Under the pieces are notes generated by a model. The model searched no databases and was not told the DNA's origin. It saw only the letters and a list, made by a program, of their open reading frames with translations. The position numbers were made by a program, and so were the translations under genes. Below, piece after piece: positions 1 to 64,000 of a stretch of 64,000 bases of DNA. Position 1 is the stretch's first letter. Each line of letters opens with the position of its first letter. Source of the stretch: Leuconostoc mesenteroides subsp. mesenteroides (GTDB taxonomy: Bacteria > Bacillota > Bacilli > Lactobacillales > Lactobacillaceae); contig CP046062.1 of assembly GCA_009676745.1 (NCBI GenBank), forward strand, positions 62,001-126,000, in the 5' to 3' direction.

Positions 1-285
1 AGGTAAGAATTGTCCAAATGCCGCGGTCACAATGAAATCAGGATTAATATCAATCACTTCTTGCATTTCAGGAGAACCACTTATTTTTTCTGGTTGTAAC
101 ACCGGCACATCATACGCCAATGCTGCCACTTTAACAGGACTCGGCGTCAGAGCATGCTTACGTCCCTGCGGCCGATCGGGTTGTGTCACAACAGCTTTCA
201 CATCATAATTATCACTTTCCTGAAGCGCTTCTAATATTGGAACTGCAAAACTTGGAGTGCCCATTAATACTACTGAATATGTCAT
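1..285 (-). CDS. fmt: Methionyl-tRNA formyltransferase, N-terminal part
   Basis: The reverse strand from an ATG at 285 reads 95 codons to the window edge without a stop. The product begins MTYSVVLMGTPSFAVPILEA, the usual start of Fmt, and continues with QPDRPQGRKHALTPSPVK and FIVTAAFGQFLP. These match the formyltetrahydrofolate-binding fold that formylates initiator Met-tRNA. It lies 108 bp downstream of priA on the same strand, the common priA-fmt arrangement. The catalytic Asn-His-Asp region and the C-terminal OB-fold lie outside the window. The product is recognised with confidence, but completeness cannot be judged. Confidence 0.93.
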   Translation of the reverse strand, partial: MTYSVVLMGTPSFAVPILEALQESDNYDVKAVVTQPDRPQGRKHALTPSPVKVAALAYDVPVLQPEKISGSPEMQEVIDINPDFIVTAAFGQFLP

Positions 286-343
286 TTTATACCTCTCAAA
301 CATCTGTGTTAAGGTGTTTTATTTTTTATTCGCACGATAACAC

Positions 344-368
344 AAAAATGTCCGAGCAATCTCGGACA
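344..368 (-). terminator. Rho-independent terminator after priA
   Basis: On the minus strand a perfect 8-bp stem (TGTCCGAG / CTCGGACA, loop ATTG) is followed by TTTTTG. It lies 24 bp past the priA stop and separates priA from fmt, so fmt is probably only partly read from the priA transcript. Confidence 0.75.
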
Positions 369-392
369 GTTATCAGTATTTATTATAACACA

Positions 393-2804
393 TCACATAA
401 ATGAGACAGGATCACGATCAATACTTAGTTGCAAACCATCTTTAGCCTGTTGTGCGCGATTTTGTAGTTCCTGTAGCAAAGTATCCATTTGATTACGTTT
501 TTTAAACTTCAGAATAATTTGAAAGTAATAACGCTTACGCATTTTAGCAATTGGCTTTGGCGAAGGTCCTAAAATAATCACATCTTTCGCAGCATGCGTC
601 CGTAGCCAGCGTGCAACTTTTAACATCTGAATAGCGGCTTGATTTTCATCTGAATGGCTAGCCTGTATCTGAACTGTATAAAAATAAGGTGCGTAATTTC
701 CGGCATGACGAACGGCCATCTCTTGTCTATAAAAGCCTTCATAATCATGATTTTGGGCATAAGTAATAGCATAGTGCTGCGGATTAAACGTTTGCACCAA
801 CACCTCTCCAGCTTTTTTAGACCGACCTGCTCGCCCACTGACTTGGGTTAACAATTGAAATGTACGTTCACTGGCATGGAAATCTGGCAATCCTAGAGAT
901 GTATCTGCATTCAAAACACCCACTAACGTAACATCTGGAAAGTCAAGTCCTTTAGCAATCATTTGCGTACCTAATAAAATATCTGCCTCATGATTACCAA
1001 ATTTTTGAAGCATCTTATCCATACTACCTTTTTTGCGTGTCGTGTCTTGATCCATACGAATCACCCGTGCATTAGAAAATAATTCTTTTAACTCAGCTTC
1101 AACCTTTTCTGTACCAGTCCCATAATAACGTATACGTTTAGAACCACATTGTGCACAAACGGTGGGGATTTTTTCTTCATGACCACAGTAGTGGCACTTT
1201 AGTGTATGTGTATCCATGTGCAATGTCATAGCTAAATTACAATTAGGGTCACATGGAACATCACCACAGTCTCGGCACATCACGAAGCTTGAAAATCCTC
1301 GACGATTAAGCATTAACACACTTTGTTCACCTTTTGCCAGACGGTCGGCTAATTTGATACGTAATTCTTCCGAAAAATTGGTCTCCGGCCCTTGTGACAG
1401 TGTTTCTTTCATATCAATCACATTGACACTTGGTAGTTTTGCACCACCTGCCCGCTGTGTTAGGGTTAACAGTTCATAAACACCACGTTGCGATCGTGCG
1501 CGGCTCTCCAAAGAAGGTGTCGCTGAGCCCAAAATGACCGGTATTTGATGATATTGGCCTCGCCAGAGGGCGATATTTCTAGCATCATACCGTGGATTAT
1601 CTGACTGTTTATAAGTTGTTTCATGTTCTTCATCAACAATAATTAAACCAATATTTGTCAATGGCGCAAACACGGCAGAACGTGCACCAACAACAATTTT
1701 TACATCACCACGCTCAATTCTACGCCATTCATCATAGCGTTCACCATCACTCAATCCTGAATGTAAAACTGCTGTCTGGGCACCAAAGCGTCCTTTGACC
1801 CTTCTAACCATTTGTGGCGTGAGTGCAATTTCAGGTACCAAAAATAAGACCGTCTTGCCTTGTTCAAAAACATGTTGTGCGACCTGCAGGTAGACCTCAG
1901 TTTTACCCGATCCAGTAATACCTTCAAGTAAAAAAGGTTGAAACTTTTGTGCATCAAATGTATCACAGATACGTTCATAAGCCGCTTGTTGCTGTGTATT
2001 TAACTCAAGCAACGCTGTTTGTTTAACTTCAGCATGAAATGGATCGCGAAGTAACTCAACCTTTGTTTTCATTAACCACTTTTTAGTTACGGCTTGATTC
2101 AAGACAGCATCGCTAATATCGATAATTTCTTGAAGATCTTTTTTTACCCATGTTTCAGCCAAATGACCGAGTATAAACTGCAACAACATTTTTTGTTTTC
2201 TTGCTGAAGTTCGTAATTCACTTAACTCGTTTTCCAAAAACTCAATATCATCACTAAACTGATAAGCCAACTGCGTCTTTATTTTTGCTTTGTCATGTAC
2301 TACCACTTCTACATCGATTTTGCGTTGACGACGTAATTTAAGCAAAGTTGCCATATCTGACTCAGTCAAGTCGCTCGTTTTAAAAGCTATCTCGTCAAGC
2401 CCTTTAAATAAACGGTCACGTACATCGTCGTCCACTTCGTCAATAATCTTTAACGTACGCTCATAATTGGCTTTAAATACATTCGGTAGCATGGTTTGTA
2501 AAATTGTAATACGAAAAGCAAATGTTTCACTGGCTAAGTAGTCAGATAGACGTAGTAGTTCTGTATTTAATACTGGTGTTAAATCTAATATTTGCTGAAT
2601 TGGGCGCACTTGTTCCTCTGGTAAATCAGTTGAAGCCGTTAAATCAACAACAAATCCCATCACATTCCGGCGCCCAAAAGGCACCGTCACACGCATACCT
2701 GTCGATAAAGAATCTACCATGTTGTCTGGAACGGCATAGGTATAAGGTTGATCAGTTTGCATTGTTGGCACATCAACAATGATTTGTGCGTACTGTTTTG
2801 TCAT
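393..2804 (-). CDS. priA: Primosomal protein N' (replication restart helicase PriA)
   Basis: This 803-residue superfamily 2 DNA helicase recognises stalled forks and reloads the replicative helicase. Visible features in order are an N-terminal DNA-binding region starting AQIIVDVPTMQTDQPYTYAV, Walker A GITGSGKTEVY near residue 298, and the DEEH Walker B near residue 388. A cysteine-rich zinc insert follows (CRDCG, CDPNC, CHYCG, CAQCG), then helicase motifs including LLGTQMIAKGLDFP and QVSGRAGR. Length and domain order are normal for PriA. It precedes fmt, with a terminator between them. Confidence 0.97.
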   Translation of the reverse strand: MTKQYAQIIVDVPTMQTDQPYTYAVPDNMVDSLSTGMRVTVPFGRRNVMGFVVDLTASTDLPEEQVRPIQQILDLTPVLNTELLRLSDYLASETFAFRITILQTMLPNVFKANYERTLKIIDEVDDDVRDRLFKGLDEIAFKTSDLTESDMATLLKLRRQRKIDVEVVVHDKAKIKTQLAYQFSDDIEFLENELSELRTSARKQKMLLQFILGHLAETWVKKDLQEIIDISDAVLNQAVTKKWLMKTKVELLRDPFHAEVKQTALLELNTQQQAAYERICDTFDAQKFQPFLLEGITGSGKTEVYLQVAQHVFEQGKTVLFLVPEIALTPQMVRRVKGRFGAQTAVLHSGLSDGERYDEWRRIERGDVKIVVGARSAVFAPLTNIGLIIVDEEHETTYKQSDNPRYDARNIALWRGQYHQIPVILGSATPSLESRARSQRGVYELLTLTQRAGGAKLPSVNVIDMKETLSQGPETNFSEELRIKLADRLAKGEQSVLMLNRRGFSSFVMCRDCGDVPCDPNCNLAMTLHMDTHTLKCHYCGHEEKIPTVCAQCGSKRIRYYGTGTEKVEAELKELFSNARVIRMDQDTTRKKGSMDKMLQKFGNHEADILLGTQMIAKGLDFPDVTLVGVLNADTSLGLPDFHASERTFQLLTQVSGRAGRSKKAGEVLVQTFNPQHYAITYAQNHDYEGFYRQEMAVRHAGNYAPYFYTVQIQASHSDENQAAIQMLKVARWLRTHAAKDVIILGPSPKPIAKMRKRYYFQIILKFKKRNQMDTLLQELQNRAQQAKDGLQLSIDRDPVSFM

Positions 2805-2890
2805 AACTCTATTTTACCAGAGGGTCTCATAAGCGTCATTTCATTTCGCAAAATACCATATTTCATGCTATCCCAATACTGACCTTGCCA

Positions 2891-3355
2891 CTACCTGACT
2901 TGTCGAATTCGTCCCTCTAATTTTAAGCCCAGTTTTTCGCTGACACGCATCATAGCCTTATTACCAGACCAAGTGGTTAAACCAATATGTGGTAAACTGC
3001 CATATTGATCAAATAATATTTTCAGCCACATGCTTAGTGCACAAGTTCCTATTCCCTGTCGCCAAGTTGCTTGTTGATAAATAACAATTCCCACTTCAAG
3101 CCAAGACTTTAGTTGTCCATCCTCAAAATATGCACTCACAGCACCAATCATTTGACCATCAACTAAAATAATACGTCGGTTCATATTATTCACAAATCTT
3201 TCAGGACCAATACTGTTGATGAAATTCTCCTTTGTAGGTAACACATCTTTAAAATACGGCCCGTTCCATTTAGTCCATTCAGCCTGCGGATCACTATAAG
3301 CTACCTCCCAAAATAGCGCTAAATCTTCTGTTTTAAATTGTCTTAACTCTATCAT
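2891..3355 (-). CDS. GNAT family N-acetyltransferase
   Basis: This 154-residue protein begins MIELRQFKTEDLALFWEVAY and contains the acetyl-CoA pyrophosphate-binding stretch YQQATWRQGIGTCALSMWL. A C-terminal region WSGNKAMMRVSEKLGLKLEG is typical of GNATs that resemble ribosomal-protein or small-molecule acetyltransferases (RimJ/RimL-like). The substrate cannot be inferred. It is the downstream neighbour of nadR, but a terminator separates them (3369-3394), so it probably has its own promoter. Nothing looks truncated. Confidence 0.8.
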   Translation of the reverse strand: MIELRQFKTEDLALFWEVAYSDPQAEWTKWNGPYFKDVLPTKENFINSIGPERFVNNMNRRIILVDGQMIGAVSAYFEDGQLKSWLEVGIVIYQQATWRQGIGTCALSMWLKILFDQYGSLPHIGLTTWSGNKAMMRVSEKLGLKLEGRIRQVR

Positions 3356-3368
3356 TTTTACCTTTCAA

Positions 3369-3394
3369 AAAAAACTGGCACAAACCAGTTTTTT
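3369..3394. terminator. Terminator downstream of nadR
   Basis: AAAAAACTGG and CCAGTTTTTT form a 10-bp stem around a 6-base loop, ending 3 bp from the nadR stop. With A and T tracts on both sides it could work in either direction. It ends the pnuC-nadR unit on the minus strand. Confidence 0.75.
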
Positions 3395-3396
3395 CT

Positions 3397-4539
3397 TTAA
3401 ATATGTTTAATATTAAATCCTGTTCTAGTTTGAATCGCATCTAGTGCTTGTAAGTAGCGTGCATAATATCCATAAGGATCATCACTGTCTCCTTCTGCAT
3501 CAAGAATTACTAGTTTGTCCGTAAATCCGTAGTCTTCAATCACTTCTAATAAATGGTGGTGGAAAGCCCAACGCGAATCATTATCTGAAGTCGACATATT
3601 TCGGAAGCCATCATCAACATATGGCGTCACCGGTGGAATTAATAAAATTAAATCAATCAGCTCTTCACCGATTGTATTATCAAATAGTGGCTTTAGCTGC
3701 GCATTATCTTCATCATTTAACCACATATCTGCATATACTTTGGTTACCATTGCATCAGTATCAAAAATCGTTAGACCATTGTTGGCTGGAGAGTTAATTT
3801 CTCTCGAGTTCGCGTCATATTGTCCTTGAATTAAACGAATGTAGTCTTTCACGACTAACTCTTCGTCACTAACATTTGATTTTTCTTGATACTCACGAGC
3901 ATACTCTTCGGAAAAAGGTGAATTACTTGTTCGAGCCAATCGACGTACTAACGTGGATTTCCCTGTTGAAGCTGACCCCATCACTGTGACTTTTTTAGCA
4001 AAATGACGTCGAAAAACACGGTTAATGTAATCCCAATTGCCAATAGGATTTTTTCGAATATCTGTCGCTGATATTTTTAATACAGTACGGTCCATCAAGC
4101 TTACTTTAAATTGACCGTTCTTAGGTAACCTTGCTTCTAATTGATTTTTGTAATCCTGCTCACCAGTATAAAATGTAATCGTTGCATCTTTATTAACAAT
4201 ATTATGCTTCACTGTTTCGACAAGTATTCGTGTCCATTCATCCCAACCATTAGGCATCATTGGAATATTATCTTCATTAATATAGTCAACTTTAATATCT
4301 GTCTCGTCGCTAAAAGCTTCTCTCAAATAGCGAAAACGTTTCTCAACGGACAATCCGATTTGATACCCTCTATCATTTGTGTAGCCAGAAGCAATAACAA
4401 CGACACCGTCGTTTAGAGCAGCCGCTTTATATATTTCTGCTTGATGCCCTACGTGCATTGGCGCTAATGTACCAAAAAAAACACCAATTTTGTCACCTTG
4501 AAGATCATCTGTGAATAAGTTTCCTGCAATTGTTCTCAT
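3397..4539 (-). CDS. nadR: Bifunctional NMN adenylyltransferase / ribosylnicotinamide kinase NadR
   Basis: This 380-residue protein joins two enzymes of NAD salvage. The N-terminal nucleotidyltransferase has GTLAPMHVGH (residues 23-32, the HxGH nucleotide-binding signature) and the ISATDIRKNPIGNWDYI segment. The C-terminal kinase has a P-loop GSASTGKSTL near residue 190. It phosphorylates nicotinamide riboside to NMN, then makes NAD. The helix-turn-helix seen at the N-terminus of enterobacterial NadR is absent, so no repressor role is expected. It follows pnuC by 45 bp on the same strand, so importer and kinase are probably co-transcribed. Confidence 0.94.
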   Translation of the reverse strand: MRTIAGNLFTDDLQGDKIGVFFGTLAPMHVGHQAEIYKAAALNDGVVVIASGYTNDRGYQIGLSVEKRFRYLREAFSDETDIKVDYINEDNIPMMPNGWDEWTRILVETVKHNIVNKDATITFYTGEQDYKNQLEARLPKNGQFKVSLMDRTVLKISATDIRKNPIGNWDYINRVFRRHFAKKVTVMGSASTGKSTLVRRLARTSNSPFSEEYAREYQEKSNVSDEELVVKDYIRLIQGQYDANSREINSPANNGLTIFDTDAMVTKVYADMWLNDEDNAQLKPLFDNTIGEELIDLILLIPPVTPYVDDGFRNMSTSDNDSRWAFHHHLLEVIEDYGFTDKLVILDAEGDSDDPYGYYARYLQALDAIQTRTGFNIKHI

Positions 4540-4584
4540 GACTTTATTAATTATATCCTATTAAAATTTGAACATTACACATGT

Positions 4585-5352
4585 TCATTCTTTTTTGGTT
4601 AACTTTCGCCACTGAATAATACCGTATATCGCATTAACAGATAAGGCAAGGTTCATACCTAACATGGCAAACGCACTAGGATCCGCATGTCCTGTCCAAG
4701 CACGTCCCCACAAAATAATTTCGACTATATCAAATAGTAACCAAGCATACCATGATTCCGCAAACTTTGCAGTTTGCAAAATTTGAGCCCCCATTGATAT
4801 GGTCGTCGTCAATCCATCCATATATGGTTGTCTTGACCCAGCTTGATGTAAAATCATACCAACAATCACTAATATCACCAAGAAAACTGGGATAACTAGC
4901 AGCCATTGTTTTAAAGTCATATATTTAGTTGCTACTACATCTTGGCTGTCTTTTTCTGATAAATTATCACTTTTCATAAAGCCAAGCCAGGCTGCAATAC
5001 CAACAAATTGCATGACAACCCAAAATGCACTTAAAGCAACTTCACCAAACAACTGTGACTGAAATGCCAATGGCATGTACATGACCGAATAAATCAGCCC
5101 CCAAAAATAATTTGTTATGCGCCCCTTAGCAACCAACACAACAGTGATAATATTCATTATCCCTGTCATCAATCCCACCCAATCAAACGTGCTATTATGA
5201 ACAACCCCTAGTGTCCAAACCAGCAATTGAAGTAAAATCAGTACCAAAAATAGTACACCCTCAGCCCATTTCCAGCCAAATAACAATTCTTTGAAAATGT
5301 TCACAGGGTTAAAGTAGCGCCAAAACCGCTGCCAAATTGGTTCCTCAACCAT
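4585..5352 (-). CDS. pnuC: Nicotinamide riboside transporter PnuC
   Basis: This 255-residue integral membrane protein has about seven to eight hydrophobic helices. It carries the family pattern WLLFDIVEIILWGRAW near the C-terminus and KGRITNYFWGLIYSVMYMPLAF in the middle, both hallmarks of PnuC facilitators. It imports nicotinamide riboside, which the adjacent NadR kinase traps by phosphorylation. The pairing pnuC-nadR strongly supports this substrate rather than thiamine (PnuT) or riboflavin (PnuX). A short inverted repeat, GAACAT-N5-ATGTTC, lies across the pnuC end at 4570-4586. Confidence 0.93.
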   Translation of the reverse strand: MVEEPIWQRFWRYFNPVNIFKELLFGWKWAEGVLFLVLILLQLLVWTLGVVHNSTFDWVGLMTGIMNIITVVLVAKGRITNYFWGLIYSVMYMPLAFQSQLFGEVALSAFWVVMQFVGIAAWLGFMKSDNLSEKDSQDVVATKYMTLKQWLLVIPVFLVILVIVGMILHQAGSRQPYMDGLTTTISMGAQILQTAKFAESWYAWLLFDIVEIILWGRAWTGHADPSAFAMLGMNLALSVNAIYGIIQWRKLTKKE

Positions 5353-5453
5353 TATATATTCTCCCTAATAATTATTTCTTTCATTATATCAGTAATTAAC
5401 CTAAAAAACGCTTAGTTTAGGGAGACTTTAAAGTCCAAAAGACAGTTATTAAC

Positions 5454-5897
5454 CTAATCTTCGAACAACTTCAAATATTGGCCGTAACCATCTTTTTCTA
5501 AATCTTTTTTGGGAATGAACCGTAAACTAGCTGAATTAATACAATATCTTAAGCCACCACGCTCAGGTAATCCATCATTAAACACATGACCTAGATGTGA
5601 AGCCGCTTCTTTTGAGGTGATTTCTGTCCTTGTCATTCCTAATGACCGATCTGTATTTGCTTGTAAATGCTCGTCGTCATCGATTCCTTTTGTAAATGAT
5701 GGCCAACCACAGCCAGCATCGTATTTATCCGTTGAACTAAATAATGGTTCACCACTGACAACATCAACAAAAATACCATCTGCCCACCATTGATCATACT
5801 TACCCGTGAACGGACGCTCCGTTGCTGCATGTTGGGTCACCTCATATTCTTCTGGTGACAAACGGGCACGTAATTCTTCGTCGTTATATTTTGTCAT
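5454..5897 (-). CDS. msrB: Peptide-methionine (R)-S-oxide reductase MsrB
   Basis: This 147-residue protein reduces methionine-R-sulfoxide in oxidised proteins. Family motifs are visible in order: [26 protein letters not shown], and [13 protein letters not shown], whose cysteine is the catalytic residue. The paired CxxC zinc site of many MsrB proteins is not present. No msrA is adjacent. It appears to be a single gene between pnuC and engB, with an AT-rich upstream region. Confidence 0.96.
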
Positions 5898-5971
5898 AAA
5901 GTCCTCTTTTTATTTTTTAATTCTACGCTGGTTTTGAGATACGTCAACCAATAGCACTTAGTGGTGAAAAT

Positions 5972-5996
5972 AAAAAAAGTTGGCATTCCTGCCAAC
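5972..5996 (-). terminator. Terminator after engB
   Basis: On the minus strand GTTGGCA / TGCCAAC with a 4-base loop is followed by TTTTTTTA. It lies 3 bp past the engB stop and ends the clpX-engB unit. Confidence 0.75.
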
Positions 5997-5999
5997 ATT

Positions 6000-6584
6000 T
6001 TAGATATGTTGTTCAATCCAATTCCATACTTCATCTTTACCATATTTTGTTTCCGATGAGAAAAACTGAAAATTACTGTTTTCATTATCAAAGCCTAATG
6101 CCTTTTTAATGACTGACTCAGCTTTATTAAACTTACCACGCGAAATTTTATCTGATTTAGTTGCTACAACTAGAATTGGAATATTATAGTAATGTAACCA
6201 CTCATACATCGAGATATCATCTTCACTCGGTTCATGGCGTGCATCTACTAAACTAATGACACCACGCAACTGTTTACGACTAGTGATGTATTCTTCAATC
6301 ATGACACCGAAAGCTTCACGTTGAGCCTTTGAGACTTTAGCATATCCATATCCAGGAACATCAACGAAATATAACTTATCTTCAACATCATAAAAGTTTA
6401 ACGTTTGTGTCTTACCTGGTTGTGAAGATGTACGCGCAAAATTTTTCCGTTGGATTAGTGTGTTTGTTAAAGAAGATTTACCGACATTTGAACGGCCAAC
6501 CAAAGCTATTTCAGGTTTTCCGTCTGTTGGATATTGAGATGCTGATACAGCACTCATCACCATTTCGACATTGTGTACATCCAT
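6000..6584 (-). CDS. engB: Ribosome biogenesis GTPase EngB/YsxC
   Basis: This 194-residue GTPase acts in assembly of the large ribosomal subunit. G motifs are visible: G1 [12 protein letters not shown] near residue 30, G3 DVPGYGYAK near residue 75, and G4 TKSDK near residue 142. The start ATG directly abuts the clpX stop codon (TAAATG), so translation is probably coupled to clpX. The clpX-engB pair is a standard Firmicutes arrangement. Length is normal. Confidence 0.96.
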
Positions 6585-7835
6585 TTATTCACTCACCTTT
6601 TTTAATTGTAGTTCGGGCTGTTCACCTTGTTCCACGCTAGCTTTGGTAATAATAACTTTAGCAACATCATCACGACTGGGAATATCGAACATGACATCCT
6701 TCATTACATTTTCAATGATTGAACGTAATCCTCGAGCGCCCGTGTGTCGCTTAATCGCAACGCTAGCCATTGCATCCAATGCATCCGGTTGAAATTCAAG
6801 TTCAACATCATCTAGGCCTAGAAGAGCAGTGTATTGCTTGATTAAAGCATTTTTAGGTTCTGTCAAAATTCTGGTTAAGTCAGAAATAGTCAACTCGTCT
6901 AGAACAGTTACAATAGGCAGACGCCCTATAAATTCTGGAATCAATCCAAACTTGGTCATATCTTCTGGTTGCACATGATGCAAAATATTATCATCATTTA
7001 AGGCCTCAGCATTTTCATTAGCATCTGAACCAAAGCCAATCACTCGTTCGCCCAGTCGTTCCTTAATGATTGTGTCAATTCCCGCAAACGCACCACCAAC
7101 AATGAACAAAATGTTGGTCGTATTCACTTGAATTAACTCTTGTTGCGGATGTTTACGCCCACCTTGTGGTGGCACGCTGGCAGTTGTTCCTTCAAGCATT
7201 TTTAATAGTGCCTGCTGAACGCCTTCACCAGAAACATCACGTGTGATAGATACGTTCTCTGATTTTTTAGCAATTTTGTCAATTTCATCAACATAAATAA
7301 TACCACGCTCAGCAGCTGCAACATCAAAATCAGCTGCTTGTAGTAATTTCAAAATAATATTTTCAACGTCTTCACCAACATAACCCGCTTCAGTCAATGT
7401 AGTTGCATCAGCAATTGCGAATGGTACGTTCAAAATACGTGCCAAACTTTGTGCTAAATAAGTTTTCCCCGAACCAGTTGGTCCCATCAAAGCAATGTTT
7501 GATTTTTGTAGCTCAACATCTAATGTTGGCGCCACGTTTTCATTAATACGTTTATAGTGATTATATACAGCTACCGCCAGAGTCTTTTTAGCATCCTCTT
7601 GCCCAATAACATAATCATTTAATTCATTAACAATCTCGTGTGGTGTTGGCAGTGACAAAACTTCTGCTGCACGATCTACAGTTAATTCTTCCTCAATAAT
7701 GCCTTCAGCCAAAGCGACACACTCATTACAAATGTAAACATCATTTGGCCCGGCAACAATCTTTTTTACTTCACTTGCAGATTTTCCACAAAAACTGCAG
7801 TGTATTTCTTCTTCAAAATTTGGTGTATTCGCCAT
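6585..7835 (-). CDS. clpX: ATP-dependent Clp protease ATP-binding subunit ClpX
   Basis: This 416-residue AAA+ unfoldase feeds substrates to ClpP. The N-terminal zinc-binding domain has CSFCGKS and CNECV. Walker A is [15 protein letters not shown], Walker [14 protein letters not shown], and the arginine-finger and sensor regions follow ([22 protein letters not shown]). RVIGFGSD resembles the IGF loop used for ClpP docking. It is the first gene of the clpX-engB unit, 141 bp downstream of tig. A perfect 14-bp palindrome sits 48 bp upstream of its start. Confidence 0.97.
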
Positions 7836-7882
7836 GATTATTATCCTAAACTTTTAGTTACTTCCTCCATTCTACCAGTTTA

Positions 7883-7896
7883 TTCGTGCGCACGAA
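7883..7896. promoter_or_regulatory. Perfect 14-bp palindrome upstream of clpX
   Basis: TTCGTGCGCACGAA is fully self-complementary and unusually GC-rich for this AT-rich spacer. It lies 48 bp before the clpX ATG, just upstream of a TAGAAT -10-like hexamer at the place expected for a -35 element. It does not match the CtsR, CIRCE or LexA consensus sequences as I know them. It is a candidate operator; its binding protein is unknown. Confidence 0.45.
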
Positions 7897-7946
7897 ATAG
7901 TAAATTATGATAGTATGTGGGCCTATAAAATAATTCGAGCCAAAAT

Positions 7947-7969
7947 AAAAAAGCCAACAGGCTTTTTTT
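7947..7969 (-). terminator. Terminator after tig
   Basis: A short stem AAAAAAGCC / GGCTTTTTT with an ACA-type loop is followed by T residues on the minus strand. It lies just past the tig stop. The stem is mostly A-T pairs but sits where a terminator is expected. Confidence 0.55.
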
Positions 7970-7976
7970 ATTTTAC

Positions 7977-9272
7977 TTAAACTGCTTTAGCAGAATCTGT
8001 CACTTTCTTAACAGCTTCGCGCATAGCGATATCATGCTTCAACATTGATTCAGAAATGGCAGCACGCACCTTATCTTCTTCCATGTTGTATTGCGCAGCC
8101 AAGTTAGCAACTTCTTCAGAAACTTGTTCTGCTGAAGGATCAATCTTTTCAGCTGCAACAATTGCTTCCAATACTAAGCTCGTCTTTACACGAGTTTCAG
8201 CACCTTCTGCAAATTGCTTATGCAAATCATCTTCAGTTTGACCTGAGATTTGGAAGAACATTTCACGAGAAATGCCTTGTTGTTGCAATTGTCCCAAGTA
8301 TTGGTCGATTTGACGATGTACATCTTCGTCGATCATCTCTGCTGGAATTTCATCGCCATCAACTGAAGCGTTATCAACTGCCTTAGAAATAACAGCATCT
8401 TCAAAAGCTGCTTTAGCAGCTTGCACTTTTTCATCAGCTAACTTCTTAGATGTCTTTTCCTTTAATTCAGCCAATGTTTCAACTTCTTCATCAACATCCT
8501 TGGCAAATTCATCATCTAATTCAGGCAATTCCTTGCGCTTCAATTCATGAATAGTTACTTCGAACAAAGCTTCCTTACCTGCCAAGTCAGCAGCTTGGTA
8601 ATCTTCAGGGAATGTTACGTTAACATTGACATCTTCACCAGCTGTATGACCAACTAATTGTTCTTCGAATCCAGGAATAAATTGACCTGAGCCCAAGCCT
8701 AGAGAGAAGTCCTTACCTTGTCCACCATCAAACTTAACGCCATCAACTGATCCGTCAAAATCAATCACAACAGTGTCACCGTTTTCGGCTTTAACTGATT
8801 CTTCTTGCAAAACCAATTCTGCTTGACCATCTTGCAAGCGCTTAATTTCAGCATCTACATCAGCATCAGTAACTTCTTCATCTTGTGCTTCAACTTCAAG
8901 GTTCAAGTATTCACCCAACTTAATAGCAGGGGCAGTCTTGACAACAGCCTTTAAAGTCCAAGCTTCACCCTTATTCATTGAAACGGGTTCGATGTTTGGG
9001 CGACCAACTGGTGTGATACCAGCTTCATCAATTGCAGCTTCATAGGCAGCAGGCAAAACAATATCCATTGCTTGTTGGTACAAAGCTTCTTCACCAAACT
9101 TTTGGAAGAAGAGTTGCTTAGTTACCTTACCTTTACGGAATCCAGGAATACTAACTTCATTCTTATTACGTTGGAAAGCTTGTTCCAAACCTTCTTCAAC
9201 TTGCGCACGCGCGATTTCAAATTCTAATGTGCCTTGGTTTTTTTCATCCGCAGCTGGTGTCCACTTAGACAT
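7977..9272 (-). CDS. tig: Trigger factor (ribosome-associated chaperone, peptidyl-prolyl isomerase)
   Basis: This 431-residue chaperone binds nascent chains at the ribosome exit tunnel. The N-terminal ribosome-binding signature IPGFRKGKVTKQLFFQKFG is near residue 43. A FKBP-type isomerase domain follows (GDTVVIDFDGSVDG to ALFEVTIHELKR, residues about 164-246), then a long helical C-terminal domain. The start is supported by GGAGG 7 bp upstream and by a promoter at 9304-9332. Its codon use looks more biased than its neighbours', consistent with high expression. Confidence 0.97.
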   Translation of the reverse strand: MSKWTPAADEKNQGTLEFEIARAQVEEGLEQAFQRNKNEVSIPGFRKGKVTKQLFFQKFGEEALYQQAMDIVLPAAYEAAIDEAGITPVGRPNIEPVSMNKGEAWTLKAVVKTAPAIKLGEYLNLEVEAQDEEVTDADVDAEIKRLQDGQAELVLQEESVKAENGDTVVIDFDGSVDGVKFDGGQGKDFSLGLGSGQFIPGFEEQLVGHTAGEDVNVNVTFPEDYQAADLAGKEALFEVTIHELKRKELPELDDEFAKDVDEEVETLAELKEKTSKKLADEKVQAAKAAFEDAVISKAVDNASVDGDEIPAEMIDEDVHRQIDQYLGQLQQQGISREMFFQISGQTEDDLHKQFAEGAETRVKTSLVLEAIVAAEKIDPSAEQVSEEVANLAAQYNMEEDKVRAAISESMLKHDIAMREAVKKVTDSAKAV

Positions 9273-9303
9273 GTTATTTCCTCCGAGTTTTCAATACTAT
9301 ATA

Positions 9304-9332
9304 ATTTTAGACTAAATTCAAGAATATCACAA
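9304..9332 (-). promoter_or_regulatory. Probable tig promoter
   Basis: On the minus strand TTGTGA (9332-9327) and TAAAAT (9309-9304) are 17 bp apart and lie about 30 bp upstream of the tig start. Confidence 0.5.
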
Positions 9333-9430
9333 CCATTTTATCTATATAATTGTGTATTTAACTTTACTGATAAATTAACAATATCAAAAAAGAAAAAATT
9401 ATTAATAATATTTTTCTAACTTACATAAAG

Positions 9431-10744
9431 TTAATCAGTAATTTGTAACATAATCCATTCAATAATGGCATTTACCGTACTCGCTCTACGTTCTATGGTT
9501 GAGATGCTTAATTGTAATTTTTCAGTAACCATTTCCTCAATGATTTTCTGTTTATCTAATTTCTTATTTATCCGAATTCTTAATTGAATGAGTCGATTAA
9601 ATAAAGAATAAGACACAATTTCTCTAGCTAATAATACATTACGCTTACCCACATTTTGATTAATAATGTGTTGACCTCGTACTGTTAGTTCAAATAATGT
9701 CTCTTTTTGAAAGGCTAAATCAAAATACATTAAAATATTCTTAACATAATATTCTGCCTGTCTCGGATCAAAACCGAATGCATCCGCGATTTCCTGACGT
9801 TCCATTTTTTTATTTTTCAACAACATCATCAATTCAATGACTTTCGCCATATCGTTAGCTTGGGGGAAAAGTTGTCCCTTGGTTGGCTTTGTGACGACAC
9901 TTTGAGCATAAATTAGTAAGGATTCTTTGGTTTCTGTTTCATCTCGATCAATAAATTGAAACTCAAAACGTCGAATTTCATTAATACTATTATAATGATA
10001 AATATTATCAAATTGAAAAACTCGAATACGCGCATATTGACTGGCCGCATTAATCTCAAAAAAAACCGGAACTACTGGCTTTCTGGTAATTTGAAAGTCA
10101 GATAATAATTTGCGATAAGGAAAATAAAGTTGTCGAACCAGAAAGTTAGTCTCTTTAACCTGCTTTGCTTCAATGATATAGACTGCTTTAGGTGATTCTA
10201 AAACTGTATCAATTTCGATTTGAGGATTTTCAAGTTGTAAATTAAAAACTCTGTCACCTTGGTGATTTGTAATATTAAATCGCCATTTTCCACCGCCCAT
10301 TCGGCCATTTAGCGTACGAATAAAATCTGAATCGTCAAAGGAAGAGTCAAATGCGTTAGCTGCCAATCCTGCACTAATCCAGCTATTTTCGTTCCATTTA
10401 TCCGAATTTCCCAACAAAGACTCTAAGTTAGGAATTGGATATTTTTCAATTTTTGTTGGATTTTTTTCAGATAGATCGGCATACTCATTAAAATGCCCAA
10501 CCAAATACTTTTTACGTGATATTGGCAAAATATTTAGTTCATTTTCTAAAAATACGTCTGGTAAATCTTCTTTTTTATCAAATTTTGATAAGTTTCGAAA
10601 ATCTGGTCCCGACATTTTTTTTGAAATCCGATTGACTTCCATGGCCGTGATTTCGAAAAATCCATTTGATTTAAGTAGTTTCATATCGTTAGCGCGCATG
10701 CTCAAAACTTTTTGCCAAACTATATTTTTTGCACCATTAACCAT
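9431..10744 (-). CDS. Type II restriction endonuclease (PD-(D/E)xK-like)
   Basis: This protein of about 437 residues is encoded directly downstream of an adenine methyltransferase. The middle part contains NPQIEID followed by VYIIEAKQVK, which fits the D/E-x-K nuclease core. The C-terminal third reads like a winged helix (RQEIADAFGFDPRQAEYYV). I chose ATG 10744, which has GAGG 9-10 bp upstream, over a TTG two codons earlier. This ATG overlaps the methyltransferase stop by 8 bp, so translation is probably coupled. The family is not identified by name and the recognition site is unknown. The role is inferred from context plus the nuclease-like motif. Confidence 0.72.
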   Translation of the reverse strand: MVNGAKNIVWQKVLSMRANDMKLLKSNGFFEITAMEVNRISKKMSGPDFRNLSKFDKKEDLPDVFLENELNILPISRKKYLVGHFNEYADLSEKNPTKIEKYPIPNLESLLGNSDKWNENSWISAGLAANAFDSSFDDSDFIRTLNGRMGGGKWRFNITNHQGDRVFNLQLENPQIEIDTVLESPKAVYIIEAKQVKETNFLVRQLYFPYRKLLSDFQITRKPVVPVFFEINAASQYARIRVFQFDNIYHYNSINEIRRFEFQFIDRDETETKESLLIYAQSVVTKPTKGQLFPQANDMAKVIELMMLLKNKKMERQEIADAFGFDPRQAEYYVKNILMYFDLAFQKETLFELTVRGQHIINQNVGKRNVLLAREIVSYSLFNRLIQLRIRINKKLDKQKIIEEMVTEKLQLSISTIERRASTVNAIIEWIMLQITD

Positions 10745-11830
10745 GCACAATTACCTCAGCCACACGTTTACGTGAATTAGCATGTGCACCAACAGATCGG
10801 TTTACACTAACATGTTCAATCTTCACTCCTTTAATATCTCCATAAAGCTCATTAATTAAAGGCACATCAGAATTAGACAACAACACATGAACACCATTTT
10901 CATGTAGATGTTTGAACAAATCGCGCAATCTAACTTGCTGATCATAACCAAATGATGAACTATAGCTCGTAAAACTACTTGTCTCAGATATTGGAATATA
11001 GGGTGGATCAAAATATACAAAATCACCGGATTTTGCTTCTGAAACAGCTTGTTCAAAATCACCATTTAAAATTTTAATTTGTGCTGTATTTAAATATTTT
11101 GAAGAGGAAAAAATATTTGTTTTATCCGCAACGTTTGGATTTTTATAACTACCAAATGGCACATTATTTTGGCCCTTTTTATTAACGCGCCATAGCCCAT
11201 TAAAACCTGCCTTATTCATATATACGAAACGCGCTGCACGCTCAACAAATGTCATATTTTCTAAACGGCCATCACGGTCGGCTGACCGTAAATCTAAATA
11301 TAATTCTTTACTATGACTAGCTTGATATTTTCGTAACAACTCCAACATTTTTTCAGGTTGATCACGTACGGTTAGCCATGTTATGAATAGTTCTAAATTA
11401 AAATCGTTAATAACTGCACATTCCGGTTTTAGGTTAAGTAAAAAGGCACCGCCACCTAAAAATGGCTCAAAGTATGTCCCAAAATTTTTCGGAACATACT
11501 TAGCCAATTCAGGTAATAGTTGCCTTTTTCCACCGACCCATTTAATAAACGGTCGTAACTCAACTGAATGATTGCTTGTTGCTTGTTGCTTGTTGCTTGT
11601 TGCTTGTTGCTTGTTGCTTGTTGCTTGTTGCTTGTTGCTTGTTGCTTGTTGCTTGTTGCTTGTTGCTTGTTGCTTGTTGCTTGTTGCTTGTTGCTTGTTG
11701 CTTGTTGCTTGTTGCTTGTTGCTTGTTGCTTGTTGCTTGTTGCTTGTTGCTTGTTGCTTGTTGCTTGTTGCTTGTTGCTTGTTGCTTGTTGCTTGTTGCT
11801 TGTTGCTTGTTGCTTGTTGCTGCTAATCAT
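10737..11830 (-). CDS. Dam-like adenine-N6 DNA methyltransferase, phase-variable, out of frame here
   Basis: The body carries alpha-class N6-adenine methyltransferase motifs: PFIKWVGGKRQLLPEL and FEPFLGGGAF (SAM binding), then FDPPYIP (catalytic DPPY). The first motif is encoded upstream of 11507, so the TTG at 11507 cannot be the true start. Between the motif and the only well-placed ATG (11830, AAAGGA 8 bp upstream) lie about 35.7 copies of a 7-bp repeat. With this copy number the ATG leads to a 124-residue out-of-frame product ending at 11456. The methyltransferase frame is closed by TAG at 11825-11823. One more or two fewer repeats would give a 366- or 359-residue in-frame enzyme with an SNKQQAT-repeat tail. 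The core is close to DpnII/Dam methylases in length. Confidence 0.85.
11572..11821. repeat. 7-bp tandem repeat (TTGCTTG)n, about 35.7 copies
   Basis: A perfect 250-bp microsatellite of period 7 runs without interruption between the start codon and body of the methyltransferase gene. Because 7 is not a multiple of 3, each gain or loss of one unit changes frame. The minus strand contains no stop in any frame and always encodes the cycle S-N-K-Q-Q-A-T. Tandem repeats of this kind change length by slipped-strand mispairing. The exact copy number in the assembly should be treated with caution. Confidence 0.97.
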
Positions 11831-11854
11831 AGTCGTGATCCTTTATTTTGTCAA
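11826..11854 (-). promoter_or_regulatory. Near-consensus promoter overlapping the methyltransferase start codon
   Basis: On the minus strand TTGACA (11854-11849), a 17-bp spacer and TATGAT (11831-11826) form a near-perfect sigma-A promoter. The -10 hexamer contains the ATG at 11830. A Shine-Dalgarno-like AAAGGA (11844-11839) with 8-bp spacing lies between the two hexamers. Transcription from this promoter would begin inside the repeat and exclude the ATG. Either the hexamers are coincidental and a promoter lies further upstream, or two transcript types exist. Confidence 0.5.
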
Positions 11855-11902
11855 GTATTGAGATCTTAATTGTTGATCAGTTTTGATTTTGGATCAAGTT
11901 GA

Positions 11903-13621
11903 TTACCAAATAGCATTCATATTTCTAACAAATTTTGCTGTTCTTTTCTCGATTTGATTGGCGTTCCACTCAGTGATAACTTGTGAAATTAATTTATTAT
12001 TTATAATTTTAGATTGACTTAATTTTTTGAATTTTAACTGTAATGACCATTCTTCATCCCAGGTTAAACTTTTTTCAAGCAGTGTAAAATTACCAAATCT
12101 ATTAACAAAATCTCTATCATTACCAAGTTGTTCATCATTAGCTATTCTGATTAAACGATACTTTGGATTTTTATTTCCCTTAAACAAATCATATGAAGAT
12201 ATGGTTTCTCCATCTTCTACTGAAAGTAGTTCGGATAATAAAAACACATGCCCTTGTTTCGTATTACGGGACTGATTAATTGTCCATTTATCTCTATTCC
12301 AAAACGGTAAAGTAAGCTGAGCTCGTTCTTTTTTCTCAATTTCACCTAACTCAGTTGTTATATCTTCAACAGTTGTTGCTATTCCAGTTTTGATATTTCT
12401 AGCAACACGCACTAGGTCCTTCTCTAAATCGTTGGCAACTTCGCCTAATATAAATATATTAGTAGCATAAACACTCAATATTTTATGCAAAACTTTTCTA
12501 ATATCTGCTTCCTCAAATGCTCGATCGTACAATGCCAATATAATTGGATGAAAAGTTTTGACCAATAATGAAGCAGTGTCTACTAAATTTGCTAATTCTT
12601 GATCTTTAAAATATGACTTCAATCCTTTTACTAACCCTTGATATATATCCACATATTTTGCTAATTCGTCCAGTATTCTCCTAGCGTCAGCTGAATTTTG
12701 TAGGTTTTTACTTTTTCTCATTGTTCGGAAGAGCTTATCTTGATTTACTAATCCCGAATTAAACGCCCAATAGGATCGAATATATCTTGAAGTATCGTTA
12801 GATTTACGATCTAGCGTATTGAACACTTTTTCCCATTTTTTATTTGCATTATCAGCATCATCAGCTAAAAAGCCAAGTAATAAATTCTTTAATAAGTCTG
12901 CTTCTTCCAGGCTTTTTCCACGTGCATTTAGTGTTTCAAAAATGACAAATCCGTCTTTTGTAGACGATGTGTTAATTAAAATCACCTTAAATCTTTTAGT
13001 AAATACTTGAACTAGATGTTCTAACCTTTTTAATTGTTCAGGAACACCTAAATTTGTCACTCCATCTTTAGATATGTATTCCTTCACATGTTTTTGAAAG
13101 TACAGAAATGCATTGTTTAAGTTTTTTTCAGTTTGGTTACTACTATCTGATGTATTTCCTTTTAATAATAATGTAGTAAAAAAAGAAGCAACGTCATTTT
13201 CTGAGGGCAAAGTTAAGATAGGTGTCGTAAGATCACTTGCTAATAAGTAATTTTCCTGAATATCATCAACCCTGCGACGAGCATTATACTTCTCATCATC
13301 GCTAAGCTGAGAACTATACTTTTCATCACTAATAAAATGGTTAGCAACATTTCGTATTGATGCCAATAGTAGTGTTGACGTAATTAAACGTTGTTGTCCG
13401 TCAATCACCTCATAACCATTTTCGGATGTATTTGTCACAATTTGACCAAAAAAATGTTCATCTGAGTCATCTTTTAATACTTCCTCTAAATCATCCCACA
13501 AATCTTCAAGTTGAACGCTTTGCCACGAGTATTCACGTTGATATGCTGGAACGTGGTAACGAGCCTCATTTTCTGAAAGTAAAGAATGAATTGATTTTGT
13601 CTCTGGATTTGCAATTGCCAT
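11903..13621 (-). CDS. GmrSD-type DUF262 / DUF1524 protein (type IV restriction-like)
   Basis: This protein of about 572 residues has a DUF262 (GmrS-like) N-terminus with VPAYQREYSW, then FFGQIV and YEVIDGQQRL, the ParB-like nucleotide-binding DGQQR signature. The C-terminus has the DUF1524-type segment FVNRFGNFTLLEKSLTWD. The canonical HIxP catalytic histidine motif of DUF1524 is not visible, so the nuclease part may be divergent or inactive. ATG 13621 is preferred to a TTG five codons upstream. Such proteins cut modified phage DNA. The placement next to a restriction-modification pair supports defence, though the exact target is not predictable. Confidence 0.8.
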   Translation of the reverse strand: MAIANPETKSIHSLLSENEARYHVPAYQREYSWQSVQLEDLWDDLEEVLKDDSDEHFFGQIVTNTSENGYEVIDGQQRLITSTLLLASIRNVANHFISDEKYSSQLSDDEKYNARRRVDDIQENYLLASDLTTPILTLPSENDVASFFTTLLLKGNTSDSSNQTEKNLNNAFLYFQKHVKEYISKDGVTNLGVPEQLKRLEHLVQVFTKRFKVILINTSSTKDGFVIFETLNARGKSLEEADLLKNLLLGFLADDADNANKKWEKVFNTLDRKSNDTSRYIRSYWAFNSGLVNQDKLFRTMRKSKNLQNSADARRILDELAKYVDIYQGLVKGLKSYFKDQELANLVDTASLLVKTFHPIILALYDRAFEEADIRKVLHKILSVYATNIFILGEVANDLEKDLVRVARNIKTGIATTVEDITTELGEIEKKERAQLTLPFWNRDKWTINQSRNTKQGHVFLLSELLSVEDGETISSYDLFKGNKNPKYRLIRIANDEQLGNDRDFVNRFGNFTLLEKSLTWDEEWSLQLKFKKLSQSKIINNKLISQVITEWNANQIEKRTAKFVRNMNAIW

Positions 13622-13694
13622 ACTATTTTCTTCCAATCATATTATTAACTCAATTAGATCACAAAAAAAGGTCATAGCATATTACATTTAGATC

Positions 13695-13725
13695 ACAAAA
13701 AAGGACAGCTCATCAGCTGTTTTTC
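13695..13725 (-). terminator. Terminator overlapping the end of the small membrane-peptide gene
   Basis: ACAGCT / AGCTGT with the loop GATG is followed on the minus strand by CC and then TTTTTT. The stem includes the TGA stop of the 33-codon gene. The U-tract side is partly duplicated 34 bp away, next to the gmrSD start. Confidence 0.65.
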
Positions 13726-13814
13726 ACACGAACTGGCTGTGGTTGTCCGACATGTAAAACTTTTTTCAATGAAACACTCACTAAACCGACAGCGACAATA
13801 ATCAATAGTATCAT
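13713..13814 (-). CDS. Small membrane peptide, 33 residues
   Basis: An ATG at 13814 preceded by AAAGGAG with 8-bp spacing opens a 33-codon frame ending at a terminator hairpin. The product starts MILLIIVAVGLVSVSLKKV and ends HVGQPQPVRVKNS. It has one hydrophobic N-terminal helix followed by a short basic tail. The strong ribosome binding site and the terminator at its stop argue for a real gene. No family is recognised. It could be a membrane regulator, a toxin-like peptide or a small stress protein. Confidence 0.6.
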   Translation of the reverse strand: MILLIIVAVGLVSVSLKKVLHVGQPQPVRVKNS

Positions 13815-13885
13815 AATGGTTTCTCCTTTATTTAGTTGTTTACTATATTAGCGTTTGAACATTAAATTTAAATCAATAACACAAA

Positions 13886-13912
13886 AATAAAAACAGCTTC
13901 AAAAAGCTGTTT
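13886..13912 (-). terminator. Terminator at the end of pepV
   Basis: AAACAGCTT / AAGCTGTTT forms a 9-bp stem with a 4-base loop. On the minus strand it overlaps the pepV stop codon and is followed by TTATTTTTG. Confidence 0.65.
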
Positions 13913-15326
13913 AGTCTAAATTAGTAATTTCAGCAATTGCTTGTGCATAAATCGAAATTGAGCGGTACAAGTCATCAAGTAAAGCAAATTCGTTAACTTG
14001 GTGCATTGTGTCTGGTGAGTCTGGGAATAGTGCACCATAAGCAACACCACGTTTCATTAAACGACCGTATGTGCCACCACCAATGACTTGATCATGTGCT
14101 GGCAAACCGGTTTGGTCATGATAAACACGCAATAATGTTTCCACTATTGGGTCACTAGGTGCAACATAATGAGGGACTTGAGCATGTCCACCAATCGTTG
14201 GTTTTACATTCCATCCATTCAATTGAGAAGCAAGACCTGCTTCAATTTTTTCCGGTGTAATTCCCTTTGGATAACGGAAATTAAAGTTAATAAAGGCCTC
14301 GCCACCATCAACAAATTTCTGAATACCAACATTCATAGACAAAGGTCCCATCACATCATCAGTATATTGAACACCGAATTTTTCGCCAATAGTATCATCG
14401 TGTGCTGGTGTTCCCAAATACGTTAAGAATGACTTAGCTGTACCACCAAAATCAAAGTCTTGCAGGAAGTTTGCTAAGTAAGTTCCAGCGTTTTCTCCTG
14501 TTTCGGGCATCGCTCCATGAACTTGCTTACCGTTTAAGACAAATTTGATGATTTCACCATCAGTTTCAGTGGAACCAGATATCTTTGGATTTGCAACCAA
14601 AAACTCTTGGAATTCTGTTACGATTTTTTCTGAATGAGATGATTTTACCGTTGCACGAGCAATTCCAGGAACCATATTCGTACGCAATCCAGACTCAAAA
14701 TCAACAAGCATAACAGTTCCACCATTAGTCGCCTCACCCTTGATGATTACTTGAACATTTCCCTTTTCTCCGTTGATAATTGGATATTCAGCATCTGGTG
14801 AGAAGCCAAATACAGGCTCTGGCTCAACTTCAAAGTAACGAGTCATCCCCGTCCAATCATTTTCTTCGTCAGTTCCAAAAATCAGACGAACCCGACGTTT
14901 CAATGGTACATTCAAATCAGACAAAATTTTGAAAGCATAGTAGGCTGACATTCCTGGTCCCTTGTCATCTGAAGCACCGCGGGCAATAATCTTATCATCC
15001 GTTACAACAGGCTCAAATGGCTCAGTATCCCAACCCTCTCCTGCAGGCATCACATCAACGTGAGACAAAATAGCGACATATTCATCAGCATCTTTAGGAC
15101 CAATTTCAATATAGCCTACAATGTTGTCAATATTTTTGGTAGTGAAACCATCTCGCTCAGCAATAGACAACATCTTAACTAAAGCAGCCGTTGGGCCTGG
15201 CCCTAAAGGTGCATCAGGCGTTGCTTGTGAATCATCACGAACAGACTCAACAGCCAATAAGGCTTTTAAATCTTCAATATAGGCTGCTTTACGTTTCTCT
15301 GTTTCTTGTTTCCAATCAACTGTCAT
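13911..15326 (-). CDS. pepV: Dipeptidase PepV (M20 metallopeptidase)
   Basis: This 471-residue dinuclear zinc peptidase hydrolyses dipeptides in the cytoplasm of lactic acid bacteria. Metal-site motifs are visible: LSHVDVMPAGEGWD (His, Asp), RGASDDKGPGM (bridging Asp), GTDEENDWTGM (catalytic and ligand Glu), FSPDAEYP, and a C-terminal PDTMHQVNE (His ligand). Length is normal for PepV. It is probably a single-gene unit, with a terminator at its 3' end and its own promoter region upstream. Confidence 0.95.
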   Translation of the reverse strand: MTVDWKQETEKRKAAYIEDLKALLAVESVRDDSQATPDAPLGPGPTAALVKMLSIAERDGFTTKNIDNIVGYIEIGPKDADEYVAILSHVDVMPAGEGWDTEPFEPVVTDDKIIARGASDDKGPGMSAYYAFKILSDLNVPLKRRVRLIFGTDEENDWTGMTRYFEVEPEPVFGFSPDAEYPIINGEKGNVQVIIKGEATNGGTVMLVDFESGLRTNMVPGIARATVKSSHSEKIVTEFQEFLVANPKISGSTETDGEIIKFVLNGKQVHGAMPETGENAGTYLANFLQDFDFGGTAKSFLTYLGTPAHDDTIGEKFGVQYTDDVMGPLSMNVGIQKFVDGGEAFINFNFRYPKGITPEKIEAGLASQLNGWNVKPTIGGHAQVPHYVAPSDPIVETLLRVYHDQTGLPAHDQVIGGGTYGRLMKRGVAYGALFPDSPDTMHQVNEFALLDDLYRSISIYAQAIAEITNLD

Positions 15327-15442
15327 ATTTTTTTAACCTTTCTAGTAACTCGTATAATAATTATACCCTGTTATGGCATTTTTTTCTAATATTCATGTCA
15401 GGAATAATACTCAAATAATTCATATACTATATAACGCTATAA

Positions 15443-16651
15443 CTACGATTTTTTAATAATCGTAGCTAATTTCGCACGCAATACACGATCTGCAGCACAA
15501 ATATATAATCCTTGTCGGCCACGTTTTAATAGTACATTTAGCGCATTCAACATAATTGATTCTTTGTCTTGCTCACTAAATGAGTGCCCCTTTGTTTGCC
15601 GAAAAGCAGCATTATCCTCATATTTTTCGGTATGAACCACGATTTTATTCTTTTCGTCATCAAATGTGATACTAGGCCCGATAATCACACCCGCATAGTT
15701 TAAATCAAAACCTTGAATTGTGTACACTGATCCAACTTCATGAATTGTTTCCGGTCTCAACGCCCATGGTGTTGTACCTGTATCTAACTGGTCCCAAGGC
15801 AATTTAAAATCGTCTATTGTCACATACCAAGTACCGCGATTAACTGTATACGGATAATCCGTAGTCGCTAACAAACGTGACATGCCCACTCGCTTATTTT
15901 GTTGTTGAATCATTCTGTAAAGGGCATTAGCATTTGAAAAAATCTGAAAATCGAATCCATCGATATTATCCAATGTTGAAATTTCTTTATTTTGTGTTAA
16001 ATTGTCAATCCATTGAACAACATGCTCATTATGACCAAGCATACGATATTGATTACTTAATTGATATCTTTTTGGTGCGTACTGCGAAACGATTTCTTCT
16101 AACTTTTGATTTGTCCACATACTTTTGAATTTTAAGACTTGATGACTATCAAAAACTAAAATAATGACTTGAGCCCGTTTGATAATCTCAACTAGTTGGT
16201 TGGTTTGATTGAATTTATTGTAAGGATCAGGTTCAGTTAACAATAAATGTGCTTCGTCAATTAATACAACATCTGCATGACGTTGCGCTTTATCCATTTG
16301 ATGAATAAAAGTTGTAGGTTTTAGAAACTGTTTCTTTTTTAATTCTTCAGTTTTTCCTGCCAAATCACGGTATATTTTCCATATTTCAGCATGATTGACA
16401 AGTAAATAATTATTGGTCTGATGAAGTACTGACAATTCATTATTTAACACGGCATGTTGAAGTTGTTTAAATATTTCAAAGAGGACAACACTTTTCCCTG
16501 AGCCGGCGCCGCCTTCAATAATCAATACTTTCTTTTTTTCTTGCTTCAAACTCTGATTCACAAAGTTAACCACATCTCGAATTAAATAGGCCTGTTCAGT
16601 CGACAACTTTTCCTCATCAGAGAGAAGAAAACTATTTTTTTCCATAAACAT
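15443..16651 (-). CDS. DUF2075 family P-loop ATPase / helicase-like protein
   Basis: This protein of about 402 residues has Walker A GGAGSGKSVVLFEIF near residue 50 and Walker B VVLIDEAHLLLTEPDPYNKF. A middle part contains LSNQYRMLGH and the C-terminal part ends KRGRQGLYICAAD. This matches DUF2075 proteins, uncharacterised relatives of superfamily 1 helicases often found near defence genes. I chose ATG 16651 over GTG 16660; no strong ribosome binding site distinguishes them. It stands alone, and its substrate is unknown. Confidence 0.78.
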   Translation of the reverse strand: MFMEKNSFLLSDEEKLSTEQAYLIRDVVNFVNQSLKQEKKKVLIIEGGAGSGKSVVLFEIFKQLQHAVLNNELSVLHQTNNYLLVNHAEIWKIYRDLAGKTEELKKKQFLKPTTFIHQMDKAQRHADVVLIDEAHLLLTEPDPYNKFNQTNQLVEIIKRAQVIILVFDSHQVLKFKSMWTNQKLEEIVSQYAPKRYQLSNQYRMLGHNEHVVQWIDNLTQNKEISTLDNIDGFDFQIFSNANALYRMIQQQNKRVGMSRLLATTDYPYTVNRGTWYVTIDDFKLPWDQLDTGTTPWALRPETIHEVGSVYTIQGFDLNYAGVIIGPSITFDDEKNKIVVHTEKYEDNAAFRQTKGHSFSEQDKESIMLNALNVLLKRGRQGLYICAADRVLRAKLATIIKKS

Positions 16652-16767
16652 ATTGTACACTATCTACACAATGGCTCACATACAAAGTCACGCTAGATGA
16701 GTATTCTTATCACCTTCTTTGTGCATTAAGTAAAACTATCGTGTAAAATAATACTAAGGATTAAACT

Positions 16768-17589
16768 ATGAAAACATTAACTGAAGATATTTTATACCGA
16801 GTTATCAAAAAAAGAGCCAAAGACTCACATAAAGGGACCTATGGCCGTGTTCTAATCATTGGCGGTACGGCACAATTTGGTGGTGCAGTAATTATGAACG
16901 CATTGGCTGCGGTTAATTCTGGAGCCGGACTAGTAACCGTAGCCACAGACCCATCAAACTTTACTGCCTTACACAGTCGACTACCAGAAGCCATGGTAGT
17001 TGACTTTAATGAGGATCTGACCGAATATATTAAAAAATCAGACGTTATTTTAATCGGATCAGGTCTAGGCGATCGTATTGATTTAGTACAACATACATTC
17101 TATGTTATTTTGCCACGCCAAATACTCATCGTTGATGGTTCTGCTTTAACTTTAGTTGCTGAAAACAAGTTAAAGTGGCCAAAGTCACGGCTCGTTTTAA
17201 CACCACATCAGATGGAGTGGCAACGCCTCAGTGGTGTAACAATCGATGAACAATCTTTTGAAGCATTTAATATGCTAGCGCAACAAAGGATGAATGTTAA
17301 ACCAATTTTAGTTTTAAAACAACATCATACTCAAATTTATACCAGTGACTGTGCTTTTGAAATACCCGTCGGTGGACCTTACCAGGCTACCGGGGGGATG
17401 GGTGACACACTCGCAGGGATGATTGCCGGATTTACAGCACAGTTTATGCTGTCATTTCCAGAAGCAATTTTAGCCGCAGTCTATGCTCATTCTGCCATAG
17501 CTGACGAACTAGCTAAAACCCATTACATCACACTACCCACAAAAATCAGTGCCTCAATACCTGAATTTATGCATCGCTATGCTCGATAA
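16768..17589 (+). CDS. nnrD: ADP-dependent NAD(P)H-hydrate dehydratase
   Basis: This 273-residue ribokinase-fold enzyme repairs hydrated NAD(P)H. Family features are KGTYGRVLIIGGTAQFGGA at the N-terminus, LVLTPHQMEW in the middle and GPYQATGGMGDTLAGMIAG near residue 208, which holds the catalytic aspartate. The epimerase domain (NnrE) fused in many bacteria is absent, as is usual for single-domain YxkO-type proteins. It is followed closely by exoA on the same strand, so they are probably co-transcribed. Confidence 0.92.
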   Translation: MKTLTEDILYRVIKKRAKDSHKGTYGRVLIIGGTAQFGGAVIMNALAAVNSGAGLVTVATDPSNFTALHSRLPEAMVVDFNEDLTEYIKKSDVILIGSGLGDRIDLVQHTFYVILPRQILIVDGSALTLVAENKLKWPKSRLVLTPHQMEWQRLSGVTIDEQSFEAFNMLAQQRMNVKPILVLKQHHTQIYTSDCAFEIPVGGPYQATGGMGDTLAGMIAGFTAQFMLSFPEAILAAVYAHSAIADELAKTHYITLPTKISASIPEFMHRYAR

Positions 17590-17646
17590 CACGTTAAAAC
17601 AAACAGTATGTTAGAATGTCTATATAACGCTCAGGGGGAAAAAAAC

Positions 17647-18465
17647 TTGAAATTTATCTCATGGAATATCGATTCTATCAATGCGGCAGTTGAACACAAA
17701 AGTGTCCGTGGTGAAATGACTTGGCATACATTAAACGAAATTGCGGCCATGCGCCCTGACGTTTTTGCCATCCAAGAAACAAAATTAAAATCAACAGGCT
17801 TAACAAAAAAACAAAAGACAACTATTGCAGAACTGTTTCCAGAATACCATTTGTACGTGAACTCTAGTACTGCGCGCTCTGGCTACTCTGGCACAATGGT
17901 GCTCTCCAAGGTGGAACCAATTCAAGTAGCGTATCCGGCTATTGCTGCACCCGCCCCCATGGATTTGGAAGGGCGAATCATCACCCTAGAATTCCCTGAT
18001 TTTTTCGTATCAACTGTCTATACACCTAATTCAGGTAGCTCATTAGTACGTCTACCTGAACGCGGTGAATGGGATGATAAATATCGTGAATATATCCAAA
18101 GTTTGGATGCTACCAAACCAGTTATTTTTAGCGGTGACATGAACGTCGCACATCAAGAAATTGATTTGAAAAATCCCAAGACAAATCGGCATTCTGCTGG
18201 ATTTACTGACCAAGAACGGGAAAAGTTTTCAGCGCTATTAGATGCTGGATTTACAGACACTTTCCGATTATTAAATCCAGACACACCAAGTATTTATACT
18301 TGGTGGGCACAAATTAGTAAAACAAGTAAAATCAATAATTCCGGTTGGCGAATTGATTACTACTTGGTTAGCGATAGAATCGCTAAAAATGTCACGAAAT
18401 CTTCTGTTATAGATACGGGTGCGCGCCAGGATCACGCACCGATTCTTCTTGAAATTAGTATATAA
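17647..18465 (+). CDS. exoA: Exodeoxyribonuclease III / AP endonuclease
   Basis: This protein of about 272 residues belongs to the Xth family, which cuts at abasic sites in base-excision repair. Visible motifs are LKFISWNIDSINAA, FAIQETKL (metal-binding Glu), VYTPNSGSSL, SGDMNVAH, WRIDYYLVS and RQDHAPILLEI (catalytic Asp-His). The start is set at TTG 17647 because AGGGGG precedes it at a suitable distance. The ATG 13 codons upstream has no ribosome binding site. The gene ends at a bidirectional terminator facing the DnaQ-like gene. Confidence 0.94.
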   Translation: MKFISWNIDSINAAVEHKSVRGEMTWHTLNEIAAMRPDVFAIQETKLKSTGLTKKQKTTIAELFPEYHLYVNSSTARSGYSGTMVLSKVEPIQVAYPAIAAPAPMDLEGRIITLEFPDFFVSTVYTPNSGSSLVRLPERGEWDDKYREYIQSLDATKPVIFSGDMNVAHQEIDLKNPKTNRHSAGFTDQEREKFSALLDAGFTDTFRLLNPDTPSIYTWWAQISKTSKINNSGWRIDYYLVSDRIAKNVTKSSVIDTGARQDHAPILLEISI

Positions 18466-18466
18466 A

Positions 18467-18500
18467 TAAAAGCCGTGCATAAACTGCACGGCTTTTTATT
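18467..18500. terminator. Bidirectional terminator between exoA and the DnaQ-like gene
   Basis: AGCCGTGCA / TGCACGGCT forms a 9-bp GC-rich stem flanked by A-rich and T-rich tracts. It lies between two convergent genes and overlaps the end of the right-hand one. Confidence 0.85.
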
Positions 18501-19029
18501 TATTTTTAACATACGGTTTAAGTACTTCTGATCCAAAATGATCAGATTCATAAATTAAGATGTTGGCTGCAGCTACTGCATCATCAAGCGCATTATGGTG
18601 ATGATCCAACGTAATCCCTAAATTACCAGCAACAGTATTTAACTTATGATTTTCGAAGTTTGGAAATAACTTACGACTGGTTTGTACCGTATCTAACAGC
18701 AAATAATGCGGTTCATCAATATGGTAATACTGCAATGTTCCTTTTAAGATACTGTTATCAAATGGTGCGTTATGGGCCACCACTAATTTATTTTCTGTGA
18801 AAAAAGGTGAAATTGTTTGCCAAACTTCGGGAAATTTTGGCGCATCAACTACATCTTGTTGATGAATACCATGGATAGCTGTGTTGTATGAGCTAAACGT
18901 TGTTTCCGGTTTGATTAATGAATAAAACTTATCAACAACTTGATTATCACGTACAACAGCTAAGGCTATAGAAACCGCCGAATGCTTTTCACGGTTTGCT
19001 GTTTCAAAATCCATTGCTACAAAATTCAT
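18496..19029 (-). CDS. DnaQ-like 3'-5' exonuclease (DEDD family)
   Basis: This 177-residue stand-alone exonuclease has an N-terminal motif NFVAMDFETANREKHSAVS (Exo I, Asp-x-Glu). The Exo II-like region is LVVAHNAPFDNSIL and the Exo III region HHNALDDAVAAANIL (His and Asp). It resembles polymerase III epsilon-type proofreading domains but lacks a polymerase, so its role (DNA repair or RNA trimming) is open. Its start lies 2 bp past the stop of the upstream GNAT gene, in the same unit as tsaE. Confidence 0.88.
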   Translation of the reverse strand: MNFVAMDFETANREKHSAVSIALAVVRDNQVVDKFYSLIKPETTFSSYNTAIHGIHQQDVVDAPKFPEVWQTISPFFTENKLVVAHNAPFDNSILKGTLQYYHIDEPHYLLLDTVQTSRKLFPNFENHKLNTVAGNLGITLDHHHNALDDAVAAANILIYESDHFGSEVLKPYVKNK

Positions 19030-19031
19030 AG

Positions 19032-19520
19032 TTATAACTCCAAGGCCATTCTTTGCAACTCTGTATCACGACCATTTGGCAACGTAAAGTGCTCTTTTTC
19101 ACCCACACTTAAAAATCCATATTTCTGATAAATATGCACGGCGATGTCATTATCAATTTGTACATCTAGCCATACTTTTGATAGCTCGTTAAGTTTAGCC
19201 CAGTCCAAAAGTGCTCGCATTAAATCCTGACCAAGACCAGCACCATGAAATTGTTGCAAAATAGCCACACCAATTTCTTCATTTTCGATAGATCCTATTC
19301 CTACCGGTAATGATTGTTCACCTTGTTCAGCAATCAACAACAAAGTAATTGCCGGTGCATCGCTTTTTACAGGTATCTCATCCCCATTACGCATACTTGC
19401 AATCAAAAAAGTATCTGTTTCCACCATTAATTCTTGAATTAATTGTTGCCATTCAGCAGCTCTGGCTAAGCTGGCTTCTTCTAAGCTGAACGTGATCGGT
19501 TGGCTCATATCGAATGTCAT
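19032..19520 (-). CDS. GNAT family N-acetyltransferase
   Basis: This 162-residue protein has a GNAT acetyl-CoA motif GVAILQQFHGAGLGQDLMRAL, followed by LSKVWLDVQIDNDIAVHIYQKYGF. The start overlaps the tsaE stop by 4 bp (ATGA), indicating coupling. RimI often lies next to tsa genes, but this protein does not show clear RimI-specific sequence, so only the family is assigned. Confidence 0.82.
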   Translation of the reverse strand: MTFDMSQPITFSLEEASLARAAEWQQLIQELMVETDTFLIASMRNGDEIPVKSDAPAITLLLIAEQGEQSLPVGIGSIENEEIGVAILQQFHGAGLGQDLMRALLDWAKLNELSKVWLDVQIDNDIAVHIYQKYGFLSVGEKEHFTLPNGRDTELQRMALEL

Positions 19521-19966
19521 AGTTTTTCCTCAATTTCAATAACTGAACCAACACCTGCGATACTTATTGTCCGTTCATTATCAGCCTCACCTCGAGTAAA
19601 TGTGATGTCCAACCGATTGTTTGGCAACAAATCATTCATATACTGCGGCCACTCAATAAGCGTTACACCATCCGTGCCGATAAAGTCCTCGAATCCTTGA
19701 TTATCAGCACCCGTCATTTCCAAGCGATAAGCATCAAAATGATAAATGGGAAACTCACGCGCTGTATAAGTATTCATAATATTAAATGTTGGACTCTTAA
19801 CCCTTGACTTCACCCCTAAAGCAAGTGAAAATCCCTGAGTAAAGGTTGTTTTCCCCGCCCCTAGATCACCATTCAGCGTGATCACTAAACCAGGATAAGC
19901 AAGTGATGCTATTCTACTAGCTAAACTTTGTGTTTGCTCAAAATTGTTTGTTAAAAATTCTTTCAT
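19517..19966 (-). CDS. tsaE: tRNA threonylcarbamoyladenosine biosynthesis ATPase TsaE
   Basis: This 149-residue ATPase acts with TsaB and TsaD to make t6A37 on ANN-decoding tRNAs. Walker A is LNGDLGAGKTTFTQGF near residue 35. SPTFNIMNTY, FPIYHFDAYRL and VTLIEWPQY follow, all typical of TsaE. It is the first gene of a three-gene unit with the GNAT and the DnaQ-like exonuclease. Confidence 0.94.
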   Translation of the reverse strand: MKEFLTNNFEQTQSLASRIASLAYPGLVITLNGDLGAGKTTFTQGFSLALGVKSRVKSPTFNIMNTYTAREFPIYHFDAYRLEMTGADNQGFEDFIGTDGVTLIEWPQYMNDLLPNNRLDITFTRGEADNERTISIAGVGSVIEIEEKL

Positions 19967-20035
19967 TATTTTATTATAGCACGAGTGAATTGGTAAAATT
20001 AAACCGAAATATCGTTACTTTTTTAAGTTCATGAA

Positions 20036-21202
20036 TTATCTCGTAATCCACAGTTTATTGTTATCCGTATGGAAAAAAGGTTTTGACTTTTTAGTTGGAT
20101 AAAAGGTCATATTCTTATCTTTTAGCTTTTTTACGCCAGCAATAACCCCACTATTTTCGTTAGTTGTAGCTTCTTTAACATAGTAGAGTCTACCTGGAAT
20201 ATCATCAAATGTAACAAGCCCTTCATCATTCGAACGACGGATTAATGGTTCTCCATCTCTTTTTAAAGCAATTTTTTTGTTCTTAGAGAACAATTGAAAG
20301 GCGACAGATGAAACGGGATTACCATCAATATCTAAACGATAAAATGATAAATCGAACTTCTTCTTAGCTAACTTGATACGTACGATGCGTTTATACAAGC
20401 AAATAAATTGCACTACGATTAATAAAATGATACTAATAATAATAAGCGCTTGATGGATATTGTTAAACGTATCAGCCTTTTCAATATTTTTGGTCATGTT
20501 TTTCTTATAAGGGATACGGTATCCTGTCACCAGTAAACGATGAGAATTGACCATGTAAGGTGTACAGGTTATCAAGGTTACCAAATCTTTATCAGGTTCA
20601 ACTTGCAGTCCTTGGTAATTTTCAGGTTTAACAACTTCAATTTTGAAAACTTTATAAGCTAATTTTTTATGAAATACAGTTAACACAAAAGTATCATTTT
20701 TCTTAACATGATTTAAGTTCGTAAATAACATTCGTGAAGCTAAGCCACGGTGCGCCGAAATAACACTATGCGTTCCTTTTCCACCCAAAGGGAAAGATGT
20801 CCCTTGTAAGACAGTTGCACCATAATTAAGTGTTTCTTCATTAGTTGTGTCAAAAAGTGGAATATGCACATTAATTTTAGAAATACTAATTGTTCCAATT
20901 AAATGCTTCTTCAATACCCCATTTTCGTTGTCAGTAGCACCAGAAAACGGGTCGCTACCAAGTTGAATACCTTCTTTCCTTAACTGTGCATTTTTCTGTT
21001 GCATACGTGCTTCTTTTGCTGATATATCTTTAGTCGTTTCTTTTTGAATGGTTTTAATTCGTTGCTGGTCAATAAAGTGATTCAGCGCACCGACGTAAAA
21101 GGGATACAATGCTACTAAAAAGCCTATAAGAAAAATAATATTTAAAAATATACTTTGCTTATTCTTTTTTTTACTAGTTCGCTTAGTCATTTGTTTCGCC
21201 AC
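20036..21202 (-). CDS. Class C pilus sortase with C-terminal SpaA-like domain (second sortase)
   Basis: This 388-residue transpeptidase has an N-terminal helix (residues about 18-38). Its lid segment contains LGSDPFSG, the DPF typical of class C. The catalytic set is SAHRGLASRMLF (His), LITCTPYMVNSHR (Cys near residue 212) and LLVTGYR (Arg). A second hydrophobic helix near residues 248-268 is followed by a basic stretch. About 105 more residues then read like a Cna_B/SpaA beta-domain (YRLDIDGNPVSSVAFQLF ... GLVTFDDIPGRLYYVKEATT). That tail is unusual. It overlaps the upstream sortase by 20 bp and is the last gene of the pilus operon. Confidence 0.9.
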   Translation of the reverse strand: MAKQMTKRTSKKKNKQSIFLNIIFLIGFLVALYPFYVGALNHFIDQQRIKTIQKETTKDISAKEARMQQKNAQLRKEGIQLGSDPFSGATDNENGVLKKHLIGTISISKINVHIPLFDTTNEETLNYGATVLQGTSFPLGGKGTHSVISAHRGLASRMLFTNLNHVKKNDTFVLTVFHKKLAYKVFKIEVVKPENYQGLQVEPDKDLVTLITCTPYMVNSHRLLVTGYRIPYKKNMTKNIEKADTFNNIHQALIIISIILLIVVQFICLYKRIVRIKLAKKKFDLSFYRLDIDGNPVSSVAFQLFSKNKKIALKRDGEPLIRRSNDEGLVTFDDIPGRLYYVKEATTNENSGVIAGVKKLKDKNMTFYPTKKSKPFFHTDNNKLWITR

Positions 21203-22370
21203 CTTCTGTGTCTATTTGGTAACCATTTTTCACTACTTTTCTGATATAGAATTTTTTATCTTTTAAATGTTTAACTATTGCTTTAAAAGGTTTGATATTC
21301 ATGTTTGAATTCATCGGAATTATTTTATACTTGCCACCACTAATTTCACCAAATGATACATAACCTCTTGAGTCACTCGTAGACTCACATAATTCACCTT
21401 GATCATTTAATATTTTTTTACCAAAAAAATCGACTACAGTGAACTTGTATCCAGAAATAGCGTGACCATTGTTATAAACAAAAAATGATAACTGATAATT
21501 CCTTTTATGTGACAATAATTCAATAACCTCACGTCTGATGATATAAAAGATCAACGCTATAAAAACCAGGATCAGCGTCGTCAAACAAAGCAAATATTTC
21601 CCCTGATAGGATACTGCTTTTTTTTCTTGTTGATCAAACGAACTTCTATCCAAAGGTACTCTTTTCCCAGTCACCAATAATCGATGTGTATTGACCATAT
21701 AGGGTGTACACGTGACCAAAGTTGCCAAATCTTGATTAGTTTGTATTGTGATATCACTTAAATCTGTTGGTAAAACTACTTTGATTCGAATAACTTGATA
21801 AGCTAAACGTTTCCCATATATTTTCAAAAAAAACTTATCGCCTTTTTTTAATTCGTGCAGATGAGTAAATAATTCTTGATTAGGCAAACCACTATGCCCC
21901 ATCAAAACGGTGTGCGTATTTTTTCCGCCAACAGGATAAGAGCTACCTGGTAGTAATGTGATTCCTTTATATAAAAGACTGTCAGTCGTTGTATCAAACA
22001 CCGGTAAACTCAGAGATATTTTAGGAATGAATATGCTGCCTAACGAGTGCTTTTGATAGTACCCTCTACTCTCCTTGGGTACATTGTTCAATGTTTGCCC
22101 TAAGATATTTTTGACGGGTGATATCCCAAGTTGTTGATTTTCTACTGACTTTTGATTGTTCTTTTTGATTAATTTTTCGAGTTTCTTGGCACTGGCTTTC
22201 TGATTGCTTTGATTTAGTTGATTCGCAACATTTAATTCTTTTTGCGCGACATAGTTATTCACGCCATTAGCAATAAAAGGGTACATGAATACCAAAAAAC
22301 CAATGAAAAACATTAATGCAATGAATAGTTTCAGAAATATATTAGTGTTGTTTTGTTTTTGTTCTGCCAT
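21183..22370 (-). CDS. Class C pilus sortase with C-terminal SpaA-like domain (first sortase)
   Basis: This 395-residue paralogue of the next gene has an N-terminal membrane helix, MGHSGLPNQELFTHL (catalytic His), LVTCTPYMVNTHRLL (Cys near residue 220) and VTGKRVP (Arg). A second membrane helix lies near residues 255-278. The lid region reads GISPVKNILGQ, without the DPF/DPW aromatic anchor. After the second helix comes a domain of about 110 residues with the SpaA-like pattern SFFVYNNGHAISGYKFTVV ... GYVSFGEISGGKYKI. AAAGGA precedes the start by about 10 bp. It polymerises or anchors pilins with its neighbour. Confidence 0.9.
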   Translation of the reverse strand: MAEQKQNNTNIFLKLFIALMFFIGFLVFMYPFIANGVNNYVAQKELNVANQLNQSNQKASAKKLEKLIKKNNQKSVENQQLGISPVKNILGQTLNNVPKESRGYYQKHSLGSIFIPKISLSLPVFDTTTDSLLYKGITLLPGSSYPVGGKNTHTVLMGHSGLPNQELFTHLHELKKGDKFFLKIYGKRLAYQVIRIKVVLPTDLSDITIQTNQDLATLVTCTPYMVNTHRLLVTGKRVPLDRSSFDQQEKKAVSYQGKYLLCLTTLILVFIALIFYIIRREVIELLSHKRNYQLSFFVYNNGHAISGYKFTVVDFFGKKILNDQGELCESTSDSRGYVSFGEISGGKYKIIPMNSNMNIKPFKAIVKHLKDKKFYIRKVVKNGYQIDTEGGETND

Positions 22371-22456
22371 CGGTTTGTTATCCTTTGAAACTATGGCTCA
22401 TACTAGCAATGAAGACATTTATTTCAAAGAATGATGAACATAGTATTTATTTTTAT

Positions 22457-22492
22457 AAAAAAAGTGCTCACCACGAACATGGTTTGCACTTT
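22457..22492 (-). terminator. Terminator-like hairpin between the backbone pilin and sortase genes
   Basis: On the minus strand AAAGTGCAAACCA pairs with TGGTGAGCACTTT around a 6-base loop, and TTTTTT follows. It lies 16 bp past the backbone pilin stop and upstream of the sortases. Partial termination here would make much more pilin than sortase. Confidence 0.7.
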
Positions 22493-22507
22493 AGTTTTCA
22501 AATATGA

Positions 22508-24034
22508 TTAGATATTTTGGTTCTTCTTATTACGCTTATTCCAAACATATGCGCCACTCATCAAAAGTGCACCTGCAATCAAGAACAAGTAGATACCAGA
22601 ACCACCAGTTGATGGTAAGATACCCTTCTTAATGTTTGTCACAGTGATTGTTTGATTATCAGCATAGCTTCCTTTAGTAACTGTAAACTTAACAGGAGCT
22701 GTCAAAAGTGCATAGCCTGTTGGCGCCTTTGTTTCAACAAGTGCATAGCTTTGACCATCAGACAACTTGCTTGAATATTCAAGACCCTTTAATTCAACTG
22801 ATCCTTGATTATTTGATGTATATGTTGTCGCTGAGTCATTATTTGATGCCCATGTGTATGAACCATCAGTTGCTTGCGTCGCGTAGGCAACTTTGTCACC
22901 ATTAGCATTTAACTTAACCAACTGGAACTCTGCACCAGCAAGCTTTGCAGCACTTTGCTTGTCTTGTTTAACAAATTTCACACCACCAGTGTAAATTTCA
23001 GGTCCTTGAACCGGTGTAGTAGTAACATCTGTTCCGTTACCAATTTTTAACGTAGCCGTGTTGTTCAATGCTTTGTCAGGAACGGCAGCATTAGTCAAGG
23101 TAGCATCATAAGTAACTGTTAACTTTTTACCAGCAGCAGCCTTAACAGCAGCTGAATTTGTCATAAATTCTATTGTAAAGCCTTTACCATTTTGGGCAGT
23201 TGCATTAGTTGCCGAAACTGTATAGTCAGTTCCTTCAGTTAATCCTGCAACCTTTACTGTAGTAGCATCATCATCAATACCTAAGTTAGGAGTATCAACT
23301 ACATTAAATGTATCTTTATCCGCAATGTTCCATGGTACTGCTATTTGTAATTGATAACCAAACTTTTGACCATAAGTGGCATTATAAACCTTTGATCCAT
23401 CAGGCAATGTCACCATCAAATCTTTTTTACTTTCGGCGTTTAAATCTTTTGTAATAGCATCAGCTTGTTCGTTCTTGGGATAAACATGAACATCAGAATT
23501 AATTTCTGAGTCTGACCCTGACTTATAAACGGGTAAAGCTAACACAATTGGCGCAGCTTTTTGTGTAACATTCGTTGGTGAATTTGTTTCAACAAACAAG
23601 TAAACCTTGTCTTTATCGCCGTCCTTAGACTTCAAATTTGAAAAAGTTACTGTGCCATCGGCTCCAGCTGTTACACCTTCTGCAACTTTTGTGGCGTAAC
23701 TTGGTGCAGCATCAGCGGCATCAGATTGAACCTCTTGGGATGCTTTTTCAGCAGTGTCACCATTAGAACGTAAATTCAAGTAATGGTCAGTTACATCATA
23801 AGCTGTAAAAGTAACACCTGCTAATGGCGTTCCACCAAAATTATTATCTACTTCACCTGTATTGGTCTTACTATCTGGTACTTTCCCTTCATCAAAGACC
23901 CTTTTATGCAATGTAACATTAACACTATCTGTTGTATCCGCAGATACACTAGTAACACCAAACAAGGCTGATACTAAAAGAGGAAGTACGAGTAAAATCG
24001 CATGAGCCATTTGTGACCATGACTTACTTTTCAT
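22508..24034 (-). CDS. Major (backbone) pilin subunit, LPSTG-anchored
   Basis: This 508-residue secreted protein has an N-terminal signal peptide ending near SVSADTT. VHVYPKNEQ near residue 184 is the pilin motif whose lysine is joined to the next subunit. It also has two or more Cna_B/SpaA-type isopeptide domains, an E-box ALVETKAPTGYALL, and a C-terminal sorting signal ILPSTGG (473 on) with a hydrophobic helix and KRNKK tail. AAAGGAG with good spacing supports the start. It overlaps the minor pilin by 11 bp. The YPKN motif marks it as the shaft subunit. Confidence 0.93.
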   Translation of the reverse strand: MKSKSWSQMAHAILLVLPLLVSALFGVTSVSADTTDSVNVTLHKRVFDEGKVPDSKTNTGEVDNNFGGTPLAGVTFTAYDVTDHYLNLRSNGDTAEKASQEVQSDAADAAPSYATKVAEGVTAGADGTVTFSNLKSKDGDKDKVYLFVETNSPTNVTQKAAPIVLALPVYKSGSDSEINSDVHVYPKNEQADAITKDLNAESKKDLMVTLPDGSKVYNATYGQKFGYQLQIAVPWNIADKDTFNVVDTPNLGIDDDATTVKVAGLTEGTDYTVSATNATAQNGKGFTIEFMTNSAAVKAAAGKKLTVTYDATLTNAAVPDKALNNTATLKIGNGTDVTTTPVQGPEIYTGGVKFVKQDKQSAAKLAGAEFQLVKLNANGDKVAYATQATDGSYTWASNNDSATTYTSNNQGSVELKGLEYSSKLSDGQSYALVETKAPTGYALLTAPVKFTVTKGSYADNQTITVTNIKKGILPSTGGSGIYLFLIAGALLMSGAYVWNKRNKKNQNI

Positions 24035-25136
24035 TTTTAAAACTCCTTTTTAATTGTAATTTTTTATTATAAATTTTTATCAATATTACCAATAAAATAA
24101 TCAACAAACCAACTAAAGAAATTGAACCAATTGCTATTCCTGTTTCTGGTAAGAATGGCAATCCAAACGGTGGTTGCTTTTTTTGGTAATTCAAAACTAT
24201 CGGACTTGCATTTTGATACACGTCATTAGGTATCACCCCAGCAGCTACTTTAGACAACGACTCACCATTAACAGTAATTGGCGGTAAATTAGCTAAGCTA
24301 GTGACTGCTGGAATATTCACACTAATGTGTTGTGCCTGAGAAGATATTTCAAAGTTCTTTAATGTTTGAACCTCTTGAAAATAATATTGACCCGCGGGTA
24401 GCTTACTATTATTCAAAGCAACTAAACCGTCATCGTCAGATACGACTTTTTTTACTTCTTTCTCATGTAGTGGATTATCAGTGGTTTTCCAACTATCGTC
24501 ATCAGTCAAGTATTTTTTTTGGTTGTTAACTGTTTTATACAACACAAATTTGACACCTGCTAATGGTAATTCTTTATGATCAAGCATTTTTCCATATTTA
24601 AAAAAATATGGTATGCGTGTCACAATGGCAGATTTGGTTTCAATGTCAAGTTTATTTTTATCTATATCTTGGCCGCCTATTGAAAATGCTATTGGATCAC
24701 TCACTTGCTCGTAGGACAAACCATTATTTTCAAATTGGCTACTCTTTTGTTGCACAATAAGATAAGCTTTTCCATATTCTTTTGAAACATGAAATGCTGC
24801 TTGTCCATTGGCATCAGTAGTTTTAGTATCTATCAACCGAATTTGATTGTCTTGAATATAATTTTGAATACCCTGATTTTGAGATTTCAAGTCTTCAAAA
24901 TAATTTTCATCATTTTCATGCTTTTGATAATCAGCCGTCAAATCATACAGTTGAAATGTTACGTTACTACCAGGAGTATAGGATACTGGATTTGATTCAT
25001 ACACGCTCAACTGATGATGCAATTCTATCGTAAATTGGTTATCAGTATCAGCTGAAACCTTAAAATTATCTTGTTGCAAACTAAGCAGACCAAATGAAAG
25101 ACAAGTAATGATAAACACAATCATTTTTTTAATCAT
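24024..25136 (-). CDS. Minor (basal) pilin, LPETG-anchored
   Basis: This 370-residue protein has a signal peptide (IVFIITCLSFGLLSL) and a Cna_B-like repeat region (SNVTFQLYDLTADYQ, LAGVKFVLYKT, YYFQEVQTLKNF). The C-terminal sorting signal LPETG lies at about 329-333 with a membrane helix and basic tail. Its size and its place between tip and backbone genes suggest a basal or anchoring pilin. Its start overlaps the tip pilin stop by 4 bp. Confidence 0.87.
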   Translation of the reverse strand: MIKKMIVFIITCLSFGLLSLQQDNFKVSADTDNQFTIELHHQLSVYESNPVSYTPGSNVTFQLYDLTADYQKHENDENYFEDLKSQNQGIQNYIQDNQIRLIDTKTTDANGQAAFHVSKEYGKAYLIVQQKSSQFENNGLSYEQVSDPIAFSIGGQDIDKNKLDIETKSAIVTRIPYFFKYGKMLDHKELPLAGVKFVLYKTVNNQKKYLTDDDSWKTTDNPLHEKEVKKVVSDDDGLVALNNSKLPAGQYYFQEVQTLKNFEISSQAQHISVNIPAVTSLANLPPITVNGESLSKVAAGVIPNDVYQNASPIVLNYQKKQPPFGLPFLPETGIAIGSISLVGLLIILLVILIKIYNKKLQLKRSFKNEK

Positions 25137-27814
25137 GATCGGTTCCCTCGCTTTATTCGGAAAAGATAATAACTGCTAGCACCCAAGGCAATGAGTATAA
25201 AGGTACCAGCTATCAACATATAACGTACAATACCAGTGCCACCTGTAGATGGAAAAACAGTTTTATTTGAATTGTTGACTGTTAGGCTAATTTGATTATT
25301 CCCTGCATCATTTTGTAAAGTTGATTTCCAATCGCCATTATTATGAGTTACCTTAACACTGCCATCATCAGAAATGATTATTGTGACGTCTTGACTAGTA
25401 ATGTAGCCATCAGGCGCTTTTAATTCTTTCAAAGTATAGGTTCCGGATGAAAGATTTTCAAAAGTAAATATAGCTGTTGGATCGGTTTCTTTATAAGATG
25501 ATGTTTTACCATTGGCATCGGTTAATGAGAATTTAGCTCCTTTTAGCGCATTTCCAGTTGCTTTATCAGCTTTATTAACTGTCAAATCAAACTTTTTGAA
25601 AGTATCATTTTTGACGAATCTAACAACATTATTCTTGTCAGTATTGTTTGATTGTTCCGTAGCAATAGAAAAACCATCTTTATAACCGTCGCTATCACTG
25701 GTTGGTGATTTCACATTAATATCTTGACCGCTACTTGACCATTTTCCATCTTGCGATAGTGTTACTGGATAAACCGTAGCATCAAGTTGATACCCAGATG
25801 GACTCTTCGTTTCTTGAATGGTGTAATCCCCAGGTGTCAGTTGCTGTAACTGATTATCTTTTAACGTATAGGACTGCTTGCCATCTGTTGATTTAACAAT
25901 GAATTCAGCTCCAGTGAGTTTATTTTTCGAGTTACTGGCATACTTATCAATAATCAAACCATATTGTGTATTGGTTATCGTTGACTCATTTATTTTGTTA
26001 GTAATGTTTGAAACATAACCATCTGTGCTTTCGTTTAGCACCTGATAATTGAACGTTCCACCTTTATTATCATAAGCTGGTAACGAAACCGATTGATTAT
26101 TTCGATTCAACTGTTTGAAAGTTTTAGACCAATTATCCGATTGACTCAAAGTACCTGTTGCCCGCCAATCGTTGGATTGGTTGTTCGTAGTTCGCGTTAC
26201 TTCAAAATTAATACTATCTGGTCGCTTCGATGAATCAGTCAACTCTTGCCATTGTTTGGTAACCTTTAGCTCCGTTCCAGGTGCTTTCGCAGAAGGAACA
26301 CCAAATTCCACAGCATGAGCATCTTTTGTCGGCGTGAATATTGTTTTGCCATTCATCTGATACCAATAATCCGGTTTAAAACTATCTGATTCAGTATTTA
26401 AATGCGCTTGATAATGTATTTGAATTTCTTGATCTTTCCCCAGATTAATATTACTTACAGAGATACTTCCGTTTGATTTCGTAACTGTTGGTAAATTGTG
26501 AACAGCACTCCTTCCCACACTCCTAACTGTTGGCGTATCATCCCCATAAATGAATTGAGTACCTAACGGATCTGAAATACTTCCTTGATTGACCGTGTTA
26601 AATTGACTCAAAACATTTTTAGCCTGATTATTTAGATAAGTCTCAACATCAGATGAGTTGTTAGCATCTTGATACAAATCCGGACTAGAAGCAATCAATT
26701 GCATGCGTGAGCGAACCTGAGCTTGACTTAAATAAAATGGATTAGTGACATTATTATAATCATTACCTAATTGTATTCCCAGAGCGTGTATTTGACTCCC
26801 TGTTAGTTGAGCTAATCTTGCTTCTCCTAGAGTTGCGGCCCATGTATCGTTAATACGATTTCCAGAACTATCAGTATAACGACCATCGACATATCTTTTA
26901 TTATTTCTTAGCAGACTCGAAGTATTCCCAGGCTCGTCTCTAGTGTTACTAAATGAAGTTCCGAAGATTGTATTGTTGCTAACAATCGAATTAGTTACAC
27001 GATTGGAAAAAGTAGGTACACCATCTGTCATAACAATCATCATTTTTTTACTATTACTAGTATCTGATGACAACATTTGTTGTGCTCTGCGTATGCCTGC
27101 TTGTGTAAATGTTCCTCCTTGAAATCGCTGATTTAGTAAATTATTAATCGCCGAAATCTGTCCATTATTAACTGAACCTATCTCTTGACTAACAAAACCG
27201 TTTGAACCACCAATAAAAGTTGGACTCGAAAAACCAACAACACCAACGCGAACATACTCTCCTAAGCCGGAAGAATTAATTTGGGTCAAAAAATTATTAA
27301 CCCCGTCTTTGACTGCCTGAACTCTATTTGTTCCACCATTACTTTGTGGATTCATCGATCCTGACATATCAACAACTAAAACAATATCAACCGGCTTAAC
27401 ATTATTAACTTCATTACCTTTGGCGTTCAAGTAAACATCATACAATCCTGGTGTAGATGTTTCTTTAGCATATTTACGAATTTGATAATCCGGGTTGTTA
27501 TTATCCATTCCAAATTTCAAATAAGAATTGGTTGTATTATTTGAATCACCATTCCAAGTATTTGTCTTATCCCAGCCATTTAAAACATTTCCACCCTGAT
27601 GATTTATTACATCATTTTGTCTAGGAATAGTCCATGAATTGACTGGAAATACACCCATATCATTATCTGTATACTGGGGCGTAATATCACTTGCAGCAGA
27701 TACTGTAGTAAGAGGTACTATCAACGCATTCGCTATTAAAGTCGATAATATTAAAAAAACACTAAAACAACGCACAAATGGGCTATTAACAAGCTTATGA
27801 ATGTTAATTTTCAT
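25133..27814 (-). CDS. Tip pilin / adhesin with von Willebrand A domain
   Basis: This 893-residue protein heads the pilus operon. A signal peptide ends near TTVSAASD. A VWA domain (about residues 140-400) has the MIDAS motif VVDMSGSMNP and MIVMTDGVPTFSN. Cna_B/SpaA domains follow (ELKVTKQWQEL, IIDKYASNSKNKLTGAEF with IQETKSPSGYQL, LTVNKADKATGNALKGAKF with LKELKAPDGY). The sorting signal FPSTGG lies near residue 854 with a helix and a short RIKRGNRS tail. VWA tip pilins of the SpaC/RrgA type bind host or surface ligands. The ligand here is not predictable. Confidence 0.92.
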   Translation of the reverse strand: MKINIHKLVNSPFVRCFSVFLILSTLIANALIVPLTTVSAASDITPQYTDNDMGVFPVNSWTIPRQNDVINHQGGNVLNGWDKTNTWNGDSNNTTNSYLKFGMDNNNPDYQIRKYAKETSTPGLYDVYLNAKGNEVNNVKPVDIVLVVDMSGSMNPQSNGGTNRVQAVKDGVNNFLTQINSSGLGEYVRVGVVGFSSPTFIGGSNGFVSQEIGSVNNGQISAINNLLNQRFQGGTFTQAGIRRAQQMLSSDTSNSKKMMIVMTDGVPTFSNRVTNSIVSNNTIFGTSFSNTRDEPGNTSSLLRNNKRYVDGRYTDSSGNRINDTWAATLGEARLAQLTGSQIHALGIQLGNDYNNVTNPFYLSQAQVRSRMQLIASSPDLYQDANNSSDVETYLNNQAKNVLSQFNTVNQGSISDPLGTQFIYGDDTPTVRSVGRSAVHNLPTVTKSNGSISVSNINLGKDQEIQIHYQAHLNTESDSFKPDYWYQMNGKTIFTPTKDAHAVEFGVPSAKAPGTELKVTKQWQELTDSSKRPDSINFEVTRTTNNQSNDWRATGTLSQSDNWSKTFKQLNRNNQSVSLPAYDNKGGTFNYQVLNESTDGYVSNITNKINESTITNTQYGLIIDKYASNSKNKLTGAEFIVKSTDGKQSYTLKDNQLQQLTPGDYTIQETKSPSGYQLDATVYPVTLSQDGKWSSSGQDINVKSPTSDSDGYKDGFSIATEQSNNTDKNNVVRFVKNDTFKKFDLTVNKADKATGNALKGAKFSLTDANGKTSSYKETDPTAIFTFENLSSGTYTLKELKAPDGYITSQDVTIIISDDGSVKVTHNNGDWKSTLQNDAGNNQISLTVNNSNKTVFPSTGGTGIVRYMLIAGTFILIALGASSYYLFRIKRGNRS

Positions 27815-28288
27815 ATTTCTCCTTTCTAAGAATCCCTCCGTTCTTGGCTTAATGATGAGTAATTTTAATTTGTATTGATCAAATAATTTAAACTACTAAG
27901 TAACTTTAATGTTAAACGCTTAACATTAAAATATAATAAATACCGTATTTAATTTATAAAATCAGAAACTAAAATGACACATAATTTATGCTGAACTCAT
28001 ATTTTTTATATTGTATTCAGTATTTTATTTTTTACCATTCATTTTCCTCTCCCCGCATTCTATTGTGAATATCCTCTCAAAGCGAATATTGATATCACAA
28101 GCATCATTATCCATGAATTAACTGATGATTTCATGATAAAAAAAGGAATTTCATAGCATATAAAGATACTTTGGAATTCGAATCATGTTTATTAATACGA
28201 AGTTTTTATACAATTATGAATAAATGTATCAAGAACATATCACAATACTATAAACACTATTTAAATAATTAATAATAATGGGGGACAA
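27815..28288. other. 474-bp divergent intergenic region, pilus operon / AraC regulator
   Basis: This AT-rich region lies between divergently transcribed genes. No gene is seen. It contains a perfect 11-bp inverted repeat (27905-27930). Leftward, TTAACA (within that repeat) and TTTAAA are 17 bp apart, a weak candidate promoter for the pilus operon. Rightward, a GGGGG ribosome binding site precedes the regulator ATG. Confidence 0.6.
27905..27930. promoter_or_regulatory. Perfect inverted repeat upstream of the pilus operon
   Basis: TTTAATGTTAA-ACGC-TTAACATTAAA is an 11-bp perfect inverted repeat with a 4-bp centre, 91 bp before the tip pilin start. It resembles a catabolite-response element at its core (TG...CG...CA), but its half-sites are one base too far apart. 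It is a likely operator with an unknown regulator. Confidence 0.5.
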
Positions 28289-29386
28289 ATGATCAATATT
28301 AAAAAATTAGCAAACATTTTGAACGCTGAAGTTATTTTACTAAGCATTCGTGATAAAAAGGCAAATTATATACACAGTTGTTCGAAAGATTATAATAACG
28401 ATGCTGTTAATTTATTGACTGAAAATGTCAATTTATTAACTAATCATCCATTCCATTCGTTAAACTATAATTCAGGACATATTTTGACCGTCCGTGTTAC
28501 TACTGAAAAAATCATTTGTTTCTCATTCAATTATAATGAATGCAATTCATTAAATAATGAATTATTAATGCTCCATTCCCTTTCCAATTTAAAAGTTACT
28601 GCGCAATTAATTTATACTTTGTATACTAATAATTCAGCACCAAATGATGAAGTACTCATTACTCGATTTACTGATAAAATTCATATCGATAAAAAGAATT
28701 ACGTACCGTTTGATCCTGAATTTTTTTTTAATGTCGAAACTGTCATTATCAAGGCAATAGTATATTCAGATAAAATAGCATTAACAAAAGCACTAGAAGA
28801 TTTATCTCATATAACTCTTATTGGTGAAAGGTTCGCTTCTAACAATATTATACGTGGTGAAAAAGATACTTTAATTTCTTACGTAGCTGTCTTAAATCGT
28901 GCAATTGTCCAGTGGGGATACCCCATCAAAAGAGCTTTTCAAATTCATAATAACCTTGTCCAAGAAATTGAATTGTCGCCACAATTTATTGATTTTTTTC
29001 AAGTTATCAGAAAAATCACTTGGCATTATTTTAAAATTATGAAAGTATACAAAATTAATAATTTCTTACCTCTTCATCAAAGAATTAAACAATATATTAA
29101 AGAACATATTCATGACAATATTACATTAGATAGTATTGCTAAAGAACTCAATGCATCAAAATAAGCATTAAATCCAGCTTTTAAAAAGGAATACGGTACA
29201 ACCATTACAAAATTTATTAGAAACTCGAAAATCGATATTGCCAAGGAATTACTCCTCACTTCAAATTTATCCTTACTTGAAATTTCAACTTTGTTATCAT
29301 TTTCTACTACTAGTTATTTTGTCAAAACTTTTAAAGAAATAACTGGCTATACACCTAATTTTTTCCGCCAAAATCCAGATTTGTAA
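28289..29386 (+). pseudogene. AraC-family regulator interrupted by an in-frame TAA
   Basis: An ATG after GGGGGAC opens 291 codons ending at TAA 29162-29164. The same frame then continues for 73 more codons to TAA 29384-29386. The joined product is a 365-codon AraC protein. Its last 100 residues form the double helix-turn-helix: IKEHIHDNITLDSIAKELN before the stop, then ISTLLSFSTTSYFVKTFKEI and TGYTPNFFRQN after it. The stop replaces a residue that is often Tyr in this position of the first helix-turn-helix (SK-stop-ALNPAFKKEYG), so a single base change could explain it. The N-terminal ligand-sensing part is not assigned to a family. It lies divergent from the pilus operon, which it would have controlled. 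Confidence 0.85.
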
Positions 29387-29400
29387 ATTTATAAATATGA

Positions 29401-29440
29401 AAAACACCTATTACGCAGCGTAAGCTGAAATAGGTGTTTT
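29401..29440. terminator. Bidirectional terminator between the AraC remnant and the adhesin gene
   Basis: AAAACACCTATT / AATAGGTGTTTT forms a 12-bp stem with A and T flanks. An inner CAGC-GTAA-GCTG stem lies in the loop. It lies between two convergent genes and serves both. Confidence 0.85.
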
Positions 29441-29462
29441 TTGTTACTAATTAACAAATCAA

Positions 29463-32400
29463 TTATTTCAATTTATTTGTTTTTTTAGCTTTTTTTGATA
29501 CTAATATTGCTAGAATAGTAACTACTGCTGTCAGCCCCTCTACATAATTGCTTTGTCTAGCATTGGTTCTTGGTAGCTTAGCACTATTATTAATCTGTTG
29601 ATTTATCAAATTCGTATTTTTGATTAATGATGATGAATTACTATCACTGATATTTGTTGAATCACTTAGTGACGTTGATGTACTATCACTCGCACTTGTT
29701 GAGCCGCTTAGTGATGCTGAGGCACTATCACTCATACTCGTTGAAGCACTTAGTGATGCTGAGGTACTGTCACTCGCACTTGTTGAAGCACTTAGTAAAG
29801 TTGAGGCACTATCACTCACACTCGTTGAACCACTTAATGATGTTGAGGCACTATCACTCATACTCGTTGAATCACTTAGTGAGGTTGACGTACTGTCACT
29901 CACACTCGTTGAAGCACTTAATGATGCTGAGGCACTATCACTCATACTTGTTGAAGCACTTAGTGAAGTTGAGGCACTATCACTCACACTCGTTGAACCA
30001 CTTAATGATGTTGAGGCACTATCACTCATACTCGTTGAATCACTTAGTGAGGTTGACGTACTGTCACTCACACTCGTTGAAGCACTTAATGATGCTGAGG
30101 CACTATCACTCATACTTGTTGAAGCACTTAGTGATGCTGAGGTACTGTCACTCACACTTGTTGAACCACTTAGTGAGGTTGAGGCACTGTCACTCACACT
30201 CGTTGAAGCACTTAATGATGCTGAGGCACTGTCACTCACACTTGTTGAGCCACTTAATGATGCTGAGGCACTATCACTCACACTTGTTGAACCACTTAAT
30301 GACGTTGACGTACTATCACTCACACTCGTTGAGCCACTTAATGATGCTGAGGCACTATCGCTCACACTCGTTGAACCACTTAGTGACGTTGAGGTACTGT
30401 CACTCACACTTGTTGAACCACTTAGTGAAGTTGACGTACTGTCACTCACACTCGTTGAAGCACTTAGTGATGCTGAGGCACTATCACTCATACTTGTTGA
30501 AGCACTTAATGACGTTGACGCACTGTCACTCACACTTGTTGAAGCACTTAATGACGTTGACGCACTGTCACTCACACTTGTTGAGCCACTTAGTGAAGTT
30601 GAGGCACTATCGCTCACACTCATTGAGCCACTTAGTGAGGTTGAGATACTATCGCTCACACCTGTGGAATCACTTAGTGAGGTTGAGGTACTATCGCTCA
30701 CACTCATTGAAGCACTTAGTGACGTTGATGCACTATCACTCATACTTGTTGAACCACTTAGTGAGGTTGATGTACTGTCACTCACACTCGTTGAACCACT
30801 TAGTGATGCTGAGGCACTATCACTCACACTTGTTGAAGCACTTAATGACATTGACGTACTATCACTCATACTTGTTGAAGCACTTAATGACATTGACGTA
30901 CTATCACTCACACTCGTTGAACCACTTAGTGAAGTTGATGTACTGTCACTCACACTTGTTGAAGCACTTAGTGATGCTGAGGCACTATCACTCATACTTG
31001 TTGAACCACTTAATGATGTTGAGGCACTATCGCTCATACTTGTTGAAGCACTTAGTGAAGTTGATGTACTGTCACTCACACTTGTTGAAGCACTTAATGA
31101 TGTTGACGTACTGTCACTCATACTTGTTGAGGTACTTAGTGAAGTTGATGCACTATCACTCATACTTGTTGAACCACTTAGTGAGGTTGATGCACTGTCC
31201 CTCACACTCGTTGAAGCACTTAGTGAAGTTGATGTACTGTCACTCACACTTGTTGAAGCACTTAATGACATTGACGTACTGTCACTCATACTTGTTGAGG
31301 TACTTAGTGAAGTTGATGCACTATCACTCATACTTGTTGAACCACTTAGTGAGGTTGATGCACTGTCCCTCACACTCGTTGAAGCACTTAGTGATGCTGA
31401 GGCACTATCACTCATACTTGTTGAGCCACTTAGTGATGTTGAGGCACTATCGCTCATACTTGTTGAAGCACTTAGTGACGTTGATGTACTATCACTCACA
31501 CTCGTTGAGCCACTTAATGACGTTGACGTACTATCGCTCACACTTGTGGAAGCACTTAGTGATGCTGAGGCACTATCGCTCACACTTGTTGAACCACTTA
31601 GTGATGTTGAGGTACTGTCACTCACACTCGTTGAAGCACTTAGTGATGCTGAGGCACTATCACTCACACTCGTTGAACCACTTAGTGATGTTGAGGTACT
31701 GTCACTCACACTTGTTGAGCCACTTAGTGAGGTTGAGGCACTATCGCTCACACTCGTTGAACCACTTAGTGATGCTGAGGCACTATCACTCATACTTGTT
31801 GAAGCACTTAATGACGTTGAGGTACTGTCACTCACACTCGTTGAACCACTTAGTGATGCTGAGGCACTATCGCTCGCACTCGTTGAGCCACTTAATGACG
31901 TCGATGTACTATCGCTCACACTCGTTGAACCACTTAGTGATGCTGAGGCACTATCACTCATACTTGTTGAAGCACTTAATGACGTTGAGGTACTGTCACT
32001 CACACTCGTTGAACCACTTAGTGATGCTGAGGCACTATCGCTCGCACTCGTTGAGCCACTTAATGACGTCGATGTACTATCGCTCACACTCGTTGAACCA
32101 CTTAGTGATGCTGAGGCACTATCACTCATACTTGTTGAAGCACTTAGTGATGTTGAGGTACTGTCACTCACACTCGTTGAAGCACTTAGTGAAGTTGAGG
32201 TACTATCGCTCACACTTGTTGAGCCACTTAGTGAAGTTGAGGCACTATCGCTCACACTCGTTGAAGCACTTAGTGATGTTGAGGTACTATCGCTCACACT
32301 TGTTGAGCCACTTAGTGAAGTTGAGGCACTATCGCTCACACTCGTTGAAGCACTTAGTGATGTTGAGGTACTGTCACTCACACTCGTTGAACCACTTAGT

Positions 32401-35400
32401 GATGCTGAGGCACTATCGCTCGCACTCGTTGAGCCACTTAATGACGTCGATGTACTATCGCTCACACTCGTTGAACCACTTAGTGATGCTGAGGCACTAT
32501 CACTCATACTTGTTGAAGCACTTAGTGATGTTGAGGTACTGTCACTCACACTCGTTGAAGCACTTAGTGAAGTTGAGGTACTATCGCTCACACTTGTTGA
32601 GCCACTTAGTGAAGTTGAGGCACTATCGCTCACACTCGTTGAAGCACTTAATGACGTCGATGTACTGTCACTCACACTTGTTGAAGCACTTAATGAAGTT
32701 GAGGCACTGTCACTCGTACTTGTTGAGCCACTTAGTGACGTTGATGTACTGTCACTCACACTCGTTGAAGCACTTAGTGAAGTTGATGTACTATCGCTCA
32801 CACTTGTTGAAGCACTTAATGATGTTGAGGCACTGTCACTCACACTTGTTGAGCCACTTAGTGAAGTTGAGGCACTATCGCTCACACTCGTTGAACCACT
32901 TAATGACGTTGACGTACTATCACTCGCACTTGTTGAGCCACTTAGTGAAGTTGAGGTACTGTCACTCACACTCGTTGAACCACTTAGTGATGCTGAGCTA
33001 CTTAATGAGGTTGAGCTACTATCACTCACACTCGTTGAAGTACTTAGTGATGCTGAGGCACTATCACTCATACTTGTTGAAGCACTTAATGACGTTGATG
33101 TACTGTCACTCACACTCGTTGAACCACTTAGTGATGCTGAGGCACTATCGCTCACACTTGTTGAAGCACTTAATGATGTTGATGTACTGTCACTCACACT
33201 CGTTGAAGCACTTAGTGATGCTGAGCTACTTAATGAGGTTGAGCTACTATCACTCACACTCGTTGAAGTACTTAGTGATGCTGAGGCACTATCACTCATA
33301 CTTGTTGAAGCACTTAATGACGTTGATGTACTGTCACTCACACTCGTTGAACCACTTAGTGATGCTGAGGCACTATCGCTCACACTTGTTGAAGCACTTA
33401 ATGATGTTGATGTACTGTCACTCACACTCGTTGAACCACTTAGTGATGCTGAGGCACTATCACTCACACTCGTTGAACCACTTAGTGAAGTTGAGGTACT
33501 GTCACTCACACTCGTTGAACCACTTAGTGATGCTGAGACACTATCGCTCACACTTGTTGAAGCACTTAATGAAGTTGAGGTACTGTCACTCACACTCGTT
33601 GAACCACTTAGTGATGCTGAGGCACTATCACTCACACTCGTTGAACCACTTAGTGAGGTTGAGGCACTATCGCTCACACTCGTTGAACCACTTAGTGATG
33701 CTGAGGCACTATCACTCATACTTGTTGAAGCACTTAATGACGTTGATGTACTGTCACTCACACTCGTTGAGCCACTTAGTGATGCTGAGGCACTATCGCT
33801 CGCACTCGTTGAGCCACTTAATGACGTCGATGTACTATCGCTCACACTCGTTGAACCACTTAGTGATGCTGAGGCACTATCGCTCACACCTGTGGAATCA
33901 CTTAGTGATGTTGAGGTACTATCGCTCACACTCATTGAATCACTTAGTGAGGTTGAGGTACTTGCAGATTCTGATACAGGATCAGGTGCATAGTTAACTC
34001 TATACAACTGTGGATCATTATCTGTTCTAGCATCCCCATTGGTAGTAGTATCAAACTTTCTGAATCCAGCCAAAGCCATTGCCAAAGATGCATAAGTATT
34101 GCCATCTGCCCCTAATACAGTATACGTAAATCCTTGTCGTACCAAATCTGAATCACTTACACCAAATGATATTTCTCCATTTGAGTAACCATCACTGCTA
34201 TATTTTGTAGCCGATGCACTGGAAGAACTAGTAGGGATTTGTTCATATGCTTCATTAGTAACAGGATTATTAGTTGGTTGGCTGGTAGAAATAACTACTG
34301 CTTGCTGATAGTCAGGTGTCAGGCTAATGCTTAGTGCTTGCTTATCTGAATCAGTTGTACTTGCGCCATTTTTGCTGGCATCGAATGTGAATTTTTGCTG
34401 AGCTGACTCAGGAGCCAAATGATAACCACTCTCCGTCACCCCTGAATCAGATAATAGCTCTCCTAAGGTTTTAGTTTGGTTTGAAAAACCATTTACAGTT
34501 ACTGTAATGGAGGAAGATCCATTAATAGACGTGCTATCTGTATTTTGAACTGTTACGTCCACTTGTTGGACTGATGCAGTAACAAATATGGTTATTAAAT
34601 CATTATTGGTTGAAACAAGGCTGCTAGTTGGTTGGACTTTACTTGTGTCATAGGTATAGCCAGCGGGAACGTTCGTTACAGTGTAATAACGATTAGTCCA
34701 GTCAATAGTATTGCCGTAATTAGCTGTAGGGAGACCATTGCCATACTCGTCATTTGCAGTCGTTACACTACTTGTGTCAAGAATATTTCCATTTTGATCA
34801 ACATATTGATATTGAACTGTTTCTGATAACCCATATACATATATTTTGTACGTATATGTATCACCAGAAATTGGCACAATAGCATAGGTCGCTTGACCAT
34901 AACGATCACCATCATCATTGCTACTTGTCGAATCTCCACCTGATTGCGCATCCGAAACGGCACCCGGATATACTTGATTGGTTAATGCCCATTTATAGTT
35001 TGTTGGCATATGTGTTGAAGCCCAATCGCTTGTAGCAAGGTTAATCGTTTGACCTATGTTGTACTTAGTTTTATCTGAAACATCAAACGGTACTGTATTA
35101 ATAACATTACCATTTCTATCAACATATTCAATATTAATCTTGCCATTATCAATTGCTGTAGTTTGTAATTCACGAGTTCTAAAACCAATAATGGACGATG
35201 TAGTAGAATTACCTGATACATCTGTTAATTTAGTTGTTCCATTAGAGTAGTTTAAACTAACAAATGTTGCATTGTCATCACCCGTTGGTTTTGATGTACT
35301 AGTATTTGGATTTGACCAAGTTTTTATACTGGAATTATTCATAGTAATTGAACCAGTGCCAGTAAAAATACCAAGCCACGTATTACTTGGATTTCCTGAT

Positions 35401-37460
35401 AAGTTTTCAGTATTTAGGTATAAACTTTTTGGTGAAATGAATTTAATTGATGAACTTCCGCCAACTTGGAAAATACCACCAGCAGCACGTTGATGTATAT
35501 TAAAGACAGTACCTGCATTAAAAGTAGCCTTTTGTGTGCCTAACAAACTAATTGCGCCGGCTTGTGTTGTCGAAGGTGCATTTAAGGTAAAGTTTTGGCC
35601 AAAAGTATATTGAGCAGATGGGTTAGCTAACTGTGTCCCATTAATAAAGTACTGGAAGCCAGTTTGTGTCCAACTAACATTATCTCCAGCAGTAATACCA
35701 TTAATTAGTAAATAGATTGCTGGAAATCCAGCAGAAACACCATTGTAAGTGTAGGCTGCATTCGACGATCCATCCCCCATAGTTAGCGTATTGCCATAAC
35801 CAACACTACCTACAGGTGCAGTCGTTTCAAAATAAAATTCAGAGAAATGAATATCATTTGAAGTACGATTTAATGTAACACTGGCGTTGTTGGCAAAATT
35901 AACGCTTCCGACACTACGAGTCACTTCGTTAGATAAATTAAAGACATTTGTACCAGAAAAATTAATTTTTGAACCTATACCATACATAACGTGCACAGGA
36001 TTATACCCATTTACATCACTCTTAGTCAAAGTCACATTATTAATATTTGCTGTTAACTGGTTAGCCACCGGTGAAGATATGAGTGAATATCCGTTACCAT
36101 CGTTCCAAAAGACTCCTTGTTTAACAGTTATATTAGATAATGTAAAGTTTGTTTGTGTGGTAGCAACAGCATAGTTAAACGTTTGTCCACCAATATCAAT
36201 TGCATGGTTGTTTCCATTGATAATTACACTTGCGCCATTGGCACGATTAGCTAAAGAACCTGTAGTAATATTGAAATCATTTGTAATATTGATATAGGTA
36301 ACACTACTATTTGCCCAAGCTGCCTGTAATTGTGCATAATTAGAAACATCCCTAACAGTACCGTTAGCGATTGCCTCCTGATGATACGTTGAATCATTCG
36401 TCACTTGATCAGGAGCTGTTACATCAACAGAAGTTGGTGATGTGCTCGTTGTGTCATTTGTTGAAATTGACTCACTAAAATTAGCTCTTCCGCTATCCGG
36501 ATTACTTTGAACATTCAAAGTATTTTCTGTAGCAGCTAAGTTTTGAGTATCGAGTGTTGAAATATTAGCCACTAAACCGTTTTGATCAGCAAAATTTTTC
36601 ACAGTATTTGCTACCGTTTTAGTAAATAAGGCTGTAGTAGGCAAAGAAACATTTAACTCGTTAGCTGAAGTATCAAGTATTAACTTACTATTATCAGGCA
36701 ATTTATCTTGGAGTTCCGATAATTGACTACTTGTAACTGTTGTTGGTGCTTGCGAAGTATTATTCGTAAGTTGCGTTTCTGAGGCTACATTATTATCGAA
36801 AGCTGTAGCTGTACTTTTATTACTGTTCGATTCACTTGAAAATTCTACCCCTTTCTCTATTGAGTCATTATTACTGACATGATCTTGCACTACATTCGTA
36901 GAGGTAGAAGCCAGATTGTCTTTATTATCTATAGCAACTTCTGTACTACTATTACTTGAAGTAACATTAGAAGAAGTACTTTGATTATTTACTTGATTAG
37001 AAGCCTTAGTAGATTGTGAATCTTTCACTGTTGAAGAACTATTATTAGACAATGAGACACTAGTACTATCTTGTAGTGATGTACTAGTGCGTAATGAAAC
37101 GCTGTCCTGCAACGAAGTACTACTTTGTGTTGATGTACTCAAACTAGTCGAACTAGATAAACTTAGTGACTGTGATAGAGACTGGCTATCTGAAAGGGAT
37201 TGCGCATCCGCAGTACTAGCCTTATCGGCAGGGATTGTTGCTGTCGCCTTTGTAACCAATGTATCAGCAGTATTTTCTTTAGTTGTGCCAGCATTATCGG
37301 CATTTACTGTATCTGCTGAAGCTGAGCCACTATCTACCAATTGACTTCCCAGTAAACCACCTAATAATGTCAAACCAGAAAATACCCACTGTTTTCCAGA
37401 TTTATACATTTTAAATCGTGTTTTTGAATCTTGAGATCTAGATAAATTAATTCGTTTCAT
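29463..37460 (-). CDS. Giant serine-rich repeat adhesin (accessory Sec substrate)
   Basis: This 2665-residue glycoprotein has a KxYKxGKxW signal peptide ([19 protein letters not shown]), then a short Ser-rich region (about 85-155). A beta-solenoid or pectate-lyase-like binding region follows (about 360-715, with repeated [31 protein letters not shown] strands). Then come two MucBP-like modules ([26 protein letters not shown]; about 765-980). About 1450 residues of 14-residue repeats ([14 protein letters not shown] type) are followed by an LPRTN sorting signal at 2629-2633 with a helix and Lys-rich tail. GAGAGG supports the start. Such proteins are O-glycosylated in the cytoplasm and exported by SecA2/SecY2. 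Confidence 0.95.
29650..33990 (-). repeat. About 100 copies of a 42-bp serine-rich coding repeat
   Basis: The 42-bp unit encodes S-T-S-x-S-D-S-x-S-x-S-L-S-x. Variable positions are mostly V/M/A, A/T and G/A. Larger blocks are duplicated nearly exactly, for example about 130 bp at 29821-29950 and again at 29992-30130. Copy number is prone to recombination and to assembly error. Confidence 0.95.
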
Positions 37461-37526
37461 ATGTTTCCTCTCTCAAATCATTTTTAGTCATACATACAAC
37501 AACTTCATAGTACTCGTATTTAATTT

Positions 37527-37557
37527 CAAAAAAAAAAATGTACCAATATCGGAACAT
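37527..37557 (-). terminator. Terminator after the SRRP-locus regulator gene
   Basis: On the minus strand ATGTTCC-GATATT-GGTACAT (one mismatch) is followed by eleven or more T residues. It separates the secY2-to-regulator unit from the adhesin gene, whose promoter must then lie at about 37461-37530. Confidence 0.65.
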
Positions 37558-37619
37558 CTTTTTGATAAATTACATTTCAAAGGTTTCTTTTTTACTATTT
37601 TCGTACTTAAATTGATATT

Positions 37620-38570
37620 TTAGGAGAGATTAGCATAACTTTTGATTAATTCAAACATTTTTTGCTCATACGTTACACTTTCAAAGCGCAGTGTCATTTC
37701 TAAAATATTATCAAGCTCATTATGCAATGGTTTTTTATCCGACCAATGACTTATTAATGTATGGCAAAGTAAACAAATATTCTTAGCCTTCCAGTCAGTT
37801 ACTTGAGTGTCTAATACTGTCATTTTTTTTAATATTTTCCAAGTTAATTCACGATTTTGTAATCTTACCGCTATGCACAATATGTCATACAAGAAAAAAA
37901 TTTTCTGATTTAAAGAAAATATGATTGATGGTTGACATATACTAGCATACAATTCTGGTAAGAATTTTGAAAATCTTTTAGGCGCCATATACGCCATCGT
38001 AATTAGCATAATAATATCAATAATTGTCCACTCGTCACGAATAAATATTATATCCATAACATCAGTAAACTTGTCCGAGTATAAAGAAATATCTTGGACA
38101 TTAGTATATAACGCACAAAGCTCTGAAAATTTGATTAAAAGTGAATAAGGATCATTTTTCATAGTTGTATTTCTATGTTTTTGTAGAGAATCTCTTAATT
38201 CATAACACACATTTCGAGACAAATTTAACGAATAAAAAGCAAGCAACGAAGTTTTTTGAATAATTTCATCAGTTGGCTGACTAAAAAGTTTATGCATTTC
38301 CAAATCGGTTAACACTAAAATTTTCTGTATACCAATTAATAAATTGTATGGTAAATCAATCTCATTGTCTAACCATCGATAGTATCTTGAGCGACTAATA
38401 CCGATTTTTTTTGTGATACTATTTACTGAAATATTACGAGAACGCCGAATTTCTTCTAATTTTTCTTTATCAAAAGCGATGCCTACTAAACTAGTACTCA
38501 CTTCTTTATTAATTATCTCAATATCCGGATAAACAGAAGTAATTCCTACAAAAAAAATTTTTTCTTTCAA
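37620..38570 (-). CDS. XRE/Rgg-like transcriptional regulator in the adhesin locus
   Basis: This 316-residue protein starts with TTG 38570, with AGGAGGG 7 bp upstream. After about 35 residues comes an XRE-type helix-turn-helix (KLEEIRRSRNISVNSITKKIGISRSRYYRWL). A long helical region that looks like TPR-type repeats follows, as in Rgg/MutR/PlcR regulators that bind short peptides. The N-terminal extension (GITSVYPDIEIINKEVS) is unusual for Rgg. It lies between the secretion genes and the adhesin gene and probably controls one of them. No pheromone peptide gene was recognised nearby. Confidence 0.72.
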   Translation of the reverse strand: MKEKIFFVGITSVYPDIEIINKEVSTSLVGIAFDKEKLEEIRRSRNISVNSITKKIGISRSRYYRWLDNEIDLPYNLLIGIQKILVLTDLEMHKLFSQPTDEIIQKTSLLAFYSLNLSRNVCYELRDSLQKHRNTTMKNDPYSLLIKFSELCALYTNVQDISLYSDKFTDVMDIIFIRDEWTIIDIIMLITMAYMAPKRFSKFLPELYASICQPSIIFSLNQKIFFLYDILCIAVRLQNRELTWKILKKMTVLDTQVTDWKAKNICLLCHTLISHWSDKKPLHNELDNILEMTLRFESVTYEQKMFELIKSYANLS

Positions 38571-38587
38571 AATACTTCCCTCCTATA

Positions 38588-38791
38588 TCAAGGTAATTGT
38601 GTTAATAATGAATATATGATTCCAAACAATACTACTATCCCCATAATTATTGTGAATATAACCTGTACGCTACCTATACTACTTTTTTGATCAGGTCTAA
38701 TAATTTGTTTTTTTTCATAATCTACTCTCTTTTGAATATCGTTGTTTAATATGGTTATTTTTTTCTTATCAGTCATGTCATGATCATTCAT
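38588..38791 (-). CDS. Small single-helix membrane protein, SecE/Asp4-like candidate
   Basis: This 67-residue protein starts at ATG 38791 (GAGGAG 8 bp upstream), overlapping the end of the Gtf3-like gene by 8 bp. The first 43 residues are charged (MTDKKKITILNNDIQKRV ... IRPDQKSS). One C-terminal helix follows (VIFTIIMGIVVLFGIIYSL). This resembles SecE, or the Asp4 protein of the streptococcal accessory Sec system, in size, topology and location. Homology is not provable by eye. It is smaller than most ORFs and easily missed. Confidence 0.65.
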   Translation of the reverse strand: MNDHDMTDKKKITILNNDIQKRVDYEKKQIIRPDQKSSIGSVQVIFTIIMGIVVLFGIIYSLLTQLP

Positions 38792-39812
38792 AAAATAAAC
38801 TCCTCTCTGGATAACCCATTGCAATTTGAAATTCTGTTTCCATAATTGCATGCTTTGTATAAAAACCAGTAGTTAATAACATCTTAAAATGATTGACTTG
38901 TATCATTATGCCCGCTAGTTGGCGTTTTGTCAGTTGATGCATTTTTTCTTCTAGTTCATCTAAAGAATCAATAATGATACCCAAATTATAGGTTTGTACA
39001 ATAGCAGCAATAGCTGTCCCTCTTTTTACAATTACTGGCAAACCACTAGCGATATACAGACTCACTTTATGTGGGTTATTATATTTTGCGTATTCTTCAC
39101 TATTTTCATATTGACTAGTATTCACATCCCAAACTAAACCAAAGCCGGAAGGCAATTTTTGTACAATTTGATTAGGTGATAAAACCCCTCGATAATCGAC
39201 TTGGTTACTTATAGGATAGCTTGGTTGTTTACCGTAAGCTATTATTGGTATTTTATAAGACCAATTTTTTAAGTAAGCTGATTTATTTAATGAACCTGCA
39301 ATAATTATTTTTTTCTCAATCTTTTTTCTATTTGGTACCTGAACATTAACACTATAATCAAATATATCTAAATTCACAGTGTTCGTTTTCAAACCATACT
39401 CTTTTAACACAGTCCCCATACGATAGTTATGTACAATAACAACATCAAAATTATTCAAATAAGTAATCTCATCAAAATAAGTAGTAGAAGGAAAACGTAA
39501 AAATTCCACATCATGTAGTACTGCAACCAAATTCACTTGACGAATATGCATATGTTGCATAAAAGTTTTTTCAAATTGAACACCGTTATATGTTGGAAAT
39601 TGGTAGTAAACCGTGTCGCCTGCTTTTACCCCTGCTGTAATACCATCAATTCTGGCATGAAGCGCATCTAAACTCTCCAACGTAGCATCATATCTAAAAA
39701 TTGGTAACCGCCTCAAACCTAACTGTTCAGAAAATTTTGAAATATCGTTTCTTGCTTTAAATGTAGCTCCTGAATCTGTTGCTTGAATAATATCTGTCAT
39801 CCACGTAGTCAT
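38784..39812 (-). CDS. Gtf3-like glycosyltransferase
   Basis: This 342-residue protein matches the Gtf3/nucleotide-sugar-synthetase-like family that adds the second sugar to GlcNAc on serine-rich repeat adhesins. Visible are VYYQFPTYNGVQFE and NLVAVLHDVEFLRF in the N-terminal half. The C-terminal half has GFGLVWDVNTSQYE and YNNPHKVSLYIASGLPVIVK, the donor-binding part. It lies directly downstream of gtfB on the same strand. The sugar donor is unknown. Confidence 0.83.
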   Translation of the reverse strand: MTTWMTDIIQATDSGATFKARNDISKFSEQLGLRRLPIFRYDATLESLDALHARIDGITAGVKAGDTVYYQFPTYNGVQFEKTFMQHMHIRQVNLVAVLHDVEFLRFPSTTYFDEITYLNNFDVVIVHNYRMGTVLKEYGLKTNTVNLDIFDYSVNVQVPNRKKIEKKIIIAGSLNKSAYLKNWSYKIPIIAYGKQPSYPISNQVDYRGVLSPNQIVQKLPSGFGLVWDVNTSQYENSEEYAKYNNPHKVSLYIASGLPVIVKRGTAIAAIVQTYNLGIIIDSLDELEEKMHQLTKRQLAGIMIQVNHFKMLLTTGFYTKHAIMETEFQIAMGYPERSLFYE

Positions 39813-39844
39813 ACCGCTATGTCCACCCTTCTATACCAGAATAA

Positions 39845-41185
39845 TTAACTAAACTCCGAAAAGACTTTTTGATACAAATCGATTTGACCTTCAGGCCCAA
39901 AAATAGTCTCTTGTTTAGTCAGTTCTTCATCGAATTGAAACTTATTTTCAGATGTTGTTTGTAACTTATCTTTCAATAAGTCAAACTGATCATTAGCAAA
40001 AATGTTTTCTCTAGCAATATAGTTCTTATTATGAACAAAGTCATCCATCGATAGAATCAACTTACGAGATAAGAATGCTTTTCTAACTGTGTCTAAAACT
40101 TCCGGTCCATTGTTGATATCTAATAAATAATCTGTTTTATTGATTGCCTCTACGATATCTTCCTCCGTAGAAATTGGATAAAGTTTGACATTATCATACA
40201 TATCCAATTGCAATAATCGGGCTGACATTTCAGTCCGCGCCATAATTTCAAATTTTATATGTGGCAATTGATTAACTAGCGAAGATATATTCCAAATATC
40301 ATCAGAATTAGTGACAATCAATGCCGTGTTTTTAATACTTTTCTCGCTTCTTTTTAGAGCAAAATGATTTAATTTACCCAAATAAGAAACTATATTATTT
40401 CGAGGATAAGAATGATTATTGTGTACTTTTCTCATGTCTTTTTGCCGTTGAAAGAATATATGCTTCGTATTGGATTCCAAATTATTTAATATCGAAATCA
40501 TATTACCAGGTATTTCTCTATCTAGTGGTTCATCCCATATTAAAATAGCTTTCGAATCTTTTCCTAATCGATTAACGATAAACAGAGGAACAGATAGTGA
40601 ATTGTAAACTATTTGATTATATTCGTTTTTTTGAAAATATTGCTTGATAAAAAACAAAACAAATTCTGTTTCACTTGGGAAAAAGTGCGTCTGTTCTGGT
40701 AAATTTAATATAATTTGGTCGGTAATCAAATTATGACTAATTATTTCTTGCCCCGTAGTAGAATAATATGTTTTTTGTACTGACTTGTTTTGATGAAAAA
40801 AAGTTCTTGCGAAGATATTGCCATAACAATTATAATGATCAACAAATTGGACTTTCCCCAACTTATCACACCATTCTACTCTCTCAACCACACGATGATT
40901 ATGATAAAATATTTTAGCTCGTATTGTATCATTATCATAGATTTCTGCTAGTTGATCATTACCACGAATTCCCCAAAAATTAGGGACTGGTACTTCATCA
41001 AAATATAATGGTTTTTGGTGTACATTATCGTAAGACATTGAATAAAAACTAAAAGGTGAAACCATATCCTTATCTAGCCAACCATTATCGTTTATCACAA
41101 CAGTTTTAAACGCTACTTCGGCTTGCTTTAAGGACCAAATAAAATCGTCTACTCTTTGATCCGCATTTTCAAATAAATTAATCAT
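39845..41185 (-). CDS. gtfB: Accessory Sec glycosyltransferase partner GtfB
   Basis: This 446-residue protein overlaps the gtfA stop by 8 bp. It starts MINLFENADQRVDDFIWSL, as GtfB proteins do, and carries CDKLGKVQFVDHYNCYGNIFARTFF in its DUF1975-like part. The half with GT-B fold includes LIWDEPLDREIPGNM. GtfB is a catalytically inactive chaperone-like subunit that, with GtfA, adds GlcNAc to serine-rich repeats. Position and length fit well. Confidence 0.88.
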   Translation of the reverse strand: MINLFENADQRVDDFIWSLKQAEVAFKTVVINDNGWLDKDMVSPFSFYSMSYDNVHQKPLYFDEVPVPNFWGIRGNDQLAEIYDNDTIRAKIFYHNHRVVERVEWCDKLGKVQFVDHYNCYGNIFARTFFHQNKSVQKTYYSTTGQEIISHNLITDQIILNLPEQTHFFPSETEFVLFFIKQYFQKNEYNQIVYNSLSVPLFIVNRLGKDSKAILIWDEPLDREIPGNMISILNNLESNTKHIFFQRQKDMRKVHNNHSYPRNNIVSYLGKLNHFALKRSEKSIKNTALIVTNSDDIWNISSLVNQLPHIKFEIMARTEMSARLLQLDMYDNVKLYPISTEEDIVEAINKTDYLLDINNGPEVLDTVRKAFLSRKLILSMDDFVHNKNYIARENIFANDQFDLLKDKLQTTSENKFQFDEELTKQETIFGPEGQIDLYQKVFSEFS

Positions 41186-42671
41186 TAGTCACCTCTTCAA
41201 TTAACTTCTGCCACAAAATTTTTGTATTTTTTTCCAAAAATTGTTCTGCTTTTTGATAAGATGCTTGTTTTAAAATCTCATAATGGTTAGTACGAAGAAG
41301 TTTTTCAATGCCTACACCCAGTCTTTTAATGTTTTGATCTATATTATGGTCGTATTCTACTAAATAACCATTAACATCATTATCAATAAATTCTTGATTC
41401 CCGTATGGTACGTCGTAACCAACCATTGGCAACCCGGATCCGACTGCTTCCATAAGTGTTAACCCAAACCCTTCGCTCTGTGATGCTGTTACGTATCCAA
41501 AATACGATTTATATATTTCTGTCAAATCTTGATGCCCTTTTAAATTGATGTAACTAGCGGCATTATACTCATCAATCATTTGTTGTATTTTTTCTCTTTG
41601 ATTACCCATGCCATAGATATCTAAGACAACAGAGGGAATGGATTCATGTAACCTAATAATAGCTAAGACAATCCAATCAATGTGCTTTTCAGTCGCTAAA
41701 CGTGAAGCAGTTATTAAACGATTTTTATTTCGTTTATGCCTTTTTCCACGTAATTTATCTAAATTGCCTACAGGAATAGCCTCAATTTTGGGTGTAATAC
41801 CCTTATATCTTTTAAATTGATTTTCAAGTTGCTCTTTCTGTCTATAAGTTGCTGTCACAAAAAAATCTATTGCATCAGCATGCATAAACTGATACTCATA
41901 AAAATTATTCCATACGATATGTTCTTCATCTGTTTGATTACTACTATAATGTTCAGCATGAATTACAACACCGACTTTTGCATTATTTTTATTTTTTAAG
42001 ACTGCTGATGCAATATATTTTTCTCTATCAATAATTAAAACATCTTGATTAGTAGGATGAATTCTTTCCAGAAAATAAGATACAAATTCGTACTCTGAAT
42101 ATAGAATTTTTTCTCCCATGTTATAAAGTACATTTTCTTGGTCAATTAGTTGTTCATAAGCTATAGTGCCATTTTCATTATAAAAAACTCTTCTATGAAC
42201 CTTCGCCCGATTATCAACTGGTGTGTAATATTCTGAAAATGTTCGTGTATAAGTAAAGTGATCTTTACGTATTAGATAACCATTGATTATATAATCTGCA
42301 TAATTAACATTTTCATGTTTATCATCCAAAACTACTCTGACCGTTACACTGCTATTCTCGTAGAGAACTACTTCAGGTGTAATTCGCTTGTTAAAGTGAG
42401 CTACATTATAGGCCTTCTCAAATTTTTCTAGTGTATAACTTGATATTGAGGGTTTCAAATCTGTAAAGTAAAAATGAATCGGTAATATATTATTGACATT
42501 CATTCCGATTCGATCAGCCATATCAAATATATTGCCATTTAGAATAAGTTCAGCAAATACAAATTTTGTTTGTATTTTCAACTTTCTAAAAATACTTTCA
42601 CGATATGCTTGTGCATACTCTACACCACTGCTAGCCCAACCCAATGCTAGATTAAAATTATATACTGTCAC
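41178..42671 (-). CDS. gtfA: Accessory Sec glycosyltransferase GtfA (GT4)
   Basis: This 497-residue glycosyltransferase begins TVYNFNLALGWASSGVEYAQAYRE. Its GT4 catalytic region has ITASRLATEKHIDWIVLAI, GMGNQREKIQQMI and SEGFGLTLMEAVGSGLPMVG (two glutamates for nucleotide-sugar binding). The start is GTG, with AAGGAT upstream. It adds GlcNAc to Ser/Thr residues of the adhesin in complex with GtfB. It follows secA2 by 24 bp. Confidence 0.93.
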   Translation of the reverse strand: MTVYNFNLALGWASSGVEYAQAYRESIFRKLKIQTKFVFAELILNGNIFDMADRIGMNVNNILPIHFYFTDLKPSISSYTLEKFEKAYNVAHFNKRITPEVVLYENSSVTVRVVLDDKHENVNYADYIINGYLIRKDHFTYTRTFSEYYTPVDNRAKVHRRVFYNENGTIAYEQLIDQENVLYNMGEKILYSEYEFVSYFLERIHPTNQDVLIIDREKYIASAVLKNKNNAKVGVVIHAEHYSSNQTDEEHIVWNNFYEYQFMHADAIDFFVTATYRQKEQLENQFKRYKGITPKIEAIPVGNLDKLRGKRHKRNKNRLITASRLATEKHIDWIVLAIIRLHESIPSVVLDIYGMGNQREKIQQMIDEYNAASYINLKGHQDLTEIYKSYFGYVTASQSEGFGLTLMEAVGSGLPMVGYDVPYGNQEFIDNDVNGYLVEYDHNIDQNIKRLGVGIEKLLRTNHYEILKQASYQKAEQFLEKNTKILWQKLIEEVTND

Positions 42672-42695
42672 TAAATATATCCTTTCTACACTTAC

Positions 42696-45062
42696 TTATG
42701 CGAAATCAACTTCAATACTACCGTCTCGTTGCATCGATAATTCACTTAACATAAAACCCGATACCGCTTGTTCATTAATTTTTTCAATCATTAGAGTATA
42801 TGATTTTTTAGCCTCAATTTGGTATTCATAAACTGGGTTATGCTGAGCTAAATTACGATTCATAACGATAGTTTTGAGTTGTTGCAGATTATCAACTTCT
42901 TCGACCCATTGTGTATCAATAGCTTTAAGTAAAATTAAACGTTGAAAATACTTAAATTGGAACATACTACCGATTTTTTTCCTTTTATTCTCCAACACCC
43001 TTTGAAATATTTTTAGTAGAAATTGTTTAATACTACTTTTTTTATTGAAATCAATCCGTCCAAAATCCTGATTATGTTCGTTAAATTGGTAATCTAAGTT
43101 ATTTAATATAAAATTTTCGAGCTCATTTTTAGACATTTCTTCTTGCGAAGAAATTTTATCAAACCAAGTATTAGCCATTGACTCTAAAATACTTTCATAG
43201 TTATCTTCTTGGCTAATTAAATAATTTCTTACTTCATAGACCTTTTCACGTTGGATGCGAGATACTTCATCAAATTCCAATGTTTGCAATCGCGCTGTTT
43301 TATTCTGACTTTCGGCACTTTTTTGCGCATTATCGATAATTTTTTTAAATTTTCTCTGTTTAAGTTGTTGTAAATGATACTTCTTATGTTTATCTACATA
43401 TTTTTTTAACCAATGGGCACCGTTTTTCAGTAAAATTTCATCGTCTAAGGAAACAAAAAACTCACTACGCCCATTATTACCTTGTCGCCCTGAACGTCCT
43501 CTTAATTGATTATCAATCCTTTTACTTTCCATACGTTCAGTACCAATAACAATTAAACCACCCAATTCATTCACTTCATCGCTAATTTTTATATCAGTTC
43601 CTCGTCCAGCCATTGCGGTTGCCACAGTAACTGCGCCTTTTTGGCCTGCTTCCTTAATAATCTGTGATTCTAATGCAGCATTCCTTGCGTTTAATACATT
43701 ATGAGGTATTCCCTCTCGTAACAATATTCTTGAATACAGTTCAGACATCGTAACTGAACTACTCCCCAATAAGATTGGTCTGCCTATTTTATGATATTTA
43801 ATAATTTCTTTAACTGATGCTGTTAATTTACTTTCTAAATCAAAATAAATATGATCTTCTCTATCAAAACGTTTGATCGGTTTATGTGTTGGTACCATAA
43901 TCACTGAAACATTGTACATGTCTCGCAATTCTTTTTCGTCTGTTTTTCCTGTTCCTGTCATACCTGATAACTTATGAAACATTCGAAATAGATTTTGATA
44001 AGTAATTGAGGCCATTGCCCTCGTCTCTAATGTTATTTCTAGATTCTCCTTAGCCTCAATAGATTGATGAATTCCTGATTGTAATTTAGTACCAAGTAAT
44101 TTCCGACCATTACTAGCATCTAATAATACTATTTCACCGTTTTCGACAACATAATCACAATTTTTATAATACAAAAAATGAGCTTTTAAGGCTAACATAA
44201 TATATCGGTAAGTTTCTACATTCTCTTTGGACATCATGGAATCAATACCGAAAAATTTTTCACCTTTTTTTATACCAGTTGATTTTAGCCAAACATGTTT
44301 TTGCTCTTCATCTAATTCATAATCTTCAAATGGTTCAAGCGTTTTAATAAAATAATCAGCTACTTGATAAAGATTAGATTGTACGCGAGGTGCCCCAGAA
44401 ATGATGAGTGGTGTCTGTGCCATATCTAGCAATACCGAATCAATCTCATCAATTACAGCGTAATTGAACCCTCGAATATTTTTATCATTTGCATTATCTG
44501 CTAAGTTTTCAAACAAATAATCAAAACCTAAAGCCGAATTAGTTGTGTAAATAATATCTGAACTATATATTTTTTTCTTATCTAAATCATCATTTTGCTG
44601 GTTCTCCTGTGCTACTCCAATACCAACTGTTAAGCCTAGCCATTCAAACACTGGACCAATTTCTTTTGCATCTCTGGCTGCTAAGTAGTCATTAACCGTA
44701 ATTAACATGACACCATATCCCATTAAAGCATTCAAGTACAGTGGCATCGTAGCCGTCAACGTTTTCCCTTCCCCCGTTTTCATTTCAGCTACATTACCGC
44801 CATGTAGTATGATTCCTCCAATAACCTGTTCACGAAAAGGATATAATCCAAGAACACGTTTATCAGCTTCACGAATTGTAGCGAATGCATCTGGTAGAAT
44901 ATCATCTAGTGTTTCTCCCTTTACTAGACGTTTTTTGAGTTTAAATGTTTGATCTTGCAGTTGATTATCACTCATATTGGCATATTGAACAGACTTAGAT
45001 TCTACTATTTCATATATTTTGTAATAATTTTTCAATGCTAACTTCTTTAATAAACTATTCAA
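42696..45062 (-). CDS. secA2: Accessory Sec motor ATPase SecA2
   Basis: This 788-residue ATPase drives export of the glycosylated adhesin. Walker A MKTGEGKTLTATMPLYL is near residue 97, Walker B FNYAVIDEIDSVLLDM near residue 200, and the helicase C motifs are TVATAMAGRGTDIKI and NQLRGRSGRQGNNGRSEF. It lacks the C-terminal zinc-binding CxCxH tail of SecA1. The start is TTG 45062 with GGAG 8 bp upstream. It is followed directly by gtfA and preceded by asp3. Confidence 0.95.
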   Translation of the reverse strand: MNSLLKKLALKNYYKIYEIVESKSVQYANMSDNQLQDQTFKLKKRLVKGETLDDILPDAFATIREADKRVLGLYPFREQVIGGIILHGGNVAEMKTGEGKTLTATMPLYLNALMGYGVMLITVNDYLAARDAKEIGPVFEWLGLTVGIGVAQENQQNDDLDKKKIYSSDIIYTTNSALGFDYLFENLADNANDKNIRGFNYAVIDEIDSVLLDMAQTPLIISGAPRVQSNLYQVADYFIKTLEPFEDYELDEEQKHVWLKSTGIKKGEKFFGIDSMMSKENVETYRYIMLALKAHFLYYKNCDYVVENGEIVLLDASNGRKLLGTKLQSGIHQSIEAKENLEITLETRAMASITYQNLFRMFHKLSGMTGTGKTDEKELRDMYNVSVIMVPTHKPIKRFDREDHIYFDLESKLTASVKEIIKYHKIGRPILLGSSSVTMSELYSRILLREGIPHNVLNARNAALESQIIKEAGQKGAVTVATAMAGRGTDIKISDEVNELGGLIVIGTERMESKRIDNQLRGRSGRQGNNGRSEFFVSLDDEILLKNGAHWLKKYVDKHKKYHLQQLKQRKFKKIIDNAQKSAESQNKTARLQTLEFDEVSRIQREKVYEVRNYLISQEDNYESILESMANTWFDKISSQEEMSKNELENFILNNLDYQFNEHNQDFGRIDFNKKSSIKQFLLKIFQRVLENKRKKIGSMFQFKYFQRLILLKAIDTQWVEEVDNLQQLKTIVMNRNLAQHNPVYEYQIEAKKSYTLMIEKINEQAVSGFMLSELSMQRDGSIEVDFA

Positions 45063-45100
45063 TGTGTCATCTCCAATTTTTAAAAATATTAATTATTAAA

Positions 45101-45997
45101 TTACTGAGAATTTTTTTGGACTAACATATCTAATATTTTTTTTTCAGATTTAACACTTAATAGTTTTGATTTTTTTAATGCTGTCTCAAATGTATGCTTT
45201 ATTTCAATTTTAGAACTAGTCATTTGACTACTAATTAATATGGCTAAAACACTATCAAATATATGTTGCCCGACAAATATAATATTTGTATCTAGTGAAT
45301 AAATAAATTGTTTAATATTTGCCAATGATTGATAATCGTTATTTTCTAACATATTTTCAATTTGGTAAAAATTTAAAAAAGGATCGCCAATTGCTATTAT
45401 ATGTTGAGATGCTATATTCACTGGCATAGTAACTAATTGATTTCTATACTCATTAAAAGTAACTTTTTGATGTTCATGATTTGCTCTATATGCAGTAGGT
45501 AGAACAAGATTTTTATTTGTATCAAAATAATAAGTTGTATTTTCTGTACCTGATTCAAATATTAATAATTGTTCAAAAAATATTTTTTCATTAGATGAAT
45601 TAACTAAACTGATTTGATAATTAGTTGCCTCTTCAGGAAAGTTAAAGAACATTGTACGATTTTGATTAATAATGGTGTCTATTTTTACACCATAAATATC
45701 ATAAAAATCAACCTGAATAAATATAGAATTTTCAGGATATGCTTGGTACATCGAATATAAAGCATAACGATGTCCGCCTTTTAAAAGCGGCAAAGTAGGT
45801 GAAAAACGAAATTCAGAAAAACTAGTTTCCGAGTACCACGTATGAATTTTCACAGCCTGTGCCATCATAGGATTGCGATAATGTATTAAATTCTCGATAA
45901 TATCTATTGTGGCGCCGTAAGTATATGTTTTGCTGTTATTAGAATCCCATAGAACCTGAAATATAAAGTTATTTTCGAGAGATATTTCTGAATTCAT
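45101..45997 (-). CDS. asp3: Accessory Sec protein Asp3
   Basis: This 298-residue protein has the Asp3 core (WDSNNSKTYTYGATI, FSPTLPLLKGGHRYAL, IFIQVDFYDIYGVKI, FNFPEEATNYQISLVN) in residues about 10-150. It then has a C-terminal extension of about 130 residues; Asp3 is usually shorter. The start overlaps the asp2 stop by 4 bp. Asp3 binds Asp2 and is required for export of serine-rich adhesins. The function of the extension is unknown. Confidence 0.88.
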   Translation of the reverse strand: MNSEISLENNFIFQVLWDSNNSKTYTYGATIDIIENLIHYRNPMMAQAVKIHTWYSETSFSEFRFSPTLPLLKGGHRYALYSMYQAYPENSIFIQVDFYDIYGVKIDTIINQNRTMFFNFPEEATNYQISLVNSSNEKIFFEQLLIFESGTENTTYYFDTNKNLVLPTAYRANHEHQKVTFNEYRNQLVTMPVNIASQHIIAIGDPFLNFYQIENMLENNDYQSLANIKQFIYSLDTNIIFVGQHIFDSVLAILISSQMTSSKIEIKHTFETALKKSKLLSVKSEKKILDMLVQKNSQ

Positions 45998-47556
45998 TCC
46001 GCAGTACCAACCCTTCCAAAATCATATTGAAGAATATTTTTATACTGTTTAATAAACCAATTATTGATGGCATAGCTATTGTCATTATGACGGCCAACAA
46101 ATCCCCTTGATAATAAAGAAATTCCTTTTTGATCACAAAATCTTTGTATATTCTTAAAGGCCATAGGATCATAGTCATCATTGCGCATAAAGGCTATGCA
46201 AAACTTAGTATGCTGATAATTTCCTTTTGTAAATTTATCCCAAAATCGATTATTTACATTTTCTTTTTCAATTACGTTTGATTCACCCGCAACATTAAGA
46301 AGTATGTCAAGCGCTGTCGGAAAAATGTTGGGTCGAATAGTATGTTCGTGATAAGCTACATCGCCTATATTAACAAGTGGTTTTCCAATAATCACTGCAT
46401 GTGGTTGTAAATCGGCTGCATAATATAGTGCGCCAAATGTTCCCATAGATAAACCTGATAAAACTAATTGACTTTCTGTAAAATCTAACTCCTTTAACGT
46501 CGACCTAATGGTTTGAATAAGATTATTTTCAATATCGCGTTTTCCCATGTAAAAGCTTCCTCCTTCAAGACGAGGATCTGTAACTAACAAATAAGGAGCA
46601 GATAAATCTCTCATCATAAAATTCCCCTCGAATCCCTCAGCAGATCTATATCCTGAAAAATAAACATTTAATGGTGGTTTTCTATCACCAGGATGAAAAT
46701 AAGTCATTAATTCTTGACGATTTTCACTCACAATTCGTTTTCCACCAACAAAAAAAGTGCCTAACGCTTGCCTAGATCGTCTAATATGAAGCTGGCCAAG
46801 TTTAACTTTCCCTTTCCCCCTGGCTGAAACTGAAGTCGATAAATATTCTCCTGGATTAAAACTGGTAATCACATATGGTCTTTGTAAATCTTTTTCACTT
46901 AGAGAAGTTGTTTGGATAATATTTTGGCCATCACTGCTAATACGCGTAATATCCAAAATGATTTCAACCGCCTGTTCACACTCATACTCTAACCATAATT
47001 CAATGACTTTATTTTCTTGAAAAATATAATTATACCGCCACGTATATATTTGTTTGAACTCCTTACCCCAACTTCCTTCAAAAACTGTATTGACATGTCC
47101 CAATATACTTAATTGGTTTTCCTGGTGTCGCCTTAATAGCGTATTACCAATCGAAAGTTTCGATCCCTCTTGACCATTGAATAAATATTTTTGAGCTTCT
47201 TCTAGGAAATAATTAATGTTACTCAAGTCAACTTTGATGGCCCTGTTCTCATTCAATATACTAAGCAATTCTTGATTTCTAGTAACAGAAATATCGTATA
47301 ATATTTGAATTGGCCAATGCTTCTCTAATAATTTATTGACACTATTTTCAGTTAGAACATCATTTTTATTTACTTGGCTAAGTAAAATATAATCAGGAAG
47401 CGTGGCTTCACTTTCTTCTTCGCCCAGAAATGGTAAATTCTTATTATTATTTAACGCTGTGTCCAACTGTTCCCAAGACATAAACTGAAATGAGATATGA
47501 TTATTAGAGATATTTTCAAATATATTTATCTCACCTACGTTTATTATTTTAATCAT
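45994..47556 (-). CDS. asp2: Accessory Sec protein Asp2 (carbohydrate O-acetyltransferase-like)
   Basis: This 520-residue alpha/beta-hydrolase-fold protein carries VLSGLSMGTFGALYYAADL, where the serine is the nucleophile, and a C-terminal segment GFVGRHNDNSYAINNW that supplies the histidine. Asp2 acetylates GlcNAc on the adhesin and is also needed for its export. It overlaps asp1 by 8 bp and asp3 by 4 bp. Confidence 0.92.
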   Translation of the reverse strand: MIKIINVGEINIFENISNNHISFQFMSWEQLDTALNNNKNLPFLGEEESEATLPDYILLSQVNKNDVLTENSVNKLLEKHWPIQILYDISVTRNQELLSILNENRAIKVDLSNINYFLEEAQKYLFNGQEGSKLSIGNTLLRRHQENQLSILGHVNTVFEGSWGKEFKQIYTWRYNYIFQENKVIELWLEYECEQAVEIILDITRISSDGQNIIQTTSLSEKDLQRPYVITSFNPGEYLSTSVSARGKGKVKLGQLHIRRSRQALGTFFVGGKRIVSENRQELMTYFHPGDRKPPLNVYFSGYRSAEGFEGNFMMRDLSAPYLLVTDPRLEGGSFYMGKRDIENNLIQTIRSTLKELDFTESQLVLSGLSMGTFGALYYAADLQPHAVIIGKPLVNIGDVAYHEHTIRPNIFPTALDILLNVAGESNVIEKENVNNRFWDKFTKGNYQHTKFCIAFMRNDDYDPMAFKNIQRFCDQKGISLLSRGFVGRHNDNSYAINNWFIKQYKNILQYDFGRVGTAE

Positions 47557-49135
47557 GTTCGTTACTACTCCTCACAAGATCAATCCAACGTTGAACATTG
47601 TTTTTATTTGAATACTTTTCTATTTGACCAATGTTATAAACTAACGATTCATTCCAATAATTTAGTGTATCCAAATAGTATTCAATTGCTTCATCTAGTT
47701 CGTTAATCGTTTTTAAAATTAACCCATTTTTTCTATCCACAATATACGAAGATTCTTTCATATTTATTTGCGGTAGACCTGCACTTATACCACTAATCTG
47801 TAAAAAAGTATCAGGTTTATTACTCAAATCTAAAATCATTCTGGCACTATTAAGCCCAATATTAATATCTTTTTCAAAAGTAATCACTTGTTTTTCTACA
47901 TGTTGCATTACTTCAATTGCCTTAGTGGCATTTTGATATTCTTTGATTTCTGAAAATCGTTTTAATTCATTGTCATGTATTTTATTTTCACTATCATCGT
48001 TAAATGCTTGCCAAGCCATTTGATAAACAGCAGATTCTTCATGAACTTGATAAAATGCCTTAACATAATCAAATATTTTATTACTAATGGTTCTGATTTG
48101 AAGACTACTTTTCGAAGCGATTACAATTGAATTTTCTTTGTGTGTAATTAATCTGTGAGCAAGTTTCTGAATAGCTGTTGGCAAAATACCTGCCAAACTG
48201 TTATCTACATACCAATAGATAACTTGTTGCCTCATCGATTGGCTTTCTCCTAGTTTTAAATCAGCATCAAACGGTGCTAATTCATGAACCGTAAGATTTC
48301 TATGTTCAGATTGACATTCTTTTTCTAATTCACGTTGAGAAAATTTTGTATCAGCAATTAAAATGTCCGCCATACTCAAAAACTGATTGAGGAGTTCTTT
48401 GTCTTCAAATTTAAATCGTTGATTTGAAAAAGAGACAATCATACGACTATTCAAGTGACTAAGCTTCGTTAGATAATTATTTTCTAAACAAGCAGACAAA
48501 ATAATTGTATGGCTTCCTTTTATGTCCATTAGATGTTCTTCGATGTAAGATATGATTAGTTCTTCAAGACTGCCATAAATATAATTCTTTCCTCCAAATG
48601 CTAATTTAACTTGATGGGTTAATAAATTATGATGTATTTTTATATTTTGATAGTCATCAAAATAATTCATATAAATTTGTTTTCCGGTAGAATCATAAGC
48701 TATTACACTTGATAATATGCCTCTATCATCATAAAAATTTTGCTTGGTAATTATATCATTAACAAAATAATCAACATGATTTACACCACCAAATTTAGAA
48801 TAATAGACCTTTGCAAACACACTTTTTTGATACAAAACAATTAAACAAATTGGAGTATAAATAAACTGAGCTTGGTCAGGAAATTTAAGGCTATCTACTT
48901 TTAAAGGTAGTCCAATATTACTTTGTATATTTTGTAAATATTCGAATACTGACCAATATTTGACATCAGTCAATCCTTGTCTATTTAGTTGATAGCGAAT
49001 ACTTGGCAAATAAGTCGGTAAAATGATTTCTACTTCAATATTATTTTTTTGAAACATTTTAAGTTGATGCACAATATCGTCAAAATCTGTTGGCCCATCA
49101 GATAACGACTGCCAACTTGGTATAATATAAATCAA
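47549..49135 (-). CDS. asp1: Accessory Sec protein Asp1
   Basis: This 528-residue protein begins MIYIIPSWQSLSDGPTDFDDIVHQ, as Asp1 proteins do, and has a GT-B-like fold inferred from family knowledge. It is required with Asp2 and Asp3 for adhesin transport. It lies 27 bp downstream of secY2 and overlaps asp2. Length matches the family. Confidence 0.9.
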   Translation of the reverse strand: MIYIIPSWQSLSDGPTDFDDIVHQLKMFQKNNIEVEIILPTYLPSIRYQLNRQGLTDVKYWSVFEYLQNIQSNIGLPLKVDSLKFPDQAQFIYTPICLIVLYQKSVFAKVYYSKFGGVNHVDYFVNDIITKQNFYDDRGILSSVIAYDSTGKQIYMNYFDDYQNIKIHHNLLTHQVKLAFGGKNYIYGSLEELIISYIEEHLMDIKGSHTIILSACLENNYLTKLSHLNSRMIVSFSNQRFKFEDKELLNQFLSMADILIADTKFSQRELEKECQSEHRNLTVHELAPFDADLKLGESQSMRQQVIYWYVDNSLAGILPTAIQKLAHRLITHKENSIVIASKSSLQIRTISNKIFDYVKAFYQVHEESAVYQMAWQAFNDDSENKIHDNELKRFSEIKEYQNATKAIEVMQHVEKQVITFEKDINIGLNSARMILDLSNKPDTFLQISGISAGLPQINMKESSYIVDRKNGLILKTINELDEAIEYYLDTLNYWNESLVYNIGQIEKYSNKNNVQRWIDLVRSSNEHD

Positions 49136-49162
49136 TTTGCTTTCTCCCTATCAATTAAAATA

Positions 49163-50386
49163 CTAAAATTTGTTAGTTAGTATACTTGGATAATGATTCT
49201 TTTCAATTAAAGCTCGACATTGATCAGTAATTGACACGATAGTTGTGTTCAAAATTAATAAACTTCCAAAAAGATATGAAAACGAACTAAGTTCTTCCCA
49301 CCTGAGGCTCATAAATAAAGGAATTCCTAATAGCAACATTGTCACCACATTACCAATTGTCGCCATATCCATTAATTTGTGAGTTATATATTCACGCGTA
49401 TCATTGCCCGGTAGTACATCAACAATATAATCACCGTTTTTCAGTAAGTCTTCACTAATCTCACTTGGGTTTACATTGACAAAAGCAAAGCCATAACCCA
49501 AAATAATTAAAATAATGAGATAAAGACAAATACTACTTGCTGTCTTTAGTGACGTTAAATTACTGACATTTCCTTCTTGTAAAAAAGGTACCCAATTTTT
49601 TAATAAAGGAAGGACAAGTTGAGGCAAAGCCATAAATGTTAAGCCAAACATGTATGGCATCGCATTAGCCGGTAACAACTTAATTGGAATATAGGTAGGT
49701 ACTGCTAGTTCATTACGAATCATAATACGAGTAACTGGAATCCGAAATTCAGATCCTAATACAAATGAAATAACACTAATAATCAAAACAATTCCTATAC
49801 TGACAACTACAAAACTAATGACCGAATTCATTGTCGGATTATTTATCAAAGTTTCTTGGATAAATGACCATGTAATCTTCGGTAGTCTGCTCAATATACC
49901 AATTAAAATCAATAAACTCGGCCCACCTATTCCCGTCTCCATATTCAAATCAACTAACCACATTGTAAACATAGCACCAGTCGTAAAAACAAATGTAGCT
50001 AAAATTATATTTAGTTCGGTATTGGGAAAAAAAGTAATATTATTTTTCATACTAACCGATAATCCCAATGATTGAATCATAGCAATCAACAAAATCAAAG
50101 TAGCTTTCATATAATAAATAGTGTCATCATTAATTTTACTGAACCTATCTTTATTTAATGATTGGATTACCCGCCAAAAAATCATACCTGACATATAGGG
50201 CCCTAATCCTAGTGCAAAAAAAGATAATCTCGATAGATTTCCGCCTGTAACTAAACTAATTGATTCCATAAAATCAGGCGATTCATATGCCTGAACGAGA
50301 TAACCTGGAAGAATAATATGTGTACCAATTTCATATATAAAAATAATTATTATAGAATAAAAACTTCTCTTGATTAGTTCTCTCAT
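49163..50386 (-). CDS. secY2: Accessory Sec translocase channel SecY2
   Basis: This 407-residue membrane protein has about ten helices. It includes the SecY-like ALGLGPYMSGMIFWRVIQ, EFRIPVTRIMIRNELAVPTYIPIKL and KNGDYIVDVLPGNDTREYI. It forms the dedicated channel for the glycosylated adhesin. It is the first gene of the secretion operon, with a promoter 50436-50464 upstream. Confidence 0.93.
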   Translation of the reverse strand: MRELIKRSFYSIIIIFIYEIGTHIILPGYLVQAYESPDFMESISLVTGGNLSRLSFFALGLGPYMSGMIFWRVIQSLNKDRFSKINDDTIYYMKATLILLIAMIQSLGLSVSMKNNITFFPNTELNIILATFVFTTGAMFTMWLVDLNMETGIGGPSLLILIGILSRLPKITWSFIQETLINNPTMNSVISFVVVSIGIVLIISVISFVLGSEFRIPVTRIMIRNELAVPTYIPIKLLPANAMPYMFGLTFMALPQLVLPLLKNWVPFLQEGNVSNLTSLKTASSICLYLIILIILGYGFAFVNVNPSEISEDLLKNGDYIVDVLPGNDTREYITHKLMDMATIGNVVTMLLLGIPLFMSLRWEELSSFSYLFGSLLILNTTIVSITDQCRALIEKNHYPSILTNKF

Positions 50387-50414
50387 TTACTTCCCCAAAT
50401 TCCTGTACAAAACC

Positions 50415-50443
50415 TTGACATAGCATATCTAATGAATTATAAT
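50415..50443 (+). promoter_or_regulatory. Perfect consensus promoter pointing away from secY2
   Basis: TTGACA (50415-50420), a 17-bp spacer and TATAAT (50438-50443) match the sigma-A consensus exactly. It points rightward. No gene on the plus strand lies between it and the terminator at 50631-50675. Confidence 0.7.
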
Positions 50444-50464
50444 GGTAGAATTATGTTGTGTTAA
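50436..50464 (-). promoter_or_regulatory. Probable promoter of the secY2 operon
   Basis: On the minus strand TTAACA (50464-50459), 17 bp and TATAAT (50441-50436). It shares its -10 bases with the rightward promoter and gives a leader of about 40 bases before the secY2 ATG. Confidence 0.7.
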
Positions 50465-50675
50465 AACAGAATTAACTATCGTTTAACAAATATCATTTAT
50501 CTTTATATAATTGTATTTTGCGATACATTTCTTTTAATGTCATGCTACATTAAGGTATAAAATGCTATAAAAAGGTAGTTAACTGATTAAGCTACATTTA
50601 TATCTCCTGTTTTATAAAATTTATGTCGATACAAAAAGACCTATTACTCATTTCATGAATAATAGGTCTTTTTGT
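50450..50675 (+). ncRNA. Candidate small RNA of about 225 nt
   Basis: A perfect promoter is followed, about 225 bp later, by a 16-bp terminator hairpin, with no credible ORF between. The longest ATG frames are only a few codons and lack ribosome binding sites. An RNA is inferred from this promoter-terminator layout only; no RNA family is recognised. Confidence 0.45.
50631..50675. terminator. Strong bidirectional terminator next to nrdG
   Basis: ACAAAAAGACCTATTA and its exact 16-bp complement surround a 13-base loop. On the minus strand it ends the nrdD-nrdG unit 8 bp past the nrdG stop. On the plus strand it would end any transcript from the promoter at 50415-50443. Confidence 0.85.
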
Positions 50676-50682
50676 ATATCAA

Positions 50683-51264
50683 TTACTTAACTAATTTATC
50701 CCAAATCACAACTTCATCAGCTGCTAATGACTTAGGTACATCAATAATTCTTTGATTGCTGCTGCCTCTAAACTGTAATGTCAAATCTTTTTCTTCTTCC
50801 AAAAAGCGTCCATCCACCAGAATATCTATTAAGGATAATAGCCGCATCTTATCATAAGTCTCTTGCTGCAATTCATCCCATGTATATCCAGTCCAGGACC
50901 ATATATCTTTTGAATGACCAAATTCTTTACGAATTCGACGACACAACTTCAAACAGACATCAGTATTTAAGAAAGGTTCTCCCCCTAATAAAGTTAATCC
51001 TTGCACATAGTCCTGGCTTAAATCCTCAATAATTTGGTCCTCTAGTTCTTGCGTATAAGGTTGTCCAAAATGAAAATTTTGAGCTGCAACATTATAACAA
51101 CCAGGGCAAATAAACATACAACCACTTACATACAAACTACAGCGTATCCCCTCACCATCAACAAAGTTAAAAGCCTTATAATCAGCAATATAATTTTGAC
51201 TATACTTCTGCGCGGTCCATTCTTTGGGCATCGGATTGTTTGGTTTTCGCAAAGGTCGCGACAT
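50683..51264 (-). CDS. nrdG: Anaerobic ribonucleotide reductase activating protein NrdG
   Basis: This radical-SAM enzyme of about 193 residues generates the glycyl radical of NrdD. The iron-sulfur motif is CMFICPGC (CxxxCxxC), preceded by FVDGEGIRCSLYVSG, and GLTLLGGEPFLN follows. ATG 51264 is used rather than the TTG two codons before, with GGAG 10 bp upstream. It overlaps the end of nrdD by 65 bp in another frame, an unusually long overlap. Confidence 0.94.
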   Translation of the reverse strand: MSRPLRKPNNPMPKEWTAQKYSQNYIADYKAFNFVDGEGIRCSLYVSGCMFICPGCYNVAAQNFHFGQPYTQELEDQIIEDLSQDYVQGLTLLGGEPFLNTDVCLKLCRRIRKEFGHSKDIWSWTGYTWDELQQETYDKMRLLSLIDILVDGRFLEEEKDLTLQFRGSSNQRIIDVPKSLAADEVVIWDKLVK

Positions 51265-53410
51265 TGTCAATCATCTCCTTAGTTAAATTCTTCTGACGTG
51301 AAATTATTTCAACATGTCGACCATGAACCATTGGTCGTTGTTGAGGATTTCCTAGATAACCGCATGTTCTCTTAACAACATCACACAATTCAGGATCATG
51401 ATTACCACATTCAGGGCACGTGAATCCCCTTGCTGTTGCTTCAAATTCCCCAGCAAAGCCACACTTGAAGCACTTGTCGATGCATGTGTTGGTTCCTAAA
51501 TAACCGACATGATCATAGGCCCAATTCCAGACAGCTTCTAATGCTTGTGGGTTTTGTTTTAAGTTAGGATATTCACAATAGTGAATGAAGCCACCCGACG
51601 CATATTTAGGAAACGTCTCTTCAAATGCTATTTTTTCAAATGGTGTTGGATGTTTTCTAACATCATAATGAAAGCTATTAGTATAGTACTGCTTGTCAGT
51701 AACATCGGGCACATCCCCAAATTTCTCTTGGTCAAGATGACAAAATGTATCTGTCAAGGATTCAGCAGGTGTTGAATACAAACTATAGTGATAACCACTC
51801 TCTGCTTTCCATTCTTGACAATACTCCTGCATTCTTTTAACAACTGCTTCAGCAAATTGATGTGCTTCAGGATTCTTTTCCCAGTTTGGCCCAAAGAATG
51901 CAACGCATGTTTCATAAACGCCCACATATCCTAATGAAATCGTAGCACGACCGTTCTTAAAAACTTCATCAACACTATCAGTGGCCTTCAATCTTTTACC
52001 AAAAGCACCGTACATATAAAGTAATGGTGCATTTTCTGGCACAGCTTCTTTGGTACGTTCAATCCGATAAGCTAGCGCATCATGACATAACGCCATTTTT
52101 TCATCAAAAATCTGCCAGAATAAGTTCATATCTCCCTGAGCAAGCAGAGAAATACGTGGCAAGTTAACCGAAACAACGCCCAAATTCATACGTCCGGAAT
52201 TAATTTCAACACCGGTTTCATCTTCCCAACCTTGTAAGAACGAACGACAACCCATCGGTGTTTTGAAACTACCTGTCAATTCAATAATTTTATCGTACAT
52301 TAATAAATCAGGGTACATACGTTTGGTTGAACATTCCAAAGCTAATTGCTTAATATCATAGTTTGGATCTTCTGAACTAAAATTCAATCCTTTTTTCAAA
52401 GTAAAGATTAATTTTGGAAAAATAGCCGTGCGCCGTTCTTTTCCTATTCCCTTAATACGAATCTGTAGAATAGCTTTCTGAATTTCTCGCTCTAACCAGC
52501 TTGTTCCTAATCCAAAATTAACAGTTGTAAATGGCGTTTGGCCTTGCGAAGAGTACAATGTGTTTATTTCATATTCTAATCCCTGCATCGCATCGTAAAT
52601 ATCTTTGCAAGTTTTTTCTTTGGCATACTCTTCTTGTCGATCAGCATCAATCCATTTTTTGGCATCAACGAGATGCTTGTCATAATTCATTTGTGCGTAA
52701 GGCGCAAGTAACTGATCAATTCGATTAGCTGAACAACCACCATACTGTGAAGAGGCAACATTAGCGATGATTTGAGCCATCTGTGCAGTGGCCGTTTGAA
52801 TAGAATGCGGTGAATCTACCCATGCATTCCCAATTTTATAACCGTTGGTTAGCAAGTTTTCAAAATCAATCAAACAGCAATTGGTAGCTGGTGTAACTGG
52901 TGAATAATCTAAATCATGCCAATGGATATCCCCTCGTAAATGTGCTTTGGCTACTAAAGGTGGCAACATTTGCAATCCTAACGCACGACTTGCCGCTCCT
53001 GCCTCCAAGTCCCGTTGTGTATTGAATACACGACTATCCTTATTGGCATTTTCATGAACAACACTCTCATCTTGTGCAAAAAGTTTCTCTATACGTTTTT
53101 GAACATTTGAAGCATCAGAAAACTTTTGTTGGTCTGCTACATAGTACGAGTTGTAAGCTTCTACAGCATCCAATTGTTCATATTTTTTAAGTAAAGAAAC
53201 TAATAAGTTACGAATTTCTATTGTAGTAATACTCGCTTGTTTAGCTAATATTTGATATAACTCGTGGTTGATATCATTGATAGTATTTTCTGATAAATTG
53301 AGTTTTTCAAAAATAAAGTTAATTTTATAAGCATAGAATGGTGTCCCCTCGCCACTATGCTTGATTACTTTTAAATCAGGTAAACTAATTAGTTTAATCG
53401 TATTGTTCAT
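51200..53410 (-). CDS. nrdD: Anaerobic ribonucleoside-triphosphate reductase NrdD
   Basis: This 736-residue glycyl-radical enzyme makes dNTPs without oxygen. The N-terminus has an ATP-cone-like region. The body has HLRGDIHWHDLDYSP, SSQYGGCSANRID and YESCVAFFG-type segments. A C-terminal zinc site CFKCG / CPECG is followed by the radical glycine in KRTCGYLGNP. It is transcribed with nrdG. The 267 bp between nrdD and pncB hold both divergent promoters; a TATAAT at 53608-53613 fits pncB. Confidence 0.96.
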   Translation of the reverse strand: MNNTIKLISLPDLKVIKHSGEGTPFYAYKINFIFEKLNLSENTINDINHELYQILAKQASITTIEIRNLLVSLLKKYEQLDAVEAYNSYYVADQQKFSDASNVQKRIEKLFAQDESVVHENANKDSRVFNTQRDLEAGAASRALGLQMLPPLVAKAHLRGDIHWHDLDYSPVTPATNCCLIDFENLLTNGYKIGNAWVDSPHSIQTATAQMAQIIANVASSQYGGCSANRIDQLLAPYAQMNYDKHLVDAKKWIDADRQEEYAKEKTCKDIYDAMQGLEYEINTLYSSQGQTPFTTVNFGLGTSWLEREIQKAILQIRIKGIGKERRTAIFPKLIFTLKKGLNFSSEDPNYDIKQLALECSTKRMYPDLLMYDKIIELTGSFKTPMGCRSFLQGWEDETGVEINSGRMNLGVVSVNLPRISLLAQGDMNLFWQIFDEKMALCHDALAYRIERTKEAVPENAPLLYMYGAFGKRLKATDSVDEVFKNGRATISLGYVGVYETCVAFFGPNWEKNPEAHQFAEAVVKRMQEYCQEWKAESGYHYSLYSTPAESLTDTFCHLDQEKFGDVPDVTDKQYYTNSFHYDVRKHPTPFEKIAFEETFPKYASGGFIHYCEYPNLKQNPQALEAVWNWAYDHVGYLGTNTCIDKCFKCGFAGEFEATARGFTCPECGNHDPELCDVVKRTCGYLGNPQQRPMVHGRHVEIISRQKNLTKEMIDNVATFAKTKQSDAQRMDRAEV

Positions 53411-53677
53411 TATTAAACTATTTCCTCCAGTACTATTTTTTAAATTGCTATAACTTAAATACTACAACTATTTTTTCAATCCGAATAGGACAAAGGATGT
53501 CCCGTCTTTTTGAATTTACTTCGACAATACACTGTTTAATAGCCCTAGAAGAATTAAACCATTACAAAAATTAAATAATTAAGTATTTCACTATAAGCAA
53601 ATTGACGTATAATTAATACTTATTAATTTAAGTAACAACTAAAAAATATTGTTATAATGGGAGAAAAGGAATTAAAT

Positions 53678-55120
53678 ATGTATTCTGATGACTCACTGGT
53701 GCTCCACACGGATGCGTACCAAATTAATATGATTTATACTTATTGGAAACAAGGTATTGATCAAAAACCTGTTGTTTTTGAGGCTTATTTCCGTAAAATG
53801 CCTTTCAATAATGGCTATGTTATTTTTAGTGGCTTAGAGCGCATTGTCAAAGTATTAAATCAACTGAAATTTACTGATGATGACATTGATTATTTACAAT
53901 CATTAGACCTATACGACCCCGAATTTTTAACATATCTCAAAAATTGGCATTTAACTGCAACAATACGTTCAGCTTATGAAGGTGAAGTGATGTTCAATAA
54001 TGAACCACTTTTGCAGGTCGAAGGGCCGCTGGTTGACGCTCAATTATTGGAAACCTTGCTGCTTAATATTATTAACTTTCAGACATTGATTGCTACTAAA
54101 GCAGCTCGCATCGCTAGTGTAACAAATGGTGACCCCCTATTAGAATTCGGTACACGTCGTGCTCAGGAATTAGATGCAGCACTTTGGGGTACCCGTGCTG
54201 CTTTTATTGGTGGCTTTGACGCTACATCTAATGTTCGAGCAGGAAAACTATTCAATATTCCGATTTCTGGTACGCATGCGCACGCACTTGTTCAAGCTTA
54301 CCACAACGATTACGATGCCTTTCATGCTTACGCATCAACACATAAAAATGTTGTTTTTCTAGTGGATACATTTGATACATTAAAATCTGGTGTTCCAAAT
54401 GCTATCAAAGTAGCTCGAGAATTTGGAGACAAGATTAATTTTCAAGGCGTTCGAATTGATTCAGGCGATATGGCGTACTTATCCAAAAAAGTTCGTATCA
54501 TGTTAGATGAAGCAGGATTCACTGATGCAAAAATTTATGCATCAAATGATTTAGACGAAAATACCATTTTAAATCTTAAAATTCAAGGTGCAAAAATTGA
54601 TGTCTGGGGAATTGGTACAAAATTAATCACAGCTTATGATCAGCCTGCCTTAGGTGCTGTATATAAGATGGTTAGTATCGACGGCGATGATACGATTAAA
54701 TTGTCAAACAATATTGAAAAAATTTCGACCCCAGGAAAAAAGCAAGTTTGGCGCATAACAGATAGTAAAGATGGTAAATCTGAAGGTGATTATTTGACTT
54801 TCAACGATGAAAATCCTAGTCAATTGGAAACTTTGCACATGTTTGATCCCAATCATCCTGTCATTTCTAAGAACATTAAAAATTTTGATGCACAACCGAT
54901 GCTACATGATATTTTCGTTAAGGGCGATCTCGTTTATGATTTGCCTGATATTAATGCAATTAAAAATTATGCCAAGCATTCGTTGAATGATTTATGGGAT
55001 GAGTATAAACGTATATTAAATCCTGAAACCTATCCTGTCGATTTATCTCAAAAACTTTATGATGCCAAAATGAATTTAATTCATGATATCCGAAATAATA
55101 TACAGGAGATGACCAAATGA
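53678..55120 (+). CDS. pncB: Nicotinate phosphoribosyltransferase
   Basis: This enzyme of about 480 residues converts nicotinate and PRPP to nicotinate mononucleotide. Visible are LHTDAYQINMIYTYWKQG, EFGTRRAQELDAALWGTRAAF, GTHAHALVQAY, FQGVRIDSGDMAYLSKKVR and DVWGIGTKLITAYDQPALG. ATG 53678 is chosen because AAAGGAA precedes it; an ATG seven codons earlier has none. It overlaps nadE by 4 bp (ATGA). Confidence 0.95.
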   Translation: MYSDDSLVLHTDAYQINMIYTYWKQGIDQKPVVFEAYFRKMPFNNGYVIFSGLERIVKVLNQLKFTDDDIDYLQSLDLYDPEFLTYLKNWHLTATIRSAYEGEVMFNNEPLLQVEGPLVDAQLLETLLLNIINFQTLIATKAARIASVTNGDPLLEFGTRRAQELDAALWGTRAAFIGGFDATSNVRAGKLFNIPISGTHAHALVQAYHNDYDAFHAYASTHKNVVFLVDTFDTLKSGVPNAIKVAREFGDKINFQGVRIDSGDMAYLSKKVRIMLDEAGFTDAKIYASNDLDENTILNLKIQGAKIDVWGIGTKLITAYDQPALGAVYKMVSIDGDDTIKLSNNIEKISTPGKKQVWRITDSKDGKSEGDYLTFNDENPSQLETLHMFDPNHPVISKNIKNFDAQPMLHDIFVKGDLVYDLPDINAIKNYAKHSLNDLWDEYKRILNPETYPVDLSQKLYDAKMNLIHDIRNNIQEMTK

Positions 55121-55938
55121 GACCCCTACAGTCTAAAATAATTGCTGAACTGCACGTTCAGCCAATTATTGACCCCAACATAGAAATTAAGCGCTCCGTA
55201 AATTTTTTGAAACAATACCTCACGCACAGTGCTTACACCGGTTTGGCTATTGCTGTGAGTGGCGGTCAAGACTCCACACTTGCTGGTAAAATTGGCCAAC
55301 TTGCTATTGCTGAACTACGAGCAGAAACGAATCAAAAGTTCGAATTTGTTGCTATTAGACAGCCATACGGTGAACAACAAGATGAAAAGGATGCCCAAGA
55401 TGCACTCAACTTCATCCAACCTGATTTAACAATCACAACAAATATCAAAGAGGCAACCGATGCTCTAGTGGGTTCACTGCGCCTTGGTGGATTAGTCGTC
55501 GATGACATGAGTCGCGGATCAATTAAACCAAAAGTACGTATGATTGCCCAGTATGCTGTTGCTCGCGAGCACAATAGTGCTGTTATCGGAACTGATCATG
55601 CAGCTGAAGCCGTAGCTGGTTTCTTCACCAAGTATGGTGACGGTGGAACAGATATCAACCCTTTGTGGCGTCTAAATAAACGACAAGGGAGGGAACTTCT
55701 AGCGGCGTTACATGCCCCAAAGCATCTGTATGACAAAGTACCCACTGCAGATCTTGAGGATGAACGCCCACAATTGCCTGATGAAGTTGCGCTAGGTGTG
55801 AGATACGATGTCATTGACGATTATTTGGAAGGAAAAGATATTGCAAGTACTGATGCCGAACGGATTGAAGAGATGTATCTAACAACACAACAAAAGCGTC
55901 ACGAACCAATCACTATTTATGACACTTGGTTCTATTAA
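55117..55938 (+). CDS. nadE: NH3-dependent NAD synthetase
   Basis: This 273-residue enzyme amidates deamido-NAD to NAD. The ATP pyrophosphatase loop is AVSGGQDSTLAGKIG near residue 46, and VIGTDHAAEAVAGFFTKYGDGG is the second signature. It lacks a glutaminase domain, so ammonia is the nitrogen source. It is translationally coupled to pncB, giving nicotinate salvage. The nicotinamide riboside route is encoded separately by pnuC-nadR. A terminator follows at 55974-56009. Confidence 0.96.
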   Translation: MRPLQSKIIAELHVQPIIDPNIEIKRSVNFLKQYLTHSAYTGLAIAVSGGQDSTLAGKIGQLAIAELRAETNQKFEFVAIRQPYGEQQDEKDAQDALNFIQPDLTITTNIKEATDALVGSLRLGGLVVDDMSRGSIKPKVRMIAQYAVAREHNSAVIGTDHAAEAVAGFFTKYGDGGTDINPLWRLNKRQGRELLAALHAPKHLYDKVPTADLEDERPQLPDEVALGVRYDVIDDYLEGKDIASTDAERIEEMYLTTQQKRHEPITIYDTWFY

Positions 55939-55973
55939 CTTTAAAATTTGATTATTATGTTCTATAAATATTA

Positions 55974-56009
55974 AAAAATCCACAATATCATGACATATTG
56001 TGGATTTTT
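55974..56009. terminator. Terminator between nadE and the YiiX-like gene
   Basis: AAAAATCCACAATAT / ATATTGTGGATTTTT forms a 15-bp perfect stem with a 6-base loop, placed between convergent genes. Confidence 0.85.
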
Positions 56010-56030
56010 AATATTTACTAATTTAAACTA

Positions 56031-56552
56031 TCAATCAATTTTACCGATATAATGTAACTGCGGATCGTGCGACATGTCATTGGGATTTGTTCCCGGAACA
56101 TTGACTGGCACAGACTCATTTAATTTCTTATAGTAAGCCGCCCAAAAGTCAGAAATTTGCTGTCGCTTATTTCCAAAAAACATTGGTTGTTCACTAAATT
56201 TAACAAAACCTTCAAAGGCTGTCACGACCAATTGCGAACAATAAAAGCTATCCATACCTGGACGAAAAGAAAAATTATAGGGTTTACCCAAATGTTTTTT
56301 AGCATTAATAATAATTTGCTTTGTATTGATAACATTTGTGCGATAAACATCCGCACTTTTATTTTTCTCTAAAAAATACTGAAGTGATTGTAAACAAACG
56401 CCTCCATCAGCTGTTGCATGAATGATATTTTCTTCGTTGACTAGTATCGCAACATGAACAAAGTTTCCCGTTGACTCTACAATACCTTTATCCATCTCGC
56501 TATTTCTATTTTTTACAAAAAGTAAATCTGCTTGTTTTAGTTTCATAATCAT
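56031..56552 (-). CDS. YiiX/YebB-like papain-fold hydrolase (NlpC/P60 superfamily)
   Basis: This 173-residue cytoplasmic protein is of the permuted papain-like type. The order is a histidine motif FVHVAILVNEENIIHAT near residue 32, GKPYNFSFRPGMD, and a later cysteine motif FYCSQLVVTAFEG. That is the reverse of the usual cysteine-first order, as expected for YaeF/YiiX proteins. The start could be either of two close ATGs (56552 or 56546); no strong ribosome binding site is seen. The substrate is unknown (amide or lipid ester bonds in relatives). Confidence 0.78.
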   Translation of the reverse strand: MIMKLKQADLLFVKNRNSEMDKGIVESTGNFVHVAILVNEENIIHATADGGVCLQSLQYFLEKNKSADVYRTNVINTKQIIINAKKHLGKPYNFSFRPGMDSFYCSQLVVTAFEGFVKFSEQPMFFGNKRQQISDFWAAYYKKLNESVPVNVPGTNPNDMSHDPQLHYIGKID

Positions 56553-56646
56553 AGTCTAACATATTTATTTACCAAAATTTCATAGCGAATGAGTAATATA
56601 GTAACACCAATTATCATGCCATTCATACTCACAAATCGATTCATGA

Positions 56647-56790
56647 TATTGCGGACGGTTATATCCCCGAGATGCCTTGATTTTTATGCTAATACCGAGG
56701 CTGGTTCGAAAATATCACTATCCACCAAAACATTTGAATGAACAGATGATTTGGCAGAAGGTACAACAGCTCAACAACGTCGATAAGTGA
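56647..56790 (+). pseudogene. Possible gene remnant, end of a longer protein
   Basis: In the 322-bp gap before the his operon one plus-strand frame is open for 47 codons and ends at TGA 56788-56790. It has no ribosome binding site and a stop just before it. The end reads VRKYHYPPKHLNEQMIWQKV, which faintly recalls the C-terminus of type I restriction subunit HsdR (RKYxYPP). Rest of gap: nothing else recognised. Low confidence. Confidence 0.25.
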
Positions 56791-56874
56791 CACATTTTTT
56801 ATTAAAAGTTGCGAATTAGATTAGCGCTTCAAAAACGTATTAAATCAGAAAAATATTTTTGTGTTCCTATTAAT

Positions 56875-58275
56875 TTACTGCTTCGTAGCTTTCAAAAAAG
56901 CTACTTTTAATTCAGCATTGTCTTCTGGTGTACCCAACGCAATACGAATCCACTCAGGATTAAGTCGATCGTTGACTTGGAAACCTTGTTCTAATAATTT
57001 TTGACCAACCTTTTTCGTTTCGCCAACCTTTATCCAAATAAAATTAGCCTGCGATTCGTAAAACTTAAACTTGTTTTGAGTCAAGAATTCTTGAAACGTT
57101 TGGCGCTCTACTTGAAAACGTTGGACATTTTTTTGTAAATATTCTTGATCTAATACAGCAGCTGTACCACCAGCAATTTGATAGGTTGATAGATTATACG
57201 GTAAACGAACCGCTTGCATCGCAGTATACAGAGGATTTTGCATAATGCCATATCCAACACGTAAATTAGCTAAACCGTATGCTTTTGATAAGGTGCGTAG
57301 GACAACTAAGTTTGTGTACTCAGTTACCAAAGGTGCCACGGTAGCATCAGGTTCATCTACAAAATCATAGTAGGCTTCGTCCACTACTAACGTAATACTT
57401 GCTGGTAATTTGTCCAAAAAACGCTTAATAGCGCTAACTTTTTCGAATACCCCTGTTGGATTGTTAGGGTTAGCTATCCACACCATAGCAGTTTTATCAT
57501 CAATCGCATCTAAAATCGCATCGAAATCAACATGCCCATCAGCAGTATTAACGGGTATTTTTTTTGTTGTAGACTGTTCAATTTGTGCATGCATCGCGTA
57601 TTCGCCAAATGTCGGATCGGGAATAATAATATTTGATCCTGGCTCCAAGACAACACGAGTCAACAGCTCTATCAATTCATCTGCACCAGCACCAAATACC
57701 AAATGTTGTGGATCAACGTGATTTAACTTAGCAACCGCGTCACGTAGTTCTGTCGCTTGTCCATCTGGATAATAACCTAAAATATTATCGGAAACAGCAC
57801 GTACAGCTTGAGCTACTTTTGGTGATGGGCCATACACAGATTCATTAGCTGATAAACGAGCTAAATGCTGCAAACCATATTTTTCTTTTACGGTTTCTAC
57901 TGGTAATTCTGCTTGATAAGCAGCTAGAGCTTGAACTGTTTTTTTCATTTTCTTTTCTCCTCGCCAATTAGCGCGTTCGTGTAATATTGATTTTTTTCCT
58001 AAACGTGACCCTAATTCATCTTTAATATCATCTAAACTGATACCTTTTTCAACTAATAAGACCATTAAATGAAACAATAAATCTGAAGTTTCATAAATAA
58101 GCTCTTCATTATTATTTTTAGCACCAAGAATTACTTCAGTACTTTCTTCTCCTACTTTTTTAAGAATTTTATCTAATCCTTTTTGATATAGATAATCAGT
58201 ATAAGATCCTATTTGTGGATTTTGTTTGCGAACAAGTGCTTGTTCATAAAGTTCTTCAATTGTTTGTTGTGGCAT
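56875..58275 (-). CDS. hisEC: Fused phosphoribosyl-ATP pyrophosphatase / histidinol-phosphate aminotransferase (HisE-HisC)
   Basis: One open frame of about 466 codons encodes HisE (residues about 1-105: [42 protein letters not shown]). It then continues without a stop into HisC ([34 protein letters not shown], and the PLP lysine in [16 protein letters not shown]). At the junction the sequence GGAGAAAAGAAA-ATG is both coding and an apparent ribosome binding site for hisC, so HisC may also be made alone. ATG 58275 is chosen because AAAGGAG precedes it; the ATG at 58299 abuts hisI without one. It is the last gene of the operon. Confidence 0.93.
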
Positions 58276-58299
58276 CATTTCTCCTTTTGGGTATGGCAT

Positions 58300-58698
58300 T
58301 TACTTTTGCGGAAAATAACCATCAGTCCATTTATTTGCAATTGTTGCTTGATTAGCATCAGCCAACGCTTCACCCTTTATTGTGTTAAAGAAACATGAGT
58401 AAGCATTGGTATGACACGCTGGCCCTGCAGGACTCACATGAATTAATATGGTATCTAAATCACAATCTAATGTCATACTAACGACCTGTTGTATGTTAGC
58501 CGAAATCTCTCCTTTATGCCACAATTCTTGTCGTTCACGAGACCAAAACCAAGTTTGTCCAGTACTTTTGGTTAATGAATAACTTTCTTTGTTCATATAG
58601 CCTAACATCAAAAATGCTTTCGTTTCCGCGTCTACAATGACAGCAGGGATCAAACCATTTTGACTTGGCTTGTTAAAATCCGGTTCAATTCCGATCAT
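58300..58698 (-). CDS. hisI: Phosphoribosyl-AMP cyclohydrolase
   Basis: This 132-residue metalloenzyme opens the purine ring of PR-AMP in histidine synthesis. Motifs are [38 protein letters not shown] (metal-binding aspartates) and [13 protein letters not shown] (zinc cysteines). It is separate from HisE, which is fused to HisC here. The start overlaps the hisF stop by 4 bp. Confidence 0.96.
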
Positions 58699-59459
58699 AT
58701 ACGTATCTCCACACCATTATCTTTCAATGTTCGTTTCAAATTTGGTATTTTAATTTCACCGAAATGAAATACTGAGGCAGCTAGTGCTGCGTCAATTTTA
58801 GTTTTCTCAAATAAATCGACGAAATCTTGTGTTGAACCAGCCCCTCCCGAGGCTACTACTGGTACGTTCACAGTATCTGCTATTTGATTATAAAACTGAA
58901 TATCGTACCCATTTTTTGTTCCATCGGCATCCATGCTTGTGATTAGTAATTCACCAGCACCCCGCGCAACTAATTCAGAAGCCCATTCAATAGCATCAAG
59001 ACTTGTAGGTTTAGAGCCCCCGGAAATATAGACTCGATAAATACCAGCCGACTCATCCCATTTCGCATCAATAGCACCGACAATAGCTTGCGTACCAAAT
59101 ATTTTAGCTCCTTCAGTAATTAGCGCTGGCCTTTTTACTGCTTCAGAATTAACAAATATTTTATCAGCGCCCGCTTTAATTAAACGGTCCATGTCTGCTG
59201 TCGTTCGAATACCACCACCAACGGTCAAAGGAATGAATACTTCTCTAGAAACGGCATCAACGACTGACATAATAGGATATCGAGCTTCCAAAGTTGCTGT
59301 AATATCTAAAAAAACTAGCTCATCAGCGCCAGCAGCTTGATATGCTTTCGCTGATTCAACAGGATCACCTACTTCACGTAAATTAACAAAATTAACCCCT
59401 TTGACTACTCTACCATTCTTAATGTCTAATGCTGGAACAATTCGTTTGGTTAAAGTCAT
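58695..59459 (-). CDS. hisF: Imidazole glycerol phosphate synthase subunit HisF
   Basis: This 254-residue (beta-alpha)8 barrel makes imidazole glycerol phosphate from ammonia supplied by HisH. The catalytic aspartates are in [16 protein letters not shown] and [23 protein letters not shown] and [11 protein letters not shown] bind phosphate. It overlaps hisA by 4 bp, within a chain of coupled genes. Confidence 0.97.
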
Positions 59460-60172
59460 CCATCCACCTCCCTTAATTGAGCTAGTGTCACATCGCCATC
59501 ATAAAGTGCGCGGCCGATAATAACATCGTGAATACCGCTTGTTTTTAAATCTGTAACGTTTTTTAGATTAGCAATGCCTCCGCTAGCTATAATATTACTT
59601 TTAGGAAATTTATTTTGTAAACGTGATAATAGTTGAATATTAGGACCTATAAGAGTTCCATCTCTGGCGATATCAGTGACAACAAAATTCGAAACACCTA
59701 CTGATAGCATAGCTTCAATAATATCATCAAAACTCGTATTAGAATTTGCAAGCCAACCTTGTGTGGCAACTTTTTCATCACGACCGTCAACACCGATGAC
59801 AATTTTGTCAGTGCCATACTTTACAACTGCTGTTCGCACAAGTTCCGGATGAGTCAACGCTGCTGATCCAATAATCACACGATTAATACCTATATTTAAG
59901 TATTGGCTAATTTGTTCAAGCGTTCGAATACCACCGCCAAGTTCAATAAACAAGTTTGTTTGTTCTCGCAAAGATTGAATGACATTTAAATTAACTGGTT
60001 TTCCTTCCTTTGCACCATCTAAATCAACCAAGTGTAAATGTTTTAAACCAGCATTTTCAATTTGTTTTGCCTGTTTCAATGGGTCTGGGTTAATTGTGGT
60101 TCCTTTTTCATAATCACCTTGATAAAGGCGCACTGATTGACCATTTAATAAATCAATTGCTGGAAAAATCAT
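59456..60172 (-). CDS. hisA: ProFAR isomerase HisA
   Basis: This 238-residue barrel paralogous to HisF has [20 protein letters not shown] (catalytic Asp), [10 protein letters not shown], and [15 protein letters not shown] (second Asp) with [11 protein letters not shown]. It isomerises ProFAR to PRFAR. It overlaps both hisH and hisF by 4 bp. Confidence 0.97.
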
Positions 60173-60786
60173 ACGTTTTCTACCATTTTCTTAAAATTTT
60201 GCCAAATCTCTAAACCATCCTGTCCAGATTTTTCTGGATGGAATTGGGCACCAATCACATTTTTGTTAACCACAACACTTGGTATATCAACTTGTCCATA
60301 ATTAACAGTTGCCGCAATATATTTTGAGTCTGTTACTGCATAGTAACTATGTACAAAGTAAGTATATTTATCATTTATTGTTCTAGTGATTTGATTAATT
60401 TGACTCACCTTATTCTGATTCCATCCCATTTGCGGTACTTTGTAATGTTCTTGTTTAGGTAATTCAACTATTTGCCCAGGAATTAACCCAAGACCTGTCG
60501 TTTTACCAAATTCAGTTGATGAGTCAAAAAGTAACTGCATCCCTAAGCAAATACCCAACAGTGGCTTACCACTATTTGAAAAATGTTTTATTGGCTCAAC
60601 CAAATGACGTTCTCGAAGTTTATCCATTGCTGAAGAAAAAGCACCAACTCCTGGCACTACCAGACCGTCAGCAGTAGCAATATCGGCAGGATCTTGAGAG
60701 ACTTTAGCTTTTAATCCTGTATATTCAATTGCTTTCATAACATTTCTAATATTACCTGCGCCGTAGTCTACGATAATAATTGACAT
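60169..60786 (-). CDS. hisH: Imidazole glycerol phosphate synthase glutaminase subunit HisH
   Basis: This 205-residue class I glutamine amidotransferase has VDYGAGNIRNVMKAIEY, the nucleophile in PLLGICLGMQLLF, and the His-Glu pair in GAQFHPEKSGQDGL. It passes ammonia to HisF. It starts 18 bp downstream of hisB. Confidence 0.97.
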   Translation of the reverse strand: MSIIIVDYGAGNIRNVMKAIEYTGLKAKVSQDPADIATADGLVVPGVGAFSSAMDKLRERHLVEPIKHFSNSGKPLLGICLGMQLLFDSSTEFGKTTGLGLIPGQIVELPKQEHYKVPQMGWNQNKVSQINQITRTINDKYTYFVHSYYAVTDSKYIAATVNYGQVDIPSVVVNKNVIGAQFHPEKSGQDGLEIWQNFKKMVENV

Positions 60787-60804
60787 GTATTTCTCCTTAT
60801 TTTT

Positions 60805-61392
60805 TTAAATTCGTCCCTTGGTCGAATTAACCCCTTTAATTTCTGGATTGATAGTAACTGCTTGGCGCATTGCACGACCAACAGCTTTGAACATACTTTC
60901 AATTTTATGATGTGTATTTCGACCATATAAGACTTCAATATGAATATTGGCTCTTGCCTGATCAGCAAAGCCTTGCCAAAAATCTTCGACAACCTCTGTC
61001 TCAAAAGTACCCAATGTTGGTGTATTAAGTTCAGCATGCAAAACTAGGTAGGCACGCCCCGATAAATCAATTACTGCGCGTGTTAATGTTTCGTCCATAG
61101 GGACAAATTGGGCTCCATAACGCTCGATACCAACTTTATCACCCAAAGCTTGGTTAAATGCTTCTCCTAGCACAATACCAATATCTTCAGTCGTATGATG
61201 ACTATCAACTTGTAAGTCACCCTTGACATCAACTTGTAAACCAAAGCGGCCATGTTTAGCAAACAAAGTCAACATATGATCGATATAACCAATGCCAGTA
61301 TCAACTTTAATCGGAGTCTGTTCATCAATATCTAAGGTTATTTCAATTTGTGTTTCAAAAGTATTTCTCTTTATTGTTGCAGTTCTGGACAT
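60805..61392 (-). CDS. hisB: Imidazoleglycerol-phosphate dehydratase
   Basis: This single-domain enzyme of about 195 residues has two manganese-binding regions: YIDHMLTLFAKHGRFGL with DSHHTTEDIGIVLGEAF, and GRNTHHKIESMFKAVGRAM. The phosphatase domain fused in enterobacteria is absent, and no histidinol phosphatase was recognised in the window. ATG 61392 is set by AGGGGA upstream, 1 bp after the hisD stop. Confidence 0.96.
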   Translation of the reverse strand: MSRTATIKRNTFETQIEITLDIDEQTPIKVDTGIGYIDHMLTLFAKHGRFGLQVDVKGDLQVDSHHTTEDIGIVLGEAFNQALGDKVGIERYGAQFVPMDETLTRAVIDLSGRAYLVLHAELNTPTLGTFETEVVEDFWQGFADQARANIHIEVLYGRNTHHKIESMFKAVGRAMRQAVTINPEIKGVNSTKGRI

Positions 61393-61393
61393 G

Positions 61394-62671
61394 TTATTCC
61401 CCTCGACTTTCAATTGCTCGAGCGTGTGCTTCTAATCCTTCTTCACGAGCTAATACTGCGACGTCAATCGAATCAGCCAATAATGCTTCAGCAGAATATT
61501 GTAAATACTGAATGCGCTTTTGAAAATCCCAAACACCTAGTGGTGAACTAAATCGTGCTGTACCACCTGTTGGTAAAATGTGGTTTGGACCGGCTAGATA
61601 ATCACCAAGTGGTTCAGAAGCATATTTTCCTAAGAACACTGATCCGGCATTTTTAATTTTCGAAACATAATTATACGCATTTTCTAACTGTATTTCCAAG
61701 TGTTCTGGTGCTACAGCGTTCATCAAATCAATCATTAAATCAATCGTGTCAACCAAATATATGAAACCATTATTTTCAATTGCTTGACGTGCAATAACTT
61801 CACGAGGCAAGACTTTAAGCTGGTCTTCGACCTCCTTTGAAACTTTTGTTGCTAATTTTTCAGAATTAGTGATCAAAATTGCGCGTGCATTAACGTCGTG
61901 TTCTGCTTGTGAGAGTAAGTCTGCTGCTACATCCTTTGCACTTGCTGAATCATCAGCTAAAATCCCAATTTCTGATGGTCCTGCGATCATGTCAATATCT
62001 ACTTGACCATATACGTCACGCTTAGCCGTCGCTACATAGGCATTACCCGGTCCAGTAATTTTATCTACCTGTGGAATAGATTCAGTTCCATATGCTAAAG
62101 CGGCAATTGCTTGAGCCCCTCCAACTTGATAAATGCGATCCACCCCTGCTATTTTGGCGGCAGCTAAGACAGCTTGGTTTAAGCCATTTTTTTGCGGTGG
62201 TGTCACCATAATAATATTTTCAACACCAGCAATTTTAGCAGGAATAGCATTCATCAAAACAGACGAAGGATAGGCTGCAGTACCTCCAGGTACGTAAATG
62301 CCAACAGCTGATAGCGGCGTCACCTTTGTTCCACGAATCACACCATTACTAGGATTATCCTCAAAAGATTCACTAATCTCCAATTTGTGAAAGCTTCGAA
62401 TGTTATCTGCAGCTTTTTCTAGTGCTTTAATAACGGCTGGATTAAGCTGATTCAATGCCTCTTCAATCTGTTCATCGGTTACTTTTAAGTTGTCTAAAGT
62501 GACACCATCAAATTTTTCTCCATATTCTTTCAAAGCTTCATCGCCGTTTGCGCGAACATTTTTAATAATATCAGTTACACGAGCCTCTACTTGCGGATCA
62601 ACCGTCTTCTCTGTTTGCTGACGAATACGGGCTTTGATGGCTTCTAGTGATTCATTTTTAATAATATTCAT
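61394..62671 (-). CDS. hisD: Histidinol dehydrogenase
   Basis: This 425-residue zinc enzyme oxidises histidinol to histidine in two steps. Family segments include GIYVPGGTAAYPSSVLMNAIPAK, VDKITGPGNAYVATAKRDVYG, IAGPSEIGILAD, ADLLSQAEHD (zinc ligands) and GPNHILPTGGTARF. It overlaps the hisZG fusion by 4 bp. Confidence 0.97.
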   Translation of the reverse strand: MNIIKNESLEAIKARIRQQTEKTVDPQVEARVTDIIKNVRANGDEALKEYGEKFDGVTLDNLKVTDEQIEEALNQLNPAVIKALEKAADNIRSFHKLEISESFEDNPSNGVIRGTKVTPLSAVGIYVPGGTAAYPSSVLMNAIPAKIAGVENIIMVTPPQKNGLNQAVLAAAKIAGVDRIYQVGGAQAIAALAYGTESIPQVDKITGPGNAYVATAKRDVYGQVDIDMIAGPSEIGILADDSASAKDVAADLLSQAEHDVNARAILITNSEKLATKVSKEVEDQLKVLPREVIARQAIENNGFIYLVDTIDLMIDLMNAVAPEHLEIQLENAYNYVSKIKNAGSVFLGKYASEPLGDYLAGPNHILPTGGTARFSSPLGVWDFQKRIQYLQYSAEALLADSIDVAVLAREEGLEAHARAIESRGE

Positions 62672-64000
62672 TGTTCTTCCTCTTTCAGAATAGTAACAAG
62701 ATTATTGATTACTGTCGTAAGCTCTGATTGAAATTGCAGTAGCGAACCAGCACGAACAAGCATGTGTGTAGCTACTCGACCAACAGTATCATAAACTTGT
62801 AGATTATTTTCGCGCAGTGTATTTCCTGTCTGTGTAATATCAATGATGGCGTCCGACAAAGCAGTAAGTGGTCCAAGTTCTACTGAACCTTCTAACTTAA
62901 TTAACTCGACATCTTCCCCGCGATTACTAAAGTATTCAGCCGCAATTGTGGGATACTTCGTGGCAATGCGCTTTCGCGTTGATGTATCAAGATTAAAGCC
63001 TTTTGGGGCAGCGACAACGAAGTCTGCTTTCCCCGTCTGCAAATCAAGCATATCGTAATGATTTTGTACCTGCTCAGCTATTGTGTCAGAGCCAACAATA
63101 CCGACATCACCAATGCCACGATCAAGATATTTAACGACATCACTCGGTTTTACCAAAATAAAGCGATATTTTCCGTCAGCACTATCAAAGATTAATTTAC
63201 GTGCTGGATTTTCTAATAACGAAGTATCAATACCAGCCGCTTTCAATAATGGTCGTGCATTTTTTTCAACACGTCCCTTACCGAGTACCATTACAATAGG
63301 TTCTTGTGGTCTCATTTCTTCAGGTTTACGTCGCCAGTTAGCTAGAATGGTTTCAATATTTAACCCCATACCAACCGCTGGTAATGATTTATTTTGAAAA
63401 TTTTCTAGCAAACGGTCATAACGACCGCCACTAAATAAATAACGACCTAAACTCGGAACAAAACCACGTATAATTGTGCCAGTATAATATGGTTGTGGTG
63501 AAGCTGCTGCCAAATCAACCGTAACTGCAACTGATGGATAATGTTTGTGCGTGTATTCGGCTAATTCCAACCAATCGCTAATAATATCATTAACCGCCGG
63601 TATTTCTTGCAGTTGCCACATCACTGTTTCCCCATTTTCACCAAATGCTAATGGCCAATTAGCTAATCCTTTGGGAAAATCAGGAATAGTGACCCGAAGT
63701 TTCTCAAATACTGATACATTTTTTTGTTCGATTGCTTGCTTCAAACGTTGTCGTAAGTTTTGATCTAATTGCAAATTGTCTAAAACTACATCAATAAAAC
63801 GGGCATCACTCAAAACCACTTGTACATCAACAATCCCAAACTCTTGTGCAAATTTAAGCATCGTATCTAGTGCTTGAATTTCCGCTTCAAAACTTTGATC
63901 ACCAATAAGCTCAATACCCGCCTGCGTTTCTTGATTATAATCACCAGACAGGCTGTCCATTCGTCTAAAGACATCCCCTATATAATAAAGTCTAGACAAA
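62668..64000 (-). CDS. hisZG: Fused HisZ-HisG ATP phosphoribosyltransferase, N-terminus outside the window
   Basis: The frame runs to the window edge. The first part is HisZ, the histidyl-tRNA-synthetase-like regulatory subunit (LYYIGDVFRRMDSLSG, QAGIELIGDQSFEAEIQALD, YYTGTIIRGFVP, LFSGGRYDRLL). From about residue 230 it continues in frame into short-form HisG (IVMVLGKGRVEKNARPLL, LVKPSDVVKYLDRGIGDVGIVG, and the PRPP loop IDITQTGNTLRENN). HisZ and short HisG are normally separate genes forming a hetero-octamer. An ATG at the junction (MRPQEP) has no good ribosome binding site. About 90 residues of HisZ lie beyond 64000. Confidence 0.93.
   Translation of the reverse strand, partial: LSRLYYIGDVFRRMDSLSGDYNQETQAGIELIGDQSFEAEIQALDTMLKFAQEFGIVDVQVVLSDARFIDVVLDNLQLDQNLRQRLKQAIEQKNVSVFEKLRVTIPDFPKGLANWPLAFGENGETVMWQLQEIPAVNDIISDWLELAEYTHKHYPSVAVTVDLAAASPQPYYTGTIIRGFVPSLGRYLFSGGRYDRLLENFQNKSLPAVGMGLNIETILANWRRKPEEMRPQEPIVMVLGKGRVEKNARPLLKAAGIDTSLLENPARKLIFDSADGKYRFILVKPSDVVKYLDRGIGDVGIVGSDTIAEQVQNHYDMLDLQTGKADFVVAAPKGFNLDTSTRKRIATKYPTIAAEYFSNRGEDVELIKLEGSVELGPLTALSDAIIDITQTGNTLRENNLQVYDTVGRVATHMLVRAGSLLQFQSELTTVINNLVTILKEEEQ

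Follow-up and report, generated by a model that had tools for sequence, protein, structure and literature searches.

The DpnII system of Streptococcus has the gene order DpnM-DpnA-DpnII, in which DpnM methylates GATC; Type IIG enzymes join both activities and, in Helicobacter, switch on homopolymers. Phase-variable Type IIG enzymes are the subject of reports on Helicobacter (PMC3936762) and Campylobacter (PMC4889913), and they resemble the locus described below in that a Type II-class enzyme is switched by a repeat, whereas loci of the present type consist of separate genes and carry a 7-bp or a 4-bp array. Simple sequence repeats (SSRs) also switch the Type III mod and Type I hsd genes that are known as phasevarions (surveys cited in PMC7394358). 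There, as appears to be the case here, whether an adenine methyltransferase is ON or OFF depends on the number of simple repeats within its coding region; in contrast, the present enzyme is a Type II, DpnM-like methyltransferase with its own nuclease and occurs in lactic acid bacteria. Within the cited portion of PMC7394358, the survey figures cover Type I and Type III systems only, and L. mesenteroides figures there with inverting Type I hsdS loci, which represent a different mechanism. For LlaDII, AhdI and CfrBI, control of the methyltransferase gene by promoter methylation is outlined in PMC12707154; the leader of our locus would similarly place the presumed sites of the methyltransferase on its own putative promoter, although in this case the parallel is drawn from conserved GATC sites only and would be combined with a repeat switch. 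The pil1 attenuator of Streptococcus gallolyticus, which has been studied experimentally (PMC3894217), contains a leader-peptide repeat ORF and is comparable in that a repeat array lies in an ORF behind a ribosome-binding site with output set by the frame; unlike in pil1, the array in the window forms part of the enzyme gene, and only three further loci (L138-L140, see below) resemble pil1. A Weissella cibaria genome paper mentions DpnII (PMC8215347). Among the titles and abstract openings of the open-access papers listed, none describes a Type II system of Leuconostoc or Weissella that is switched by a repeat. Repeat-switched methyltransferases are already known, and the variant that is predicted here is a Type II operon with a separate nuclease in lactic acid bacteria.

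The window, i.e. the whole stretch of 64,000 nucleotides of Leuconostoc mesenteroides subsp. mesenteroides DNA that was analysed, contains the following features, given from upstream to downstream with the evidence for each in brackets:

11903..13636, minus strand: GmrSD_N/DUF262 gene, PADLOC HEC-06, directly upstream (family search, PADLOC)
11869..11897, minus strand: proposed promoter TTGATC-N17-AACAAT (inferred; spacing conserved by eye; absent from the promoter-scan list)
11837..11895, minus strand: four GATC sites, at 11892-11895, 11875-11878, 11862-11865 and 11837-11840 (conserved in leaders)
11826..11854, minus strand: rival promoter-like site TTGACA-N17-TATGAT, overlapping the ATG (promoter scan, 11/12 matches)
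11839..11844, minus strand: ribosome-binding site AAAGGA (read from the sequence)
11456..11830, minus strand: OFF-frame product of 124 residues, from ATG 11830 to the stop at 11456 (ORF reading)
11823..11825, minus strand: TAG in the methyltransferase frame, just ahead of the array (frame reading)
11572..11821, minus strand: perfect (GCAACAA)35.7 array inside the 5' coding region (repeat scan)
10737..11571, minus strand: DpnM/Dam-family adenine methyltransferase body, intact but not in the frame of the ATG (PF02086, TIGR00571, PDB 2dpm)
9431..10744, minus strand: restriction endonuclease gene, 437 aa from ATG 10744, DUF6996/6997/7226 (family search, PADLOC REase_II)

The original prediction was that of a phase-variable methyltransferase, apparently OFF in this genome, in which a perfect 7-bp repeat of 250 bp separates the ATG at 11830 and its AAAGGA from the catalytic body. 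A tandem-repeat scan of the window located precisely this array (period 7, GCAACAA, 250 bp, 35.7 copies, 100% match), and three consecutive GCAACAA units are unique to it within its own genome, as 33 of 33 overlapping matches fall inside. The reading frames were likewise as predicted: beyond the TAG at 11825 the methyltransferase frame is open across the array to its stop at 10737, it contains no ATG, GTG or TTG ahead of the IKWVGGKR motif (the first such codon being TTG 11507), and the frame of the ATG comes to a dead end at 11456 after 124 residues. The distance from ATG 11830 to the methyltransferase stop is 1094 nt, and hand arithmetic confirmed that the gain of one unit (+7) or the loss of two (-14) gives an enzyme of 366 or 359 residues, respectively. 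A unit that is not divisible by three is thus situated between start and body, and both frames occur among relatives, as in an SSR phase-variable gene. A chance origin of the array was rejected, given that 35 consecutive perfect 7-mers were judged to be far beyond chance and that GCAACAA recurs on the same gene in sister species.

The catalytic body, which comprises 278 codons without an internal stop, was assigned to the D12 class by family search (PF02086, E 2.3e-60) and also matched the Dam family TIGR00571, while its nearest solved relative, and top PDB match, is DpnM (PDB 2dpm, E 5.5e-93). D12-class methyltransferases are marked by FxGG and DPPY motifs, and FLGGGAF and DPPY are visible in P0001. 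GATC is the presumed target of the enzyme because of its similarity to DpnM and the DpnII partners of its relatives. The names of the closest database proteins point to Leuconostoc mesenteroides/suionicum, with P0002 at 95% identity to the methyltransferase; all matches in the plasmid (2484 records) and phage (1127) collections, which may omit close neighbours of the genome of the window, were below 60% identity, so that no strain-level plasmid or phage copies were found. Comparison of the window with two ON copies gave dN/dS ratios of 0.11 to 0.15 (0.11 between the OFF copy of the window and the ON copy of G016), which are rough values with synonymous sites near saturation, and by this measure the body is under purifying selection. 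The possibility of a useless pseudogene was rejected for the window, as the body is open and its lineage is under purifying selection.

The ATG of the following gene lies inside the last eight bases of the methyltransferase gene, producing an 8-bp overlap with the stop. Its product was identified as a restriction enzyme (PADLOC REase_II, E 1.6e-42), is 94% identical to P0122, one of the closest database proteins, whose names again point to Leuconostoc mesenteroides/suionicum, and contains residues E177, D179, E192 and K194, which we take to represent the PD-(D/E)XK nuclease pattern and which are invariant in 50 aligned sequences, window included. The methyltransferase is therefore adjoined by a predicted nuclease with an active site that is intact by sequence, as in a Type II system, and a GATC specificity of this nuclease is assumed from its partner. 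The window nuclease belongs to the DUF6996/6997/7226 type and not to the DpnII family (PF04556), which is present in relatives only: the partner is DpnII in G017, G008, G006 and G200, and three sister methyltransferase copies of 74-75% identity are paired with it. The DUF6996/6997/7226-type nuclease accompanies 7 of 11 array loci, window included, being recognised in five by Pfam and in two (G381 and G356) by sequence likeness only. The 11 array loci that retain the partner gene were searched for the nuclease ATG up to 15 nt on either side of where the methyltransferase ends, and in all 11 it was found at -11 to +6 nt from the stop; outside this count are G005 and G004, which have lost the partner, and G397 and G398, in which the nuclease ORF begins 6 nt past the stop. 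The array loci share their methyltransferase family, and in the four genomes named above also the DpnII partner, with the Streptococcus system, from which all 11 differ in having the nuclease directly next, without a DpnA-like gene. In the array-less homologs G024, G014 and G036 an extra gene separates methyltransferase and nuclease, and in G036, the only one scanned, this is a DpnA-like PF01555 enzyme.

RNA folding as a means of hiding the nuclease start showed no consistent effect over the 11 array loci: the unpaired probability at this start fell short of the shuffle mean by 0.07 or more in four loci (window included), exceeded it by 0.10 or more in two and stayed within 0.05 of it in the other five, and G006 alone folds unusually strongly (z -4.6). 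A buried start was consequently dropped as proof of coupling, and the argument for translational coupling is drawn from the gene overlap. The original prediction had regarded the methyltransferase as the switched unit; the reading as a switch is supported, with the qualification that the switched unit is probably the whole Type II operon. That prediction was sound as to array and frames but did not mention the restriction gene that overlaps the methyltransferase, the GATC sites clustered in the leader, or how widely the switch occurs among relatives.

Homologs of the methyltransferase were found in 46 genomes at E <= 1e-60, and 30 loci were examined (the window, L010-L013 and L035-L059), 16 weaker ones being left aside. 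The sequence (GCAACAA)4 is present in 7 of 397 genomes of the family, six of which are Leuconostoc (G000, the window's genome, G004, G005, G008, G016 and G017) and carry it on the methyltransferase gene, which is broken in G005 and G004. Similarly, (CCAA)6 occurs in 7 of 28 genomes of the genus of G381 (Weissella), all with the array on the methyltransferase gene, and G244 has a second CCAA array elsewhere in its genome. G200, from another genus, contains a GCAA array running off the contig edge, while P0002 displays a different heptapeptide repeat at the array position, the protein implying a different 7-bp unit. GCAACAA copy numbers on the same gene are 14.1, 20.6 and 35.7, and from these arrays it follows that the position is kept even though copy number, and even the unit, changes. 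On a tree the Leuconostoc and Weissella array genes group together (support 0.59), with G200 and P0018 as separate cases, and the Weissella genome G395 has lost the gene, its leader being left as a scar.

An intact body in combination with a complete array was found at eight loci, five of which are in frame, or ON (G016, G017, G381, which includes imperfect units, G244 and W. confusa DSM 20196), and three out of frame, or OFF (the window, G356 and the single-contig genome G173). Left out of this count are G005 and G004, where the gene is broken, G398, whose body contains a nonsense codon, and G397, which has an N gap, as well as G006, G008 and G200, whose contigs start within the array or at its edge. 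From such comparisons we infer that the array slips and that switching occurs in real time; the predicted phase switch, with its OFF state here, is supported by the copy-number differences, by the ON and OFF relatives, by the replacement of the unit in Weissella and by purifying selection on the body. In a search for proteins with such repeats, P0201, P0212 and P0250, among the best 120 of 1499 matches, bear similar peptide repeats without a methyltransferase domain, so the peptide repeat alone is not diagnostic. Several array-less Lactobacillaceae methyltransferases among L040-L056 have an in-frame ATG approximately 200 nt ahead of the body, and some database relatives carry a PF13443 domain, from which it appears that an N-terminal extension occupies the array position in such homologs.

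The four GATC sites of the leader form the tightest such cluster in the window, and four were reached by 19 of 20,000 shuffles of this leader. In an alignment of 11 leaders (without G397, G398 and the G395 scar) the sites are kept in 10, 11, 11 and 11, respectively, G016 being the leader that lacks one. Across eight of these leaders, 14 of 16 GATC columns are invariant as compared to 23 of 52 other ungapped columns; this count left out G006 and DSM 20196, which are near-copies of included rows, and G173, the most divergent leader, whose omission raises column conservation. Three or more GATC sites within 62 bp, a threshold chosen after the leaders were seen, are present in all 10 array loci that have a leader but in none of the 20 array-less homologs (33 rows including L135-L137, with L012, L013 and L054 excluded for incomplete upstreams). 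This association does not amount to many independent events, since the array loci belong mostly to one clade. The leader motif GATCNACAATTAAGATC matches 11 of 397 genomes, ten matches being methyltransferase leaders (scar included) and the eleventh, in G257, lying within an unrelated coding region and taken as chance; the motif misses G173, whose leader differs.

The first three GATC sites would be situated on TTGATC-N17-AACAAT, the proposed promoter, and the last one next to the ribosome-binding site, an arrangement that suggests self-regulation by methylation. The strongest promoter-scan match is not this sequence but TTGACA-N17-TATGAT, which, owing to its overlap with the ATG, would give transcripts without that codon. 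An attenuator-like hairpin at 11466-11451 was weak, and as the terminator count of the region is at chance level it was not used in the interpretation. Relative to expectation, GATC is the rarest of the 16 palindromic 4-mers in the window (0.67 with both repeat regions masked, 0.61 unmasked), a shortage that is consistent with long exposure to GATC restriction.

The array and its frames, the order and overlap of the genes, their conservation and the family assignments are observed; beyond these, we propose that slipped-strand events in the array turn a two-gene Type II restriction-modification operon with GATC specificity ON and OFF, a reading that we consider to have a probability of roughly 0.75. 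The gain or loss of 7-bp units would alter the frame in which the methyltransferase stands relative to ATG 11830. When the two are in frame, the cell would methylate GATC and, through translational coupling at the 8-bp overlap, produce the nuclease; when they are not, ribosomes would stop early and neither enzyme would be made in quantity, leaving the cell unprotected but uncut. A lone GATC nuclease would cut the chromosome, so that an intact nuclease gene in the OFF state calls for an explanation. The GATC sites on the promoter and ribosome-binding region would probably let the methyltransferase tune its own promoter, such that a change from OFF to ON would elicit a burst of expression on fresh unmethylated DNA followed by a lower steady level, and by analogy with LlaDII, AhdI and CfrBI this leader may act as a second safeguard beside coupled translation.

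An alternative that we regard as unlikely is that the methyltransferase alone varies, for the purpose of a phasevarion, and that the nuclease is separately expressed or too weak to harm. The GAGG-like site ahead of the nuclease ATG and a start that is not consistently buried in RNA structure would suit separate expression, but the nuclease gene is intact while the methyltransferase is OFF, and an active GATC nuclease would cut unmethylated chromosomes; moreover, at each of the 11 array loci examined the nuclease gene overlaps or directly adjoins the methyltransferase gene. Protection from elsewhere is also not apparent, as a search for the D12 family in this genome found one other such methyltransferase, which adjoins an RE_AlwI gene; AlwI is specific for GGATC, and this second enzyme should therefore cover GGATC only, for which reason a compensating GATC methyltransferase of the D12 family was rejected. 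The pair in question (L073, G000:C2:27000-39000), a D12 methyltransferase with an RE_AlwI nuclease, is located on another contig of 39.6 kb, which is probably a plasmid.

It is less probable still that the locus is permanently dead in the window strain or that the assembled copy number is wrong. Broken relatives do exist (G005, G004, G398 and the deletion scar of G395) and arrays are hard to assemble, as seen from the contigs of G006, G008 and G200 that begin in or at the array and from the N-gapped G397; these observations are countered by the 278-codon body without a stop, by the dN/dS of 0.11 and by the single-contig genome G173, which is OFF too. We consider it very improbable that the enzyme is always made, be it from an unusual start just before IKWVGG or through ribosomal frameshifting: the MKWVGGKR at which database entries P0005 and P0013 start, at the I of IKWVGG, is presumably the response of a gene finder to an out-of-frame upstream region, and in 11 of 11 aligned leaders an ATG stands behind a conserved GGATC/ribosome-binding stretch ahead of the array.

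Repeat arrays were also encountered outside the methyltransferase gene. The seventh (GCAACAA)4 genome, G373, contains two loci (L138 and L139, on G373:C27 and C28), neither of them being this methyltransferase gene, in which 7-bp GCAACAA arrays lie in short leader ORFs before terminator-like hairpins; one frame stops before the hairpin and that of the other copy inside it, and a Band-7 protein gene is among the genes downstream in L138. At L140 (G244:C24:31000-37500) a (CCAA)13 leader ORF precedes a strong terminator-like hairpin and, downstream, a second Type II pair (PF01555 methyltransferase and PADLOC REase_II). One of its three frames passes the hairpin and stops directly before the methyltransferase ATG, while the other two, the present one included, stop before the hairpin. 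The GmrSD_N/DUF262 gene upstream of the window locus is probably a separate defence gene, and in G356 a gene that is similar to it by eye lies downstream of the system. Elsewhere in the window, a 4.3-kb array (29624-33962) of about 102 copies of a 42-bp unit is probably situated in a surface protein gene, and nearby ORFs (20036-24034) are sortase-like and pilin-like by eye.

We tentatively raise the possibility, while considering it rather doubtful, that portable SSR leader cassettes serve as general switches of defence operons in Leuconostoc and Weissella, either fused to the enzyme (with GATC-methylation feedback and without killing) or as attenuators, the nuclease being exchangeable while switch and leader stay. 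How a Type II system whose nuclease is separate can switch without killing its own cell is an old problem, which the window locus poses in testable form: its array, its overlap and its four GATC sites lead to clear predictions, and the short motif that is the presumed target can be assayed by routine long-read methylation calling. In industrial Leuconostoc and Weissella, the barriers that restriction sets to phages and to transformation may come and go at random, and one culture could therefore hold both permissive and resistant cells.
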